The position numbers were made by a program, and so were the translations under genes. The notes beneath the pieces were generated by a model that made no database searches, was not told where the DNA came from, and worked only from the letters and a program-made list of their open reading frames with translations. From Acidimicrobiales bacterium (lineage in GTDB: Bacteria; Actinomycetota; Acidimicrobiia; Acidimicrobiales; MedAcidi-G1): DNA of 53,229 nt. Each line of letters starts with the position of its first letter. Position 1 is the stretch's first letter. The stretch lies in contig JAERSW010000010.1 in assembly GCA_016845305.1 (NCBI GenBank), positions 1-53,229 on the forward strand, given 5' to 3'. Below, piece by piece: positions 1-53,229 of this stretch.

Positions 1-189
1 CCCACCCCCATCGCCGCTCCCGGCCGGGCCTCGTTGGAGGCCGCGGTGGCCCCCGAGCCAGGTGACTGGATGTACTACGTGCGGACCGACGAGGGCGACG
101 TGCCCGGTGCCCACACCTTCGCCACGTCGGCCTCCGAATTCGAGGCGGCGCGACGCATCTGCGTGGAGAAGGATCTGGGCTGTGGCTGA
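1..189 (+). CDS. mltG: C-terminal end of endolytic murein transglycosylase MltG (partial)
   Basis: Only the last 62 codons are present; the reading frame is open from the first base and stops with TGA at 187-189. The peptide begins PTPIAAPGRASLEAAV, the conserved tail of the MltG/YceG family (usually PTPIANPGRASLEAA), followed by a YYVRTDEG-like strand and a final HTFATSASEFEAARR segment that matches the family's usual F(S/T)xTxxEHN ending. MltG is a membrane-anchored lytic transglycosylase thought to terminate nascent glycan strands. Its stop overlaps the aroE start by 8 bases, suggesting one transcript; mltG directly before aroE is a common actinobacterial order. The catalytic region lies outside the window. 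Confidence 0.85.
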   Translation, partial: PTPIAAPGRASLEAAVAPEPGDWMYYVRTDEGDVPGAHTFATSASEFEAARRICVEKDLGCG

Positions 190-1081
190 CCAGGCTCCCC
201 ACGACGAGGGCACGGACCTGCGACCCCCGGTCTCCGGGCGGACGCGCCTCGCCGCGGTCATCGGCGACCCGGTCGGGCACTCGCTGTCACCGACCCTGCT
301 GAACGCCGGCTTCGCGGCCGCCGGCCTCGACTGGACGTACCTGGCCTTCGAGGTGCCCGACGGTGGCGCGGCCGGAGCCCTGGACGCCATGCGGACCCTC
401 GGCCTGGGTGGGTTGTCGGTGACCATGCCCCACAAGGCGGCGGTGGCCGCCGCCGTGGACCACTGCACCCCGGATGCCGAGGCGCTGGGTGCCGTGAACT
501 GCGTGGTGGTCGAGGACGGACGCCTGGTGGGCCACAACACCGACGGCGGTGGCTTCCTCGACGGCCTGGCCCACGACGCCGGGATGGACGTGTCGGGCGG
601 CCGTGCCGTGGTGCTCGGCGCCGGAGGCGCGGCGCGGGCCGTGGTCCGGGCCCTGGGCGACGCCGGGGCCGCCGAGGTGGCCGTCGTCAACCGGACCCCC
701 GATCGGGCCGCGGAGGCGGCGCGGCTGGCCGGGTCGGCCGGTCGGGTCCTCGATGGCGCCGGCGACGGCCTGGCCGATGCCCTGGCCACGGCCGACCTCG
801 TGGTGAACGCCACGCCCATCGGCATGGCGGGGACCGCCTCGTCGGCCGACCTCCCCATCGACCCGGCCCTGGTGGGCGACGGGGCCGTGGCCGTCGACCT
901 GATCTACCACCCCGCCGAGACCGACTGGATGGCGGCGTTGCGTCGGCGGGGGATCGAGGCCCACGGGGGCCTCTCGATGCTGGTCTTCCAGGCGGCCCGG
1001 GCCTTCGTCCTCTGGACGGGGGTCGAGGCGCCGGTGTCGGCGATGGACGCCGCCGCCCGCGCCGTGCTGGCCACCCGCTGA
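182..1081 (+). CDS. aroE: Shikimate dehydrogenase AroE
   Basis: Reduces 3-dehydroshikimate to shikimate with NADPH in the cytosolic chorismate pathway. The 299-residue product has the shikimate-binding GHSLSP motif (about residues 32-37), the SVTMPHK segment with catalytic Lys85, NTDGGGF with Asp121, the nucleotide-binding GAGGAARA loop (146-153), the NRT phosphate-binding turn (170-172), NATPIGM and a C-terminal GLSMLVFQAA helix. The GTG at 182 is chosen because GGAGAAGG (165-172) sits 9 bases upstream and because the same-frame upstream extension would run through mltG. It overlaps mltG by 8 bases. Length is slightly above the family norm owing to about 20 extra N-terminal residues; a later start is possible. 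Confidence 0.95.
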   Translation: MADQAPHDEGTDLRPPVSGRTRLAAVIGDPVGHSLSPTLLNAGFAAAGLDWTYLAFEVPDGGAAGALDAMRTLGLGGLSVTMPHKAAVAAAVDHCTPDAEALGAVNCVVVEDGRLVGHNTDGGGFLDGLAHDAGMDVSGGRAVVLGAGGAARAVVRALGDAGAAEVAVVNRTPDRAAEAARLAGSAGRVLDGAGDGLADALATADLVVNATPIGMAGTASSADLPIDPALVGDGAVAVDLIYHPAETDWMAALRRRGIEAHGGLSMLVFQAARAFVLWTGVEAPVSAMDAAARAVLATR

Positions 1082-1121
1082 CCCGTCCCCGGGTCGGCGC
1101 CCGTTCCCGGGTCGGGTCCCC

Positions 1122-1574
1122 GTGGTCCTGCTGGCGTGGGTCGTGGCCTGGACGGTGGCCCTGTCGGTGGTGGACCTGCGGACCCGGCGACTTCCCACGC
1201 GCATGGTGTGGACGATGGGGCTCGGCCTGGCGATCCTGACCGTGCCGGAGGCCCTGGCCGCCCCCGCGGCGGCGGTCCGCATGGTGGTGGGTGCGGCGAC
1301 GTCGACCCTGCCGTTGGCCGTCCTCCGGCACCGTGGAGCCGGGGGGATGGGAGGCGGCGACGTCCGGTTCGCCGTGCCCCTGGGCGCGGTCGTCGGCCTC
1401 CGTGCCGGGTCGGTGGCGGACGCCCACCAGGACGCCCTGGTGGGCCTGCTGGTCGCCTCGGTCGTGGCCCTCGGGGTGGTCGTGGTCCGGGGCCTGCGGG
1501 GGCGCGGCTGGTCCGAACCGGTGGCCTTCGGTCCGTGCCTCGGCCTCGGCCTGCTCCTGATGGCCTGCTCCTGA
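1122..1574 (+). CDS. Small A24-family prepilin peptidase-like membrane protein
   Basis: A 150-residue hydrophobic protein resembling the catalytic half of type IV prepilin peptidases. The two expected aspartates are visible: Asp18 in VVDLRTRRLP and Asp80 in GMGGGDVRF, the latter equivalent to the family GxGD motif. At least four membrane segments are apparent, at about 1-19, 28-50, 83-95 and 105-122, with the last stretch also hydrophobic. There is no N-terminal methylase domain, as in many short actinobacterial members. The start is a GTG without a strong ribosome site, 40 bases after aroE. The 3' end lies in a 14-base tandem duplication (1551-1588). Pilin substrates are not encoded here, so the partner is unknown; the family call rests on the two Asp motifs. 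Confidence 0.75.
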   Translation: MVLLAWVVAWTVALSVVDLRTRRLPTRMVWTMGLGLAILTVPEALAAPAAAVRMVVGAATSTLPLAVLRHRGAGGMGGGDVRFAVPLGAVVGLRAGSVADAHQDALVGLLVASVVALGVVVVRGLRGRGWSEPVAFGPCLGLGLLLMACS

Positions 1575-1588
1575 TGGCCTACTCCTGA
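1551..1588 (+). repeat. 14-base tandem duplication at the end of the prepilin peptidase gene
   Basis: CTGCTCCTGATGGC occurs at 1551-1564 and again at 1565-1578, followed by a partial near-copy CTACTCCTGA at 1579-1588. The first gene stop lies in the second copy (TGA 1572-1574). Removing one unit would still give almost the same C-terminus (LLLMAYS instead of LLLMACS), so the duplication is nearly neutral for the protein. Confidence 0.85.
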
Positions 1589-1649
1589 CGCAGCGGTCCC
1601 GGGGCGGGTTCGGGCGGGAATCCTCCCGGGTGGCCCGAGGGGTCGTCGG

Positions 1650-1655
1650 TAGCCT
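1650..1655 (+). promoter_or_regulatory. -10 element of aroK (leaderless type)
   Basis: TAGCCT preceded by CGG, ending 6 bases before the aroK ATG, so the expected transcription start is at or next to the A of the start codon. No convincing -35 hexamer is seen. It is one of eleven such cases in this window. Confidence 0.6.
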
Positions 1656-1661
1656 GTCGGG

Positions 1662-2216
1662 ATGGCCGAGCCCCCCACGTCGACCCGTCGCCACGTGGCC
1701 CTCGTCGGCCTGATGGGCGTGGGCAAGACGGCGGTCGGCGCGGCGTTGGCCCGTCGGACCGGGCGTCGCCACGTGGACCTGGACCGGGCCGTCACCCAAC
1801 TGGCCGGGCGGTCCATCGGCGTGATCTTCCACGAGGGTGGGGAACCGGCCTTCCGGGACGTCGAGGCGCAGTGCCTGGCCCTGCAACTGGGCGCCGCGGA
1901 CCCGATCGTCCTGTCCACCGGTGGTGGGGTGCTGGGCCGCGAGGAGAACCGGACGGCGTTGTCCGACGCCACGGTGGTCTGGCTGCGGGCCACCACGGCC
2001 ACGCTGGCCGCCCGGGTGGGGGACGGCAGCGACCGACCGATGCTGGCCGGCGACGACCCGGTGGCGGTCCTCGACCGCCTGGGTGCCGAACGGGATCCCG
2101 CCTACCGGGCGGCCGCCGACCTGGTGGTCGACACCGATGGCCGCACGGTGGACGAGGTGGCCGATGCCGTCGTGGTCGCCCTCCCCGAACTCCGTCTGGT
2201 GGGAGGTGCCCGATGA
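1662..2216 (+). CDS. aroK: Shikimate kinase AroK
   Basis: Phosphorylates shikimate at the 3-hydroxyl using ATP. The 184-residue protein has a Walker A loop GLMGVGKT (about 15-22), the DLD substrate-binding aspartate (about 38-40), an EPAFRDVE helix with the shikimate-binding arginine, a GGG loop in LSTGGGVL and the lid region with SDRPML. Length is typical. The ATG is immediately preceded by TAGCCT plus 6 bases, suggesting a leaderless message and a promoter internal to the shikimate cluster. Its stop overlaps the aroB start as ATGA. In many relatives aroC lies just before aroK; here it is missing. Confidence 0.95.
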   Translation: MAEPPTSTRRHVALVGLMGVGKTAVGAALARRTGRRHVDLDRAVTQLAGRSIGVIFHEGGEPAFRDVEAQCLALQLGAADPIVLSTGGGVLGREENRTALSDATVVWLRATTATLAARVGDGSDRPMLAGDDPVAVLDRLGAERDPAYRAAADLVVDTDGRTVDEVADAVVVALPELRLVGGAR

Positions 2217-3241
2217 TCGAGGTCCGCGTTCCGTTGCCCGGCGACCGGTCGTACCCCGTCGTGGTGGGTCGGGGATGCGTGGACCGTCTGGCCGACGGCC
2301 TGGCCGCCGAACTCCCGCGTGCGAAGCGTGCCGCGGTGGTCACCCAGGCCGGCGTCGGCGTGGCCGTCGATCCCGGCATCGAGCACCGGGTGTTCGAGGT
2401 GCCCGATGGCGAGGCGGCCAAGGCGCTGTCCACCATCGAGGATCTCTGCCGGGGGTTCGCGTCCTGGGGCCTGACCCGCGGCGACGTGGTCGTCGGCGTG
2501 GGTGGCGGCGTGGTGACCGACGTGGCCGGCTTCGCCGCGGCGTCCTACCACCGGGGCGTGCCGGTGGTGCACGTGGCCACCACGCTGCTGGCCCAGGTCG
2601 ACGCGGCGATCGGCGGCAAGACCGGGGTGAACCTCCCCGAGGGGAAGAACCTGGTCGGCGCCTTCTGGCAGCCGTCGCTGGTGCTGTGCGACACGGCCAC
2701 CCTGGACACGCTGCCCGAGCGCGAGATGCGCTGCGGCCTGGGCGAGGTGGCCAAGTACCACTTCCTCGGTGGACCGGACGGGGACGGCGTCGCCCTCGAC
2801 GACCTCGACTTCGACGCCCGCGTGGCCCGGTGCGTGGAGATCAAGGCCGAGGTGGTGGCCGCGGACGAACGCGAGGCCGGTCGTCGGGCGGTCCTGAACT
2901 ACGGCCACACCCTCGGCCACGCCATCGAGACCACGGGCCGGTACGACCTCCGCCACGGCGAGGCCGTTGCGGTGGGCCTCGTCTACGCCGCGGAGTTGGG
3001 CCTCGCCCTGGGCCGCATCGACGGCGACCGGGTGGCCGAGCACCGCCGCGTCGTCGCTGGCTACGGCCTGCCCGGTCGGCTCCCCGACGGGGCCGATCCC
3101 GACGGGTTGATGGCCGTCATGGCCCGGGACAAGAAGGCCCTGGACGGGCTGACCTTCGCCCTCGACGGGCCCGCCGGCGTCGAGGTGGTGGCCGGCGTCG
3201 ACGCCGACGTCGTGCGGTCCACCCTCGAGGCGGTCCGGTGA
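2213..3241 (+). CDS. aroB: 3-dehydroquinate synthase AroB
   Basis: Converts DAHP to 3-dehydroquinate, an NAD- and metal-dependent cyclisation. The 342-residue protein contains the NAD-binding GVGGGVVTD (about 95-103), the TTLLAQVDAAIGGKTGVN block (123-140), and metal ligands Glu178 in GLGEVAKY, His232 in NYGHTLGH and His248 in LRHGEAVAVG. The ATG at 2213 overlaps the aroK stop by 4 bases and has GGGAGG about 8 bases upstream. The frame stays open far upstream only because of the high GC of the opposite codon positions. Same operon as aroK and aroQ. Confidence 0.96.
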   Translation: MIEVRVPLPGDRSYPVVVGRGCVDRLADGLAAELPRAKRAAVVTQAGVGVAVDPGIEHRVFEVPDGEAAKALSTIEDLCRGFASWGLTRGDVVVGVGGGVVTDVAGFAAASYHRGVPVVHVATTLLAQVDAAIGGKTGVNLPEGKNLVGAFWQPSLVLCDTATLDTLPEREMRCGLGEVAKYHFLGGPDGDGVALDDLDFDARVARCVEIKAEVVAADEREAGRRAVLNYGHTLGHAIETTGRYDLRHGEAVAVGLVYAAELGLALGRIDGDRVAEHRRVVAGYGLPGRLPDGADPDGLMAVMARDKKALDGLTFALDGPAGVEVVAGVDADVVRSTLEAVR

Positions 3242-3254
3242 GAGACTCGACGCC

Positions 3255-3698
3255 ATGAGCGAACCGGTCGTCCTGCTCCTGTCGGGACCCAACCTGAACC
3301 TGCTCGGTGAACGGGACCCCGCGGTGTACGGGGCCGAGACCCTGGCCGACCACGTGGCGGTGGCCTCCGCGGCGGCCACTGAACGCGGCCTGGCCCTGGA
3401 GCACGTCCAGTCCAACCACGAGGGCGATCTGGTCGACGCGGTGCACGCCGCCCGGGGGCGGTGCGCGGGCATCGTGGTCAACCCCGGGGCCTTCACCCAC
3501 TACGCGTGGGCCGTGCACGACGCCCTGGCCACCTTCGACGGCCCGATCGTGGAGCTCCACCTGTCGAACCCGGCGGGCCGCGAACCGTGGCGGCACACCA
3601 GCGTGGTGGCCCCGGTGGCCGACGGCACCATCGCCGGCTTCGGCGGCGCCGGCTACCGCATGGCCGTCCACGCGGTGGCCGACCTGCTCGAGGCGTGA
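3255..3698 (+). CDS. aroQ: Type II 3-dehydroquinate dehydratase AroQ
   Basis: Dehydrates 3-dehydroquinate to 3-dehydroshikimate by the type II, dodecameric mechanism. At 147 residues it has the usual length. The active-site loop GERDPAVYG carries Arg20 and catalytic Tyr25; the NPGAFTHYAWAV block supplies the substrate Asn; ELHLSNP carries the catalytic His; the REPWRHTSVV segment holds the terminal Arg. It starts 13 bases after aroB, and its TGA overlaps the next start codon as GTGA. Confidence 0.96.
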   Translation: MSEPVVLLLSGPNLNLLGERDPAVYGAETLADHVAVASAAATERGLALEHVQSNHEGDLVDAVHAARGRCAGIVVNPGAFTHYAWAVHDALATFDGPIVELHLSNPAGREPWRHTSVVAPVADGTIAGFGGAGYRMAVHAVADLLEA

Positions 3699-4804
3699 CC
3701 GTCCCGACCCCGATCGTCGACGCTCTGCCGCCGATGCGGGTGGCCGAACGTCTCGGCCGACTCCGGGAACAGTTCGACGTCGCCGGCATCGGCGCCCTCC
3801 TGGTCACCACCGGGGCCAACGTCCGGTACCTGACCGGATTCAGCGGCTCTGCCGGCTCGCTGTGGGTGGACGGGTCCCGGGCCGTACTGCTCACCGACGG
3901 CCGCTATCGGGACCAGGCTCCCGCCCAGGTGGCCTCGGCCGGAGTGGACGTCGAGGTGGTGGTGACCGGCGCCGGACAGCCGTCCCCGCTGCGGACGCTG
4001 TCGGTCCACGTTGCCGAGGTGGGCCTGGAGGCCGGCTCGATCACCTGGTCCGAGCAGCGTGGCCTGGCCCAGGTGCTGGATTCCGAGGCGGTGTTCACCG
4101 AGGGTCTGATCGAGGGCCTGCGAGAGGTCAAGGACGATGGGGAGGTGGCCCGCATCGAGGCTGCGGCGGCCGTGGCCGATGCCGCGTTGGCCGCCGTCGG
4201 CCCGACCATCGCGGCGGGGGCGGTCGAAGCCGACGTGGCGGCCGCCCTCGACCACGCCATGCGCACCGGGGGAGCGGCCGACCGGGCCTTCGAGACCATC
4301 GTGGCCGGCGGTCCCAACAGCGCCCTGCCCCATGCCCGGCCGGGTCCCCGCCCGCTGGCCGAGGGCGACCTCGTGGTCTGCGACTTCGGCGCCGTGGTCG
4401 ACGGCTACCGGTCCGACATGACGCGGTCACGGCGGGTCGGCGGCACCGGGATCGGGCCGGAGGCCGAGATGCTGGCCGCCGTGCTGGAGGCCCAGGCGGC
4501 CGGCCTGGCCATCGTGGCCGCCGGGGTGCCGGCCGCCGAGGTGGACGCCGCCTGCCGGGCCGTGCTGGCCGAGGCCGGCCTGGCCGATGCCTTCAGCCAC
4601 GGCACCGGCCACGGGGTGGGACTCGACATCCACGAGGGCCCGGGACTGTCGTCGTCGGCCACCGGTAGCCTCAGGGCCGGACAGGTGGTCACCGTCGAGC
4701 CCGGCGCCTACGTCGCCGGACTGGGCGGGGTGCGTTGGGAGGACACGGTCCTCGTCACCGACGACGGCCACCGACCGCTCACGGGGTCCCCGAAGGTCCT
4801 CTGA
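3695..4804 (+). CDS. pepQ: Xaa-Pro peptidase, M24 metallopeptidase (PepQ/PepP type)
   Basis: A cytosolic M24 'pita-bread' peptidase acting on Xaa-Pro bonds. The N-terminal creatinase-like domain covers about residues 15-130 (starting near [13 protein letters not shown]), and the catalytic domain covers about 140-369. Metal ligands are visible in order: [16 protein letters not shown], the His in [18 protein letters not shown] and RWEDTVLV. The GTG at 3695 overlaps aroQ by 4 bases; an internal GTG (3701) or ATG (3734) could also serve. The position between aroQ and efp matches the mycobacterial pepQ neighbourhood, which is the reason for the symbol; a proline aminopeptidase rather than dipeptidase activity cannot be excluded. 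Confidence 0.88.
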
Positions 4805-4854
4805 GCACCCGGCCCCGCGTCGAGGGGCCGCCAGCACGCCGAACCGGAGCCACC

Positions 4855-5418
4855 ATGCCGACGATCACCACCAACGACCTGAAGAATGGGATGACCCTGG
4901 AGATCGACCGGGACCTGGTGCAGGTCGTGGAGTTCCAGCACGTGAAGCCCGGCAAGGGCCACGCCTTCGTGCGGACCACGCTGCGCAACGTCCGGACCGG
5001 TGCCGTGGTCGACCGGACCTTCCGGGCCGGTGAGAAGGTCGAGCGGGCCATGATCGACAAGCGGTCCATGCAGTTCCTCTACCGGGACGGCTCGGAGTAC
5101 GTCTTCATGGACGACCAGACCTACGACCAGATGCAGGTCGCCCCGGCCACGCTCGGAGGGGCCGCTGACTACGTGGTGGAGCAGAGCACGGCCATGATCC
5201 TGCTGTTCGGGGACGAGGTGGTGGGCGTGGAGCTGCCGGCCAGCGTGGAGCTGTCCATCACCGAGACCGAGCCCGGCGTGCAGGGTGACCGGGTGTCCGG
5301 GGCCCGCAAGCCGGCCACGTTGGAGACCGGGCTGGTGGTCCAGGTGCCGCTGTTCATCGAGAACGGCGAGCGGGTCAAGGTCGACACCCGCTCCGGCGAG
5401 TACCTGGGCCGGGCCTGA
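4855..5418 (+). CDS. efp: Translation elongation factor P
   Basis: EF-P relieves ribosome stalling at polyproline. The 187-residue length and three-domain layout (KOW-like domain about 1-65, OB domains about 66-130 and 131-187) are canonical, with the C-terminal signature [10 protein letters not shown]. The tip of domain I reads KPGKGHAF, with Lys34 at the residue that is modified or functional in other lineages; no EpmA or YmfI-type modification gene is nearby. GGAG lies 6 bases before the ATG. The preceding pepQ stop is 50 bases away. Confidence 0.97.
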
Positions 5419-5437
5419 GCGGGTCCGACGGACCCGC
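5419..5437 (+). terminator. Hairpin directly after efp
   Basis: GCGGGTC / GACCCGC, a perfect 7-bp stem with a 5-base CGACG loop, begins at the base after the efp stop. No T-run follows, so it may be a weak pause or mRNA 3'-end stabiliser between efp and nusB and not a strong intrinsic terminator. Confidence 0.35.
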
Positions 5438-5468
5438 GCTGGCCGAGAACCCGGAACGGACCGGACCC

Positions 5469-5894
5469 GTGTCCCCGAAGGGCCCTGCTGACCCCGTCGG
5501 CTCCCGCCGCGAGGCGAGGGAGACGGCGCTGGGGATCCTCTACGCGGCCGACACCCAGGGGAGCGATCCGCGCCAGGTGCTCGCCGAGCGTCCGGTCGCC
5601 CCACCGGAGTACGCCGTGGGCCTGGTGGAGGGCGTGGCGGACGCCCTGGCCGAGGTGGACGCCCTGGTCGACCGCTTCTCCGAGGGCTGGTCCACCGACC
5701 GCATGCCGGTCGTCGACCGGGCGTTGGTGCGCATGGCCGTGTTCGAGCTCCTGCAGAGGCCCGAGGTGCCGACCGGCGTGGTGCTGGCCGAGGTCGTGGA
5801 GCTGGCCGGCGACTACTCGACGGAGCGGTCGTCCCGCTTCGTCAACGGCGTCGTGGCCGCCGTGGCCGACGAGGTCCGCGGCGACGTCGGTTGA
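5469..5894 (+). CDS. nusB: Transcription antitermination factor NusB
   Basis: Small all-helical RNA-binding protein (141 residues) that binds boxA with S10 during rRNA transcription. The N-terminal arginine-rich helix SRREARETALGILYAAD and the C-terminal block VDRALVRMAVFELL...VPTGVVLAEVVELAGDYSTE...FVNGVVAAVADE are diagnostic. The GTG start lacks a strong ribosome site; efp is 50 bases upstream with a hairpin between. A boxA-like site that this protein could serve is present in the rRNA leader at 51987-52000. Confidence 0.93.
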   Translation: MSPKGPADPVGSRREARETALGILYAADTQGSDPRQVLAERPVAPPEYAVGLVEGVADALAEVDALVDRFSEGWSTDRMPVVDRALVRMAVFELLQRPEVPTGVVLAEVVELAGDYSTERSSRFVNGVVAAVADEVRGDVG

Positions 5895-5897
5895 GCC

Positions 5898-6866
5898 ATG
5901 GCTGACCCCTCGGCGACCGAAGCCTGGCCGTCGGTGGCCGTGGTGGTCCCCAACCACGCGCGGATCGACGAACTCCGGGAGGCGCTGGCCTCCATTGAGG
6001 CCCAGGACTATCCGGGCCGGGTCCACACGTACCTCGTCTACTGGCCCCGCCCCGAGGTGGAGACGCTGCTGGCCGAGCTCGGAGGTTCGGTCACCGCGAT
6101 CGCCTCGACGGACGAGGAGGGCCGGAACTCCCTGGCCCACAAGCGGAACCTGGCCATCGCCTCCTCGACCGAGGACCTGGTCGCCTTCCTCGACGATGAC
6201 GACGTCTGGCATCCGGACAAGCTGCGGTGCCAGGTAGCGGTCCTGCGATCGGCATCCGACATGGTGGCCGTGGGAACGGGCGTCGTGGACTTCTCCGAGG
6301 GAACGCCGGACTGGTCGGACCGGCCGTCCGGAGATCCGTCCGTGATCGGTTGGTACGAGCGCCACCTGGGGCACTGCATCTGCACCTCGTCGCTGCTCAT
6401 GACCGGCGACGTCGCCCGGCGGCTCCTGATGGACGAACGCCCGCACTGGCTGGGCGTCTCCGACTACCACCTGAAGCTCCGCCTCGGACTGGAGGGTGGC
6501 CTGGCTCGGGTGGACGGCGGCCTCGTCGGCTACCGGGTCGGGCACGGGGCGATGTTCGCCCAGGACGTCCGACACAACATGACCCTCGCCCTGAGCGTGC
6601 TGGCCGCCTCGGGCGAGGTCGGGGTCGGCGGGTTCGTGCGGCGACTGGTCGCCGTCCACGTGCTCTGGACGGCCGTCTGGTCGCAGGTGGGTCTGGGCGA
6701 GGTCACCGAGCGCGCCGAAGGACGCCTCGCCGAAGCGCTCGACAGGCGCCTCTTCGGCCCGCTGGATCCGGTCCTCCGTCGGCTCCTCCTCTGGTGGTGG
6801 CGGGCCACGGCAGGACGGACCGGGCTGCGTCGGGCCGTCGGTCGGATCCGGCGCCTCGGGAGGTGA
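5898..6866 (+). CDS. Family 2 glycosyltransferase
   Basis: A 322-residue GT-A fold enzyme predicted to transfer a sugar from a nucleotide donor. The N-terminal strand SVAVVVPNHARIDELREAL (12-30) and the FLDDDDVWHPDKL block with the metal/nucleotide-binding acidic cluster at 99-102 are typical of GT2. The C-terminal part has an amphipathic and Trp-rich segment (LLLWWWRA) but no clear membrane helix, so it may be peripheral at the membrane. It starts 3 bases after nusB, so it is probably cotranscribed with it. Donor, acceptor and pathway cannot be told; no other envelope-sugar genes adjoin it. Confidence 0.8.
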   Translation: MADPSATEAWPSVAVVVPNHARIDELREALASIEAQDYPGRVHTYLVYWPRPEVETLLAELGGSVTAIASTDEEGRNSLAHKRNLAIASSTEDLVAFLDDDDVWHPDKLRCQVAVLRSASDMVAVGTGVVDFSEGTPDWSDRPSGDPSVIGWYERHLGHCICTSSLLMTGDVARRLLMDERPHWLGVSDYHLKLRLGLEGGLARVDGGLVGYRVGHGAMFAQDVRHNMTLALSVLAASGEVGVGGFVRRLVAVHVLWTAVWSQVGLGEVTERAEGRLAEALDRRLFGPLDPVLRRLLLWWWRATAGRTGLRRAVGRIRRLGR

Positions 6867-6916
6867 CCCGCAGACAGGTCGTGTCGTCGCACCTCCCCCT
6901 GTCCGGACCCCTTCCC

Positions 6917-7492
6917 ATGCCGGGGTCGTTGGCGGCCGGGTCACCGGGGGCGGCGGAGCTCGTCCTGCGGGCGTGGGGCGATGCCGACGCCCCGGCGCTG
7001 GTCGCGGCGTGGGCCGATCCGGAGGTCCGGCGGTGGACGGTCGTTCCCGAGCCGGCCGACCTCGACGTGGCCCGACGGTGGATCGCCGGATGGGACGAGC
7101 GTCGTCGACGCCGCCTGGCCCTCGACCTGGTGGCCGCCGACCCGGGCGACGACCGGGTGCTGGGCGAGGTCGGCCTGTCCTCCTTCGACGACGGTCGCTC
7201 GGCCGCCCGGATCGGCTGGTGGACGGCACCCGGTGCACGCGGTCGGGGCGTGGCCTCGGCCATGGTGGCGGCGCTGACCGCCTGGGCACACGACGGGCCA
7301 CTGGGCCTGCGGGTCGTGGTCGCCGAGGTGGACGAGGCCAACCCGGCCTCGGTGGCCGTCGCCCGCCGGGCGGGGTACCGACGGCTCCACCGGCCCGGAG
7401 TGCTCCCGGGCACGGGCTCCACGCAGGTGTTCGTGTCACAGGTCGGGTCTCCGGAGTCGGGGCCTGAACGCGGGCCCGGCGCGCGCGTGTAG
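6917..7492 (+). CDS. GNAT-family N-acetyltransferase
   Basis: About 191 residues with a RimJ/RimL-like acetyltransferase fold: strand ELVLRAWGDADAPALVAAW, helix DLDVARRWIAGW, acetyl-CoA pyrophosphate loop PGARGRGVAS, and the C-terminal NPASVAVARRAGYRR motif shared by ribosomal-protein and antibiotic acetyltransferases. The substrate is unknown. The start is uncertain: GTG at 6863 overlaps the upstream stop, GTG 6881 and ATG 6917 are in frame, and none has a well-spaced ribosome site. I chose the ATG because the domain begins about 14 residues later. The TAG stop overlaps the pyrR -10 element. Confidence 0.78.
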   Translation: MPGSLAAGSPGAAELVLRAWGDADAPALVAAWADPEVRRWTVVPEPADLDVARRWIAGWDERRRRRLALDLVAADPGDDRVLGEVGLSSFDDGRSAARIGWWTAPGARGRGVASAMVAALTAWAHDGPLGLRVVVAEVDEANPASVAVARRAGYRRLHRPGVLPGTGSTQVFVSQVGSPESGPERGPGARV

Positions 7493-7495
7493 GCT
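7490..7495 (+). promoter_or_regulatory. -10 element of the pyr operon
   Basis: TAGGCT overlaps the stop codon of the acetyltransferase gene. Transcription starting about 6-7 bases later would give a leader of roughly 54 bases before the pyrR ATG, exactly containing the PyrR-binding-loop-like hairpin. Confidence 0.5.
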
Positions 7496-7512
7496 GCCCC
7501 CTCGACCGTGAA

Positions 7513-7532
7513 GCGGGTCCCGTGAGGCCCGC
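7513..7532 (+). promoter_or_regulatory. PyrR binding loop in the pyrR leader
   Basis: GCGGG (7513-7517) pairs with CCCGC (7528-7532) around a 10-base loop TCCCGTGAGG. Bases 7517-7528 read GTCCCGTGAGGC, matching every fixed position of the known PyrR-binding RNA consensus core GUCCNGNGAGGY. The hairpin ends 7 bases before the GAGGAG ribosome site (7540-7545) of pyrR. In Bacillus this loop drives attenuation; in mycobacteria it represses translation. Confidence 0.8.
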
Positions 7533-7555
7533 ACGGATCGAGGAGAACGAGGCCG

Positions 7556-8122
7556 ATGGCCGAAAGAGAACGACGTCAGACGCCCCCGTTCGGGGGCGTC
7601 TTCGTGTCCCACGCGCGGATCATGACCGCCGACGACATGGGGCGGGCCATCCGTCGCATGTCCCACGAGGTCATCGAGCGCAACCACGGCCTCGAGGAGA
7701 TCGTCGTGGTGGGCCTCCAGACCGGCGGGGTCCCGGTGGCCGAGCGCCTGGCCGCCACCCTCGAGGACATCGACGGCATCCGGCCCCCGCTGGGCACCCT
7801 CGACGTGGCCCTGCACCGTGATGACATCGGCATCCGCCCGGTCGTCCCCGAGGCGGCCACCGACCTGCCCACCGACCTGGACGGTCGCATCGTCGTGCTG
7901 GTCGACGACGTGCTCTTCACCGGACGGACCATCCGGGCCGCCCTCGACGCGGTCTGCGACTACGGCCGCCCGCGGGCCGTCCAGTTGGCCGTGATGGTCG
8001 ACCGGGGGCACCGGGAGCTCCCCATCCGACCCGACTTCGTGGGCAAGAACCTGCCGACGCGCCGCGACGAGGTGGTCGACGTCCACGCCGACGGCGTCGA
8101 CCTCGGGGTGATGCAGAAGTGA
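7556..8122 (+). CDS. pyrR: Bifunctional pyr operon regulator / uracil phosphoribosyltransferase PyrR
   Basis: A type I PRTase-fold, UMP-sensing RNA-binding regulator. The 188-residue product has the PRPP-binding motif VVLVDDVLFTGRTIRAAL, the substrate loop LQTGGVPVAERL and the C-terminal LPIRPDFVGKNLPT block. The ATG at 7556 has GAGGAG 10 bases upstream and adds about 16 residues ahead of the usual PyrR N-terminus (HARIMTADDM). GTG 7604 is an alternative that would leave the hairpin at 7578-7601 untranslated, but it has no ribosome site. The stop overlaps pyrB as GTGA. It is the first gene of the pyrimidine operon and probably controls it through the leader hairpin. Confidence 0.93.
   Translation: MAERERRQTPPFGGVFVSHARIMTADDMGRAIRRMSHEVIERNHGLEEIVVVGLQTGGVPVAERLAATLEDIDGIRPPLGTLDVALHRDDIGIRPVVPEAATDLPTDLDGRIVVLVDDVLFTGRTIRAALDAVCDYGRPRAVQLAVMVDRGHRELPIRPDFVGKNLPTRRDEVVDVHADGVDLGVMQK
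7578..7601 (+). terminator. Terminator-like hairpin within the first codons of pyrR
   Basis: AGACGCCCCC / GGGGGCGTCT form a perfect 10-bp stem with a GTTC loop, followed by TTCGTG. It falls in codons 8-16 of pyrR if the ATG at 7556 is used. The T-tract is weak, so termination may be inefficient or factor-assisted. Together with the upstream PyrR loop it forms a plausible attenuator. Confidence 0.55.
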
Positions 8123-9135
8123 GCGCCACCGCGGCGGATGCCGTCGACGGGACGCTGGAGGTCGCCGACCCCGGCGTGCTGGGGCGCCACCTGCTGGGGA
8201 TCGAGGGCCTGGATCGGGCCGCCCTCGAGGAGGTGCTCGAGCTGACCGACGCCTTCGCCGAGATCGGCCGGCGCCCCATCCCCAAGGTCCCGGCGCTCCG
8301 GGGACGCACGGTGGCCACCGTCTTCTTCGAGGATTCGACCCGGACCCGGATGTCGTTCGACACCGCGGCCCGGCGCCTGTCGGCCGACACCGTGGCCTTC
8401 GCCGCCGGTTCGTCGTCGCTGAGCAAGGGCGAGGGCCTGCGCGACACGATCGAGGTGGTGGGCTCCTACGGCGCCGACCTGCTGGTGGTCCGCCACCCCA
8501 TGGCCGGGACCGCCCACCGGATCGCCGGCTGGACCGACGCCGCGGTGGTCAACGCCGGCGACGGGTGCCACGAACACCCCACCCAGGCCCTGCTCGACTG
8601 CTACACCCTTCGGGAGAAGCGGGGCGCCCTCGACGGGATGCGGATCGCCATCGTGGGCGACGTCCGGCACTCCCGGGTGGCCCGGTCCAACGTGCTGGCC
8701 TTCACCGCACTGGGCGCCGAGGTGGTCCTCGTCGGTCCGGCCACCCTGATGCCGCCGGCCGTCGGCGGATGGCCGGTCACCGTGGCCCACGAACTGGACC
8801 CGCTGCTCGAGGAGCTCGATGCGGTGTACCTCCTGCGCATGCAGCGCGAGCGGATCACCGAGGGCCTGATCCCGTCGATCCGGGAGTTCGCCACCGACTT
8901 CGGCCTGACCGCGGCCCGGACGGCGAGGCTCCGCGACGATGCGCTGATCCTGCATCCCGGCCCCACCAACCCGGGCGTGGAGATCTCCGCCGAGGCGGCC
9001 GCCGACCCGCGGTCGGTCATCCTCGACCAGGTGGCCAACGGGGTGTCGGTCCGGATGGCGGTGCTGTTCCTGTTGCTCGGATCCGGCCGGGCCCCGGCCG
9101 TCGACGCCGAGCCGACCCGAGGGGTGACGTCATGA
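8119..9135 (+). CDS. pyrB: Aspartate carbamoyltransferase catalytic subunit PyrB
   Basis: Condenses carbamoyl phosphate with aspartate, the committed step of UMP synthesis. The 338-residue protein has the carbamoyl-phosphate motif FEDSTRTRMSF (about 69-79), the LSKGEG loop, HEHPTQALLD (about 151-160) and LHPGPTNPGVE (about 278-288). About 20 extra N-terminal residues precede the domain. No regulatory PyrI gene accompanies it, and the next gene is an active-looking PyrC and not the inactive homologue that partners some PyrBs. The GTG start overlaps pyrR by 4 bases; the stop overlaps pyrC as ATGA. Confidence 0.97.
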   Translation: MSATAADAVDGTLEVADPGVLGRHLLGIEGLDRAALEEVLELTDAFAEIGRRPIPKVPALRGRTVATVFFEDSTRTRMSFDTAARRLSADTVAFAAGSSSLSKGEGLRDTIEVVGSYGADLLVVRHPMAGTAHRIAGWTDAAVVNAGDGCHEHPTQALLDCYTLREKRGALDGMRIAIVGDVRHSRVARSNVLAFTALGAEVVLVGPATLMPPAVGGWPVTVAHELDPLLEELDAVYLLRMQRERITEGLIPSIREFATDFGLTAARTARLRDDALILHPGPTNPGVEISAEAAADPRSVILDQVANGVSVRMAVLFLLLGSGRAPAVDAEPTRGVTS

Positions 9136-10424
9136 GCGTGGTGCTGAAGGGCGGCCGGGTCATCGACCGGACCGGAGAACGGACCCTCGACGTGGAGGTC
9201 GGCGACGACGGCCGGATCGCCGCGGTGGGGACCGGCCTGTCCGGGGACCTCGACCTGGATGCGTCGGGCTGCGTGGTCTCCCCGGGGTTCGTGGACCTCC
9301 ACACCCACCTGCGCGAGCCGGGCCAGGAGGAGGCCGAGACCATCGAGACCGGAGCCCGCGGCGGTTCGCTGGGTGGCTACACGGCGCTGGTGGCCATGCC
9401 CAACACCGACCCGACCACCGACTGCGTCGCCGTCGTCGACCAGGTCCGCAACCTCGGCCGACGCAGCACCTGCGAGATCGTCCCCTCGGCGGCCATGACC
9501 GTCGGCCGCCACGGCGCCGACATGGCGCCCATGGGCGAGCTGGTCGACGCCGGCGTCGGGATCTTCACCGACGACGGCACCGGCCTCCAGGACCCCCGCC
9601 TCATGCGGCGGGTCATGGAGTACAGCGTCGGCCTGGCCGGGCGCCTCGGGCGTCCCGTGGTCCTGGCCCAGCATTGCGAGGTCTCGGCACTCTCGGCCGG
9701 CGGGTACATGCACGAGGGCGAGTGGTCCTCGCGCCTGGGCATCCCCGGCCAGCCCGCCGAGGCCGAGGAGCTGATGGTCATGCGCGACATCGCCCTCGTC
9801 CGACTCACCGGAGCCCACATGCACTTCCAGCACCTGTCGACGGCCGGTTCGGTGGCCATGGTCCGCAAGGCCAAGGCCGCCGGCCTGCCGGTCACCGCCG
9901 AGGCCACGACGCACCACTTCACCCTCACCGACGCGGCGTGCGCCTCCTACGACCCGGTGTACAAGGTCCACCCACCGCTGCGGACCGACGCCGACGTCGC
10001 CGCGGTGAAGGAGGGACTGGCCGACGGCACCATCGACGCGGTGGCCACCGACCACGCCCCCCACGCCCCCCACGCAAAGGAGCGCCCCTTCGACCAGGCG
10101 CCCCCAGGGATGCTCGGCCTGGAGACGGCGTTCGCCCTCACGCTCGACGAGTCGGGGCTGGACCTGCCCGACGTGCTGGCCGTCCTCTCCTGGCGACCGG
10201 CGGCCATCGCCGGGGTGACCGATCGGCATGGCGCCGACATCCAGCCGGGGGCGCCGGCCAACCTCTGCGTGGTCGATCCGGACGAGACGTGGACGGCGTC
10301 CGGTGCGGCCATGGCCAGCCGGAGCCTCAACACCCCCTACGAGGGGCGCACCATGCGGGGCCGGGTCCGGCACACCATCCGGGCCGGCGAACCGGTGGTG
10401 GTGGACGGGGAGGCCCGTCGATGA
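9132..10424 (+). CDS. pyrC: Dihydroorotase PyrC (class I)
   Basis: Cyclises N-carbamoyl-aspartate to dihydroorotate. The 430-residue amidohydrolase shows the zinc-binding DLHTHLREPG (about 55-64), AMPNTDPTTD, the AQHCEV and HLSTAGS histidine sites and the catalytic aspartate in DAVATDHAPH. All metal positions are present, so it should be active rather than a structural pseudo-dihydroorotase. The ATG lies inside the pyrB stop (ATGA), and its own stop overlaps carA by 4 bases. Confidence 0.97.
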   Translation: MSVVLKGGRVIDRTGERTLDVEVGDDGRIAAVGTGLSGDLDLDASGCVVSPGFVDLHTHLREPGQEEAETIETGARGGSLGGYTALVAMPNTDPTTDCVAVVDQVRNLGRRSTCEIVPSAAMTVGRHGADMAPMGELVDAGVGIFTDDGTGLQDPRLMRRVMEYSVGLAGRLGRPVVLAQHCEVSALSAGGYMHEGEWSSRLGIPGQPAEAEELMVMRDIALVRLTGAHMHFQHLSTAGSVAMVRKAKAAGLPVTAEATTHHFTLTDAACASYDPVYKVHPPLRTDADVAAVKEGLADGTIDAVATDHAPHAPHAKERPFDQAPPGMLGLETAFALTLDESGLDLPDVLAVLSWRPAAIAGVTDRHGADIQPGAPANLCVVDPDETWTASGAAMASRSLNTPYEGRTMRGRVRHTIRAGEPVVVDGEARR

Positions 10425-11532
10425 GGGGAACCGGGAACCGCCCGCAGGCCGCCGCGCTGGTGCTGTCCGACGGCGAGGTCTTCGAGGGCGAGGCCATCGG
10501 CGCCGCGCCGACCGACGGCGTGGCCACCGGCGAGGTGGTCTTCAACACGGTGCTGTCCGGCTACCAGGAGGTCATCACGGACCCGTCGTACGCCGGGCAG
10601 ATCATCACCTTCACCGTCTCGCACCTCGGCAACTACGGCGTGAACGACGAGGACCACGAGAGCCGACGGCCCTTCTGCCGAGGCGTGGTGGTCCGCGACC
10701 TGGCCCGGCGACGCAGCAACTGGCGAGCCACCGACGACCTGGACGGCCTGCTGCGGGCCCACGGGGTGCCCGGCATCGCCGGGATCGACACCCGCCGACT
10801 GACCCGCCACCTGCGCGACGCCGGAGCCATGCCCGGGGCGTTCGGCACGGCCGACGAGGCCACGCTGGCCGCCGCCGCTGCCGCCGAACCGGGGACCGAC
10901 GGGCTCGACCTGGTGGCCACGGTGACCCGGGACGCCGCCACCACCGTGCCGTCCACCGGGGGCGGGCGACGCATCGTGGCCTTCGACTTCGGGATCAAGG
11001 CCACCATCGTCCGCCACCTGGCCGGCCTCGGCGAGGTCACCATCGTCCCGGCGTCGACCAGCGCGTCGGACGTGCTGGCCCTCGAACCCGACGGGGTCTT
11101 CCTGTCCAACGGCCCCGGTGACCCGGAGCCCCTGGTGGGCATCCGGACCGAGATCGCCGCGCTGCTCGGCGAGGTCCCCGTCTTCGGGATCTGCCTCGGG
11201 CACCAGCTGCTGGCCGGCACGCTCGGCGCCGAGACGTTCAAGCTCCCGTTCGGCCACCACGGCGGCAACCACCCGGTCCGCAACCTGGCCACCGGTGCGG
11301 TCGAGATCACCAGCCAGAACCACAACTACTGCGTGGCCGAGGGCTCGCTCCCGTCCGCCGAGCTGACCCACGTCAACCTCAACGACAACACCGTCGAGGG
11401 CATCCGGTGCCGCGACGTCCCGGCCTTCAGCGTCCAGTACCACCCGGAGGCCGGCCCCGGCCCCCACGACAGCCGCTACCTGTTCGACGAGTTCGACCAG
11501 CTGATGGCCCGATGCCAGGGGAGTGCCGCCTG

Positions 11533-11533
<1 letters not shown>
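10421..11533 (+). CDS. carA: Carbamoyl-phosphate synthase small (glutaminase) subunit CarA
   Basis: Hydrolyses glutamine and passes ammonia to CarB. The 370-residue protein has the N-terminal CPSase domain ([23 protein letters not shown]) and a C-terminal class I glutamine amidotransferase with nucleophile Cys258 in [10 protein letters not shown], the SQNHNY stretch and the His/Glu pair in [12 protein letters not shown]. The ATG overlaps pyrC by 4 bases and the TGA overlaps the carB ATG as TGATG. Placement inside the pyr operon ties carbamoyl phosphate supply to pyrimidine control, although the arginine cluster downstream also needs it. Confidence 0.97.
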
Positions 11534-14868
<3,335 letters not shown>

Positions 14869-14878
14869 CGGCTGACTG

Positions 14879-15808
14879 ATGGCCCGCCGACCGGCTGTCG
14901 ACCTGTCGACCCGCCTCGGGTCGGTGGCGCTGCCGAACCCCGTCATGACCGCTTCGGGGACGGCGGGCCACGGCCACGAGCTGGCCGACCACCTGGACCC
15001 GGCGTCGTTGGGTGCCGTGGTCGTGAAGTCGTTGCACGCCGAGCCGTGGGACGGCAATCCGGCGCCGCGGGTCCACGCCACGCCGGCCGGCATGGTCAAC
15101 AGCGTCGGCCTCCAGGGCCCCGGGGTGGAGGCCTGGCTGGAGCGCGACCTGCCCCCGTTGCTCGCCACCGGCGCCCGGGTGGTGGCCAGCATCTGGGGGC
15201 GGACGGTGGACGAGTTCGCCCGTGCCGCCGAGCTGCTGGCTGACGCCCCGGCCGAGGTGGTGGCCGTCGAGGTCAACGCCTCGTGCCCCAACCTCGAGGA
15301 CCGGCGGGCCCTGTTCGCCCACTCCACCTCGGCCACCACCGAGGTGGTCGACGCGGCGGCGGCCGCCGGTCGTCCCCGCTGGGCCAAGCTCAGCCCCAAC
15401 ACCCCCGAGCTGCCCGACGTAGCCGCCGCGGCGGCGGCCGCCGGCGCCGAGGCGGTGACGGTGGCCAACACGGTCCTCGGCATGGTCGTCGACGTCGAGG
15501 CCCGACGCCCGTTGCTGGGCGCCCAGCGGGGCGGCCTCTCGGGTCCGGCCATCCGACCGGTGGCGGTCCGCGCCGTGTTCGACGCCCACGAGGCCCTCGG
15601 CGACGTGCCCATCATCGGCGTGGGTGGGGTGGCCTCGGCGCCCGACGCGCTGGAGTTCCTGATGGCCGGGGCGACGGCGGTGCAGGTCGGCACGGCGACC
15701 TTCTCCGATCCGCGGGCCCCGGCGAGGATCCTGCGCGACCTCGGGCGGTGGTGCGATCGTCGGGGCGTGTCCCGGATCGACGAGCTGATCGGAGTGGCCC
15801 ATGGCTGA
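14879..15808 (+). CDS. pyrD: Dihydroorotate dehydrogenase PyrD, class 1B type
   Basis: Oxidises dihydroorotate to orotate. The 309-residue FMN TIM barrel has the class 1 active-site cysteine, Cys136, in VEVNASCPNLED, the substrate-binding NSVGLQGPG and the FMN phosphate-binding GVGGVASAPDALEFLMAGATAVQVGT. It lacks the N-terminal membrane extension and active-site Ser of the quinone-linked class 2 enzymes common in Actinobacteria. Class 1B enzymes normally need PyrK (FAD, 2Fe-2S) for NAD reduction, but no pyrK is in this operon. It starts 10 bases after carB and overlaps pyrF by 8 bases. Confidence 0.92.
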   Translation: MARRPAVDLSTRLGSVALPNPVMTASGTAGHGHELADHLDPASLGAVVVKSLHAEPWDGNPAPRVHATPAGMVNSVGLQGPGVEAWLERDLPPLLATGARVVASIWGRTVDEFARAAELLADAPAEVVAVEVNASCPNLEDRRALFAHSTSATTEVVDAAAAAGRPRWAKLSPNTPELPDVAAAAAAAGAEAVTVANTVLGMVVDVEARRPLLGAQRGGLSGPAIRPVAVRAVFDAHEALGDVPIIGVGGVASAPDALEFLMAGATAVQVGTATFSDPRAPARILRDLGRWCDRRGVSRIDELIGVAHG

Positions 15809-16544
15809 GCCCCACGCCCCTGTCCCGGACGACGTCCGCCGCCACCTCTGCCTGGTCCTCGACGTGGACGACCTGGTGGCCGCCCGTCGGACCGCCGGCG
15901 AGTTGGCGCCGTGGTTCTCGACGGTCAAGGTGGGCCTCGAGCTGTTCACGGCGGCCGGCCCCGAGGCCGTGGCCACCTTCGTGGACGCCGGGTTCGACGT
16001 GTTCTGCGACCTGAAGCTGCACGACATCCCCAACACGGTCGGCTCGGCCGCCCGGGTGCTGGGCGCCTCCGGGGCCCGGTGGGCCACCGTGCACGCCGCG
16101 GGCGGTGCGGCGATGCTGCGGGCCGCCGTGGAGGGCATGGCCGAGGGTGCCGGACGGGTGGGCGCCACGCCGCCGGGCGTGCTCGCCGTGACGGTGCTGA
16201 CCAGCGACGAGGAGGCCGGCCGGAGCGTGCTCGAGGAACGGTGCGACCTGGCCGTCGAGGCGGGGTGTGCGGGCATCGTGTGCGCGGCCCCGGACCTGGG
16301 CGTCACGGCACCGTGGTCCGACCGCCTGGTGCGGGTGGTGCCGGGGATCAGGATGCCGGGGGGCGACGTCCACGACCAGTCACGGGTGGCCTCGCCCGGC
16401 GAGGCCCTGGCCGCCGGCGCCGACCTGCTGGTGGTGGGCCGGGCCGTCACCGCGGCGCCCGATCCGGCGGCCGCCGCCGCCGACCTGGTGGCCCACCTGA
16501 TCGCCCACCGGGTCGCCCACCGGGCCGGGGACGACGGCTCCTGA
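15801..16544 (+). CDS. pyrF: Orotidine 5'-phosphate decarboxylase PyrF
   Basis: Last step of UMP synthesis. The 247-residue barrel carries the catalytic tetrad segment FCDLKLHDIPNT with Asp70, Lys72 and Asp75, an N-terminal CLVLDVDD strand, VTVLTSDEE, and the phosphate-binding ending VPGIRMPGGDVHDQSRVASP...VVGRAVT. This is the short bacterial type I (E. coli-like) enzyme and not the mycobacterial long type. The C-terminus has a His/Ala-rich extension. The ATG overlaps pyrD by 8 bases, so it is translationally coupled. pyrE must be elsewhere. Confidence 0.95.
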   Translation: MAEPHAPVPDDVRRHLCLVLDVDDLVAARRTAGELAPWFSTVKVGLELFTAAGPEAVATFVDAGFDVFCDLKLHDIPNTVGSAARVLGASGARWATVHAAGGAAMLRAAVEGMAEGAGRVGATPPGVLAVTVLTSDEEAGRSVLEERCDLAVEAGCAGIVCAAPDLGVTAPWSDRLVRVVPGIRMPGGDVHDQSRVASPGEALAAGADLLVVGRAVTAAPDPAAAAADLVAHLIAHRVAHRAGDDGS

Positions 16545-16586
16545 CCGGACGTCCCGGTGGTTCCGGAGCGGATCCGGCGACGGGAC

Positions 16587-16592
16587 TATGGT
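16587..16592 (+). promoter_or_regulatory. -10 element of mihF (leaderless type)
   Basis: TATGGT ends 7 bases before the ATG at 16600. Its internal ATG (16588) is in frame with the gene but is better read as part of the promoter than as the start codon. Confidence 0.5.
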
Positions 16593-16599
16593 CCTGGCC

Positions 16600-16914
16600 A
16601 TGGCTGGACTTCCCCAACTCACCGATGAACAGCGTCGCGCCGCCCTCGAGAAGGCCGCCGTAGCCCGAAGGGTCCGCTCCGAGGTCAAGGACCGCCTCAA
16701 GATGGGGTCGTTGTCGCTCCCGGAGTTGCTCGACCAGGCCGACGACGACGTCATCCTGGCCAAGCTGAAGGTGCTGGCCGTGCTGGAGTCGTTGCCCAAG
16801 TTGGGCAAGGTCAAGGCACGTCGCACCATGGAGGAGATCGGGATCAGCGAGACCCGTCGCCTCCGCGGGCTCGGCGCCCAGCAGCGCGCCGAGTTGGTCG
16901 CCCGCTTCGGCTGA
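16600..16914 (+). CDS. mihF: Actinobacterial integration host factor MihF
   Basis: A 104-residue basic nucleoid-associated protein of the actinobacterial IHF family, unrelated to E. coli IHF. It has the N-terminal helix LTDEQRRAALEKAA, the conserved KMGSLSLPELLDQAD block and the C-terminal H2TH-like DNA-binding part KVLAVLESLPKLGKVKARRTMEEIGISETRRLRGLG. The location between pyrF and gmk is the same as in mycobacteria. I start it at 16600 and not at the ATG 12 bases upstream because that ATG lies in the apparent -10 element. Probably first gene of a mihF-gmk unit. Confidence 0.95.
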   Translation: MAGLPQLTDEQRRAALEKAAVARRVRSEVKDRLKMGSLSLPELLDQADDDVILAKLKVLAVLESLPKLGKVKARRTMEEIGISETRRLRGLGAQQRAELVARFG

Positions 16915-16966
16915 CCCGGTCCACCGGCTCCCGGACCACCTGCTCCCTGGCGACCGGTCGTCGGCG

Positions 16967-17500
16967 ATGCTGGTCGTCGTCCTGTCCGGACCCGGCGGGG
17001 CGGGCAAGGGGACCGTCGCCCGGGCGCTCGTCGCCGACGGCGACCTGGTCCTGAGCCGATCGTGGACCACCCGGGCCCGACGGGTGGACGACGCCGAGGA
17101 CGCCTACGTCTTCGTCACCAGGGCCGAGTTCGAGGACCATCGCGCCACCGGTGGCTTCCTCGAGTGGAACGAGTTCCTGGGCGAGCTCTACGGGACGCCG
17201 GTGCCCGACGGCGACCGGGACCTCCTGCTGGAGATCGACGTGGCCGGTGGTCGCCAGGTGCTCGAGCACGGCCTCGAGGCCCTCCACCTGTTCGTCGACG
17301 CCCCGGACGACGACGAGCTGCGACGGCGCCTGCTCGGGCGTGGCGACGATCCGACCCGGGCCGACCAGCGGGTCGCCGAGGCGGCCCGCGAACGCGACGA
17401 GGCGGCTCGGCTGGGCTACGAGATGGTGGTCAACGACGACCTGGAGGACACCGTCGCCGCCGTCCGGCGACTGGTCGAGGCGGCCCGTTCGGACCGTTGA
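16967..17500 (+). CDS. gmk: Guanylate kinase
   Basis: Phosphorylates GMP/dGMP to GDP. The 177-residue protein has a P-loop GPGGAGKGT (8-16; the family usually has GPSGVGKGT), a GMP-binding SRSWTTRARR segment, FLEWNEFLGELYGTP and the LLLEIDVAGGRQV strand. It is a little shorter than typical members, with a compact lid. It starts 52 bases after mihF, as in the actinobacterial gmk neighbourhood, and leads to rpoZ after a promoter-containing gap. Confidence 0.93.
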   Translation: MLVVVLSGPGGAGKGTVARALVADGDLVLSRSWTTRARRVDDAEDAYVFVTRAEFEDHRATGGFLEWNEFLGELYGTPVPDGDRDLLLEIDVAGGRQVLEHGLEALHLFVDAPDDDELRRRLLGRGDDPTRADQRVAEAARERDEAARLGYEMVVNDDLEDTVAAVRRLVEAARSDR

Positions 17501-17550
17501 CGGGTGCCCGTCGGGGCCCCGGGTCTCGAGGGTTCCCCGGTGGCCACTGG

Positions 17551-17556
17551 TATCCT
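17551..17556 (+). promoter_or_regulatory. -10 element upstream of rpoZ
   Basis: TATCCT preceded by CTGG, the same context as the other -10 sites here. It would give a leader of about 55 bases that contains the hairpin at 17568-17589. No clear -35. Confidence 0.45.
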
Positions 17557-17567
17557 GACCGCCCCGT

Positions 17568-17589
17568 CCGGACCCCGTCGAGGGTCCGG
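17568..17589 (+). promoter_or_regulatory. Hairpin in the rpoZ leader
   Basis: CCGGACCC / GGGTCCGG, a perfect 8-bp stem with a 6-base CGTCGA loop, 28 bases before the rpoZ GTG. No T-run follows, so it is more likely an mRNA-structure or attenuation element than a terminator. Confidence 0.35.
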
Positions 17590-17616
17590 CGGATCCGGAA
17601 GCAAAGGACTCCCCTG

Positions 17617-17988
17617 GTGCAGCGCCACGACAGCATGGTCAACCCCCCGATCGAGGGCCTCCTCGACGCGGCCGACTCCAAGTTCCGGCTGGTCACGGTG
17701 AGCGCCAAGCGTTCCCGCCAGATCAACTCCTACTTCGGCCAGTTGGGCGAGGGCCTGGGCGCCTCCATCCCGCCGCAGGTCACCTCGACGTCCCGCAAGC
17801 CGCTGTCCATCGCCTTCGAGGAGCTCTCGGTCGGCAAGATCGAGGCCGTGGAGCCGCCGGACGAGCCGGAGGAGGACCTCGACGCCATGCTGGACGCCAT
17901 CGACGCCGAGATGGCCGAGCACCTGGCCGATGAAGGGGCCGATGCGGGGGCGGAAGCCGAGGCCGCCGACGGGCCCGAGGGCGCCTGA
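17617..17988 (+). CDS. rpoZ: RNA polymerase omega subunit
   Basis: Small RNA polymerase subunit that chaperones beta'. The product is about 123 residues, with [31 protein letters not shown], the [10 protein letters not shown] segment and [16 protein letters not shown], the actinobacterial omega signature (compare ITNPPIDELL...AKRARQIN). A very acidic, Ala-rich tail follows from about residue 90. GTG at 17617 is preferred because AAAGGA lies 8 bases before it; the ATG at 17635 is an alternative that loses six residues. coaBC follows after 38 bases. Confidence 0.9.
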
Positions 17989-18026
17989 CCGGACCTCCGG
18001 TCGTTCCCTCCCCGAGGGCGACACCC

Positions 18027-19271
18027 ATGGGATCCCTCGCCGGCCGACGCATCGTCCTCGGTGTCACCGGCGGCGTGGCCGCCTACAAGGCCGTCGACGT
18101 CTGTCGCCGACTGGTCGATGCCGGCGCCCACGTGGCGCCGGTCATGACGAAGGGTGCCCAGCGCTTTGTCGGTCGGGCCACCTTCGATGCGCTGGCGTCC
18201 GAATCGGTCCGCACCTCGCTCTTCGACGAGGACCATCCCAGCCCCCACACCCTGCTCGGCCAGGCCGCCGACCTCGTGGTGGTCTGCCCGGCCACGGCCC
18301 GCCTGCTCTCGGACTACCGGACCGGTCGTTCGGCCGACCTCCTGACCGCCACCCTGCTGGCCACCCGGGCCCCGGTGCTGGTGGCACCGGCCATGCACAC
18401 CGAGATGTGGGAGCAGCCGTCGGTGGCCGAGAACGTGGCCGTCCTCGCCGATCGGGGCGTGACCATCGTGGGCCCGGTCGACGGTCGCCTCGCCGGTGGC
18501 GATTCCGGCATGGGACGCCTGGCCGAGCCGGCCGACATCGTGGCCGCCGCCCACGAGGTGCTGGCCGCCACCGCCGGACCCGACGGGGGGGACCTGGCCG
18601 GCACCCGCGTACTGGTCACCGCCGGGGGCACCCGGGAGCCCATCTGCCCGGTGCGGTTCCTCGGCAACCGTTCGTCGGGTCGCCAGGGCCACGCCCTGGC
18701 CGCCGAGGCGGCGTCGCGCGGCGCCGTCGTGGACTGCGTCACCACCCAGCCGGGGACCGCGCCCGTGGGACCCGGGATCCGGGTCACCGCGGTGGACACG
18801 GCGGCCGAGATGGCCGAGGCGGTGGTCGGGCTGTCGGCCGAGGCCGACGTGGTCCTGATGGCCGCCGCGGTGGCCGACTTCCGGCCTGTCGAGGTGGCCG
18901 ACCGGAAGATCAAGAAGGAGGGCGGGATCCCCGAGATCCGCCTCGAGCCGACGGTGGACATCCTGGCCACCCTGGGCCGCAGCCGCCGGCCCGACCAGGT
19001 GCTGGTGGGGTTCGCCGCGGAGACCGACGATCTGCGCCAGAATGCCGCGGCGAAGCTCCGGGCCAAGGGCGTCGACCTGATCGTGGCGAACGACGTGTCG
19101 GCCCCCGGCGTGGGCTTCGAACACGAGACCAACGCCGTGGTGGTGCTGGACGCCGCCGGGGGCACCGTCGAGGTGCCGCTGGCCGACAAGAGGGAGGTGG
19201 CTCGGGCGGTGGTCAACGCCGCGCTGGCCCGCCTCCGGACCAACTGCTCCCCGAACGGAGACGACACGTGA
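18027..19271 (+). CDS. coaBC: Bifunctional phosphopantothenoylcysteine decarboxylase / synthetase CoaBC
   Basis: Carries out two steps of coenzyme A synthesis. The N-terminal flavin decarboxylase (about 1-180) has [15 protein letters not shown], catalytic His74 in [12 protein letters not shown] and PAMHTEMW (121-128). The C-terminal synthetase (about 192-414) has [31 protein letters not shown] and the RKIKKEGG lysine motif. Two E. coli decarboxylase residues differ: the Asn of PAMN is His124, and the substrate-flap Cys of ACGxxGxGR is Gly158 in [13 protein letters not shown] recall similar changes in other Actinobacteria. The stop overlaps metK as GTGA. Confidence 0.95.
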
Positions 19272-20461
19272 GCGACAACTGGACCTTCACCTCGGAGTCG
19301 GTGACCGAGGGCCATCCCGACAAGATGGCCGACCAGATCTCCGACGCCGTGCTCGACGCCATGCTGCGCGTCGACCCGTCGAGCCGGGTGGCCTGCGAGA
19401 CGCTCATCACCACCGGCCTGGTGGTGGTGGCCGGCGAGGTCACCTGCGGTGGCTACGTGGACATCCCGGCCACCGTGCGGGACACGATCTGCGAGATCGG
19501 CTACGACCGCGAGGACTTCGGCTTCGACGGACAGACCTGCGGCGTGATGGTCACCCTCGACGCCCAGTCCACCGACATCGCCCAGGGCGTCGACTCGGCC
19601 GAGGAGGTCCGGGCCGGCACGGCCACCGACGAGGACCTCGACCGCCAGGGCGCCGGCGACCAGGGGATGATGTTCGGCTTCGCCTGCGAGGAGACCGACG
19701 CCCTCATGCCGCTGCCCATCCACCTGGCGCACCGGATGGCCGAGAAGCACGCCGAGGTCCGCAAGGCCGGGACGATCCCGTACCTGCGTCCCGACGCCAA
19801 GACCCAGGTCACCTTCGAGTACGAGGGCAACACCCCGGTGCGCCTCAAGACGGTGCTGGTCTCCACCCAGCACAACGACGGCATCGACCGCGACTCGGAG
19901 ATCCGTCCCGACCTCATCGACCAGGTCATCCGCCCGGTCATCCCGGAGCAGTTCGCCGACGACGGCTACGAGGTGCACGTCAACCCGACGGGTCGCTTCG
20001 TCATCGGCGGACCGGTGGGCGACGCCGGCCTGACCGGTCGCAAGATCATCGTGGACACCTACGGCGGCATGGCCCGACACGGTGGGGGCGCCTTCTCGGG
20101 CAAGGACCCGTCGAAGGTGGACCGCTCCGCGGCCTACGCCACCCGCTGGGTGGCCAAGAACCTGGTGGCCGCCGGTGCCGCCGGTCGGTGCGAGGTCCAG
20201 GTGGCCTACGCCATCGGCATGGCCCGCCCCGTGTCGGTCCTCGTCGAGACCTTCGGGACCGAGCGGGTGGACCCGGCCCGGATCGGCGAGTGCGTCCAGG
20301 AGGTCTTCGACCTGCGGCCGGCGGCCATCATCCGCGACCTCGACCTGAAGCGGCCGATCTACCGGCCCACCGCGGCCTACGGGCACTTCGGGCGCGACGG
20401 CCTGCCGTGGGAGTCCACGGACCGGGCCGACGACGTCCGCTCCTACCTGGGCCTGGGCTGA
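19268..20461 (+). CDS. metK: S-adenosylmethionine synthetase MetK
   Basis: Makes SAM from methionine and ATP. At 397 residues it has the family length. Signatures include [24 protein letters not shown] at the N-terminus, [12 protein letters not shown] in the middle, the P-loop-like [19 protein letters not shown] and [18 protein letters not shown] at the end. The GTG overlaps the coaBC stop by 4 bases with GGAG just upstream, so translation is coupled. There is no room for a SAM riboswitch in front of it. Confidence 0.98.
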
Positions 20462-20484
20462 ACGACCCCGGTCCGGGGCGGGGA

Positions 20485-22482
20485 ATGGAGCGCCCAGCGA
20501 GTGACCCTGCGGGCGCCGCCGGGGCGTCCGAACAGGGTCGCCTCGACCTCGGCCCCGTCGACGGACCCGAGGTGCCGGGGACGGAGGTGTCGGGGACGGT
20601 CGCCGGCCCGGATGTCCCTCGCGTCGGGAGCCCGCAGCGGGTCGTCCGGGTGCTGCCCGACGTGGCGGCCATCGACCGGGCCTTCGACTACCTGGTCCCC
20701 GAGGCCTGGGCCGACGACGGGCGTGGCGACCGCCTGACGGTGGGGAGTCGGGTGCGCGTCGTCCTGCACGGGAGACGGGTGGCCGGGTGGGTGGTGGCCG
20801 ATCACGTCGAACCGCCGGCCGGGGTGGCGTTGCGCCCCCTGGCTCGCCTGAGCGGCGTGGGCCCGACCCCGGAGCTGATCGACCTGGCCCGCTGGGCGGC
20901 CCGCCGTTGGGCGGGCCCCGTGTCGGGGTTCCTGGCCACCGCGTCGTCGCCCACGATGGTGGAGGCGCTGCCCGCATCCCGGTCCCCGGCGGGCCCTCCG
21001 GCCGCCTCGCCGACCCCCGCCGACCCCCGGTTCGAGGCGGCCGTCTCGCCCGACCCGGCAGGCCGACCGGCGGTCGTCCGCCTTCCCCCGGGCGACGACC
21101 CGATGGGGCTCCTGCTGGCGGCGGCGAGGCAGGGGGACGCGCTCGTTCTCGTGCCGACGGCCGACCGGGCCGACCGGATCGCCCGGCGCCTCCGGCGTGC
21201 CGGGGTGCCCGTGGCCTCGATGCCCCGGGACTGGGCTCGGGCGGCCACCGGGGGCGTGGTGGTGGGCAGTCGGGCCGCCGCCTGGGCGCCGGTGGGCGAC
21301 CTGTGCTGCGCGGTGGTGCTCGACGAGCACGACGAGGCCTACCGGGAGGAGCGGAGCCCCACCTGGAACGCCCGCGACGTGGTGGTGGAGCGGGCCCGCC
21401 GGGCCGGAGCGGCCTGCGTCCTCGTGTCGCCGGTGCCCAGCCTCGAATCGATGGCCGCCGCCGGCCACGGATCTGACGACCACCGACTGGTCGAACCGTC
21501 CCGGTCGGACGAGCGGGTCGGCTGGCCGGTGGTCGACCTGGTGGACCGGCGCCGGGACGATCCGGTGCGCAGCGGCCTGTTCAGCCCGGCCATCGTCGAC
21601 GTGCTGCGGGGTGACGGCGGCGATCCCGTGGTGTGCGTCCTGAACCGGAAGGGGCGCTCCCGCCTCCTGGCCTGCGACGGGTGCGGCGAGCTGGCCCGGT
21701 GCGTCGACCACGGCTCGATCCTCGTCCACGAACGGGCCGACGCCGATGCGGACACGGGTCCCGGGGGGCCCGACGAGTGGCTGCGCTGCCCGGTGGACGA
21801 CGGGCGTCGTCCGGTGGTCTGCGACCCCTGCGGGGCCACCCGGTTCCGGAACCTGCGGGCCGGGGTCAGCCGGGTCCGCGAGGAACTGGAGGCGCTGGCC
21901 GGGCGGCCGGTCGCCGAGGTCACCGCGGACTCCCCGGTGGCCGACCTGGCCCGACCCGGGGCGCCGTCGCTGCTCGTCGGGACCGAGGCCGTGCTCCACC
22001 GCCTGGAGCGCCGGGTGGCCCGGGTGGTCTTCCTCGAGTTCGACCAGGAACTGCTGGCGCCCCGCCAGCGGGCCGCCGAGCAGGCCCTGACGCTGCTCGC
22101 CCGGGCTGCCCGCCTGCTCGGACCGCGGACCGCGGGCGGTCGTCTCGTCGTCCAGACCCGCCAGCCGGACCACGAGGTCCTGCAGGCCGTCCTGCACGCC
22201 GACCCGGCCCGGGTCGTCCCCGGTGAGGCGGCGAGGCGCCGGCTCCTCGGGCTCCCGCCGTTCGGCGCCCTGGCCCGGGTGTCGGGCGCCGCGGCCGAGG
22301 AGTACGTGCGGCGCCTCGAGGCCCTTCCGGGCCGGAGCGGGCCCGGCGTCGACGTGTTGGGTCCCCGGGACGGCTCGTGGCTGGTCCGGGCCCCCGACCC
22401 CGAGGTGCTTGCCGACCTGCTGGCCGCCGTGGAACGGCCCGGTGGTCGTCTCCGGGTGGAGGTCGATCCGGCCCGGGCCTGA
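20485..22482 (+). CDS. priA: Primosomal protein N' (PriA), helicase-degenerate actinobacterial type
   Basis: PriA restarts stalled replication forks in most bacteria. This 665-residue protein keeps the N-terminal DNA-binding domain (VVRVLPDVAAIDRAFDYLVPE; from about 50), the motif II-like VVLDEHDEAYREE (about 277-289), paired zinc cysteines (CDGCGELARC near 396-405, CPV, CDPCG near 446) and the C-terminal LLGLPPFGALARVSG block. The Walker A GxxGxGKT expected near residue 195-205 is missing (RLPPGDDPMGLL there). Loss of ATPase motifs is known for actinobacterial PriA. A low-complexity 45-residue extension precedes the domain. It follows metK by 23 bases. Confidence 0.88.
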   Translation: MERPASDPAGAAGASEQGRLDLGPVDGPEVPGTEVSGTVAGPDVPRVGSPQRVVRVLPDVAAIDRAFDYLVPEAWADDGRGDRLTVGSRVRVVLHGRRVAGWVVADHVEPPAGVALRPLARLSGVGPTPELIDLARWAARRWAGPVSGFLATASSPTMVEALPASRSPAGPPAASPTPADPRFEAAVSPDPAGRPAVVRLPPGDDPMGLLLAAARQGDALVLVPTADRADRIARRLRRAGVPVASMPRDWARAATGGVVVGSRAAAWAPVGDLCCAVVLDEHDEAYREERSPTWNARDVVVERARRAGAACVLVSPVPSLESMAAAGHGSDDHRLVEPSRSDERVGWPVVDLVDRRRDDPVRSGLFSPAIVDVLRGDGGDPVVCVLNRKGRSRLLACDGCGELARCVDHGSILVHERADADADTGPGGPDEWLRCPVDDGRRPVVCDPCGATRFRNLRAGVSRVREELEALAGRPVAEVTADSPVADLARPGAPSLLVGTEAVLHRLERRVARVVFLEFDQELLAPRQRAAEQALTLLARAARLLGPRTAGGRLVVQTRQPDHEVLQAVLHADPARVVPGEAARRRLLGLPPFGALARVSGAAAEEYVRRLEALPGRSGPGVDVLGPRDGSWLVRAPDPEVLADLLAAVERPGGRLRVEVDPARA

Positions 22483-22508
22483 CCGTCGACCCTCGGATCG
22501 GCTGCGGG

Positions 22509-23027
22509 CTACCAGCCTCGGCGGTTCACCTCGTACAGGGCGATGCCGGCGGCCGTGCCCACGTTGAGGCTGCCCACCTTCCCCAACTGTGGGATGAAGG
22601 CCACCGTCGAACAGGCGTCGAGCACGGTGGCCGACAGGCCACGGTCCTCGTGTCCGAGGGCCAGGCAGGGACGGTCGGGGAGGGGGGCTTCGTGGATGGG
22701 GACCGCCCCGTCGGCCAGCTCGATGCCCACCAGGCCGTAGCCGGCGTCGGCGATCTGCTGGACGGCCTCGTCCGGCTCCTCGCAGGTCGTCCACGTCAGG
22801 TAGCGGCCCGTGCCGAGCGCCGTCTTGGCCGTCTTGGCGTGGGTGGGTGGTGCCGTGGCGCCCACCAGCCACAGATGGGCCACCCGGTAGGCGGCGGCGG
22901 TGCGGAGGATGGCGCCCACGTTGTACGGCGTCTGGACGCTGTCCAGCAGCAGGGCCACGTCGGGTTCGTGGCGTCGTCGCCACTCCCGGTGGAGTCGCTT
23001 GAGCCCGGTGCCGTCGAGATTCCTCAT
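22509..23027 (-). CDS. SpoU/TrmH-family RNA 2'-O-methyltransferase
   Basis: A 172-residue SPOUT-fold methylase that uses SAM to methylate a ribose 2'-OH in tRNA or rRNA. The three family motifs are present: QTPYNVGAILRTAAAY, LALGHEDRGLS and IPQLGKVGSLNVGTAAGIALYE, the last forming the trefoil knot. It lacks the N-terminal L30e-like substrate domain, so it is a minimal member; the target nucleotide cannot be assigned. It converges with priA and overlaps the upstream methyltransferase stop by 4 bases, so the two are one leftward unit. Confidence 0.85.
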   Translation of the reverse strand: MRNLDGTGLKRLHREWRRRHEPDVALLLDSVQTPYNVGAILRTAAAYRVAHLWLVGATAPPTHAKTAKTALGTGRYLTWTTCEEPDEAVQQIADAGYGLVGIELADGAVPIHEAPLPDRPCLALGHEDRGLSATVLDACSTVAFIPQLGKVGSLNVGTAAGIALYEVNRRGW

Positions 23028-23641
23028 GACGGGTCTCCGGGCCGTGCCGCCACGTCGAGCAGGCGGAATCCCTTGCGGGAGCCCCGGCGGGTGGTGGCCC
23101 AGCCGCGCTCGTCCAGCCAGCGGGCCAGCGAGTCGGCGCCGAGGTGTCGCTGGACCACCAGGTGGGCCGAGGCTCCGGGCCGCAGCCGGTCCAGCCAGCC
23201 GGCCAGCAGGTCGTGGAGGGCCGCCTTGCCGATGCGGATGGGCGGGTTGGACCACAGGCCGTCCAAGCGGACGCTGTCGGGCACGCCGTCCGGTGCCACC
23301 ACCTCGACGTTGTCCAGCCCGGCGGCCGTCGCGTTGGTCCGGCACAGGTCGCGGGCCCGCTCGTTCACGTCGACGGCCCACACGCGGGCCGACGGGTTCC
23401 GGGCGGCCAGGGTGCAGGCGATGGCCCCGTAGCCGCACCCCAGGTCCAGCAGGTCCACGGCTCCGTCGGGCGGCGGCGGACCGTCCACCAGCAGGTAGCG
23501 GGTGCCCCGGTCGAGGCGGTCGGCCGAGAACACGCCGCGGTCGGTGGCCAGCACCAGGTCCACGTCGGGCAGCAGCAGGGGAACGGTGCCCGGGCTCGAG
23601 GCCACCTCGGGCCGGTCGGCCCAGTACTGGCGGTCGTTCAC
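23024..23641 (-). CDS. RsmC-like class I SAM-dependent methyltransferase
   Basis: A 205-residue protein with the RsmC/RlmG small-domain architecture: an N-terminal VLATDRGVFSADRLDRGTRYLL region, SAM loop LDLGCGYGA (65-73), AVDVNERA, and the NPPI catalytic motif in SNPPIRIGKA (131-140). Enzymes of this type make m2G in 16S or 23S rRNA, and single-domain versions are common in Gram-positives; the exact substrate is unknown. GTG at 23641 is chosen because longer frames run into def. It is divergent from def, sharing a short promoter region that includes a minus-strand TACCGT (23684-23689). Confidence 0.82.
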   Translation of the reverse strand: MNDRQYWADRPEVASSPGTVPLLLPDVDLVLATDRGVFSADRLDRGTRYLLVDGPPPPDGAVDLLDLGCGYGAIACTLAARNPSARVWAVDVNERARDLCRTNATAAGLDNVEVVAPDGVPDSVRLDGLWSNPPIRIGKAALHDLLAGWLDRLRPGASAHLVVQRHLGADSLARWLDERGWATTRRGSRKGFRLLDVAARPGDPS

Positions 23642-23687
23642 CGCCCCGGCGTCGACCGGGCCATCCGGGCCTCCATCCCGGCGACGG

Positions 23688-23693
23688 TAGCCT
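23688..23693 (+). promoter_or_regulatory. -10 element of def (leaderless type)
   Basis: TAGCCT preceded by ACGG, ending 6 bases before the def GTG. The overlapping reverse-strand TACCGT could serve the divergent methyltransferase gene. Confidence 0.6.
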
Positions 23694-23699
23694 CGGGTC

Positions 23700-24251
23700 G
23701 TGTCCCCCCATGAGATCCGGGTCATCGGCGACCCCGTCCTGCGCACCGTCGCCGCCGACGTGACCGACGTCGACGGCGCCCTGGTGGGCCTCGTGGAGTC
23801 GATGTTCGGCACCATGTACGACGCGGCCGGCATCGGCCTGGCCGCCCCCCAGGTCGGCGTGCAGCGCCGGTTCTTCGTCTACGACCACGGCGACGACATG
23901 GGCGTGGTCCTGAACCCGCGGATCGTCGAGTCGGACGGCGAGTGGGCTTTCGAGGAGGGCTGCCTCTCGGTGCCCGGCCTGTCGTGGGAGATCGTGCGGC
24001 CCAAGACGATCCACCTGGTGGGCCTCGACCTGGAGGGCAACGAGGTGTCCATCGAGGCCGACGAGCTGGCGTCCCGCCTCTTCCAGCACGAGCTGGACCA
24101 CCTCGACGGGGTGCTGCTGGTCGATCACTTGGACGAGGACCAGGCGAGGGACGCCAAGCGGGCGTTGCGCGACCTGGCCCTGGCCCGGGAGCCCCTCTCC
24201 CCGTCGCCGGGGCCGTCCCCGTCGGGTGGAGGCGGGCTCCGACTGCCGTGA
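23700..24251 (+). CDS. def: Peptide deformylase
   Basis: Removes the N-formyl group from nascent proteins. All three family motifs are intact: GIGLAAPQVG (44-53), EGCLSVPG with metal ligand Cys88, and QHELDHLDG with His130, Glu131 and His134. The C-terminus carries a Pro/Ser/Gly-rich extension of about 25 residues. The GTG start sits 6 bases after TAGCCT, with no ribosome site, consistent with a leaderless mRNA; an ATG at 23710 is out of frame. The stop overlaps fmt as GTGA, so the formylation and deformylation genes are coupled. Confidence 0.96.
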   Translation: MSPHEIRVIGDPVLRTVAADVTDVDGALVGLVESMFGTMYDAAGIGLAAPQVGVQRRFFVYDHGDDMGVVLNPRIVESDGEWAFEEGCLSVPGLSWEIVRPKTIHLVGLDLEGNEVSIEADELASRLFQHELDHLDGVLLVDHLDEDQARDAKRALRDLALAREPLSPSPGPSPSGGGGLRLP

Positions 24252-25174
24252 CGGCGCCGGTGCCGACCCGTCCCCGGCGCCTCGCCTACCTGGGCAACCC
24301 GGAGGCGGCCGTGCCGCCCCTGCGGGCCCTGGCTGAGGCCGCCCCGTCGCTCGACCTCGAGGTGGCCCTGGTGGTCACCTCGCCGCCCCGTCGCCGGGGC
24401 CGGCGGGCCGATCCCACGCCCACGCCGGTGGGCGCGGCGGCCGCGGAGCTCGGCGTGCCGGTGGCCCACGACCTCGACGCCCTGGGCGAGGCCGATGCCG
24501 ACGGTGGGATCGACCTCGCCGTGGTGGTGGCCTACGGGCGGCTCATCCCCGTGGACCTGCTGGCCCGGGTCCCGATGGTGAACCTGCACTTCTCCCTCCT
24601 GCCGCGGTGGCGGGGTGCCGCCCCCGTCGAACGGGCCCTGATGGCCGGCGACGACCGGACGGGGGTCTGCCTGATGGAGGTGGCCGAGGGGCTGGACACC
24701 GGTGGGGTGTGGGCCCGCGCCACGACGGCGATCGGGTCCGAGGACACCGCGACGGCGCTCCGGGAGCGGCTCAGCCACCTCGGAGCGGACCTCCTCGTCG
24801 GCTGGCTGCGCGGCGTGGTGGCCGACGGGCCGGGTGTGGCCGAGCCCCAGGTGGGCGAGCCGACCTGGGCCCACAAGCTGGACCGCGCCGACCTGTGGCT
24901 GGACTGGGACCGGACGGCCGACGAGCTGCACCGCCTGATCCGGGTCGGTGGTGCCCACACCACCTTCCGGGGCGAACCGCTGAAGGCGTGGGCGGCCGAG
25001 CCGACGGCCTCAGCGGGCGACGTCGCCCCGGGGACGCTGGTCGGCGACGTGGTGGCCACCGGGGGCGGGGGCCTGCGCCTGGTCGAGGTCCAGCCGGCGG
25101 GCCGGACCCGGATGGCGTTCGACGCCTGGGCGGCCGGTGCACGGCCCCGTGGCGACGAGCGCCTGGGGGCCTGA
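24248..25174 (+). CDS. fmt: Methionyl-tRNA formyltransferase
   Basis: Formylates initiator Met-tRNA using 10-formyl-THF. The 308-residue protein has the N-terminal Rossmann strand RLAYLGNPEAAVPPLRAL, the catalytic Asn-His in VNLHFSLLPRWRGAAPVERA (about 112-131), MEVAEGLDTGGVW with the catalytic Asp, and the C-terminal tRNA-binding domain. The usual F(M)GTP start motif is altered to YLGNP. The GTG overlaps def, and the TGA abuts the rsmB GTG directly. Confidence 0.94.
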   Translation: MTAPVPTRPRRLAYLGNPEAAVPPLRALAEAAPSLDLEVALVVTSPPRRRGRRADPTPTPVGAAAAELGVPVAHDLDALGEADADGGIDLAVVVAYGRLIPVDLLARVPMVNLHFSLLPRWRGAAPVERALMAGDDRTGVCLMEVAEGLDTGGVWARATTAIGSEDTATALRERLSHLGADLLVGWLRGVVADGPGVAEPQVGEPTWAHKLDRADLWLDWDRTADELHRLIRVGGAHTTFRGEPLKAWAAEPTASAGDVAPGTLVGDVVATGGGGLRLVEVQPAGRTRMAFDAWAAGARPRGDERLGA

Positions 25175-26371
25175 GTGGCCGGGACCGGCGGTGGGCCACC
25201 GCCGGACGCCCGACGCCTGGCCGTCGGGGTGCTGGGGCGGATCGAGGCCGACGGGGCGTACGCCAACCTGGCCCTGAAGGCCGCCCTCGACCGTTCCCCG
25301 CTGGACCGGCGGGACCGGGCGTTCGCCACCGACCTCGTCTACGGCACGACGCGGATGCGCCGGGCCTGCGACCACCTCGTCGACCGATGGCTCCACGACG
25401 AGGTCGAGCCGACGGTCCGGACCGTGCTCCGCCTCGGGGCCTACCAGCTGGCCTTCGGGGGCGTGCCCCCGCACGCCGCGGTGTCGGCCACGGTGGCCGT
25501 GGCCCCGCGGCGGGTCCGGGGCCTGTGCAACGCGGTGTTGCGACGGGTGGCCGACGAGCTGGCCCGGGGCGGGCCGTCGTGGCCGTCGCCGGCCGTCGGC
25601 CTGAGCTGCCCGGACTGGTTGTACGAGCGCCTGGTGGACGACCTCGGGAGGGACGACGCGGTGGCCGCCCTGGAGGCGGGGAACCGCCCGGCGACCGCGG
25701 TGGTCCGCGACGACGGCTACCACCAGGACCGGGCGTCCCAGCTGGTGGTGGCCGCGGTCATGGAACCCGACGCGGGACCGTTGAGCCTGGACCTGTGCGC
25801 GGCGCCGGGCGGCAAGGCCACCGGCATGGCGGCGGCCGGCGCCCACGTGGTGGCCTGCGACCTCCGACCCCACCGGCTGGCCCTGGTGGCCGACAACGCC
25901 CGGCGCCTCGACGCCGATCTGGCCCTGGCGGTGGCCGACGGACGGAACGCCCCGTTCCGTCCCGGGTCGTTCGACCGGGTCCTGGTCGACGCCCCGTGCT
26001 CGGGCCTCGGGGTGCTCCGCCGTCGGGCCGACGCCCGCTGGCGGGACGACCCGGCCACCGGCGGGCGGGGGGACGCCGTGGTCCACGAGCTGGCCGGGGT
26101 CCAGTCGGCGCTGCTGGACGCCGCGGCCGACCTGGTGCGGCCCGGGGGGCTCCTCGTCTACAGCGTGTGCACCATGACGGAGGCCGAGACGGCCGGCGTG
26201 GACCGACGGTTCCGGGAGGGCCGCCCGGGCGTCGAGCCGGTCCCCGTCGGCGCACCGTGGCGGCCCCACGGTGACGGGGGATCGGGGGGCCTCCTGCTCC
26301 CCCAGGACCTGGACAGCGAGGGCATGGCCGTCTTCCGCTACCGGATGCCCGGCGGCGACGGGGAGGCCTGA
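25175..26371 (+). CDS. rsmB: 16S rRNA (cytosine-967 C5)-methyltransferase RsmB
   Basis: Methylates C967 of 16S rRNA. The 398-residue product has an N-terminal NusB-like RNA-binding domain (about 10-135: RRLAVGVLGRIEADGAYANLAL...LCNAVLRRV) and a C-terminal SAM domain with LDLCAAPGGKATGMA, the release Cys in VDAPCSGLGVLRR (about 275) and the nucleophile Cys in YSVCTM (about 332). It begins at the base after the fmt stop. The def-fmt-rsmB order is the usual conserved unit. It converges with the next gene, 34 bases apart. Confidence 0.95.
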   Translation: MAGTGGGPPPDARRLAVGVLGRIEADGAYANLALKAALDRSPLDRRDRAFATDLVYGTTRMRRACDHLVDRWLHDEVEPTVRTVLRLGAYQLAFGGVPPHAAVSATVAVAPRRVRGLCNAVLRRVADELARGGPSWPSPAVGLSCPDWLYERLVDDLGRDDAVAALEAGNRPATAVVRDDGYHQDRASQLVVAAVMEPDAGPLSLDLCAAPGGKATGMAAAGAHVVACDLRPHRLALVADNARRLDADLALAVADGRNAPFRPGSFDRVLVDAPCSGLGVLRRRADARWRDDPATGGRGDAVVHELAGVQSALLDAAADLVRPGGLLVYSVCTMTEAETAGVDRRFREGRPGVEPVPVGAPWRPHGDGGSGGLLLPQDLDSEGMAVFRYRMPGGDGEA

Positions 26372-26405
26372 ACCGGGTCGGAGGCTCGTCTCCTCGGCCT
26401 GTCCG

Positions 26406-27215
26406 CTACTCCAGGTCGAGCAGGCGGTCGGCCAGGTGGCCGAGGACGGCGTCGAGGCCGTCCCGGGTGGGATGGCCCGGTTCGTCGACCAGCTCCTCGG
26501 TGAGGGTGGAGTGGGCCCACTTCGAGATCCGGTGGGGGTTGCCCGGCGAGGAGTCCAGCTCCACGCCGATGAAGCCGTCGCCGAACTCCTCGCGCAGGCG
26601 GGCGAACCGCTCGGCCGGCGACATCCCGTCCCCGCTGAACCGCAGGCCGAGGATGCAGGCCCCGTCGTCGACCCTCTCGTGGACCACCTTCAGGTCCCGG
26701 TCCGAGATCCCGAGCGACGCCTTCCGCCGGGAGCCGAGGGGGAGCGGCAGGCTGGGCTGGGCCAGCACCGCGGCCAGCATCCGCTCGTCGACCATCATCC
26801 CGAGGGCGAAGCCCCCCGTGAAGCACATGCCCACGCAGCCCACGCCCGGTCCGCCGCAGCGCCCGTGCTCGTAGGCGGCCAGGGCCCGGAGCCAGCTGGT
26901 CACCGGCGAGGTCCGGCGACGCAGGAAGGCCGTGAACTGGCGGTTGACGCAGTTGGCGGCCAGCACCCGGGTGGAGGAGGCCAGCGTGGGTCGACGCCCG
27001 GGCGTCCCGAACAGCGAGGGGAGCACGGCCGTGCAGCCGATGGAGGCCACCTGTCGGCCGAAGTCGGCCAGCCGGGGCGTGATGCCCGGAACCTCGGGGA
27101 GGACCAGCACCGCGGGACCGGTCCCGGTCCGGAGCACCGTTCGCCGGGTCCGCCCGTGGGTGAACTCGCCGATCTCGTAGCCGGCCAGGGCGTCCAGGTC
27201 GACGGTCCGTCCCAT
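26406..27215 (-). CDS. Dienelactone hydrolase family protein
   Basis: A 269-residue alpha/beta hydrolase of the DLH family. The nucleophile elbow GMCFTGGF places Cys131 as nucleophile, with candidate triad residues Asp196 (FSGDGMSP) and His228 (GNPHRIS). The N-terminal strand AVLVLPEVPGITPRLADFGRQVA matches DLH proteins (vvv.E..G......). Substrate unknown; no aromatic degradation genes are nearby, so a general esterase role is as likely. The leftward ATG is preceded by TACCCT and 6 bases, giving a leaderless transcript divergent from the MogA-like gene. Confidence 0.8.
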   Translation of the reverse strand: MGRTVDLDALAGYEIGEFTHGRTRRTVLRTGTGPAVLVLPEVPGITPRLADFGRQVASIGCTAVLPSLFGTPGRRPTLASSTRVLAANCVNRQFTAFLRRRTSPVTSWLRALAAYEHGRCGGPGVGCVGMCFTGGFALGMMVDERMLAAVLAQPSLPLPLGSRRKASLGISDRDLKVVHERVDDGACILGLRFSGDGMSPAERFARLREEFGDGFIGVELDSSPGNPHRISKWAHSTLTEELVDEPGHPTRDGLDAVLGHLADRLLDLE

Positions 27216-27221
27216 GTGGCG

Positions 27222-27227
27222 AGGGTA
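27222..27227 (-). promoter_or_regulatory. -10 element of the dienelactone hydrolase gene (leaderless type)
   Basis: On the minus strand TACCCT lies 6 bases before the ATG. This is the clearest minus-strand example of the spacing seen on the plus strand. Confidence 0.55.
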
Positions 27228-27285
27228 GTCACGGCCCGTGGGTGGGGGCCCGCCAACCGGTCCGGGCCGGATCGGGGGGCTCCGG

Positions 27286-27291
27286 TACCCT
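27286..27291 (+). promoter_or_regulatory. -10 element of the MogA/MoaB-like gene (leaderless type)
   Basis: TACCCT preceded by CCGG and ending 6 bases before the ATG at 27298. Confidence 0.55.
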
Positions 27292-27297
27292 CCGGGG

Positions 27298-27846
27298 ATG
27301 GCCGGACACCACCAGGGGTCGGAGCACGGGTCGGAGCCGGAGGCGCCCCTCCGGGTGAAGGTCCTGACCGTGTCGGACGGGGTGGTCCACGGCGTGCGCG
27401 AGGACCGGTCGGGCGCCGCGCTCGTCGAGCGGTGTGGGGCCGAGGGATGGACGGTGGTCGAGGCCGCGGTGACCGCCGATGGGACCGACGAGGTGGCCGC
27501 CGCCCTGCGTCGGCTGGCCGACGGCTTCCACGGCCTCGTGGTGACCACCGGGGGGACCGGCTTCGGTCCCCGGGACCGCACCCCGGAGGGCACCCTGGCC
27601 GTCCTCGACCGGCAGGCGCCCGGCCTGGCCGAGGCCATGCGCCTGGTGAACCCGCTGGGCCGCCTGTCGCGCGGGGTGGCCGGGACCGTCGGGACGACGC
27701 TGGTGCTGAACACGCCGGGCTCGTCGAAGGGGTGCGTCGAATGCCTCGAGGCGGTGGTCGACGTGGTGCCCCACGCGGTGCGCCTCCTCGTCGACAACGC
27801 CGACCCCCACCCGTCGGGCGAGGGGTCGGGTCCCGCCCATGGCTGA
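27298..27846 (+). CDS. MogA/MoaB-family molybdopterin-binding protein
   Basis: A 182-residue protein of the family that adenylylates molybdopterin before molybdenum insertion. It has the strand RVKVLTVSDGVVHGVREDRSG, the molybdopterin/ATP-binding loop VVTTGGTGFGPRDRTPEGT with the GTG and Asp-Thr-PE signature, and NTPGSSKGCVECL near the end. A charged 17-residue extension precedes the domain. No other Mo-cofactor gene is in the window. The start is the ATG 6 bases after TACCCT. The 3' end overlaps ribD by 8 bases. Confidence 0.88.
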   Translation: MAGHHQGSEHGSEPEAPLRVKVLTVSDGVVHGVREDRSGAALVERCGAEGWTVVEAAVTADGTDEVAAALRRLADGFHGLVVTTGGTGFGPRDRTPEGTLAVLDRQAPGLAEAMRLVNPLGRLSRGVAGTVGTTLVLNTPGSSKGCVECLEAVVDVVPHAVRLLVDNADPHPSGEGSGPAHG

Positions 27847-28888
27847 GGTGCAGCCGGAACTCCCCGTCGTCGGCGATCCGGCCGACGACGACGTCCGGGC
27901 CATGGAGGCCGCCCGGGCGATGGGTCGGACGGCCAGGTTCCGGACCTCGCCCAACCCGTGGGTCGGGTCCGTGGTGGTGGTCGACGGACGCATCGTGGGC
28001 ACGGGCGCCACCGAGCCGCCGGGGGGCGCCCACGCCGAGCGCTCGGCCCTCGACCAGGCGGGCACGTCGGTGGCTGGTGCCACGCTCTACACGACCCTCG
28101 AGCCGTGCGACCACGAGGGCCGGACCGGGCCCTGCACCGAGGCCGTGGTGGCCGCGGGGATCCGTCGGGTGGTGGTCGGCGTCGAGGACCCCGATCCGAA
28201 CGTGGCCGGCGGGGGCCTGGCCCGACTCCGCGACGCCGGGTTGGAGGTGGTCGTGGGCGTCCTGGGCGACGACGTCGCCGACGACCTGGCGCCCTACCTG
28301 CACCACCGGTCGACCGGCCGCCCACGCGTGGTCCTCAAGATGGCCGCCACCCTGGACGGACGGACGGCGGCGCCCGATGGCTCCAGCCGCTGGATCACCG
28401 GGGACGGGGCCCGGGCCGACGTGCACCGCCTCCGGGCGGAGAGCGACGCGGTGGTGGTGGGAGCCGGGACGGTCCGGGCCGATGATCCCCGCCTCGACGT
28501 GCGCGACCTCCCGGACGGGTGGGTCGACCCGGGGTCGGTGCGCCAGCCCCGTCGGATCGTGCTGGGTGCGATCCCGGATGAGGCGCGAGTGCGCCCCGCC
28601 GAGGAGCACCACGGCGACCTCGGGGACCTGCTCGACCGGCTGGGCGGCGAGGGTGTCCTGCAGGTGCTGGTGGAGGGTGGGGCCGACGTGGCCGGACGCT
28701 TCCACCGGGCCGGCCTGGTCGACCGGTACGTGGTCTACGTGGCCCCGGCCGTGCTGGGTGGGGACGACGGGCGCGGCCTTCTGGCCGGTGCCGGCGCGCC
28801 GACCATGGCCGACGTGTGGCGGGGTCGCACCGCCTCGGTGGCCCGCCTCGGCGACGACGTCCGCATCGACGTGGTCCCGAATCGCTGA
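27839..28888 (+). CDS. ribD: Bifunctional riboflavin deaminase / reductase RibD
   Basis: Catalyses the second and third steps of riboflavin synthesis from GTP. The N-terminal CMP/dCMP deaminase-type domain (about 20-160) has zinc ligands His65 with Glu67 in GGAHAERSA, and Cys90 and Cys99 in EPCDHEGRTGPCT. The C-terminal NADPH reductase (about 165-349) has RPRVVLKMAATLDGRTA, SRWITG and LVEGGADVAGRF. The middle of the reductase is somewhat shortened (after RRIVLGAIPDEARV), giving 349 residues in total. It overlaps the MogA-like gene; other rib genes are not present. Confidence 0.94.
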   Translation: MAEVQPELPVVGDPADDDVRAMEAARAMGRTARFRTSPNPWVGSVVVVDGRIVGTGATEPPGGAHAERSALDQAGTSVAGATLYTTLEPCDHEGRTGPCTEAVVAAGIRRVVVGVEDPDPNVAGGGLARLRDAGLEVVVGVLGDDVADDLAPYLHHRSTGRPRVVLKMAATLDGRTAAPDGSSRWITGDGARADVHRLRAESDAVVVGAGTVRADDPRLDVRDLPDGWVDPGSVRQPRRIVLGAIPDEARVRPAEEHHGDLGDLLDRLGGEGVLQVLVEGGADVAGRFHRAGLVDRYVVYVAPAVLGGDDGRGLLAGAGAPTMADVWRGRTASVARLGDDVRIDVVPNR

Positions 28889-28928
28889 GGGGACCGGAAA
28901 CGCCGGCGGTCGCACCGGACCTGCCCGG

Positions 28929-28934
28929 TAGGTT
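28929..28934 (+). promoter_or_regulatory. -10 element of hisG (leaderless type)
   Basis: TAGGTT preceded by CCGG, ending 6 bases before the hisG GTG. Confidence 0.55.
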
Positions 28935-28940
28935 CGTCCC

Positions 28941-29816
28941 GTGCTGAAGCTCGTCCTGCCCAAGGGATCCCTGGAGAAGTCCACCCTGGAACTGTTCGAC
29001 GGCGCCGACCTCGGCGTCCGTCGCAGCTCCTCGGTCGACTACCGGGCGTCCATCGACGACCCGCGGATCGACGACGTCCGCATCCTGCGCCCCCAGGAGA
29101 TCCCCACCTACGTGGCCGACGGCCTGTTCGACCTGGGGATCACCGGCCGGGACTGGATCGAGGAGACGGGCAGCGACGTGGTGTCGCTCGGCGAGCTCCA
29201 CTACTCGAAGGCCACGGCCCGGCCGGTCCGCATCGTGGTCGCCGTGCCCGGCGACTCCGAGGTGGAGTCGGTGGCCGACCTGCCCGCCGGCGTGCGGGTG
29301 TCCAGCGAGTACCCGGAGCTGACCCGCCGGTTCTTCGCCGAGCGTGACGTGGACGCCGACATCCGGTTGTCCTACGGGGCCACCGAGGCCAAGGTGCCCG
29401 ACATCGTGGACGTGGTGGTCGACATCACCGAGACGGGCAGGGCGCTGCGGGCCGCCGGCCTCAAGGTGATCGACACCATCCTGACCAGCTACACCGAGCT
29501 GGTGGCCAACCCCGAGGCCTACGCCGATCCGGCCAAGCGCCACGCCATGGAACAGCTCGACCGGCTGCTGCAGGGCACGCTGGAGGCCCGGGGCAAGGTC
29601 CTGGTGAAGATGAACGTCCCGGCCGACCGGCTGGACGCCGTCATCGGGCTGATCCCGTCCATGAAGTCACCCACCGTCAACGAGCTGTACGGGGGGACCG
29701 GCTTCGCCGTGGAGACGGTGGTGGCCAAGTCGGAGATCAACGTGCTGATCCCGGCGCTCCGCGACGGCGGCGCCACCGACATCATCGAACTGCCGCTGTC
29801 CAAGATCGTCCACTGA
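28941..29816 (+). CDS. hisG: ATP phosphoribosyltransferase HisG, long form
   Basis: First step of histidine synthesis. The 291-residue protein opens with LKLVLPKGSLEKSTLELF and includes GITGRDWIEE, the PRPP-loop-like VDVVVDITETGRALRAAGLKVI and, from about residue 210, a C-terminal regulatory domain (VLVKMNVPADRLDAVIGLIPSMKSPTV) that in the long family binds histidine for feedback inhibition. No HisZ is needed. The GTG follows TAGGTT by 6 bases. No other his genes lie beside it, so hisG appears monocistronic. Confidence 0.95.
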   Translation: MLKLVLPKGSLEKSTLELFDGADLGVRRSSSVDYRASIDDPRIDDVRILRPQEIPTYVADGLFDLGITGRDWIEETGSDVVSLGELHYSKATARPVRIVVAVPGDSEVESVADLPAGVRVSSEYPELTRRFFAERDVDADIRLSYGATEAKVPDIVDVVVDITETGRALRAAGLKVIDTILTSYTELVANPEAYADPAKRHAMEQLDRLLQGTLEARGKVLVKMNVPADRLDAVIGLIPSMKSPTVNELYGGTGFAVETVVAKSEINVLIPALRDGGATDIIELPLSKIVH

Positions 29817-29820
29817 CCGC

Positions 29821-29842
29821 GCCGCCGGGCGAGGCGGGCGGC
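29821..29842 (+). terminator. Possible terminator between convergent hisG and DUF1844-like gene
   Basis: GCCGCC (29821-29826) and GGCGGC (29837-29842) can pair across a 10-base loop, followed by TTCTGG. It sits between two convergent stop codons (29816 and 29850). No T-run, so support is weak. Confidence 0.3.
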
Positions 29843-29849
29843 TTCTGGC

Positions 29850-30299
29850 TCAAGACCCGGCGTCGTCGTCCTCGGGGGCTTCCGCGGCGCCACCGGGGTC
29901 CGCGTCACGGGCCGCCTTCTCGACGGACACGTAGGCCAGGCGGATCTGGTGGAGGGCGTCGCGCATCGTCGACTCGGCTTCACCGAGGCGTCCGGGGAGC
30001 TTCTCCACCACGGCGCCGAGGGCGTCGATGGCCACCGAGGCCTCCGTCAGGTTTGGCGGCTGCTGCGAGAGGTGGATGGCCGCCAGCTCGTAGAAGCCCA
30101 TGAGGTGGTTGGCCACGACGACGGCAGCGGGGGCCGAGGCGATCTGCTCCTGGACGGCGGCCATCTCCCGCGCCATGGCCTCGGCCTGCTCGCGTTCCTC
30201 CGGGGAGAGGGCCTCGTCGGGCTGGGTGCCGGTGGGGTCCGCGGTGGAGGGTTCGGGCTCGACGGGGTGCTCCCCGCCGGGGGTCCACAGGCTGCTCAT
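29850..30299 (-). CDS. DUF1844-like small protein beside infC
   Basis: A 149-residue acidic protein of unknown function. After a disordered Pro/Glu-rich N-terminus (1-30) and a charged helix (LSPEEREQAEAMAREMAAVQEQ), residues about 55-130 resemble the DUF1844 domain (SAPAAVVVANHLMGFYELAAIHLSQ...AIDALGAVVEKL...LHQIRLAYVSVEKAA), a helical protein encoded divergently next to infC in many Actinobacteria. The tail is acidic. GGAGGAG at 30310-30316 lies 10 bases before the ATG. Its promoter (TAGGCT at 30343-30348, minus) overlaps the infC promoter. Confidence 0.75.
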   Translation of the reverse strand: MSSLWTPGGEHPVEPEPSTADPTGTQPDEALSPEEREQAEAMAREMAAVQEQIASAPAAVVVANHLMGFYELAAIHLSQQPPNLTEASVAIDALGAVVEKLPGRLGEAESTMRDALHQIRLAYVSVEKAARDADPGGAAEAPEDDDAGS

Positions 30300-30340
30300 G
30301 GGTCTCGAACTCCTCCGGGTGCCGGCGGGTTGCGGGACCG

Positions 30341-30356
30341 GTAGCCTACGGGCTAC
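30341..30356. promoter_or_regulatory. Bidirectional promoter core between the DUF1844-like gene and infC
   Basis: GTAGCC-TACG-GGCTAC is a 6+4+6 palindrome. It carries TAGCCT on the plus strand (30342-30347) for infC and TAGGCT on the minus strand (30343-30348) for the divergent gene. The two -10 elements overlap almost completely, so the transcripts should compete for polymerase. Confidence 0.55.
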
Positions 30357-30604
30357 AACCAGATGGAAAGCGGGGTCACCCCCACCCGGCACGCGTCCAG
30401 CGGGTCCGGGTCCTCATCTCGTCGTCGACGACGGGCGTCCGGCCAGCCGGGTCCCGATCGGTCGTACCCGGCGGGTGTCGGCTTTCCGACGCCCGCCGTT
30501 TCCGCTTTTCCGGGGCCTTCCGGCCACGGGGCGTGGGGGTGGTGGGCGGTCCCGAACCCCTCACGAGGAGAGAGAGCCTGCGTGACGCACAGGAGTGACG
30601 ACCG
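30348..30604 (+). promoter_or_regulatory. Long infC leader
   Basis: About 250 bases separate the plus-strand -10 from the infC start, the longest leader for a protein gene in the window. It contains a self-complementary CGTCGTCGACGACG (30420-30433), the terminator-like hairpin at 30471-30496 and a purine-rich GAGGAGAGAGAG stretch (from 30565) before a possible 8-codon GTG frame at 30582-30608. An open frame from ATG 30363 spans most of it but has no protein-like features. Regulation of IF3 synthesis by attenuation is the likely purpose. Confidence 0.5.
30471..30496 (+). terminator. Attenuator-type hairpin in the infC leader
   Basis: GCGGGTGTCGG / CCGACGCCCGC form an 11-bp stem (one G-U pair) with a CTTT loop. 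CGTTTCCGCTTTT follows, giving an interrupted T-tract. It lies 109 bases before the infC start and would stop transcription before the operon unless an alternative fold forms. Confidence 0.6.
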
Positions 30605-30608
30605 ATAG
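30582..30608 (+). CDS. Possible 8-codon leader peptide overlapping the infC start
   Basis: GTG followed by ACG CAC AGG AGT GAC GAC CGA TAG encodes a peptide of M-T-H-R-S-D-D-R. GAGGAG (30565-30570) lies 11 bases upstream. Its TAG shares two bases with the apparent infC ATA start, and its codons contain the infC ribosome site. It could couple infC translation to a leader; equally it may be chance. No conservation data are available. Confidence 0.25.
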   Translation: MTHRSDDR

Positions 30609-31279
30609 CAGCCCCCACGAGCCAGGAACCGCGGATCAACGACCGCATCCGTGCCCGACAGGTCCGACTGGTCTCCCCGGACGGCGAGCAGATGGGCATC
30701 CGGATGTTGTCCGACGCCCTCGACGCCGCCCAGGAGATGGGCCTCGACCTGGTGGAGGTGGCCGACAAGGCCGATCCGCCGGTCTGTCGGATCATGGACT
30801 ACGGGAAGTTCAAGTACGAACAGTCCCAGCGGGCCAAGGAATCCCGGAAGAAGGCCACCCACGTCCTGGTCAAGGAGATGAAGTACCGGCCGAAGATCGG
30901 TCCCGGTGACTTCGAGACCAAGACGAAGAAGGTGGAGGCCTTCCTCGGAGAGGGCAGCAAGGTCAAGGTCACGATCATGTTCCGCGGCCGGGAGATGCAG
31001 CACCCCGAGTTGGGTCGCCGCATCCTCGACAAGGTGGCCGAGGCCGTGTCGCACGTCGGCCGGGTCGAGGTCTACCCGAAGCAGGACGGCCGCAACATGA
31101 TCATGGTCCTGGTGCCCGGCCAGGCCACCCGCAGGCAGCGGGAGGCCGCCGCCGAGCGCCGGGCCGCCAACGAGGCCCCGCCGGCCGAGGCGACCGGAGC
31201 GGAGGCTCCCGCAGAGGCCCCGTCCACGGAGGCCCCGTCCACAGAAGTCCCGTCGGAAGGCGCCCAGCCGACCGGCTGA
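30605..31279 (+). CDS. infC: Translation initiation factor IF-3
   Basis: Binds the 30S subunit and rejects non-canonical start codons. The reading frame runs through PRINDRIRARQVRLVSPDGEQMGI, which is the conserved IF3 N-terminus, so an ATG at 30692 would delete essential sequence. Upstream the frame closes at TGA 30596-30598, and the only fitting start is ATA at 30605, with AGGAG (30591-30595) 9 bases before it. Residues to about 80 form the N-domain, then the lysine-rich linker and C-domain (FETKTKKVEAFLGEGSKVKVTIMFRGREM). An Ala/Glu/Pro-rich tail of about 45 residues follows. Non-AUG infC starts are the basis of IF3 autoregulation elsewhere. Confidence 0.9.
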   Translation: MAAPTSQEPRINDRIRARQVRLVSPDGEQMGIRMLSDALDAAQEMGLDLVEVADKADPPVCRIMDYGKFKYEQSQRAKESRKKATHVLVKEMKYRPKIGPGDFETKTKKVEAFLGEGSKVKVTIMFRGREMQHPELGRRILDKVAEAVSHVGRVEVYPKQDGRNMIMVLVPGQATRRQREAAAERRAANEAPPAEATGAEAPAEAPSTEAPSTEVPSEGAQPTG

Positions 31280-31327
31280 CCGGGCCGAACGAACGACACC
31301 ACGAGAACCAGACACCGGAGCAGAGAC

Positions 31328-31522
31328 ATGCCGAAGATGAAGACCCACCGGGGCGCCGCCAAGCGCTTCAAGGTGACCGGGAGCGGCCGCATCAAGCGTC
31401 GCAACGTGAACCTCAGCCACATCCTCGAGAAGAAGTCGCCGAAGCGGAAGCGTCGGCTGACCCGGATGAGCGACCTGGACGCCTCCAACGAGAAGGCCGT
31501 CCGCAAGCAGCTGGGCATCTGA
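31328..31522 (+). CDS. rpmI: 50S ribosomal protein L35
   Basis: A 64-residue, strongly basic protein with the family signature [43 protein letters not shown] and the C-terminal [14 protein letters not shown]. Length is exact for the family. GGAG lies 8 bases before the ATG; infC ends 48 bases upstream. Part of the conserved infC-rpmI-rplT operon. Confidence 0.97.
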
Positions 31523-31646
31523 ACGGAGGCGACCGGGCCCGCGTGGCCACCGGGTCGCACCACGACCGCGGGGTCCGTCCCCGCACGATGACGACAGTCG
31601 ATCGTCCCCGCCGGAGCCGGTGGGGACCCGAGAACAGGAGTACGTG
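31523..31646 (+). promoter_or_regulatory. Hairpin-rich spacer between rpmI and rplT
   Basis: This 124-base gap is long for the operon. It holds GCGGGG/CCCCGC with a TCCGT loop (31568-31584) and a stronger stem GTCCCCGCCGG / CCGGTGGGGAC (31604-31627, one G-U pair) that ends 8 bases before the rplT AGGAG site (31636-31640). Ribosomal protein L20 is a known autogenous repressor in other bacteria, so this is a candidate L20-binding or attenuation region; I cannot match it to a published leader family. Confidence 0.4.
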
Positions 31647-32003
31647 ATGGCCAGGGTCAAGCGAGCCGTTCACAGCAAGAAGAAGCACAAGGCGGTCCTC
31701 GAGCAGGCGAAGGGCTACTACGGCGACAAGAGCCGTACCTTCCGCGCCGCCAACGAGCAGGTGATGCACTCGGGCAACTACGCCTTCCGCGACCGCCGGG
31801 CCCGCAAGGGCCAGTTCCGGCGGCTGTGGATCCAGCGCATCAACGCGGCCTGCCGCCAGCACGGGACCAGCTACAGCGCCTTCATCGCCGGCCTCAAGCG
31901 GGCCGGCATCGAGGTCGACCGCAAGGTCCTGGCCGACCTGGCGGTCAACGAGCCGGCGGCCTTCGCCGCCCTGGTCGAGCAGGCGGGCGCCGAGGCCGCC
32001 TGA
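31647..32003 (+). CDS. rplT: 50S ribosomal protein L20
   Basis: A 118-residue basic protein that nucleates 50S assembly and often represses its own operon. It starts [26 protein letters not shown] and includes [25 protein letters not shown] and the globular C-terminal domain ([23 protein letters not shown]) that binds both 23S rRNA and its mRNA in other species. ATG at 31647 is favoured over an in-frame upstream start at 31620 because of the conserved N-terminus and AACAGGAG upstream. Confidence 0.97.
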
Positions 32004-32046
32004 GCCGACCGTTTCCGGTCCCGGCCCTCGCCGGGGCCGTCCGACC

Positions 32047-32856
32047 ATGGGTGCCGTGCAGGAGTTTCCCACCGGGGCCGCCGGCCTCCGTCGTCTCCGA
32101 CGCCTGGCCCGCGACCGCGGGTACCGGGCCGAGGTCGGCACGTCGGTGGTCGAGGGACCCGCCCTGATCGGCGAGGCCCTCGACGCCGGTCGCGACGTCC
32201 GCCTGGTGGTCGTCCCCGCGTCGACGGTGGACGACCCGGCGGTCGCCGGGCTGCTGGCCCGGGCCACCGGCCTGGGCATCGAGGCCGGGTCGGTCGTCGA
32301 CCGGGCGTTCGCCGGGCTGACCTCCACCCGGTCGCCCCAGCCGGCCATCGCCGAGGTGGCCGACCACCACGTCGACCCGGGTGACCTCGTGGCCTCGGTC
32401 CGTCCCGGCCGCCCCCTGCTGGTGCTGGCCGAGGTGTCCGACCCCGGCAACGCGGGGACGCTGTTCCGCTCGGCCGAGGCGTTCGGTGCGGCGGGCGTGC
32501 TCCTGGCCGGGGGCGTCGACCCGTACAACCCGAAGGTGGTGCGGGCGGCCGCCGGGTCCTCGTTCCGCCTGCCCTTCGCCCGGATGGAGACCGCCGCCGA
32601 GGCGTTGACCCTGCTGGCCGATGCCGGGGTGGCCGCATGGGCGGCGGTGCCCCACGGTGGGGTGCCGGTGGCCGAGGTGCCGGCCGACGGACCGTTGGCC
32701 CTGGTGCTCGGCAACGAGCCGCGTGGCCTGGACGGGGGACTGGTGGATGCCTGCACCGGGGCCACCACGGTGGCCACCGTGGGCGACGTGGAGTCGCTGA
32801 ACGTGGCCGTGGCCGGCTCGGTGGCCCTCTACGAGCTGGCCCGGTCCACGGGCTGA
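32047..32856 (+). CDS. SpoU-family rRNA 2'-O-methyltransferase (TsnR/RlmB-like)
   Basis: A 269-residue SPOUT methylase with an N-terminal L30e-like substrate-binding domain (about 1-105; VVEGPALIGEALDAG) and a C-terminal catalytic knot: VLAEVSDPGNAGTLFRSAEAFGA (motif 1), LVLGNEPRGLD (motif 2) and VESLNVAVAGSVALYE (motif 3). The gene between rplT and pheS in Actinobacteria is usually named tsnR; it need not confer thiostrepton resistance. The substrate is probably 23S rRNA. It starts 43 bases after rplT. Confidence 0.88.
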   Translation: MGAVQEFPTGAAGLRRLRRLARDRGYRAEVGTSVVEGPALIGEALDAGRDVRLVVVPASTVDDPAVAGLLARATGLGIEAGSVVDRAFAGLTSTRSPQPAIAEVADHHVDPGDLVASVRPGRPLLVLAEVSDPGNAGTLFRSAEAFGAAGVLLAGGVDPYNPKVVRAAAGSSFRLPFARMETAAEALTLLADAGVAAWAAVPHGGVPVAEVPADGPLALVLGNEPRGLDGGLVDACTGATTVATVGDVESLNVAVAGSVALYELARSTG

Positions 32857-32922
32857 CCCGTCGGGCCTTTCGACGGGAGTTGCCCGTCGGAATCGGTCGT
32901 GGGGGAGCGCGCGGCCGTGCCG

Positions 32923-32928
32923 TAGCCT
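32923..32928 (+). promoter_or_regulatory. -10 element of pheS (leaderless type)
   Basis: TAGCCT ends 7 bases before the pheS GTG. It suggests that pheST has its own promoter separate from the infC operon. Confidence 0.55.
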
Positions 32929-32935
32929 GCTCGGC

Positions 32936-33934
32936 GTGCTTCCCGACCTCGACCGGCACCTGACCGACGCCGCCACTGCGGTGGCCGAGGCCGGTGACCT
33001 CGACGCCCTGCGGGCGCTGGACGCCGAGCTGCTGGGCAAGGCGTCGGTGGTCACCGAGGCCCGACGGGAGCTCGGGGCGATGGAGCCCGACGAGCGCAAG
33101 GACGCCGGTCGGCGCCTGAACGAGGTCCGGGCGGAGCTGGAACGCCTGGTGTCCGAGCGCCGCACGGTGCTGGAAGCCGGCCAGCGGGCAGCGGTGCTCG
33201 AGGCCGAGCGGCTCGACCTGACCGAGCTGGACCGCGGCCAGCGCCTCGGCCACCGCCACGTGGTCACCCAGACCTGGGAACGCCTCGAGGACATCTTCGT
33301 GGGCATGGGCTTCACGGTCGCCGAGGGCCCCGAGATCGAGGACGAGTGGCACAACTTCGGTGCCCTCAACTTCCCGCCCGACCATCCGGCCCGCGACATG
33401 TACGACACGCTCTACGTGGAGCACGGCGAGCCGGGGAGCACCCTGCTGCGGACCCACACGTCGCCGGTGCAGATCCGGGTCATGGAGGCCGGCGAGCCGC
33501 CGATCTACTCGATCATGCCGGGGCGGGTGTTCCGCAGCGACACGGCCGACGCCACCCACATGCCGGTGTTCCACCAGATCGAGGGCCTGGTCGTGGACCG
33601 GGGCATCACCTTCGGCGACATGGCGGGGACCATGGACGCCTTCACGAAGGCCTACTTCGGGCGCGAGTTCACGTCGCGCCTGCGCCCCTCGTACTTCCCG
33701 TTCACCGAGCCGTCGGCCGAGTTCGACATCCGGCGCGACGACGGCTCGTGGCTGGAGTTGGCCGGATGCGGCATGGTCCATCCGAACGTGCTGCAGGCCG
33801 GTGGCCTCGACCCCGAGGTGTGGTCGGGCTTCGCCTTCGGGTTCGGCCTCGACCGCCTGGCCCTGATGCGCCACGGCATCGACGACCTCCGCGAGCTGTT
33901 CCGCAACGACCACCGGTTCCTGTCCCAGTTCTGA
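32936..33934 (+). CDS. pheS: Phenylalanyl-tRNA synthetase alpha subunit
   Basis: Catalytic subunit of the alpha2-beta2 enzyme. The 332-residue protein has an N-terminal tRNA-binding coiled coil (about 1-85), then class II motifs: HVVTQTWERLEDIFVGMGF, HNFGALNFPPDHPARDMYDT (motif 1 region), VFRSDTADATHMPVFHQIEG (motif 2) and FGFGLDRLALMRHGIDDLRE (motif 3). The GTG start follows TAGCCT by 7 bases. pheT follows after 64 bases. Confidence 0.97.
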   Translation: MLPDLDRHLTDAATAVAEAGDLDALRALDAELLGKASVVTEARRELGAMEPDERKDAGRRLNEVRAELERLVSERRTVLEAGQRAAVLEAERLDLTELDRGQRLGHRHVVTQTWERLEDIFVGMGFTVAEGPEIEDEWHNFGALNFPPDHPARDMYDTLYVEHGEPGSTLLRTHTSPVQIRVMEAGEPPIYSIMPGRVFRSDTADATHMPVFHQIEGLVVDRGITFGDMAGTMDAFTKAYFGREFTSRLRPSYFPFTEPSAEFDIRRDDGSWLELAGCGMVHPNVLQAGGLDPEVWSGFAFGFGLDRLALMRHGIDDLRELFRNDHRFLSQF

Positions 33935-33998
33935 TGACCCGAACCTCGCCCGCCCGTCGCCTGTCCGTCCCGCCCGTCTCCACGGAGGCCCCGGCCCG

Positions 33999-36383
33999 AT
34001 GAAGGTCCTCCTGTCGTGGCTCCGTGAGTTCGCGCCCGTGGACGGCGACCCGACGGAGATCGGCGACCAGCTCAGCGACCTGGGCCTGGCCGTCGAGGAG
34101 ATGACGACCATCGGCGGCGGCCTCGACGGCATCGTGGTGGCCCGGGTGCTCGACCTGCGGCCCCACCCGGATGCCGACCGGATCCAACTGGTCGATGTGG
34201 ACCTCGGCGACGGCGAGGCGCTGCAGATCTGCTGCGGGGCGTTCAACATGTCGGTCGGCGACCTGGTGCCGCTGGCCACCCTGGGCACGACCATGCCCAA
34301 CGGCATGGAGATCGCCCGCCGGAAGATGCGGGGCGAGTGGTCCAACGGGATGCTCTGCTCGTCGCAGGAGATCGGCCTGGGCGACGACCACGACGGGATC
34401 ATGCTGCTCGGGTCGGGTCCGGACCTCGGCACGCCGCTGGTCGAGGCGCTGGAGATCCGGCCCGACGTCCTCTACGACCTGGAGGTCAACCCGAACCGGC
34501 CCGACGCCATGTCGGTGGCCGGCGTGGCCCGCGACCTCGCCGCCCGCCAGGGCGTGCCCTTCTCGCTGCCCGATCCGTCGCCCGCCGAGGTGGGTGCCGA
34601 CGCCGCCGACCGACTCGCCGTCGACGTGGTCGACCCGGTGCTGTGCGGTCGCTTCGTGGCCCGGGTGCTGGACGGGATCGCCATCGGCCCCTCGCCGAGG
34701 TGGCTGGCCAACCGCCTCACCGCGCTGGGCATGCGGCCCATCAACAACGTGGTGGACGTCTCCAACTACGTGATGCTGGAGCTGGGCCAGCCCAACCACA
34801 CCTACGACCTGGACGCCCTGGCCGCCCGGAGCGGATCGGGCGCGGCCCTGCGGGTCCGGCGGGCCGCCGACGGTGAGACGGTCGAGACCCTCGACGGCGT
34901 GGTCCGCACCCTGTCGGCCACCGACGGCGTCATCGCCGACGGGGACGACGTGGCCGTCGGCATCGCCGGGATCATGGGCGGCGCGTCGACCGAGATCGGC
35001 GACGCCACGACCAGCGTGGCCCTCGAGATGGCGTGGTGGGACCCGCAGTCCATCTCCACGTCGTCCCGGCGTCTCGGCCTGCGCAGCGAGGCGTCGGCCC
35101 GCTTCGAGCGCGGCGCCGATCCCGAGGTGGCCGACGTGGCCATGCGTCGCTTCGCCGAGCTGCTGGCCGAGGCCGGTGCCACGCTGGCCCCGGGCACCGT
35201 CGACGTCCGCGGCGAGGTGCCCGACCGGTCGCCCGTCCGGGTCCGGACTGATCGGGTCAACGCCCTGCTCGGCACCGACCTGTCCCGGGACGAGATGGCG
35301 GGGCTGCTGGCGCCCATCGGGTTCGCGGCCGAGCCGGCCGTCGGTGATGCGTCGTCCGCGGATCTCGACGTGGTCGTGCCCAGCTTCCGGCCGGACAGCG
35401 CCACGGAGATCGACGTGGTCGAGGAGGTGGCCCGCATGCACGGGTACGGCGCCATCGCGCGCACCGTGCCCAGCTCCACCATCACCGGTGGGCTCACCGG
35501 GTACCAGCACGACCGCCGGGCGGTCCGCGACACCATGGTCGGCCTGGGCCTCGACGAGGTCATGCCGGTGCCCTTCCTGGCCCCCGGCGACCTCGAGCGG
35601 GCCGGCCTGCCCGCCGACGGGATCACGGTGGCCAACCCGCTGGTGGCCGAGGAGTCGGTCATGCGGGCCTCGCTCCGGCCGGGGATCCTCAAGACGCTGG
35701 CCTACAACGCCTCGCACCGCCTGCACGGCCTCGGGGTGTTCGAGGTGGGGCACGTCTACCGGACGCCGGCCTCGCCCCAGCCGCTGCCCGACGAGCGGGA
35801 GCACCTGGCCGTCGGCCTGGGCGGCAGGGATGCCGGCGGAGCGGTGGCCGTCTGGTCGGGCCTGGCCGACGCCCTGGACTGCCGGGGCTACGAGCTCGTC
35901 GCCGACGACCCGGTCGGCCTGCACCCCACCCGGACGGCCCGCATCGAGGTGGATGGCGTGTCCGTGGGCCACGTGGGGGAGGTCGATCCCGGCGTGCTCG
36001 AGGCCTACGGGATCGGCGAGCGGGTGGGTTGGCTGGAGGTCGACCTCGAGGCCCTGCTGGCCCTGCCCCACGGTGGGCGTCCGTACCACCGGGTGAGTCG
36101 CTACCCGTCGTCGGACATCGACCTGGCCTTCGAGGTGGACGAGGGCACGCCGGCCTCGGCGGTGCGGGCCTGCCTGGCCGACGCCGCGGGCGACCTGCTG
36201 GCCGACCTGTCGCTGTTCGACGTGTTCCGGGGCGCTCCGGTGGCCGACGGGCGTCGCAGCCTGGCCTTCACCCTGCGCTTCCAGGCCGACGACCGCACCC
36301 TGACCGACGCCGAGGTGGCCGAGGTCCGGACGGCCTGCATCGCCGCCGTCGAGGGCTCGCTGCCCGCCACGTTGCGGGGCTGA
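33999..36383 (+). CDS. pheT: Phenylalanyl-tRNA synthetase beta subunit
   Basis: A 794-residue modular subunit. In order: EMAP-II-like tRNA-binding domain (about 40-150), B3/B4 editing domain (about 205-370), B5 DNA-binding-like domain (about 400-470), the inactive class II core and a C-terminal ferredoxin-fold anticodon-binding domain (about 700-794; YPSSDIDLAFEVDEGTPASAVRACL). N-terminal MKVLLSWLREFAPV is typical. CGGAGG lies about 12 bases before the ATG. Complete, with no anomalies seen. Confidence 0.97.
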   Translation: MKVLLSWLREFAPVDGDPTEIGDQLSDLGLAVEEMTTIGGGLDGIVVARVLDLRPHPDADRIQLVDVDLGDGEALQICCGAFNMSVGDLVPLATLGTTMPNGMEIARRKMRGEWSNGMLCSSQEIGLGDDHDGIMLLGSGPDLGTPLVEALEIRPDVLYDLEVNPNRPDAMSVAGVARDLAARQGVPFSLPDPSPAEVGADAADRLAVDVVDPVLCGRFVARVLDGIAIGPSPRWLANRLTALGMRPINNVVDVSNYVMLELGQPNHTYDLDALAARSGSGAALRVRRAADGETVETLDGVVRTLSATDGVIADGDDVAVGIAGIMGGASTEIGDATTSVALEMAWWDPQSISTSSRRLGLRSEASARFERGADPEVADVAMRRFAELLAEAGATLAPGTVDVRGEVPDRSPVRVRTDRVNALLGTDLSRDEMAGLLAPIGFAAEPAVGDASSADLDVVVPSFRPDSATEIDVVEEVARMHGYGAIARTVPSSTITGGLTGYQHDRRAVRDTMVGLGLDEVMPVPFLAPGDLERAGLPADGITVANPLVAEESVMRASLRPGILKTLAYNASHRLHGLGVFEVGHVYRTPASPQPLPDEREHLAVGLGGRDAGGAVAVWSGLADALDCRGYELVADDPVGLHPTRTARIEVDGVSVGHVGEVDPGVLEAYGIGERVGWLEVDLEALLALPHGGRPYHRVSRYPSSDIDLAFEVDEGTPASAVRACLADAAGDLLADLSLFDVFRGAPVADGRRSLAFTLRFQADDRTLTDAEVAEVRTACIAAVEGSLPATLRG

Positions 36384-36392
36384 GTCACCCAC

Positions 36393-36398
36393 TACCTT
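36393..36398 (+). promoter_or_regulatory. -10 element of the quinone oxidoreductase gene
   Basis: TACCTT ends 8 bases before the ATG at 36407, in the 23-base gap after pheT. Spacing is slightly longer than in the other leaderless cases. Confidence 0.4.
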
Positions 36399-36406
36399 TC
36401 CCCGCC

Positions 36407-37384
36407 ATGCGCGCATGGCAGGTCCACGAACTGGGTGATCCGATCGACCGGCTGGTCCTCGACGAGGTCGGGGCGCCGGAACCGAAGGCCGGTGGGGTGG
36501 TGGTGGCCTCCCAGGCGGTCGGCCTGGCCTTCCCCGACGTCCTGCAGGTGCGGGGCGAGTACCAGGTGAAGCCCCCGCTGCCCTTCGTGCCGGGCAGCGA
36601 GACGGCGGGCACGGTGGTGGCCGTCGGCGAGGGCGTGGACGAGGCGCTGGTGGGGCGACGGGTGGTGGCCCTCGGCGGGGGCCTGTCCGAGCAGGTGGCC
36701 CTGCCCGCCTCCTCGGTGTTCGAGGTGCCCGACGCTCTCTCGTCGGCGAAGGCGGCGGCCATCCCCATGAACTACTGCACCACCTGGTTCGCCCTCCACG
36801 ACCGGGCCCGGCTCCAGGCGGGGGAGACCCTGCTGGTCACCGGTGCCTCGGGTGGCGTGGGCTCGGCGGCCATCCAGCTGGGGCGGGCCGCCGGCGCCCG
36901 GGTGATCGCCGTGGCCGGCGGGCCGGAGAAGGTGGCGGCGTGCGAGGCCCTCGGCGCCGACTCGGTCATCGACCATCGCGAGGTCGACGACCTGGTCGAC
37001 GAGGTGCGGACCCTGACCGACGGGCGGGGCGTGGACGTGGCCTACGACCCGGTGGGCGGCGACGTCTTCCAGCAGGTGCGGCGGTGCATGGCCTGGGACG
37101 GGCGCCTGCTGGTCATCGGCTTCGTGGCCGGGATCCCGGAGCTGGCCACCAACCACGTGCTGCTCAAGAACTACTCGGTGGTGGGCGTCCACTGGGGGGC
37201 GTCGCTGGCCCGTGATCCGGAGTCGCTGGGCCGCCAGGTGCGGTCGGTGTTCGACCTGGCCGAGGCCGGTGCGGTCGACCCCCTGCTCCATCCGCCGTAC
37301 GCCTTCGAGGAGGCCCCGCGGGCCCTGCAGGACATCTACGACCGGCGGGTGGTGGGCAAGGTGGTGGCCGAGATCCCGGCCTGA
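36407..37384 (+). CDS. NAD(P)H:quinone oxidoreductase-like zinc-independent MDR protein
   Basis: A 325-residue medium-chain dehydrogenase/reductase. It has the GroES-like N-domain (MRAWQVHELGDPIDRLVLDEVG; PFVPGSETAGTVVAVGEGV), the Rossmann loop LVTGASGGVGSAAIQLGRAAGA and YDPVGGDVFQQVRRCMAWDGRLLVIGF. No catalytic or structural zinc cysteines are seen, which points to the quinone oxidoreductase/crotonyl-CoA reductase side of the family; the true substrate is unknown. The gene lies between pheT and the arg operator, and its stop is 15 bases before the long palindrome. Confidence 0.85.
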   Translation: MRAWQVHELGDPIDRLVLDEVGAPEPKAGGVVVASQAVGLAFPDVLQVRGEYQVKPPLPFVPGSETAGTVVAVGEGVDEALVGRRVVALGGGLSEQVALPASSVFEVPDALSSAKAAAIPMNYCTTWFALHDRARLQAGETLLVTGASGGVGSAAIQLGRAAGARVIAVAGGPEKVAACEALGADSVIDHREVDDLVDEVRTLTDGRGVDVAYDPVGGDVFQQVRRCMAWDGRLLVIGFVAGIPELATNHVLLKNYSVVGVHWGASLARDPESLGRQVRSVFDLAEAGAVDPLLHPPYAFEEAPRALQDIYDRRVVGKVVAEIPA

Positions 37385-37399
37385 CCTCGATCTATACGG

Positions 37400-37448
37400 C
37401 CATCCGCATACTGATGTTGTATCAGTATGCGGATGGTGGCATACTGAT
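37400..37448. promoter_or_regulatory. Palindromic operator of the arg cluster with embedded promoter
   Basis: CCATCCGCATACTGAT (37400-37415) and its exact reverse complement (37421-37436) flank GTTGT: a perfect 16-bp inverted repeat. The core half-site GCATACTGAT recurs at 37439-37448, so three half-sites occur (37406-37415, 37421-37430 inverted, 37439-37448). A promoter TTGTAT (37417-37422), 17 bases, CATACT (37440-37445) overlaps them, and the argC ATG is 6 bases later. ArgR, encoded in the cluster, is the obvious candidate ligand; the sequence is not a textbook ARG box. The stretch is AT-richer than anything around it. Confidence 0.75.
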
Positions 37449-37451
37449 CGG

Positions 37452-38555
37452 ATGCCCGCCAGCCAACCGTCCCCCCGGCACCGGATCGCCGTCATCGGCG
37501 CGTCCGGGTTCACCGGTGCCGAACTGCTCCGGCTCTGCGCCGCCCATCCGACCTTCGAGGTGGTGGTGGCCACCGGCGAGTCCCAGGCCGGCACGGCGGT
37601 CGCCGACCTGTACCCGAGCCTGGCCGGCCACTACGGCGGCCTGACCTACGCGCCGACCGACGAGGCGGCCGTCGACGGCTGCGACGTGGCCTTCCTCGGC
37701 CTCCCGCACGGCGCCTCCCAGGCCCTCGTGCCCGACCTGCTGGACCGGGTGGGCCACGTGGTCGACCTGGCCGCCGACTTCCGTTTGCGCGACGCCGGCC
37801 TCTACCCGACCTGGTACGGCGAGCCGCACGCCGCACCCGCCCTGCTCGACGGGGCGGCCTACGGGCTCCCCGAGCTCTTCCGGCCCGGCCTGGCGGGTGC
37901 CCGCCTCGTGGCCGCCGCCGGCTGCTACCCGACGGCCGCCTCCCTGGCGCTGGCCCCGTTCCTCCGGGCCGGCCTGGTCGAGCCGGCCGGCCTGGTGGTC
38001 GATGCGGCCAGCGGTGTGTCGGGTGCCGGACGGCCCCCGAAGCCCAACACCACCTTCTGCACCGTCGACGAGGACTTCACCGCCTACGGCCTGGCCGGCG
38101 GCCCCGGCGACGGTCTCGGACACCGGCACACCCCGGAGATGGAGCAGGTGCTCGGCACTGGCGCCGACGGGGCCGTCCTGGCCACGGCCGGCGAGGTGTC
38201 GGTGCTGTTCACCCCCCACCTCGCGCCGATGAACCGGGGCATCCTGGCCACCTGCTACGCCCGGCCCACCGACCCCGGCCTCGACTCGGCCGGGGCCCTC
38301 GCCGTGCTGGCCGACGCCTACGCCGGAGAGCCCTTCGTGGTGGTCGATGAACGGTCCCCGTCCACCAAGGCCACCTTCGGCTCGAACGCCGCCCACCTCA
38401 GCGCCCGGGTCGACCCCCGGACCGGCCTGCTCGTCGTCCTGTCGGCCATCGACAACCTCGTCAAGGGCGCCTCGGGCCAGGCCGTCCAGTGCGCCAACGC
38501 CCTGCTCGGCCTCGACGAGACGACCGGCCTGTCGACGGTGGGGGTGTACCCGTGA
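37452..38555 (+). CDS. argC: N-acetyl-gamma-glutamyl-phosphate reductase ArgC
   Basis: NADPH-dependent third step of arginine synthesis. The 367-residue protein begins RIAVIGASGFTGAELLRL (Rossmann loop) and carries catalytic Cys158 in AAAGCYPTAA, DLAADFRLRD and the C-terminal LSAIDNLVKGASGQAVQCAN. The ATG is 6 bases after the CATACT -10, so the message is likely leaderless and begins inside the operator region. First gene of argCJBDFRGH; overlaps argJ as GTGA. Confidence 0.97.
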   Translation: MPASQPSPRHRIAVIGASGFTGAELLRLCAAHPTFEVVVATGESQAGTAVADLYPSLAGHYGGLTYAPTDEAAVDGCDVAFLGLPHGASQALVPDLLDRVGHVVDLAADFRLRDAGLYPTWYGEPHAAPALLDGAAYGLPELFRPGLAGARLVAAAGCYPTAASLALAPFLRAGLVEPAGLVVDAASGVSGAGRPPKPNTTFCTVDEDFTAYGLAGGPGDGLGHRHTPEMEQVLGTGADGAVLATAGEVSVLFTPHLAPMNRGILATCYARPTDPGLDSAGALAVLADAYAGEPFVVVDERSPSTKATFGSNAAHLSARVDPRTGLLVVLSAIDNLVKGASGQAVQCANALLGLDETTGLSTVGVYP

Positions 38556-39730
38556 GCGTCACCGCCGTGCCGGGCTTCGTGGCCGCCGGATCCACGTGTG
38601 GCATCAAGCCGTCGGGCGCTCCCGACCTGGCCATGGTGGCCACCGCCGACGGGGCGCCCGTCACCGCGGCCGGCGTGTTCACCTCCAACCTGATGACCGC
38701 TCCGCCGGTCCTGGCCTGCCGGGACCACCTGGCGTCCACCGGCGGCCGAGCCGCCGCGGTGGTCCTCAACAGCGGCAACGCCAACGCGGCCACCGGGGCG
38801 CCGGGTCGGGCCGACGCCGAGGAGATGTGCCGGCTGACGGCCGAGGCCGTGGGCTGTAGCACCGACGAGGTGCTGGTCTGCTCGACGGGCTGGATCGGCT
38901 TCCCGCTGCCCATGGATGCCATCGCCCCGGCCATCGGGCCGTTGGCCACGGCGATGTCTCCCGAGGGCGGTCCCGACGCCGCCCGGGCCATGATGACCAC
39001 CGACACCGTCCCCAAGGCCACCGTGGTGACCGGCACGACGGCCGACGGCGGGACCTTCACCGTGGGCGGCGTGGCCAAGGGCGCGGCGATGCTCGAACCG
39101 AACATGGCCACGATGCTGGCCGTGGTCACCACCGACGCCGCCGTCGACGCGGCGACGGCCACCGACCTGCTCCGCTCCGCCGTCGGAGTGTCGTTCAACT
39201 GCCTGACGGTGGACGGCGCCGAGTCCACCAACGACACGGTGCTGCTGCTCGCCTCGGGCACCGCCGGCCCGGTCGACGAGGCCGCCCTCGGCACCGCCCT
39301 GGCCGACGCCTGCCGGGACCTCGCCGTGCAGATGGCCGACGACGCCGAGGGCTCCACCAAGACCGTCTTCCTGACCGTCACCGGGGCGACCAGCGACGCC
39401 GAGGCCGCCAAGGGCGCCCGGGACACCGCCAACTGCCAGCTGGTGAAGTGCTCCTGGTACGGGCAGGACCCCTACTGGGGCCGGATCGCCGCCGAGATGG
39501 GCGCCGCCGGTATCGCCTTCGACCCCGACGCCATCACGATCGCCTACGGCGGGCAGGTGGTCTACGCCGCCGGCGCCGTGCAGCCGGTCGACGAGGACGC
39601 CCTGTCCGCCCACATGGCCGGTCGGCGGCTCGACCTCGACGTCGACCTCGGCCAGGGCGACGGCACGGCCTGGATCGTCACCACCGACCTCAGCCACGCC
39701 TACATCGACGAGAACATGCGGACCTCATGA
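38552..39730 (+). CDS. argJ: Bifunctional ornithine acetyltransferase / N-acetylglutamate synthase ArgJ
   Basis: Recycles the acetyl group, so the cluster does not need argE. The 392-residue precursor self-cleaves at NMATML, making Thr187 the new N-terminal nucleophile of the beta chain. Upstream, GGVAKGAAMLEPNMATML differs slightly from the family KGSGMIxPNMATML (Ala-Ala for Ser-Gly). The LNSGNANAATG oxyanion region and C-terminal [14 protein letters not shown] are present. GTG start in the argC stop; stop overlaps argB as ATGA. Whether it also makes N-acetylglutamate cannot be judged from sequence. Confidence 0.96.
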   Translation: MSVTAVPGFVAAGSTCGIKPSGAPDLAMVATADGAPVTAAGVFTSNLMTAPPVLACRDHLASTGGRAAAVVLNSGNANAATGAPGRADAEEMCRLTAEAVGCSTDEVLVCSTGWIGFPLPMDAIAPAIGPLATAMSPEGGPDAARAMMTTDTVPKATVVTGTTADGGTFTVGGVAKGAAMLEPNMATMLAVVTTDAAVDAATATDLLRSAVGVSFNCLTVDGAESTNDTVLLLASGTAGPVDEAALGTALADACRDLAVQMADDAEGSTKTVFLTVTGATSDAEAAKGARDTANCQLVKCSWYGQDPYWGRIAAEMGAAGIAFDPDAITIAYGGQVVYAAGAVQPVDEDALSAHMAGRRLDLDVDLGQGDGTAWIVTTDLSHAYIDENMRTS

Positions 39731-40695
39731 CCAGCCACGCCCCTGCTCCCGACGCCTCCAGCGGCCTGTCCGACTTCTCGCCCGAGCGGCGGGCCGCCGT
39801 GCTGGTCGAGACCCTGCCGTACATCCAGCGGTTCGCCGGCTCGATCATCGTGGTCAAGTTCGGTGGCAACGCCATGGTCGACGACGAGCTGGCCGCCCGC
39901 TTCGCCGAGGACGTGGTCCTCATGCACTCGGTGGGCATCCGGCCCGTCGTGGTGCACGGCGGGGGCCCCCAGATCGGCGCGCTGATGGACCGGCTCGGCA
40001 TCGAGTCGGAGTTCCGGGACGGCCTGCGGGTCACCGACGCCGAGACCCTGGACATCGCACGGATGGTCCTCGTCGGCAAGGTCAACCGGGACATCGTGTC
40101 CGGTATCAACCGGCATGGCCCCCTCGCCGTGGGCCTCTCGGGCGAGGACGCCGGCCTGATCCGGGCCTCGGCCCGCAACCCAGAGCTGGGCTTCGTCGGC
40201 GACGTCGAGTCGGTCAACCCGGCCATCATCGAGCGGCTCCTGGCCGAGGACCTGATCCCCGTGGTGTCGACCATCGGCGTGGATGTGGCCGGACAGGCCT
40301 ACAACATCAACGCCGACACGGTGGCCGCCGCGGTGGCGGGCGCGCTGGGCGCCGAGCGGATCCTCTACCTCACCGACGTGGAGGGCCTGCTGGCCGACGT
40401 CGACGACCCCTCGTCCCGGATCTCGCGGATCGACCTGTCGGGGCTCGACGCCCTCATCGCCGACGGCACGGTCAGCGGGGGGATGATCCCCAAGGTGCAG
40501 GCCTGCGTGGACGCCGTGGAGGCCGGCGTGGGCTCGGCGCACATGGTCGACGGGCGGATCCCCCACGTGGTCCTGCTGGAGCTGTTCACCGACGTGGGCA
40601 TCGGCACGATGGTCCTGCCCGACGGCGGCGTGGCCGCCGACGGACGGGGCGTCGAGGGCCCGGACGGGACCGGCGACGACGGGAGCGCGTCATGA
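39727..40695 (+). CDS. argB: Acetylglutamate kinase ArgB
   Basis: Phosphorylates N-acetylglutamate, usually the arginine-feedback step. The 322-residue amino acid kinase has [11 protein letters not shown] (about 43-53), [14 protein letters not shown], the [11 protein letters not shown] segment, [30 protein letters not shown] and [14 protein letters not shown]. The N-terminal helix ahead of the kinase core ([19 protein letters not shown]) is the feature associated with arginine-sensitive hexameric enzymes. The C-terminus has a 30-residue Gly/Asp-rich extension. It overlaps argD by 4 bases. Confidence 0.97.
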
Positions 40696-41975
40696 GCGGC
40701 GCATTGGCCGCCACGACGGGCACCGGGACCGGTCGGGAGCGGTGGGACCGGATCATGGTCGGCAACTACGGCACCCCGCCGGTCACCTTCGTGCGGGGGT
40801 CGGGGACCGAGCTGTTCGACGAGGAGGGCCGGCGGTACCTCGACTTCCTGTGCGGCCTGGCCGTCACCGGTCTCGGCCACTCCCACCCGCGGATCGCCGC
40901 GGCGCTGGCCGAGCAGGCCACCACGCTGCTCCACGTCTCCAACCTGTTCGTCACCGAACCCCAGCTCGAGGTCGCCGAACGCCTCGACGCCCTGGTGCGG
41001 TCCGGTGCCCCCACCGGGGACAGCGCCGGAGACAGCGCGGGGGCCGACGCCCCGGGACGGGTGCTGTTCCAGAACTCGGGCGCCGAGGCCAACGAGGCCG
41101 CCATCAAGATGGCCCGCAAGTACCACGGACGGGGCCGCCACGAGGTGGTCTCCGCCTTCCGGTCGTTCCACGGCCGGACCCTGACCACGCTGGCCGCCAC
41201 GGGCCAGCCCGAGAAGCACGAGCCGTTCCAGCCGCTGCCCGAGGGCTTCCGGCACGCCGCCTGGAACGACCTCGACGCCCTGGAGGCCGCCCTGGCCCCC
41301 GAGGTGGGCGCCGTGCTGCTCGAGCCGCTGCAGGGCGAGGGCGGGGTCAACACCGCCGACGTCGAGTACCTCCGGGGCGTCCGGCGGATCTGCGACGAGC
41401 GGGGCCTGGTGCTCATCATGGACGAGGTCCAGACCGGCCTGGGTCGGACCGGCGCCTGGTTCGGCTTCCAGCACGCCGGCATCCGGCCCGACGTGGTCAC
41501 CATGGCCAAGGGCCTCGGCAACGGGGTGCCCATCGGCGCCGTGTGGGCCACCGCCGAGGTGGCGTCGGCCTTCGGGCCCGGCGACCACGGCTCGACCTTC
41601 GCCGGCCAGCCTCTGGCCGCCTCGGCGGCCCGGGAGGTCCTCCGGGTGCTCGAGGAGCTGGACGCTCCGGCACTGGCCACCGCCCGGGGCGCCGAGCTGA
41701 CCGCCCTGCTGGAGGCCCTCGACGGGGTGACCACGGTGCGGGGCCTCGGCCTGCTGCTGGCCGCCGAGCTGGACCCCGCCGTCCTCGATGGCCGGACCGG
41801 CCCCGAGGTGGCCCGGGCCTGTCTGGACGCCGGCCTCGTCGTCAACGGCGTGACGCCCACTGCCCTGCGGCTGGCCCCGCCGTTGACCGCGTCGTCCGAC
41901 GAGTTGGCCGAGGGCGTGTCGATCCTCGCCGGGGTCCTGGCGGCCGGAGGCCCGGACGAAGGGGGAGGAGCCTGA
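40692..41975 (+). CDS. argD: Acetylornithine aminotransferase ArgD
   Basis: PLP-dependent class III aminotransferase (427 residues) making N-acetylornithine. It has [71 protein letters not shown] and the PLP lysine in [14 protein letters not shown] (about residue 272). A short Gly/Asp/Ala insertion ([15 protein letters not shown], about 110-124) lies in the small loop before the PLP phosphate site. The TGA overlaps the argF ATG as TGATG. Confidence 0.96.
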
Positions 41976-42937
41976 TGCGGCACCTGCTGGAGGTCGACGA
42001 CCTCACCACCGACGAGTTGGTCCGGGTGCTGCACCTGGCCGCCGATCCGGCGCCGCCGCGGGTGCTCGACGGTCGGGGCATGGCGCTGGTGTTCGAGAAG
42101 CCGTCGGCGAGGACCCGCAACTCCATGGAGATGGCCGTCTTCCAGTTGGGCGGCCATCCCATCTACATCCAGGCGGCCGAGGTGGGCCTCGACGTCCGGG
42201 AGTCCGTGGAGGACGTGACCCGGACGCTCGCCTCCTACCACGCCTGCATCGGGGCCCGGACCTTCGCCCACGCCACCGTCGAACGGATGGCCGCCGAGGA
42301 CCTCGTCCCGGTGGTCAACATGCTGTCCGACGCCGCCCACCCCCTCCAGGCCCTGGCCGACGTCCTCACCCTGGTCCGGGAGTTCTCCGGCCCGGACGTC
42401 GCCGACTGGCCCGCCGGCGACCTGCTGGCCGGACGGACCGTGGCCTACGTGGGCGACGGCAACAACGTCTTCCGGTCCCTGGCCCTGGCCGCCGGAATGC
42501 TGGGGGCCGAGGTCCGGTTCACCGGGCCCGCCGGCTACCGGCTGCCCGACGCCGACCGGGACCGGCTGTCCGCGGCCGGCCTGTCGATCACCGAGGCCGA
42601 CGTCGCCGCCGAGGCGGTGGCCGGCGCCGACGCCGTCTACACCGACGTCTGGACGTCCATGGGCCAGGAGGACGAGACCGCCCGGCGCCTCGTCGACTTC
42701 GAGGCCTACCGGGTCGACGAGGCCCTCATGGAGGCCGCCGGCCCGCAGGCCGTCTTCCTGCACTGCCTGCCCGCCCACCGGGGCGAGGAGGTCACCGACG
42801 GCGTGGTGGACGGCCCGGCCAGCCGGGTCTGGCCCCAGGCCGCCAACCGGATGCACGCAGCCCGAGGCCTGCTCGCCTGGCTCCTCGGCGAGGTGGACCA
42901 CGCCGGGGAGGGCCATGTCGGGGAGGAATCGCCATGA
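41975..42937 (+). CDS. argF: Ornithine carbamoyltransferase ArgF
   Basis: Makes citrulline from ornithine and carbamoyl phosphate. The 320-residue enzyme has the ornithine-side motifs [12 protein letters not shown] and [15 protein letters not shown], which separate it from PyrB, and [12 protein letters not shown]. The carbamoyl-phosphate motif reads [11 protein letters not shown]: the usual S-T-R-T-R is S44-A-R-T-R48, a substitution at the second position. Both arginines and the second Thr are kept, so activity is expected. GGGGGAGGAG precedes the start. It overlaps argR by 4 bases. Confidence 0.95.
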
Positions 42938-43395
42938 GCAAGCACCAGCGGCAGCACCGGATCACCCGGCTGCTGGTCGACCACGTGGTGGCCAGCCAGG
43001 AGCAGCTGGTGGGCCTGCTCGCCGACGAGGGCATCGCCTCGACCCAGGCCACGGTGTCGCGCGACCTCGACGACCTCGGAGCCGTCAAGGTCCGGGTGCC
43101 GGGTGGCGACAGCGTGTACGCCATCCCGGAGCACCCGGCCGACCGGAACGTGCCCACCGACCAGCTGCGACGGGTGCTGGGCGAGTGGGTGGTTGACGTG
43201 GCCTCGTCGGGCAACCTCGTGGTGCTGCGGACCCCGCCCGGTTCGGCCCACGTGGTCGCCTCGGCGCTGGACCGGACGGGCCTCGAGGGCTCGATCGGCA
43301 CGGTGGCCGGGGACGACACCCTGATGGTGGTGGCCGCCGAAGAGGTCAGCGGTGCCGAGTTGGCCGACCGGGTCCGGGACCTGGCCGGACTCTGA
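42934..43395 (+). CDS. argR: Arginine repressor ArgR
   Basis: A 153-residue arginine-responsive regulator. The N-terminal winged helix-turn-helix (about 1-70) has [18 protein letters not shown], with recognition-helix SRDL at 42-45. The C-terminal hexamerisation and arginine-binding domain (about 85-153) has the [12 protein letters not shown] motif. The gene sits inside the operon it presumably controls, so repression would be autogenous; the palindrome at 37400-37448 is the natural target. Confidence 0.96.
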
Positions 43396-43485
43396 GCGGC
43401 GACCGGTCCCCAGGGGCCGGGCCGGAGACGACAGCGCGACCGACAGCGAGAACGAGAACGAGACGGAAGCAGGGACGGAAGAGAC

Positions 43486-44709
<1,224 letters not shown>

Positions 44710-44713
44710 CCCG

Positions 44714-46096
44714 ATGGCGACCCTGTGGCACGGCCGGTTCGAGGGCGGTCCCAGCGAGGCCCTCCAGGCCCTGAACGACAGCCTGCCCTTCGACCGGCGG
44801 ATGTTCCGGGAGGACGTGGCCGGCTCGCGGGCGCACGTGCGGATGCTGGCCCGGGTCGGCCTGCTGTCCGATGCCGACGCCGAGGCGGTGCTGGCCGCCC
44901 TCGACGCCACCGAGGCCGAGCTGGCCGACGGCACCTTCGCCTTCGCCGAGGCCGACGAGGACGTCCACACGGCCGTGGAGCGGCGGGTCACCGAGCTGGC
45001 CGGCGACGCCGGGGCCCGGCTGCACACCGGCCGGAGCCGCAACGACCAGGTGGCCACCGACCTGCGGTTGTGGACCAAGCGGGAGCTGGCCGAGCTGGCC
45101 GACCTGGTGACCCGGTTCCAGGCCACCCTGGCCGCCGTGGCCGACCGGGCCGGCGACGCCTACCTGCCCGGCTACACCCACCTCCAGCAGGCCCAGCCGG
45201 TCCTGCTGGCCCACCACCTGCTGGCCCATGGCTGGGCCCTGGCCCGCGACGTGGACCGGCTGCTGGACGCCCGGACCCGGACCGACGTGTCACCGCTGGG
45301 TGCCGGGGCCCTGGCCGGCTCGTCGCTGCCGCTGGACCCCGACGCCACGGCGGCCGACCTGGGCTTCGCCGCCCGGTTCGAGAACTCCCTGGACGCCGTG
45401 TCGGACCGGGACTTCGTGGCCGAGGCGCTGTTCGCCCTGGCGCTACTCGGCGTCCACCTGTCGCGGATCGGCGAGGAGCTCATCCTCTGGTCGACCGACG
45501 AGTTCGGGTTCGTGGGCCTCGACGACGCCTTCTCCACCGGCTCGTCGATGCTGCCGCAGAAGAAGAACCCGGACATCGCCGAGCTGGCCCGGGGCAAGGC
45601 CGGCCGCCTCGTCGGCCACCTGACGGGCCTGCTGACCACGCTCAAGGGCCTACCGCTGGCCTACGACAAGGACCTCCAGGAGGACAAGGAGCCGCTGTTC
45701 GACGCCTGCGACACGGTGCGGCTCACCCTGCTGGCGCTGGACGGCATGGTGTCCACGCTGGTGCTGCACGTGGACCGGATGGCCGAGGCGGCGGACAGCC
45801 CGTACGCGGCGGCCACCGACCTGGCCGAGTACCTGGTGGCCGGCGGGACGCCCTTCCGCGACGCCCACGCCATCGTCGGTGCCCTCGTCCGGGCCGCCCT
45901 GGCCGGCGAGGGTTCGCTGGCCGACCTGGTGGCCTCCGACGAGCGGCTGGGGCCCGACGCCGCGGCCCTGCTGGCTCCCGGCGTGCCCGTCACCCGGCGG
46001 ACCACCCCGGGCGGAGCGGGGCCGGAACCGGTGGCCGTCCAGAAGGCCCGGTTCGCCGACCGGCTGGACGCCCAGCGGTCCCGGATCGGCGCCTGA
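44714..46096 (+). CDS. argH: Argininosuccinate lyase ArgH
   Basis: Final step, releasing arginine and fumarate. The 460-residue aspartase/fumarase-superfamily protein has LWHGRFEGGPSEALQALNDSL, the HTGRSRNDQVATDLRLW block, YLPGYTHLQQAQPV and the signature GSSMLPQKKNPD (about 276-287) with the catalytic serine loop. It follows argG by 4 bases and ends the arginine cluster. The C-terminal 35 residues are Pro/Gly-rich but family-like. Confidence 0.97.
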   Translation: MATLWHGRFEGGPSEALQALNDSLPFDRRMFREDVAGSRAHVRMLARVGLLSDADAEAVLAALDATEAELADGTFAFAEADEDVHTAVERRVTELAGDAGARLHTGRSRNDQVATDLRLWTKRELAELADLVTRFQATLAAVADRAGDAYLPGYTHLQQAQPVLLAHHLLAHGWALARDVDRLLDARTRTDVSPLGAGALAGSSLPLDPDATAADLGFAARFENSLDAVSDRDFVAEALFALALLGVHLSRIGEELILWSTDEFGFVGLDDAFSTGSSMLPQKKNPDIAELARGKAGRLVGHLTGLLTTLKGLPLAYDKDLQEDKEPLFDACDTVRLTLLALDGMVSTLVLHVDRMAEAADSPYAAATDLAEYLVAGGTPFRDAHAIVGALVRAALAGEGSLADLVASDERLGPDAAALLAPGVPVTRRTTPGGAGPEPVAVQKARFADRLDAQRSRIGA

Positions 46097-46103
46097 TCGA
46101 CCC

Positions 46104-46487
46104 GTGGGCTACACGCAGGACATCCGGATCCGCTACGGCGAGGTCGACGCCCAGGGGGTGGTCTTCAACGCCCACTACCTCGCCTACCTCGACGACGTCT
46201 CCGACACGTGGCTGCGGACCCTCGACGGCGACTTCGAGGAGACCGGCTGGGAGATCATGCTGCGGCGGGCCGACCTGACGTGGCACGGCTCGGCCGGCAT
46301 CGGCGAGGTCCTTACCGTCACCGCCGAGGTGGTCCGGTGGGGGACCACCTCGTTCGACGTGGCCTTCGAGGCCCGGGTCGGCGACCGGCTCGTGCTGGAG
46401 GCCACGGTGTACTACGTCGGGGTGAGCGTGGGCGACCACGTCCCCATTCCGCCGCCACCGGCCATCCGGGCCCATCTGGGTGGCTGA
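46104..46487 (+). CDS. Hotdog-fold acyl-CoA thioesterase (4HBT family)
   Basis: A 127-residue single hotdog domain. The motif RYGEVDAQGVVFNAHYLAYLDDV (10-32) carries the catalytic Asp15 typical of YbgC/4-hydroxybenzoyl-CoA thioesterases. It probably hydrolyses short or aromatic acyl-CoA; the substrate cannot be assigned. GTG at 46104 lies 7 bases after argH and gives the expected N-terminus. Its stop overlaps the Nudix gene by 8 bases. Confidence 0.85.
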   Translation: MGYTQDIRIRYGEVDAQGVVFNAHYLAYLDDVSDTWLRTLDGDFEETGWEIMLRRADLTWHGSAGIGEVLTVTAEVVRWGTTSFDVAFEARVGDRLVLEATVYYVGVSVGDHVPIPPPPAIRAHLGG

Positions 46488-47049
46488 TCCGGACGTGGGC
46501 GACGGGCCGGTGGTCGATCCCCGGCCGTTCGTGGAGGCCGGCCCGACGGGCCCCGAACGCGACCGGATCCTGGCCCTGCTGGACGCCCGGACGGGTCTCG
46601 AGCCCGGGCCGCTGGACCGGACCTGCCGTCCCGGTCACCTGACCGGTTCCGCGTTGGTCGTGGACCCGGCGGACCGGCGGGTCCTCGTCCTCTTCCACGC
46701 CAAGCTCCAGCGGTGGCTGCAGCCCGGTGGCCACGCCGACGGCGACGGCGACCTGGCCCGGGTGGCGCTGCGGGAGGCCACCGAGGAGACGGGGATCGAG
46801 GGCCTGCGGGTCGTCGGCCCCGCCGTGGACCTGGACGTCCACGTGGTCGACCCGCCGTCCGAGGACGCCCACGAGCACCACGACGTCCGGTTCCTGGTGG
46901 TGGCTCCGCCGGGCGCGGTTCCGGTCGGCAACCACGAGTCGGAGGCCCTGCGTTGGGTGGCCGTCGACGAGCTGCCCGGCTTCGGCGCCGACGACGGCCT
47001 GCTGCGCCTGGCCGATCGTGCCCTGGCCCGCCTCGACGGCGGGTCCTGA
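46480..47049 (+). CDS. Nudix hydrolase
   Basis: A 189-residue protein with a central Nudix domain (about 55-180). The box reads GHADGDGDLARVALREATEETGI (84-106): the REATEETGI core with its metal-binding glutamates is intact, but the first Glu of Gx5Ex7REUxEExGU is Gly90. It sits last in a run beginning at argC and converges with the 170-residue membrane protein gene. Substrate unknown; nucleotide-sugar or oxidised nucleotide cleavage is possible. An N-terminal helix (FVEAGPTGPERDRILALLDA) precedes the domain. Confidence 0.85.
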   Translation: MADPDVGDGPVVDPRPFVEAGPTGPERDRILALLDARTGLEPGPLDRTCRPGHLTGSALVVDPADRRVLVLFHAKLQRWLQPGGHADGDGDLARVALREATEETGIEGLRVVGPAVDLDVHVVDPPSEDAHEHHDVRFLVVAPPGAVPVGNHESEALRWVAVDELPGFGADDGLLRLADRALARLDGGS

Positions 47050-47069
47050 CGGAGTGCCCGGTAGGTCGG

Positions 47070-47582
47070 CTACATGTCGCCGGGGTCGAGGCACGACTCC
47101 ATGTCGTTGACCCGGGCGAAGCCGTTCATCCGTTCCAGCACGCTGCCGGCGCCGCTGGGCAGGGCGGTGAGCAGGGGCTTGACGTCGCCCTCGGAGCGGA
47201 GCCGCTCGGCGTGGGCCAGGCGGTCGGCCACGTAGACCTCCCAGTCGGCCAGCCAGTGGGCCACCAGGTCCCGGTCGTCGCCGGCGCCACCGCCGAGGGC
47301 GGCCAGGTCGTCGACCATGGCCCGGACCACCGCCGTGGCGTCGTCCAGGTCGTCGGCCCGGGTGGCGGGATCAGGGGCCGACGCGGCGGTGGGCAGCAGG
47401 GCGACCTCGTCGAGGGCCCGGGCACAGCGCACCTCGGCGGCGGCGGCCCATGCCCGGTCCTCCAGGCGGTCGGGGTTGCCCGACGGGGCGAGGAAGAAGG
47501 CGTAGACCCACAGCACGCCCATGGCGACCACCAGCGCGGCCAGGAAGGCCCGCAGGGCGAGGGTCCGTCGGTTCGTGCTCAC
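47070..47582 (-). CDS. Uncharacterised membrane-anchored protein coupled to the penicillin-binding protein gene
   Basis: I do not recognise this 170-residue protein. It has a short basic N-terminus (STNRRT), one hydrophobic helix at about 8-30 (LALRAFLAALVVAMGVLWVYAFF), then an acidic, helical, presumably extracytoplasmic domain with two cysteines (Cys53 and Cys165) that could form a disulphide. Its GTG overlaps the preceding penicillin-binding protein stop as GTGA, so it is very likely translated with it. That suggests an envelope role, for example an accessory to peptidoglycan synthesis, but this is only context. Confidence 0.75.
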   Translation of the reverse strand: MSTNRRTLALRAFLAALVVAMGVLWVYAFFLAPSGNPDRLEDRAWAAAAEVRCARALDEVALLPTAASAPDPATRADDLDDATAVVRAMVDDLAALGGGAGDDRDLVAHWLADWEVYVADRLAHAERLRSEGDVKPLLTALPSGAGSVLERMNGFARVNDMESCLDPGDM

Positions 47583-50329
47583 GGCGTCACCCACAGTTCG
47601 ACGACGGTCCCGGGTGCCACGACGGCGTTCGGGAGGGGGTCCTGCTTCCAGATCAGGTTGGGCTCCCATTCGGGCTGGTCGGGGTCGGCCACGATGGTCA
47701 CCGCGTAGCCCAGTCCGAGCGACTCCAGCACCGGACGGGCCTCCAGGAGGAGGCGCCAGGTCACGTCGGGCACGTCCACCGGCTCCACCTCTGGCGGCTC
47801 CACGGCCACGTCCACGACCAGCGTGCCCCCCTCGGCCAGGGTGGTGCCCGCGGCGGGGTCCTGCCGGAGGATGGTCCCCGGCTCGGTGCCCGAGGCCTCG
47901 ACCTCGCGGACCTCGGCGATCCAGACGCCGTGGTCGGCACCGGCCAGCAGGTTCCGGGCGTTGGCCAGGGTGAGGCCGACCACCTCGGGGGTGGCGACCA
48001 TCCCCGGAGGCAGCGTCGAGGACGGTGTCGGCGTCCCGCCGGTGGACGGGCTCCCGCCGGGGTTGGCGTCGGGTTCGGCGTCGGCGTCGGGTGCCGGAGC
48101 GGCCGCCTCGGGCATGCCGGGCGCCACCGGAGCGGGCATCACCACCTTGGGGAGGTCGGTGGGGAGGCCCGGGAAGTCCTCGACGGGCAGCCCGACGTGG
48201 GCCGCCTCCATGACGTCCTTCCAGATCATGGCCGGCCAGGTCCCTCCGTAGACCTTCCGCTCGGTGGTGGGGGGGATCATCGGGATCTGCGCCTCGGGGA
48301 AGCCCACCCACACCGCGGCGGTGGCCTGCGGCGTGTAGCCGGCGAACACGGCGTCGGCGTAGTTCTGGGTGGTGCCGGTCTTGCCGGCCGCCGGCCGCTC
48401 CTCCAGCTGGGCCCGCCAGCCCGTGCCCTGTTCGACGGTGCCCTCCAGGATCCAGGTCATGCGGTCGGCCAGGCGGGCGTCGAGCGCCCGGGCCTGGGTC
48501 CGGGTCCACGACCACAGGGTGGTGCCGTCGGCCCGGGTCACCCGGGACACGTAGCTGGGGGCGATGGCCACGCCCCGGTTGGCGATGGTGTGGTAGGCGG
48601 TGGCCATGTCGAGCATCGTGGCGTTCGACGTGCCCAGCACGTTCGAGTTGACGGGCTGGATGGGGGACCGGATCCCCAGGCGACGGGCCATGCTGACCGT
48701 CCGGTTGGCGCCGAGCTCCATGCTGAGCTGGGCGTAGACGGTGTTCAGCGAGCTGCGGGTGGCCCGGATCAGGGTCACCTCCTCGGCATCCGGCGGGGGG
48801 ACGAGCTCGCCTCCGTCGGGCGGATCCCACGACCAGGTGGGGATGGCCTCCAGCTGGTCCACCCGGTCGGCGAAGAGCTGCTCCCGGTCGTGGTCCCACC
48901 GGCGGTTGGCCACCCACTGCGCCAGGTCCACCTCCTGGTAGGTCACCTCGATCTCGCCGTCGCGCTCCTTCTCGATGCGGATGGTCTCGGCATGGCCGTC
49001 GGGGACGTCGGTGTGCTCCTCGCGGAGCCAGAACTGCAGGAGGGCCTGGAGGCCGTGCTCGAAGCGGGCCTCGGTGGCGTCGTGGCCGTTGACGCCGCCG
49101 GTGACCCGCCACACCTTGTTGTCCTCGTCGGCGCCGGGGATCTCGAACTCCAGCACGTTGGGAGCGGGATAGGTGGCGGTCATCCGCCATCCGGCCTCCA
49201 GGGCCGCGGCGAGGGCGACGGGCTTCATCGAGGAGCCGACCTGGCGTCCGGAGCCGACGGCCAGGTTCACCTTGGCGTCCTCGTCGTCGGCGAAGAAGTC
49301 GCGTCCACCCACCATGGCCAGGACCTTGCCGGTGCCCGTTTCCAGGAGGACCACCGCCGCGTCGGGGTGGCCTCGGCCGGCCGGCATGTGGGTCTCGACG
49401 GCCTGCTCGGCCGACGCCTGGAGGTCCAGGTCGACCGTGGTCTCGATGCGGAGCCCGCCCTCGAACAGCAGGCGCTCCCGGACGCCCCGGCTGGCGCCGA
49501 AGGCCGGGTTGTCGAGGAACCAGCGGCGGACCTCCTCGACGAAGTGGCCGGCCGGGTACCGGGTCTCGAGGCGGTTGGTGTACTCCTCGAGGCGGGGCGG
49601 GCTGGCCAGCGCGGCGTCGCGCTGCTCGACGGTGATGTAGTCGTTGGCCAGCATCCGGTCCAGCACCTGGTGGCTGCGCTTCAGGCTCTTGGAGTAGTTG
49701 ACGAACGGGTTGTACCGGCCGGGGAGCTGGATGATCCCGGCCAGCAGCGCGGCCTCCGGCAGGTCCACCTGGGAGATGTCCTTGTTGAAGTACGTCTGGG
49801 CGGCCGCCTTGACCCCGTAGGCGCCGTGGCCGAAGTACACCGTGTTGAGGTACTGGAGGAGGATGAACTCCTTGCTGTACCGGTCCTCGAGGCGGGTGGC
49901 GTACCAGAGCTCCTCGAGCTTGCGGCTGGCCGTCTGCTCCGAGTTCCGGATGATGGCCAGCTTCACGTACTGCTGGGTGATGGTGGAGCCGCCCTGGCTG
50001 ATGCCGCCGGCCTCGAGGTTGGAGCGGGCCGCCCGGACGATGGCCTTGAGGTCCATGCCGTCGTGGACGAAGAAGCGTTCGTCCTCGATGGAGATCACCG
50101 CCTGGCGGACCAGCTCGGGGATCTCGTCGAGCGTGCGGGCGCTGGTGCGGTTCTCGGGCGCCACCAGCGTGGTGATGGGGCGGCCGCGGCGGTCCACGAC
50201 CACCGACGACTCGGCCTGCTCGGGGATGGTGATCTCGAACTCGCGGGCCTCGTAGCGGTAGCAGGAGGTGGCCGTGCACGCGAGCGCCACCAGGGCGCAC
50301 AGGGCGCGGGCTCTCGGAGGCGACGGCAT
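47579..50329 (-). CDS. Class A penicillin-binding protein with PASTA domains
   Basis: A 916-residue bifunctional peptidoglycan synthase. Glycosyltransferase domain about 60-235: catalytic Glu82 in EDERFFVHDGMD and GGSTITQQYVK. Transpeptidase about 320-700: Ser366-x-x-Lys369 in GSSMKP, Ser527-x-Asn529, Lys650-Thr-Gly. The SxxK to SxN distance is 161 residues against about 60 usually, because of an acidic insertion at about 405-515. A Pro/Ala linker (730-775) leads to two PASTA-like domains (778-842 and 852-916). The short hydrophobic N-terminus ends in ACTATSC, a possible lipobox with Cys23. No clear long membrane anchor. It is transcribed leftward, divergent from tyrS. Confidence 0.92.
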   Translation of the reverse strand: MPSPPRARALCALVALACTATSCYRYEAREFEITIPEQAESSVVVDRRGRPITTLVAPENRTSARTLDEIPELVRQAVISIEDERFFVHDGMDLKAIVRAARSNLEAGGISQGGSTITQQYVKLAIIRNSEQTASRKLEELWYATRLEDRYSKEFILLQYLNTVYFGHGAYGVKAAAQTYFNKDISQVDLPEAALLAGIIQLPGRYNPFVNYSKSLKRSHQVLDRMLANDYITVEQRDAALASPPRLEEYTNRLETRYPAGHFVEEVRRWFLDNPAFGASRGVRERLLFEGGLRIETTVDLDLQASAEQAVETHMPAGRGHPDAAVVLLETGTGKVLAMVGGRDFFADDEDAKVNLAVGSGRQVGSSMKPVALAAALEAGWRMTATYPAPNVLEFEIPGADEDNKVWRVTGGVNGHDATEARFEHGLQALLQFWLREEHTDVPDGHAETIRIEKERDGEIEVTYQEVDLAQWVANRRWDHDREQLFADRVDQLEAIPTWSWDPPDGGELVPPPDAEEVTLIRATRSSLNTVYAQLSMELGANRTVSMARRLGIRSPIQPVNSNVLGTSNATMLDMATAYHTIANRGVAIAPSYVSRVTRADGTTLWSWTRTQARALDARLADRMTWILEGTVEQGTGWRAQLEERPAAGKTGTTQNYADAVFAGYTPQATAAVWVGFPEAQIPMIPPTTERKVYGGTWPAMIWKDVMEAAHVGLPVEDFPGLPTDLPKVVMPAPVAPGMPEAAAPAPDADAEPDANPGGSPSTGGTPTPSSTLPPGMVATPEVVGLTLANARNLLAGADHGVWIAEVREVEASGTEPGTILRQDPAAGTTLAEGGTLVVDVAVEPPEVEPVDVPDVTWRLLLEARPVLESLGLGYAVTIVADPDQPEWEPNLIWKQDPLPNAVVAPGTVVELWVTP

Positions 50330-50335
50330 CGGTCC

Positions 50336-50341
50336 AGTCTG
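50336..50341 (-). promoter_or_regulatory. Possible -10 element of the penicillin-binding protein gene
   Basis: On the minus strand CAGACT ends 6 bases before the ATG. It departs from TAnnnT only at the first base, and the spacing matches the other leaderless genes. Confidence 0.35.
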
Positions 50342-50387
50342 GCCCGACGTGCCCCCGGTGGGGCGTCAGCCGGGTGGTTGCAGGCTC

Positions 50388-50393
50388 CATACT
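50388..50393 (+). promoter_or_regulatory. -10 element of tyrS (leaderless type)
   Basis: CATACT, identical to the argC -10, ends 7 bases before the tyrS GTG. The 71-base interval to the divergent gene holds both promoters. Confidence 0.45.
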
Positions 50394-50400
50394 GGTGGGC

Positions 50401-51693
50401 GTGAGCGCGGCGATCCTCGACGACCTGGTGGCACGCGGCCTGGTGCAGGACAGCACCGACGTGGACGCCCTGCGCCGACGCCTCGACGAGGGTCCGGTCA
50501 CCGTGTACTGCGGCTTCGATCCGACGGCCGACAGCCTCCACATCGGGCACCTCGTCCCCCTGCTCCTGCTCCGTCGGTTCCAGGACGCCGGCCACCGGGC
50601 CATCGCCCTCGCCGGTGGGGCCACCGGCATGGTGGGCGATCCCAGCGGCCGGTCCGACGAGCGCAACCTGCTGGACGGCGAGACCCTGACCCGCAACGTC
50701 GACGCGGTGGCCGCCCAGCTCCGGGCCTTCCTCCGCTTCGAGGGCGGCCTCCGGCCGGGTGACGAGCCCGCGCTGCTGGTGGACAACCGGGAGTGGACCG
50801 AGGGGGTGGGGGTCCTGGACTTCCTCCGCGACGTGGGCAAGCACGTCACGGTCGGCACCATGCTGGGCAAGGAGTCCATCCGGGCCCGGCTGGCCGGCGA
50901 CCAGGGCATCTCGTTCACCGAGTTCAGCTACATGCTCCTCCAGGCCAACGACTTCTCCGAGTTGCATGCCCGCCACGGCTGCGAGCTGCAGGTCGGCGGG
51001 TCGGACCAGTGGGGGAACATCACCGCCGGGATCGACCTGATCCGGCGGCGGTCGGCGGCCCCGGCCCACGGCCTGACCGTTCCCCTGGTGACCCGCGCCG
51101 ATGGGGCCAAGTTCGGGAAGACGGCCGACGGGGCCGTGTGGTTGTCGCCGGAGCGGACCCTGCCCTACGAGCTGCACCAGTACTTCGTGAACGTCGACGA
51201 CCGGGACGTCGAGCGGTTCCTCCTCCAGCTGACCCTGGTGCCGGTGGACGAGGTGGCCGACGTGATGGCCGAGCACGGCGACGCGCCGGAGCGGCGCCTG
51301 GCCCAGCAGCGCCTGGCCGACGAGGTCTGCACGCTGGTCCACGGCGAGGACGCCACCCACCGGGCACGTCTGGCGGCCAAGGGTCTGTTCGGGTCCGAGC
51401 CGCCGACCGCCGAGGTGCTCGACGCGCTCCGGGGCGTGGTCCCCGAGACCGAGGTGGCGGCGGCGGTCCTGGCCGGCGGGGAGTCGTTGGTCGAGGTCCT
51501 GGTGGCCTCGGGCCTCTGCTCCTCTCGGGGGGACGCGCGGCGGACGGTGGCCGGCGGGGGCGTCCGGGTCAACGGCGCCCGCCTCCCGGACGATGCGCTG
51601 GCCCTACCGCCGGACGCGGTCGTCGGGGACCGCTTCGTCCTGCTCCAGAAGGGCAAGCGCAACCGGCACCTGCTCATCGTCATCGAGGGCTGA
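50401..51693 (+). CDS. tyrS: Tyrosyl-tRNA synthetase
   Basis: Class I synthetase of the bacterial TyrRS type, 430 residues. It has YCGFDPTADSLHIGHLVPLLLLRRFQ with the HIGH motif (about 46-50), the tyrosine pocket around SYMLLQANDFSELHARHGCELQVGGSDQWGN, and KFGKT (about 237-241) in place of KMSKS, the bacterial norm. A C-terminal S4-like RNA-binding domain covers about 360-430 (SLVEVLVASGLCSSRGDARRTV...GGVRVNGARL). The GTG at 50401 is preferred over an in-frame GTG 27 bases upstream because the latter precedes the -10. No T-box leader is present. Confidence 0.96.
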   Translation: MSAAILDDLVARGLVQDSTDVDALRRRLDEGPVTVYCGFDPTADSLHIGHLVPLLLLRRFQDAGHRAIALAGGATGMVGDPSGRSDERNLLDGETLTRNVDAVAAQLRAFLRFEGGLRPGDEPALLVDNREWTEGVGVLDFLRDVGKHVTVGTMLGKESIRARLAGDQGISFTEFSYMLLQANDFSELHARHGCELQVGGSDQWGNITAGIDLIRRRSAAPAHGLTVPLVTRADGAKFGKTADGAVWLSPERTLPYELHQYFVNVDDRDVERFLLQLTLVPVDEVADVMAEHGDAPERRLAQQRLADEVCTLVHGEDATHRARLAAKGLFGSEPPTAEVLDALRGVVPETEVAAAVLAGGESLVEVLVASGLCSSRGDARRTVAGGGVRVNGARLPDDALALPPDAVVGDRFVLLQKGKRNRHLLIVIEG

Positions 51694-51778
51694 CCGTCAG
51701 CTGAGGGCGTGCCCCGGTCGGGAGGGGTCCGTGGTGCCGGGCGTCACGCTGATTCCGAGGATTTCGCGGTGGCGCGGG

Positions 51779-51807
51779 TTGGGGGGCGTCGGCGCAATGG
51801 ATAGCGT
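51779..51807 (+). promoter_or_regulatory. rRNA promoter P1
   Basis: TTGGGG (51779-51784), a 17-base spacer and TAGCGT (51802-51807). Confidence 0.6.
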
Positions 51808-51835
51808 CTCCCTACCCACGGGAGAGGGGTCGGTC

Positions 51836-51864
51836 TTGACCGGCGCAACCCGCTCCCATAGCGT
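51836..51864 (+). promoter_or_regulatory. rRNA promoter P2
   Basis: TTGACC (51836-51841), a 17-base spacer and TAGCGT (51859-51864). It has the same -10 and spacing as P1, 57 bases downstream. It has the best -35 hexamer seen in the window. Confidence 0.7.
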
Positions 51865-51986
51865 GGGCACCCGCCCAGCGGCAGGTCCGATCGGATCGAA
51901 TCGCTGAAGCGGGTTGAGGGCACCACCGCCGTCATCCGGGTTCGTCCCGGGCGTCTGCGTGTGCCGGGAGGCCGTCGGTCTCCGGG

Positions 51987-52000
51987 TGCTCCTTGAAAAC
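51987..52000 (+). promoter_or_regulatory. boxA-like antitermination site
   Basis: TGCTCCTTGAAAAC closely resembles rRNA boxA elements (E. coli TGCTCTTTAACA; actinobacterial forms with TTTGAGAAC). It is the expected NusB-S10 landing site, about 254 bases before the mature 16S end. Confidence 0.65.
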
Positions 52001-52029
52001 GGGATAGAGGACGAAAAAGCCAGTGCGGG

Positions 52030-52065
52030 CTGTCCACCTGACGATCGCGAGTCGTCGCTGGACAG
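52030..52065 (+). promoter_or_regulatory. Compound hairpin in the pre-16S leader
   Basis: Outer stem CTGTCCA / TGGACAG and inner stem GACGA / TCGTC with a 7-base loop. It lies 30 bases after the boxA-like site. It may be part of the antitermination or processing leader. Confidence 0.4.
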
Positions 52066-52099
52066 ACCCTGAACAATTTCAATTGCACTGACGGACAAC

Positions 52100-52123
52100 G
52101 GTGGCCGACTTCGGTCGACCACC
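52100..52123 (+). promoter_or_regulatory. UUCG-capped hairpin in the pre-16S leader
   Basis: GGTGGCCGAC and GTCGACCACC pair over 10 positions with one C-A mismatch, closed by a TTCG tetraloop. Stable leader structure; function not known. Confidence 0.45.
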
Positions 52124-52253
52124 CTTGGACTGTGCCAGGTCGGACGGGATTGGTGTCCCGATCGGCCTCAGACTCGCGTCGGCAGCTCCCTCGGGAGTTG
52201 TCGCACCACTGATTCGACGGTCGGAACCGCCTCGGCGGCGCCGGCCTGAGATT

Positions 52254-53229
<976 letters not shown>

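Follow-up and report, generated by a model that had tools for sequence, protein, structure and literature searches.

What is the long palindrome that lies directly in front of the arginine biosynthesis genes in this member of the Acidimicrobiales, and which protein, if any, would recognize it? The window, by which we mean the whole stretch of 53,229 nucleotides that was analysed, carries at positions 37400 to 37436 a perfect palindrome of 37 bases, CCATCCGCATACTGAT-GTTGT-ATCAGTATGCGGATGG, which has no strand of its own and was found both by reading the sequence and with a repeat finder. Perfect arms of 16 nt (37400-37415 and 37421-37436) enclose the GTTGT spacer (37416-37420), and a third GCATACTGAT is located at 37439-37448, its centre being 18 bases away from that of the second copy. 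The inverted repeat of 16 bp with a 5-base spacer and the third half-site 18 bases further on, which an earlier note on this DNA had described, were all confirmed in the sequence. The repeat finder also extended the arms to 23 nt at 87% (37393-37415 and 37421-37443) and paired 37421-37430 with 37439-37448 at 100%. By arithmetic from the base composition, about 0.02 perfect repeats with 16-nt arms and a spacer of at most 60 nt would be expected in 53 kb, and the perfect palindrome therefore exceeds chance. An exact scan detected only these three copies of GCATACTGAT in the window, all at the palindrome, as the earlier note had remarked; with up to two mismatches allowed, nine matches were obtained, the chance expectation being 9.06. 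Across all 2,919,501 bases of the genome, GCATACTGAT occurred three times, always at argC, and its reversed control did not occur. Pairs of half-sites near other arginine genes, for which a genome scan had been proposed, were not encountered, as the 10-mer is exclusive to argC in the 2.92 Mb.

The palindrome precedes argC (37452-38555, + strand), the product of which has the Pfam Semialdhyde_dh and dimerisation domains, and which is the first gene of a cluster argC-J-B-D-F-R-G-H. The genes downstream of argC are read as argJ, B, D, F, R, G and H by family and order: the Pfam families that follow are ArgJ, amino acid kinase, class III aminotransferase, ornithine carbamoyltransferase and ArgR, and after ArgR argininosuccinate synthase and a lyase. 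The argR gene (42934-43395, + strand) encodes an arginine repressor of the ArgR/AhrC family, which matched PF01316 and PF02863 above cut-offs, is the one match in this genome (G000), and resembled the arginine repressors in the PDB with a best E value of 5.6e-38. Its TQATVSRDL stretch, which we take to be the DNA-reading helix of a helix-turn-helix, is one residue off the TQATLSRDL of the repressor in PDB entries 3ere, 3fhz, 3laj and 3lap, presumably the M. tuberculosis protein. The sequence GTVAGDDTL of the same protein resembles GTIAGDDTL/I, a motif quoted for corynebacteria in the accessible part of one report (PMC5839063). ArgR was present in 98 of 100 genomes; the two genomes without it had no argC match (G038) or only a weak one (G051), and argC itself was matched in 93 of the 100. 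Two argC matches in one genome were seen in G040 (C34 and C29) and in G088 (C4, at 294063 and 298029). Upstream of the palindrome, a zinc-binding dehydrogenase (Pfam) is encoded on the same strand at 36431-37384. The window ends in a 16S rRNA gene (52254-53229, + strand; Rfam RF00177, 979.4 bits) that is cut off at its 3' end, and an Rfam search of 36900-53229 detected nothing besides this gene.

The DNA upstream of argC was compared among relatives. We used 70 of 95 argC match rows, leaving out 24 weaker rows and the second copy in G040, and added the best 80 of 377 named argC loci, which gave 150 loci. Of these, 126 differed from one another over 180 nt, and after removal of L137 and L149, the sequences of which did not extend far enough, 124 regions, the window included, entered the comparison. 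The named records were mostly Acidimicrobiales, Acidimicrobiia, Acidimicrobiaceae and Candidatus Microthrix, the rest being Actinomycetota and the like, and the 124 regions come from related species and are not independent. Column statistics were calculated on 98 of the 124, comprising 13 regions from the genus (g1), 29 from other members of the family, and 56 from the rest, a few of which may be family members under other names. Judged by this comparison, what has been conserved in front of argC is the actinobacterial ARG box, TTGCAT-N4-ATGCA, and not GCATACTGAT. Within the 84 nt that precede codon 12 of argC, this pattern was matched at 9 or more of its 11 positions in 112 of the 124 regions (31 at 11, 42 at 10 and 39 at 9 positions), and fell below 9 in the other 12, in a set that includes the best 80 of the 377 named loci. 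At the same threshold the reversed pattern was found in 0/124 of these regions, and the true pattern in 0/124 of the adjacent stretches of about 84 nt further upstream. The phylogenetic footprint that the earlier note had called for is therefore there, as an operator conserved in front of argC, but the 10-base half-site is not the element that has been kept.

In the window, the main ARG box is TTGTAT-CAGT-ATGCGG (box A, 37417-37432, + strand; TTGTATCAGTATGCGG), the left half of which also occupies the -35 position. It agrees with the consensus at 9 of 11 positions (37417-37431), 2 being off, and is the best site in the window when both strands are scanned with a matrix derived from the 56 regions outside the family lists, scoring 16.8 bits compared with 9.8 for the next non-overlapping site. 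The palindrome is symmetric about 37418 and box A about 37424.5, which argues that the two are different objects. By eye, six regions from named relatives (L119, L123, L135, L147, L154 and L173) have GTTGCA at the position of box A and lack the right half; most of this group carry a TGCACATAGTTGCA-like sequence, and argC may be controlled differently by ArgR in them. In five others (L146, L153, L155, L156 and L159) a second TGCAT could be seen by eye 10 or 11 bp before the main copy, which looks like an extended layout of another sort.

The earlier note had regarded the half-site as non-standard and had raised the possibility that GCATACTGAT defines a lineage-specific specificity of ArgR. The confinement of the 10-mer to the argC locus in this genome is what such a specificity would lead one to expect; however, the relatives conserve the standard ARG box, the helix of ArgR is of the standard kind with its single residue of difference, and ATCAGTATGC, which is the reverse complement of GCATACTGAT, is contained in the S. 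coelicolor SCO2529 box listed in the part of PMC5839063 that was available. That box, GTCCGTATCAGTATGCGGGA, is in a fragment shifted by ArgR (PMC5839063, Table 1, from the same partial source), and the window is identical to it over the 14 bases of GTATCAGTATGCGG, the core of box A. We consider a lineage-specific specificity extremely improbable, and a new one is not needed to explain the site as we read it. Similarity to Streptomyces extends to the general arrangement, since the argC, argG and argH boxes described in the portions of those papers at hand are likewise TGCAT-N4-ATGCA-like palindromes near arg gene starts.

The third half-site appears to be part of a promoter. The likely -10 hexamer, CATACT (37440-37445, + strand), lies inside it, 17 nt from the -35 position and 6 nt before the ATG of argC. 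Among the relatives, 98 of 124 regions have a -10-like hexamer 6 nt ahead of the start codon, the start having been chosen by a score that rewards this spacing, and the distance from the beginning of the box to the hexamer is 23 nt in 90 of the 112 box-bearing regions (a set that again includes the best 80 of 377 named loci). At this distance the left half-site would coincide with the -35 element and be separated from the hexamer by 17 nt. The first base of the hexamer is C, not T, in the window and in 11 of 13 genus members. A sigma-70 consensus scan of the argC stretch returned 0 promoters, and the assignment of the -35 and -10 elements therefore rests on the relatives; on that footing we agree with the earlier note that the stretch covers the likely -35 and -10. 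Leaderless actinobacterial promoters are described, in the accessible part of PMC3160421, as having a TANNNT-like hexamer that starts about 12 bp before the start codon. The hexamer of the window likewise starts 12 nt before the start, but differs in beginning with C. When box A, the -10 element and the ATG were scored together with the 56-region matrix, the argC site reached 32.4 bits compared with 8.7 for the next site in the window. Operator and promoter would thus be merged here, with one ARG half-site at -35 and another at -10.

From these comparisons, the site is very probably the ArgR operator of the arginine operon, lying over a putative leaderless promoter and serving to repress argCJBDFRGH, which we presume to be co-transcribed. 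Arginine-loaded ArgR would bind box A, perhaps with assistance from the -10 half-site and from a further candidate box (box C, below); the bound repressor would cover the -35 and -10 elements of the leaderless promoter and keep RNA polymerase out, and plentiful arginine would lead to repression of the whole set of genes, argR included. Of the earlier proposal, the operator over the argC promoter and its likely binding by the ArgR that the cluster encodes are upheld by the ARG box in 112 of 124 regions, and the non-standard half-site is not. The site had been correctly noticed but divided into the wrong half-sites; most likely it is an ordinary ArgR operator merged with a leaderless promoter, and some members of the family have it in a modestly elaborated form. 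No ArgR operator in Acidimicrobiales was found in the literature searched, which was represented largely by listings; what is gained here is a comparative view of a putative one in the Acidimicrobiales relatives examined.

A search for other targets of ArgR gave little. With up to 2 mismatches, TTGCATNNNNATGCA was matched 27 + 26 times in this genome, compared with 23 + 25 for the reversed control (53 vs 48), and was not enriched; it had no exact match in this genome. Since the box is not enriched genome-wide over the control, a wider regulon is not supported. The stricter TGYATNNNNATRCR gave three sites, one at argC and two inside long open frames, which from their translations are read as UvrA and FolE. 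Neither the matrix scan of both strands of the window nor the pattern scans of the genome detected a second convincing ARG box. Among 48 family genomes, 25 contained exact TTGCATNNNNATGCA; the matches numbered 39 rows, and 8 of these fall at argC by coordinates. The carA gene was present in 31 of 31 genomes, and the copy of this genome lies in the window at 10451-11509.

The arg genes of Streptomyces usually have a second, contiguous box in tandem, and candidates for additional half-sites are present around box A. Downstream, TGGCAT-ACTG-ATCGG (box B, 37437-37451, + strand) is a possible second box, its centre 20 bp from that of box A, which is the tandem spacing of Streptomyces. Only its left half, which overlaps the -10 element, is conserved; a right half resembling ATGCA (1 mismatch allowed) was found in 0/12 regions of the genus, 2/29 of the other family members and 4/56 of the rest. 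In the parts of the reports available, the arg genes of S. coelicolor are listed with adjoining 20-nt boxes (PMC5839063), and footprinting at argC of S. clavuligerus revealed two 18-nt boxes 2 bp apart (PMC3293853), so that the -10 half-site here corresponds to the would-be left half of a second box at the same 20-bp spacing. Unlike the Streptomyces operators, the right half of the second box is not conserved in the Acidimicrobiales set, and part of this family has an extra half-site that would form an overlapping upstream box at 13 bp. The ARG half-site of E. coli is TGAAT-like. The box pairs of E. coli are similar in being palindromic and overlapping the promoter, and are bound by ArgR with arginine, binding being putative in our case; they differ in consisting of 18-bp boxes 3 bp apart, according to the same partial sources (PMC5839063, PMC3293853). 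AhrC at argC of Bacillus subtilis has two boxes 11 bp apart and one in the coding region, as given in the accessible part of PMC3293853, and has in common with the present site, if the candidate boxes are counted, more than two boxes at argC, whereas the extra candidate here is upstream and overlaps box A.

This upstream candidate is CCGCAT-ACTG-ATGTTG (box C, 37404-37419, + strand), which lies in the left arm of the palindrome with its centre 13 bp upstream of that of box A; footprints of the usual 18 bp on boxes C and A would overlap. A further possible half-site, TATACGG (D, 37393-37399, + strand), precedes the matching half of box A by 33 bp and is weakly supported. With 1 mismatch and one column of slack allowed, and one g5 member left out, the left half of box C was present in 12/12 other members of g1, 6/6 of g2 and 6/6 of g4, and in 0/7 of g6 and 0/9 of g3; outside the family lists it was found in 4/56, about the chance level. 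At one fixed column, the counts were 12/12 for g1, 8/29 for the other family members and 1/56 for the rest. Half-site D was present in 9/12 of g1, 4/6 of g2, 4/6 of g4, 0/7 of g6, 0/9 of g3, and 2/56 outside. Taken in pairs, the 12 other g1 regions had a mean identity of 0.80 for A, 0.69 for C and 0.56 for D, compared with 0.47, 0.57 and 0.54 for the stretches within the operator that belong to no box, and 0.34 for the 60 nt before the operator; C stands out by this measure and D does not. Among offsets 10-36, a self-match at 33 bp took first rank both in the window (16) and in g1 (11.8 of 24, where the mean was 6.7); in g2, g4 and also g6 it came only third, and in g3 it fell short of the mean. 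Of the 56 regions outside the family lists, 14 have a half-site upstream at the 20-bp distance usual for tandem boxes; in its ATGCA form such a half-site was seen in 0/13 of g1 and 0/29 of the other family members.

It is conceivable, although we regard it as rather unlikely, that in the three genera g1, g2 and g4 the extra half-site C, perhaps with D, forms a repeat of the half-sites of A and the -10 at a distance of 33 bp upstream, and that the extended operator so formed, with C overlapping A at 13 bp between centres, allows ArgR either to choose between mutually exclusive sites or to bridge D/C and A/B. Such bridging would span about three helical turns, and either arrangement would make a repression switch that differs from the classical pair of adjacent boxes. 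ArgR boxes overlapping at 13 bp between centres were not met in the ArgR literature examined, parts of which were accessible. An extended operator in part of the family would be a small, testable variation on a textbook repressor.

There remains the symmetry itself. A regulator unrelated to ArgR that binds the 37-bp palindrome would account for a perfect symmetry that is longer than an ARG box and centred elsewhere than box A. The best axis of symmetry is identical in all 13 g1 members (in L012 it is tied with another). The number of paired positions is 16 of 16 in the window and 7 to 12 of 16 in the other 12 members, and the pairs that are kept in the genus are the outer TGCAT/ATGCA half-sites of ArgR together with an inner AT. 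The remaining pairs are at chance in the 12 relatives, with 17/48 inner pairs compared with 15.8 expected and 12/48 outer pairs compared with 13.5 expected, and we consider a different regulator very unlikely. By this comparison the symmetry is mainly that of the mirror-image ARG boxes C and A, and its perfection, which depends on pairs beyond the half-sites that are no more frequent than chance in the relatives, is peculiar to this genome.

The palindrome might alternatively act as an RNA hairpin, a terminator or attenuator, in a transcript that reads in from the dehydrogenase gene before it. The sequence of the window at this site, folded as RNA, gives a strong structure (-32.8 kcal/mol, z -5.4, and z -8.7 against simpler shuffles), and so does that of L047, a family member of genus g2 (genome G034) with a long hairpin-like palindrome at its argC operator (z -7.5). 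The folds of the 12 other genus members, however, have z values of -0.3 to -4.4. Over the 13 g1 sequences, 67.8% of positions were paired compared with 66.5% in shuffles, the covariation score was reached by 88 of 500 shuffles, and compensatory changes that would keep an RNA stem were not found. A terminator consensus scan gave 0 sites, and a transcription start at the ATG would leave the palindrome untranscribed from the argC promoter. We rejected the hairpin element, as stem pairing is not kept above chance in relatives, and think that there is very little likelihood of such a role.

With the ArgR operator as the preferred reading of the site, we lean toward the view that the palindrome was perfected by local mutation, for example by template switching between near-repeats, or by coincidence, without selection for symmetry. 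This would be compatible with the operator, and is favoured by the gap between the 16 pairs of the window and the 7 to 12 of its 12 relatives and by the chance level of the pairs outside the half-sites. Against it, L047 belongs to another genus and has 13 of 16 pairs and a near-perfect direct repeat of 33 bp; these features might point to selection or to some process that recurs.

The region before the operator varies among the g1 members, with the operator kept. The end of the dehydrogenase gene, for example, was absent from this position in L005 and L010-L014, and was seen there in the window and in L006-L009.
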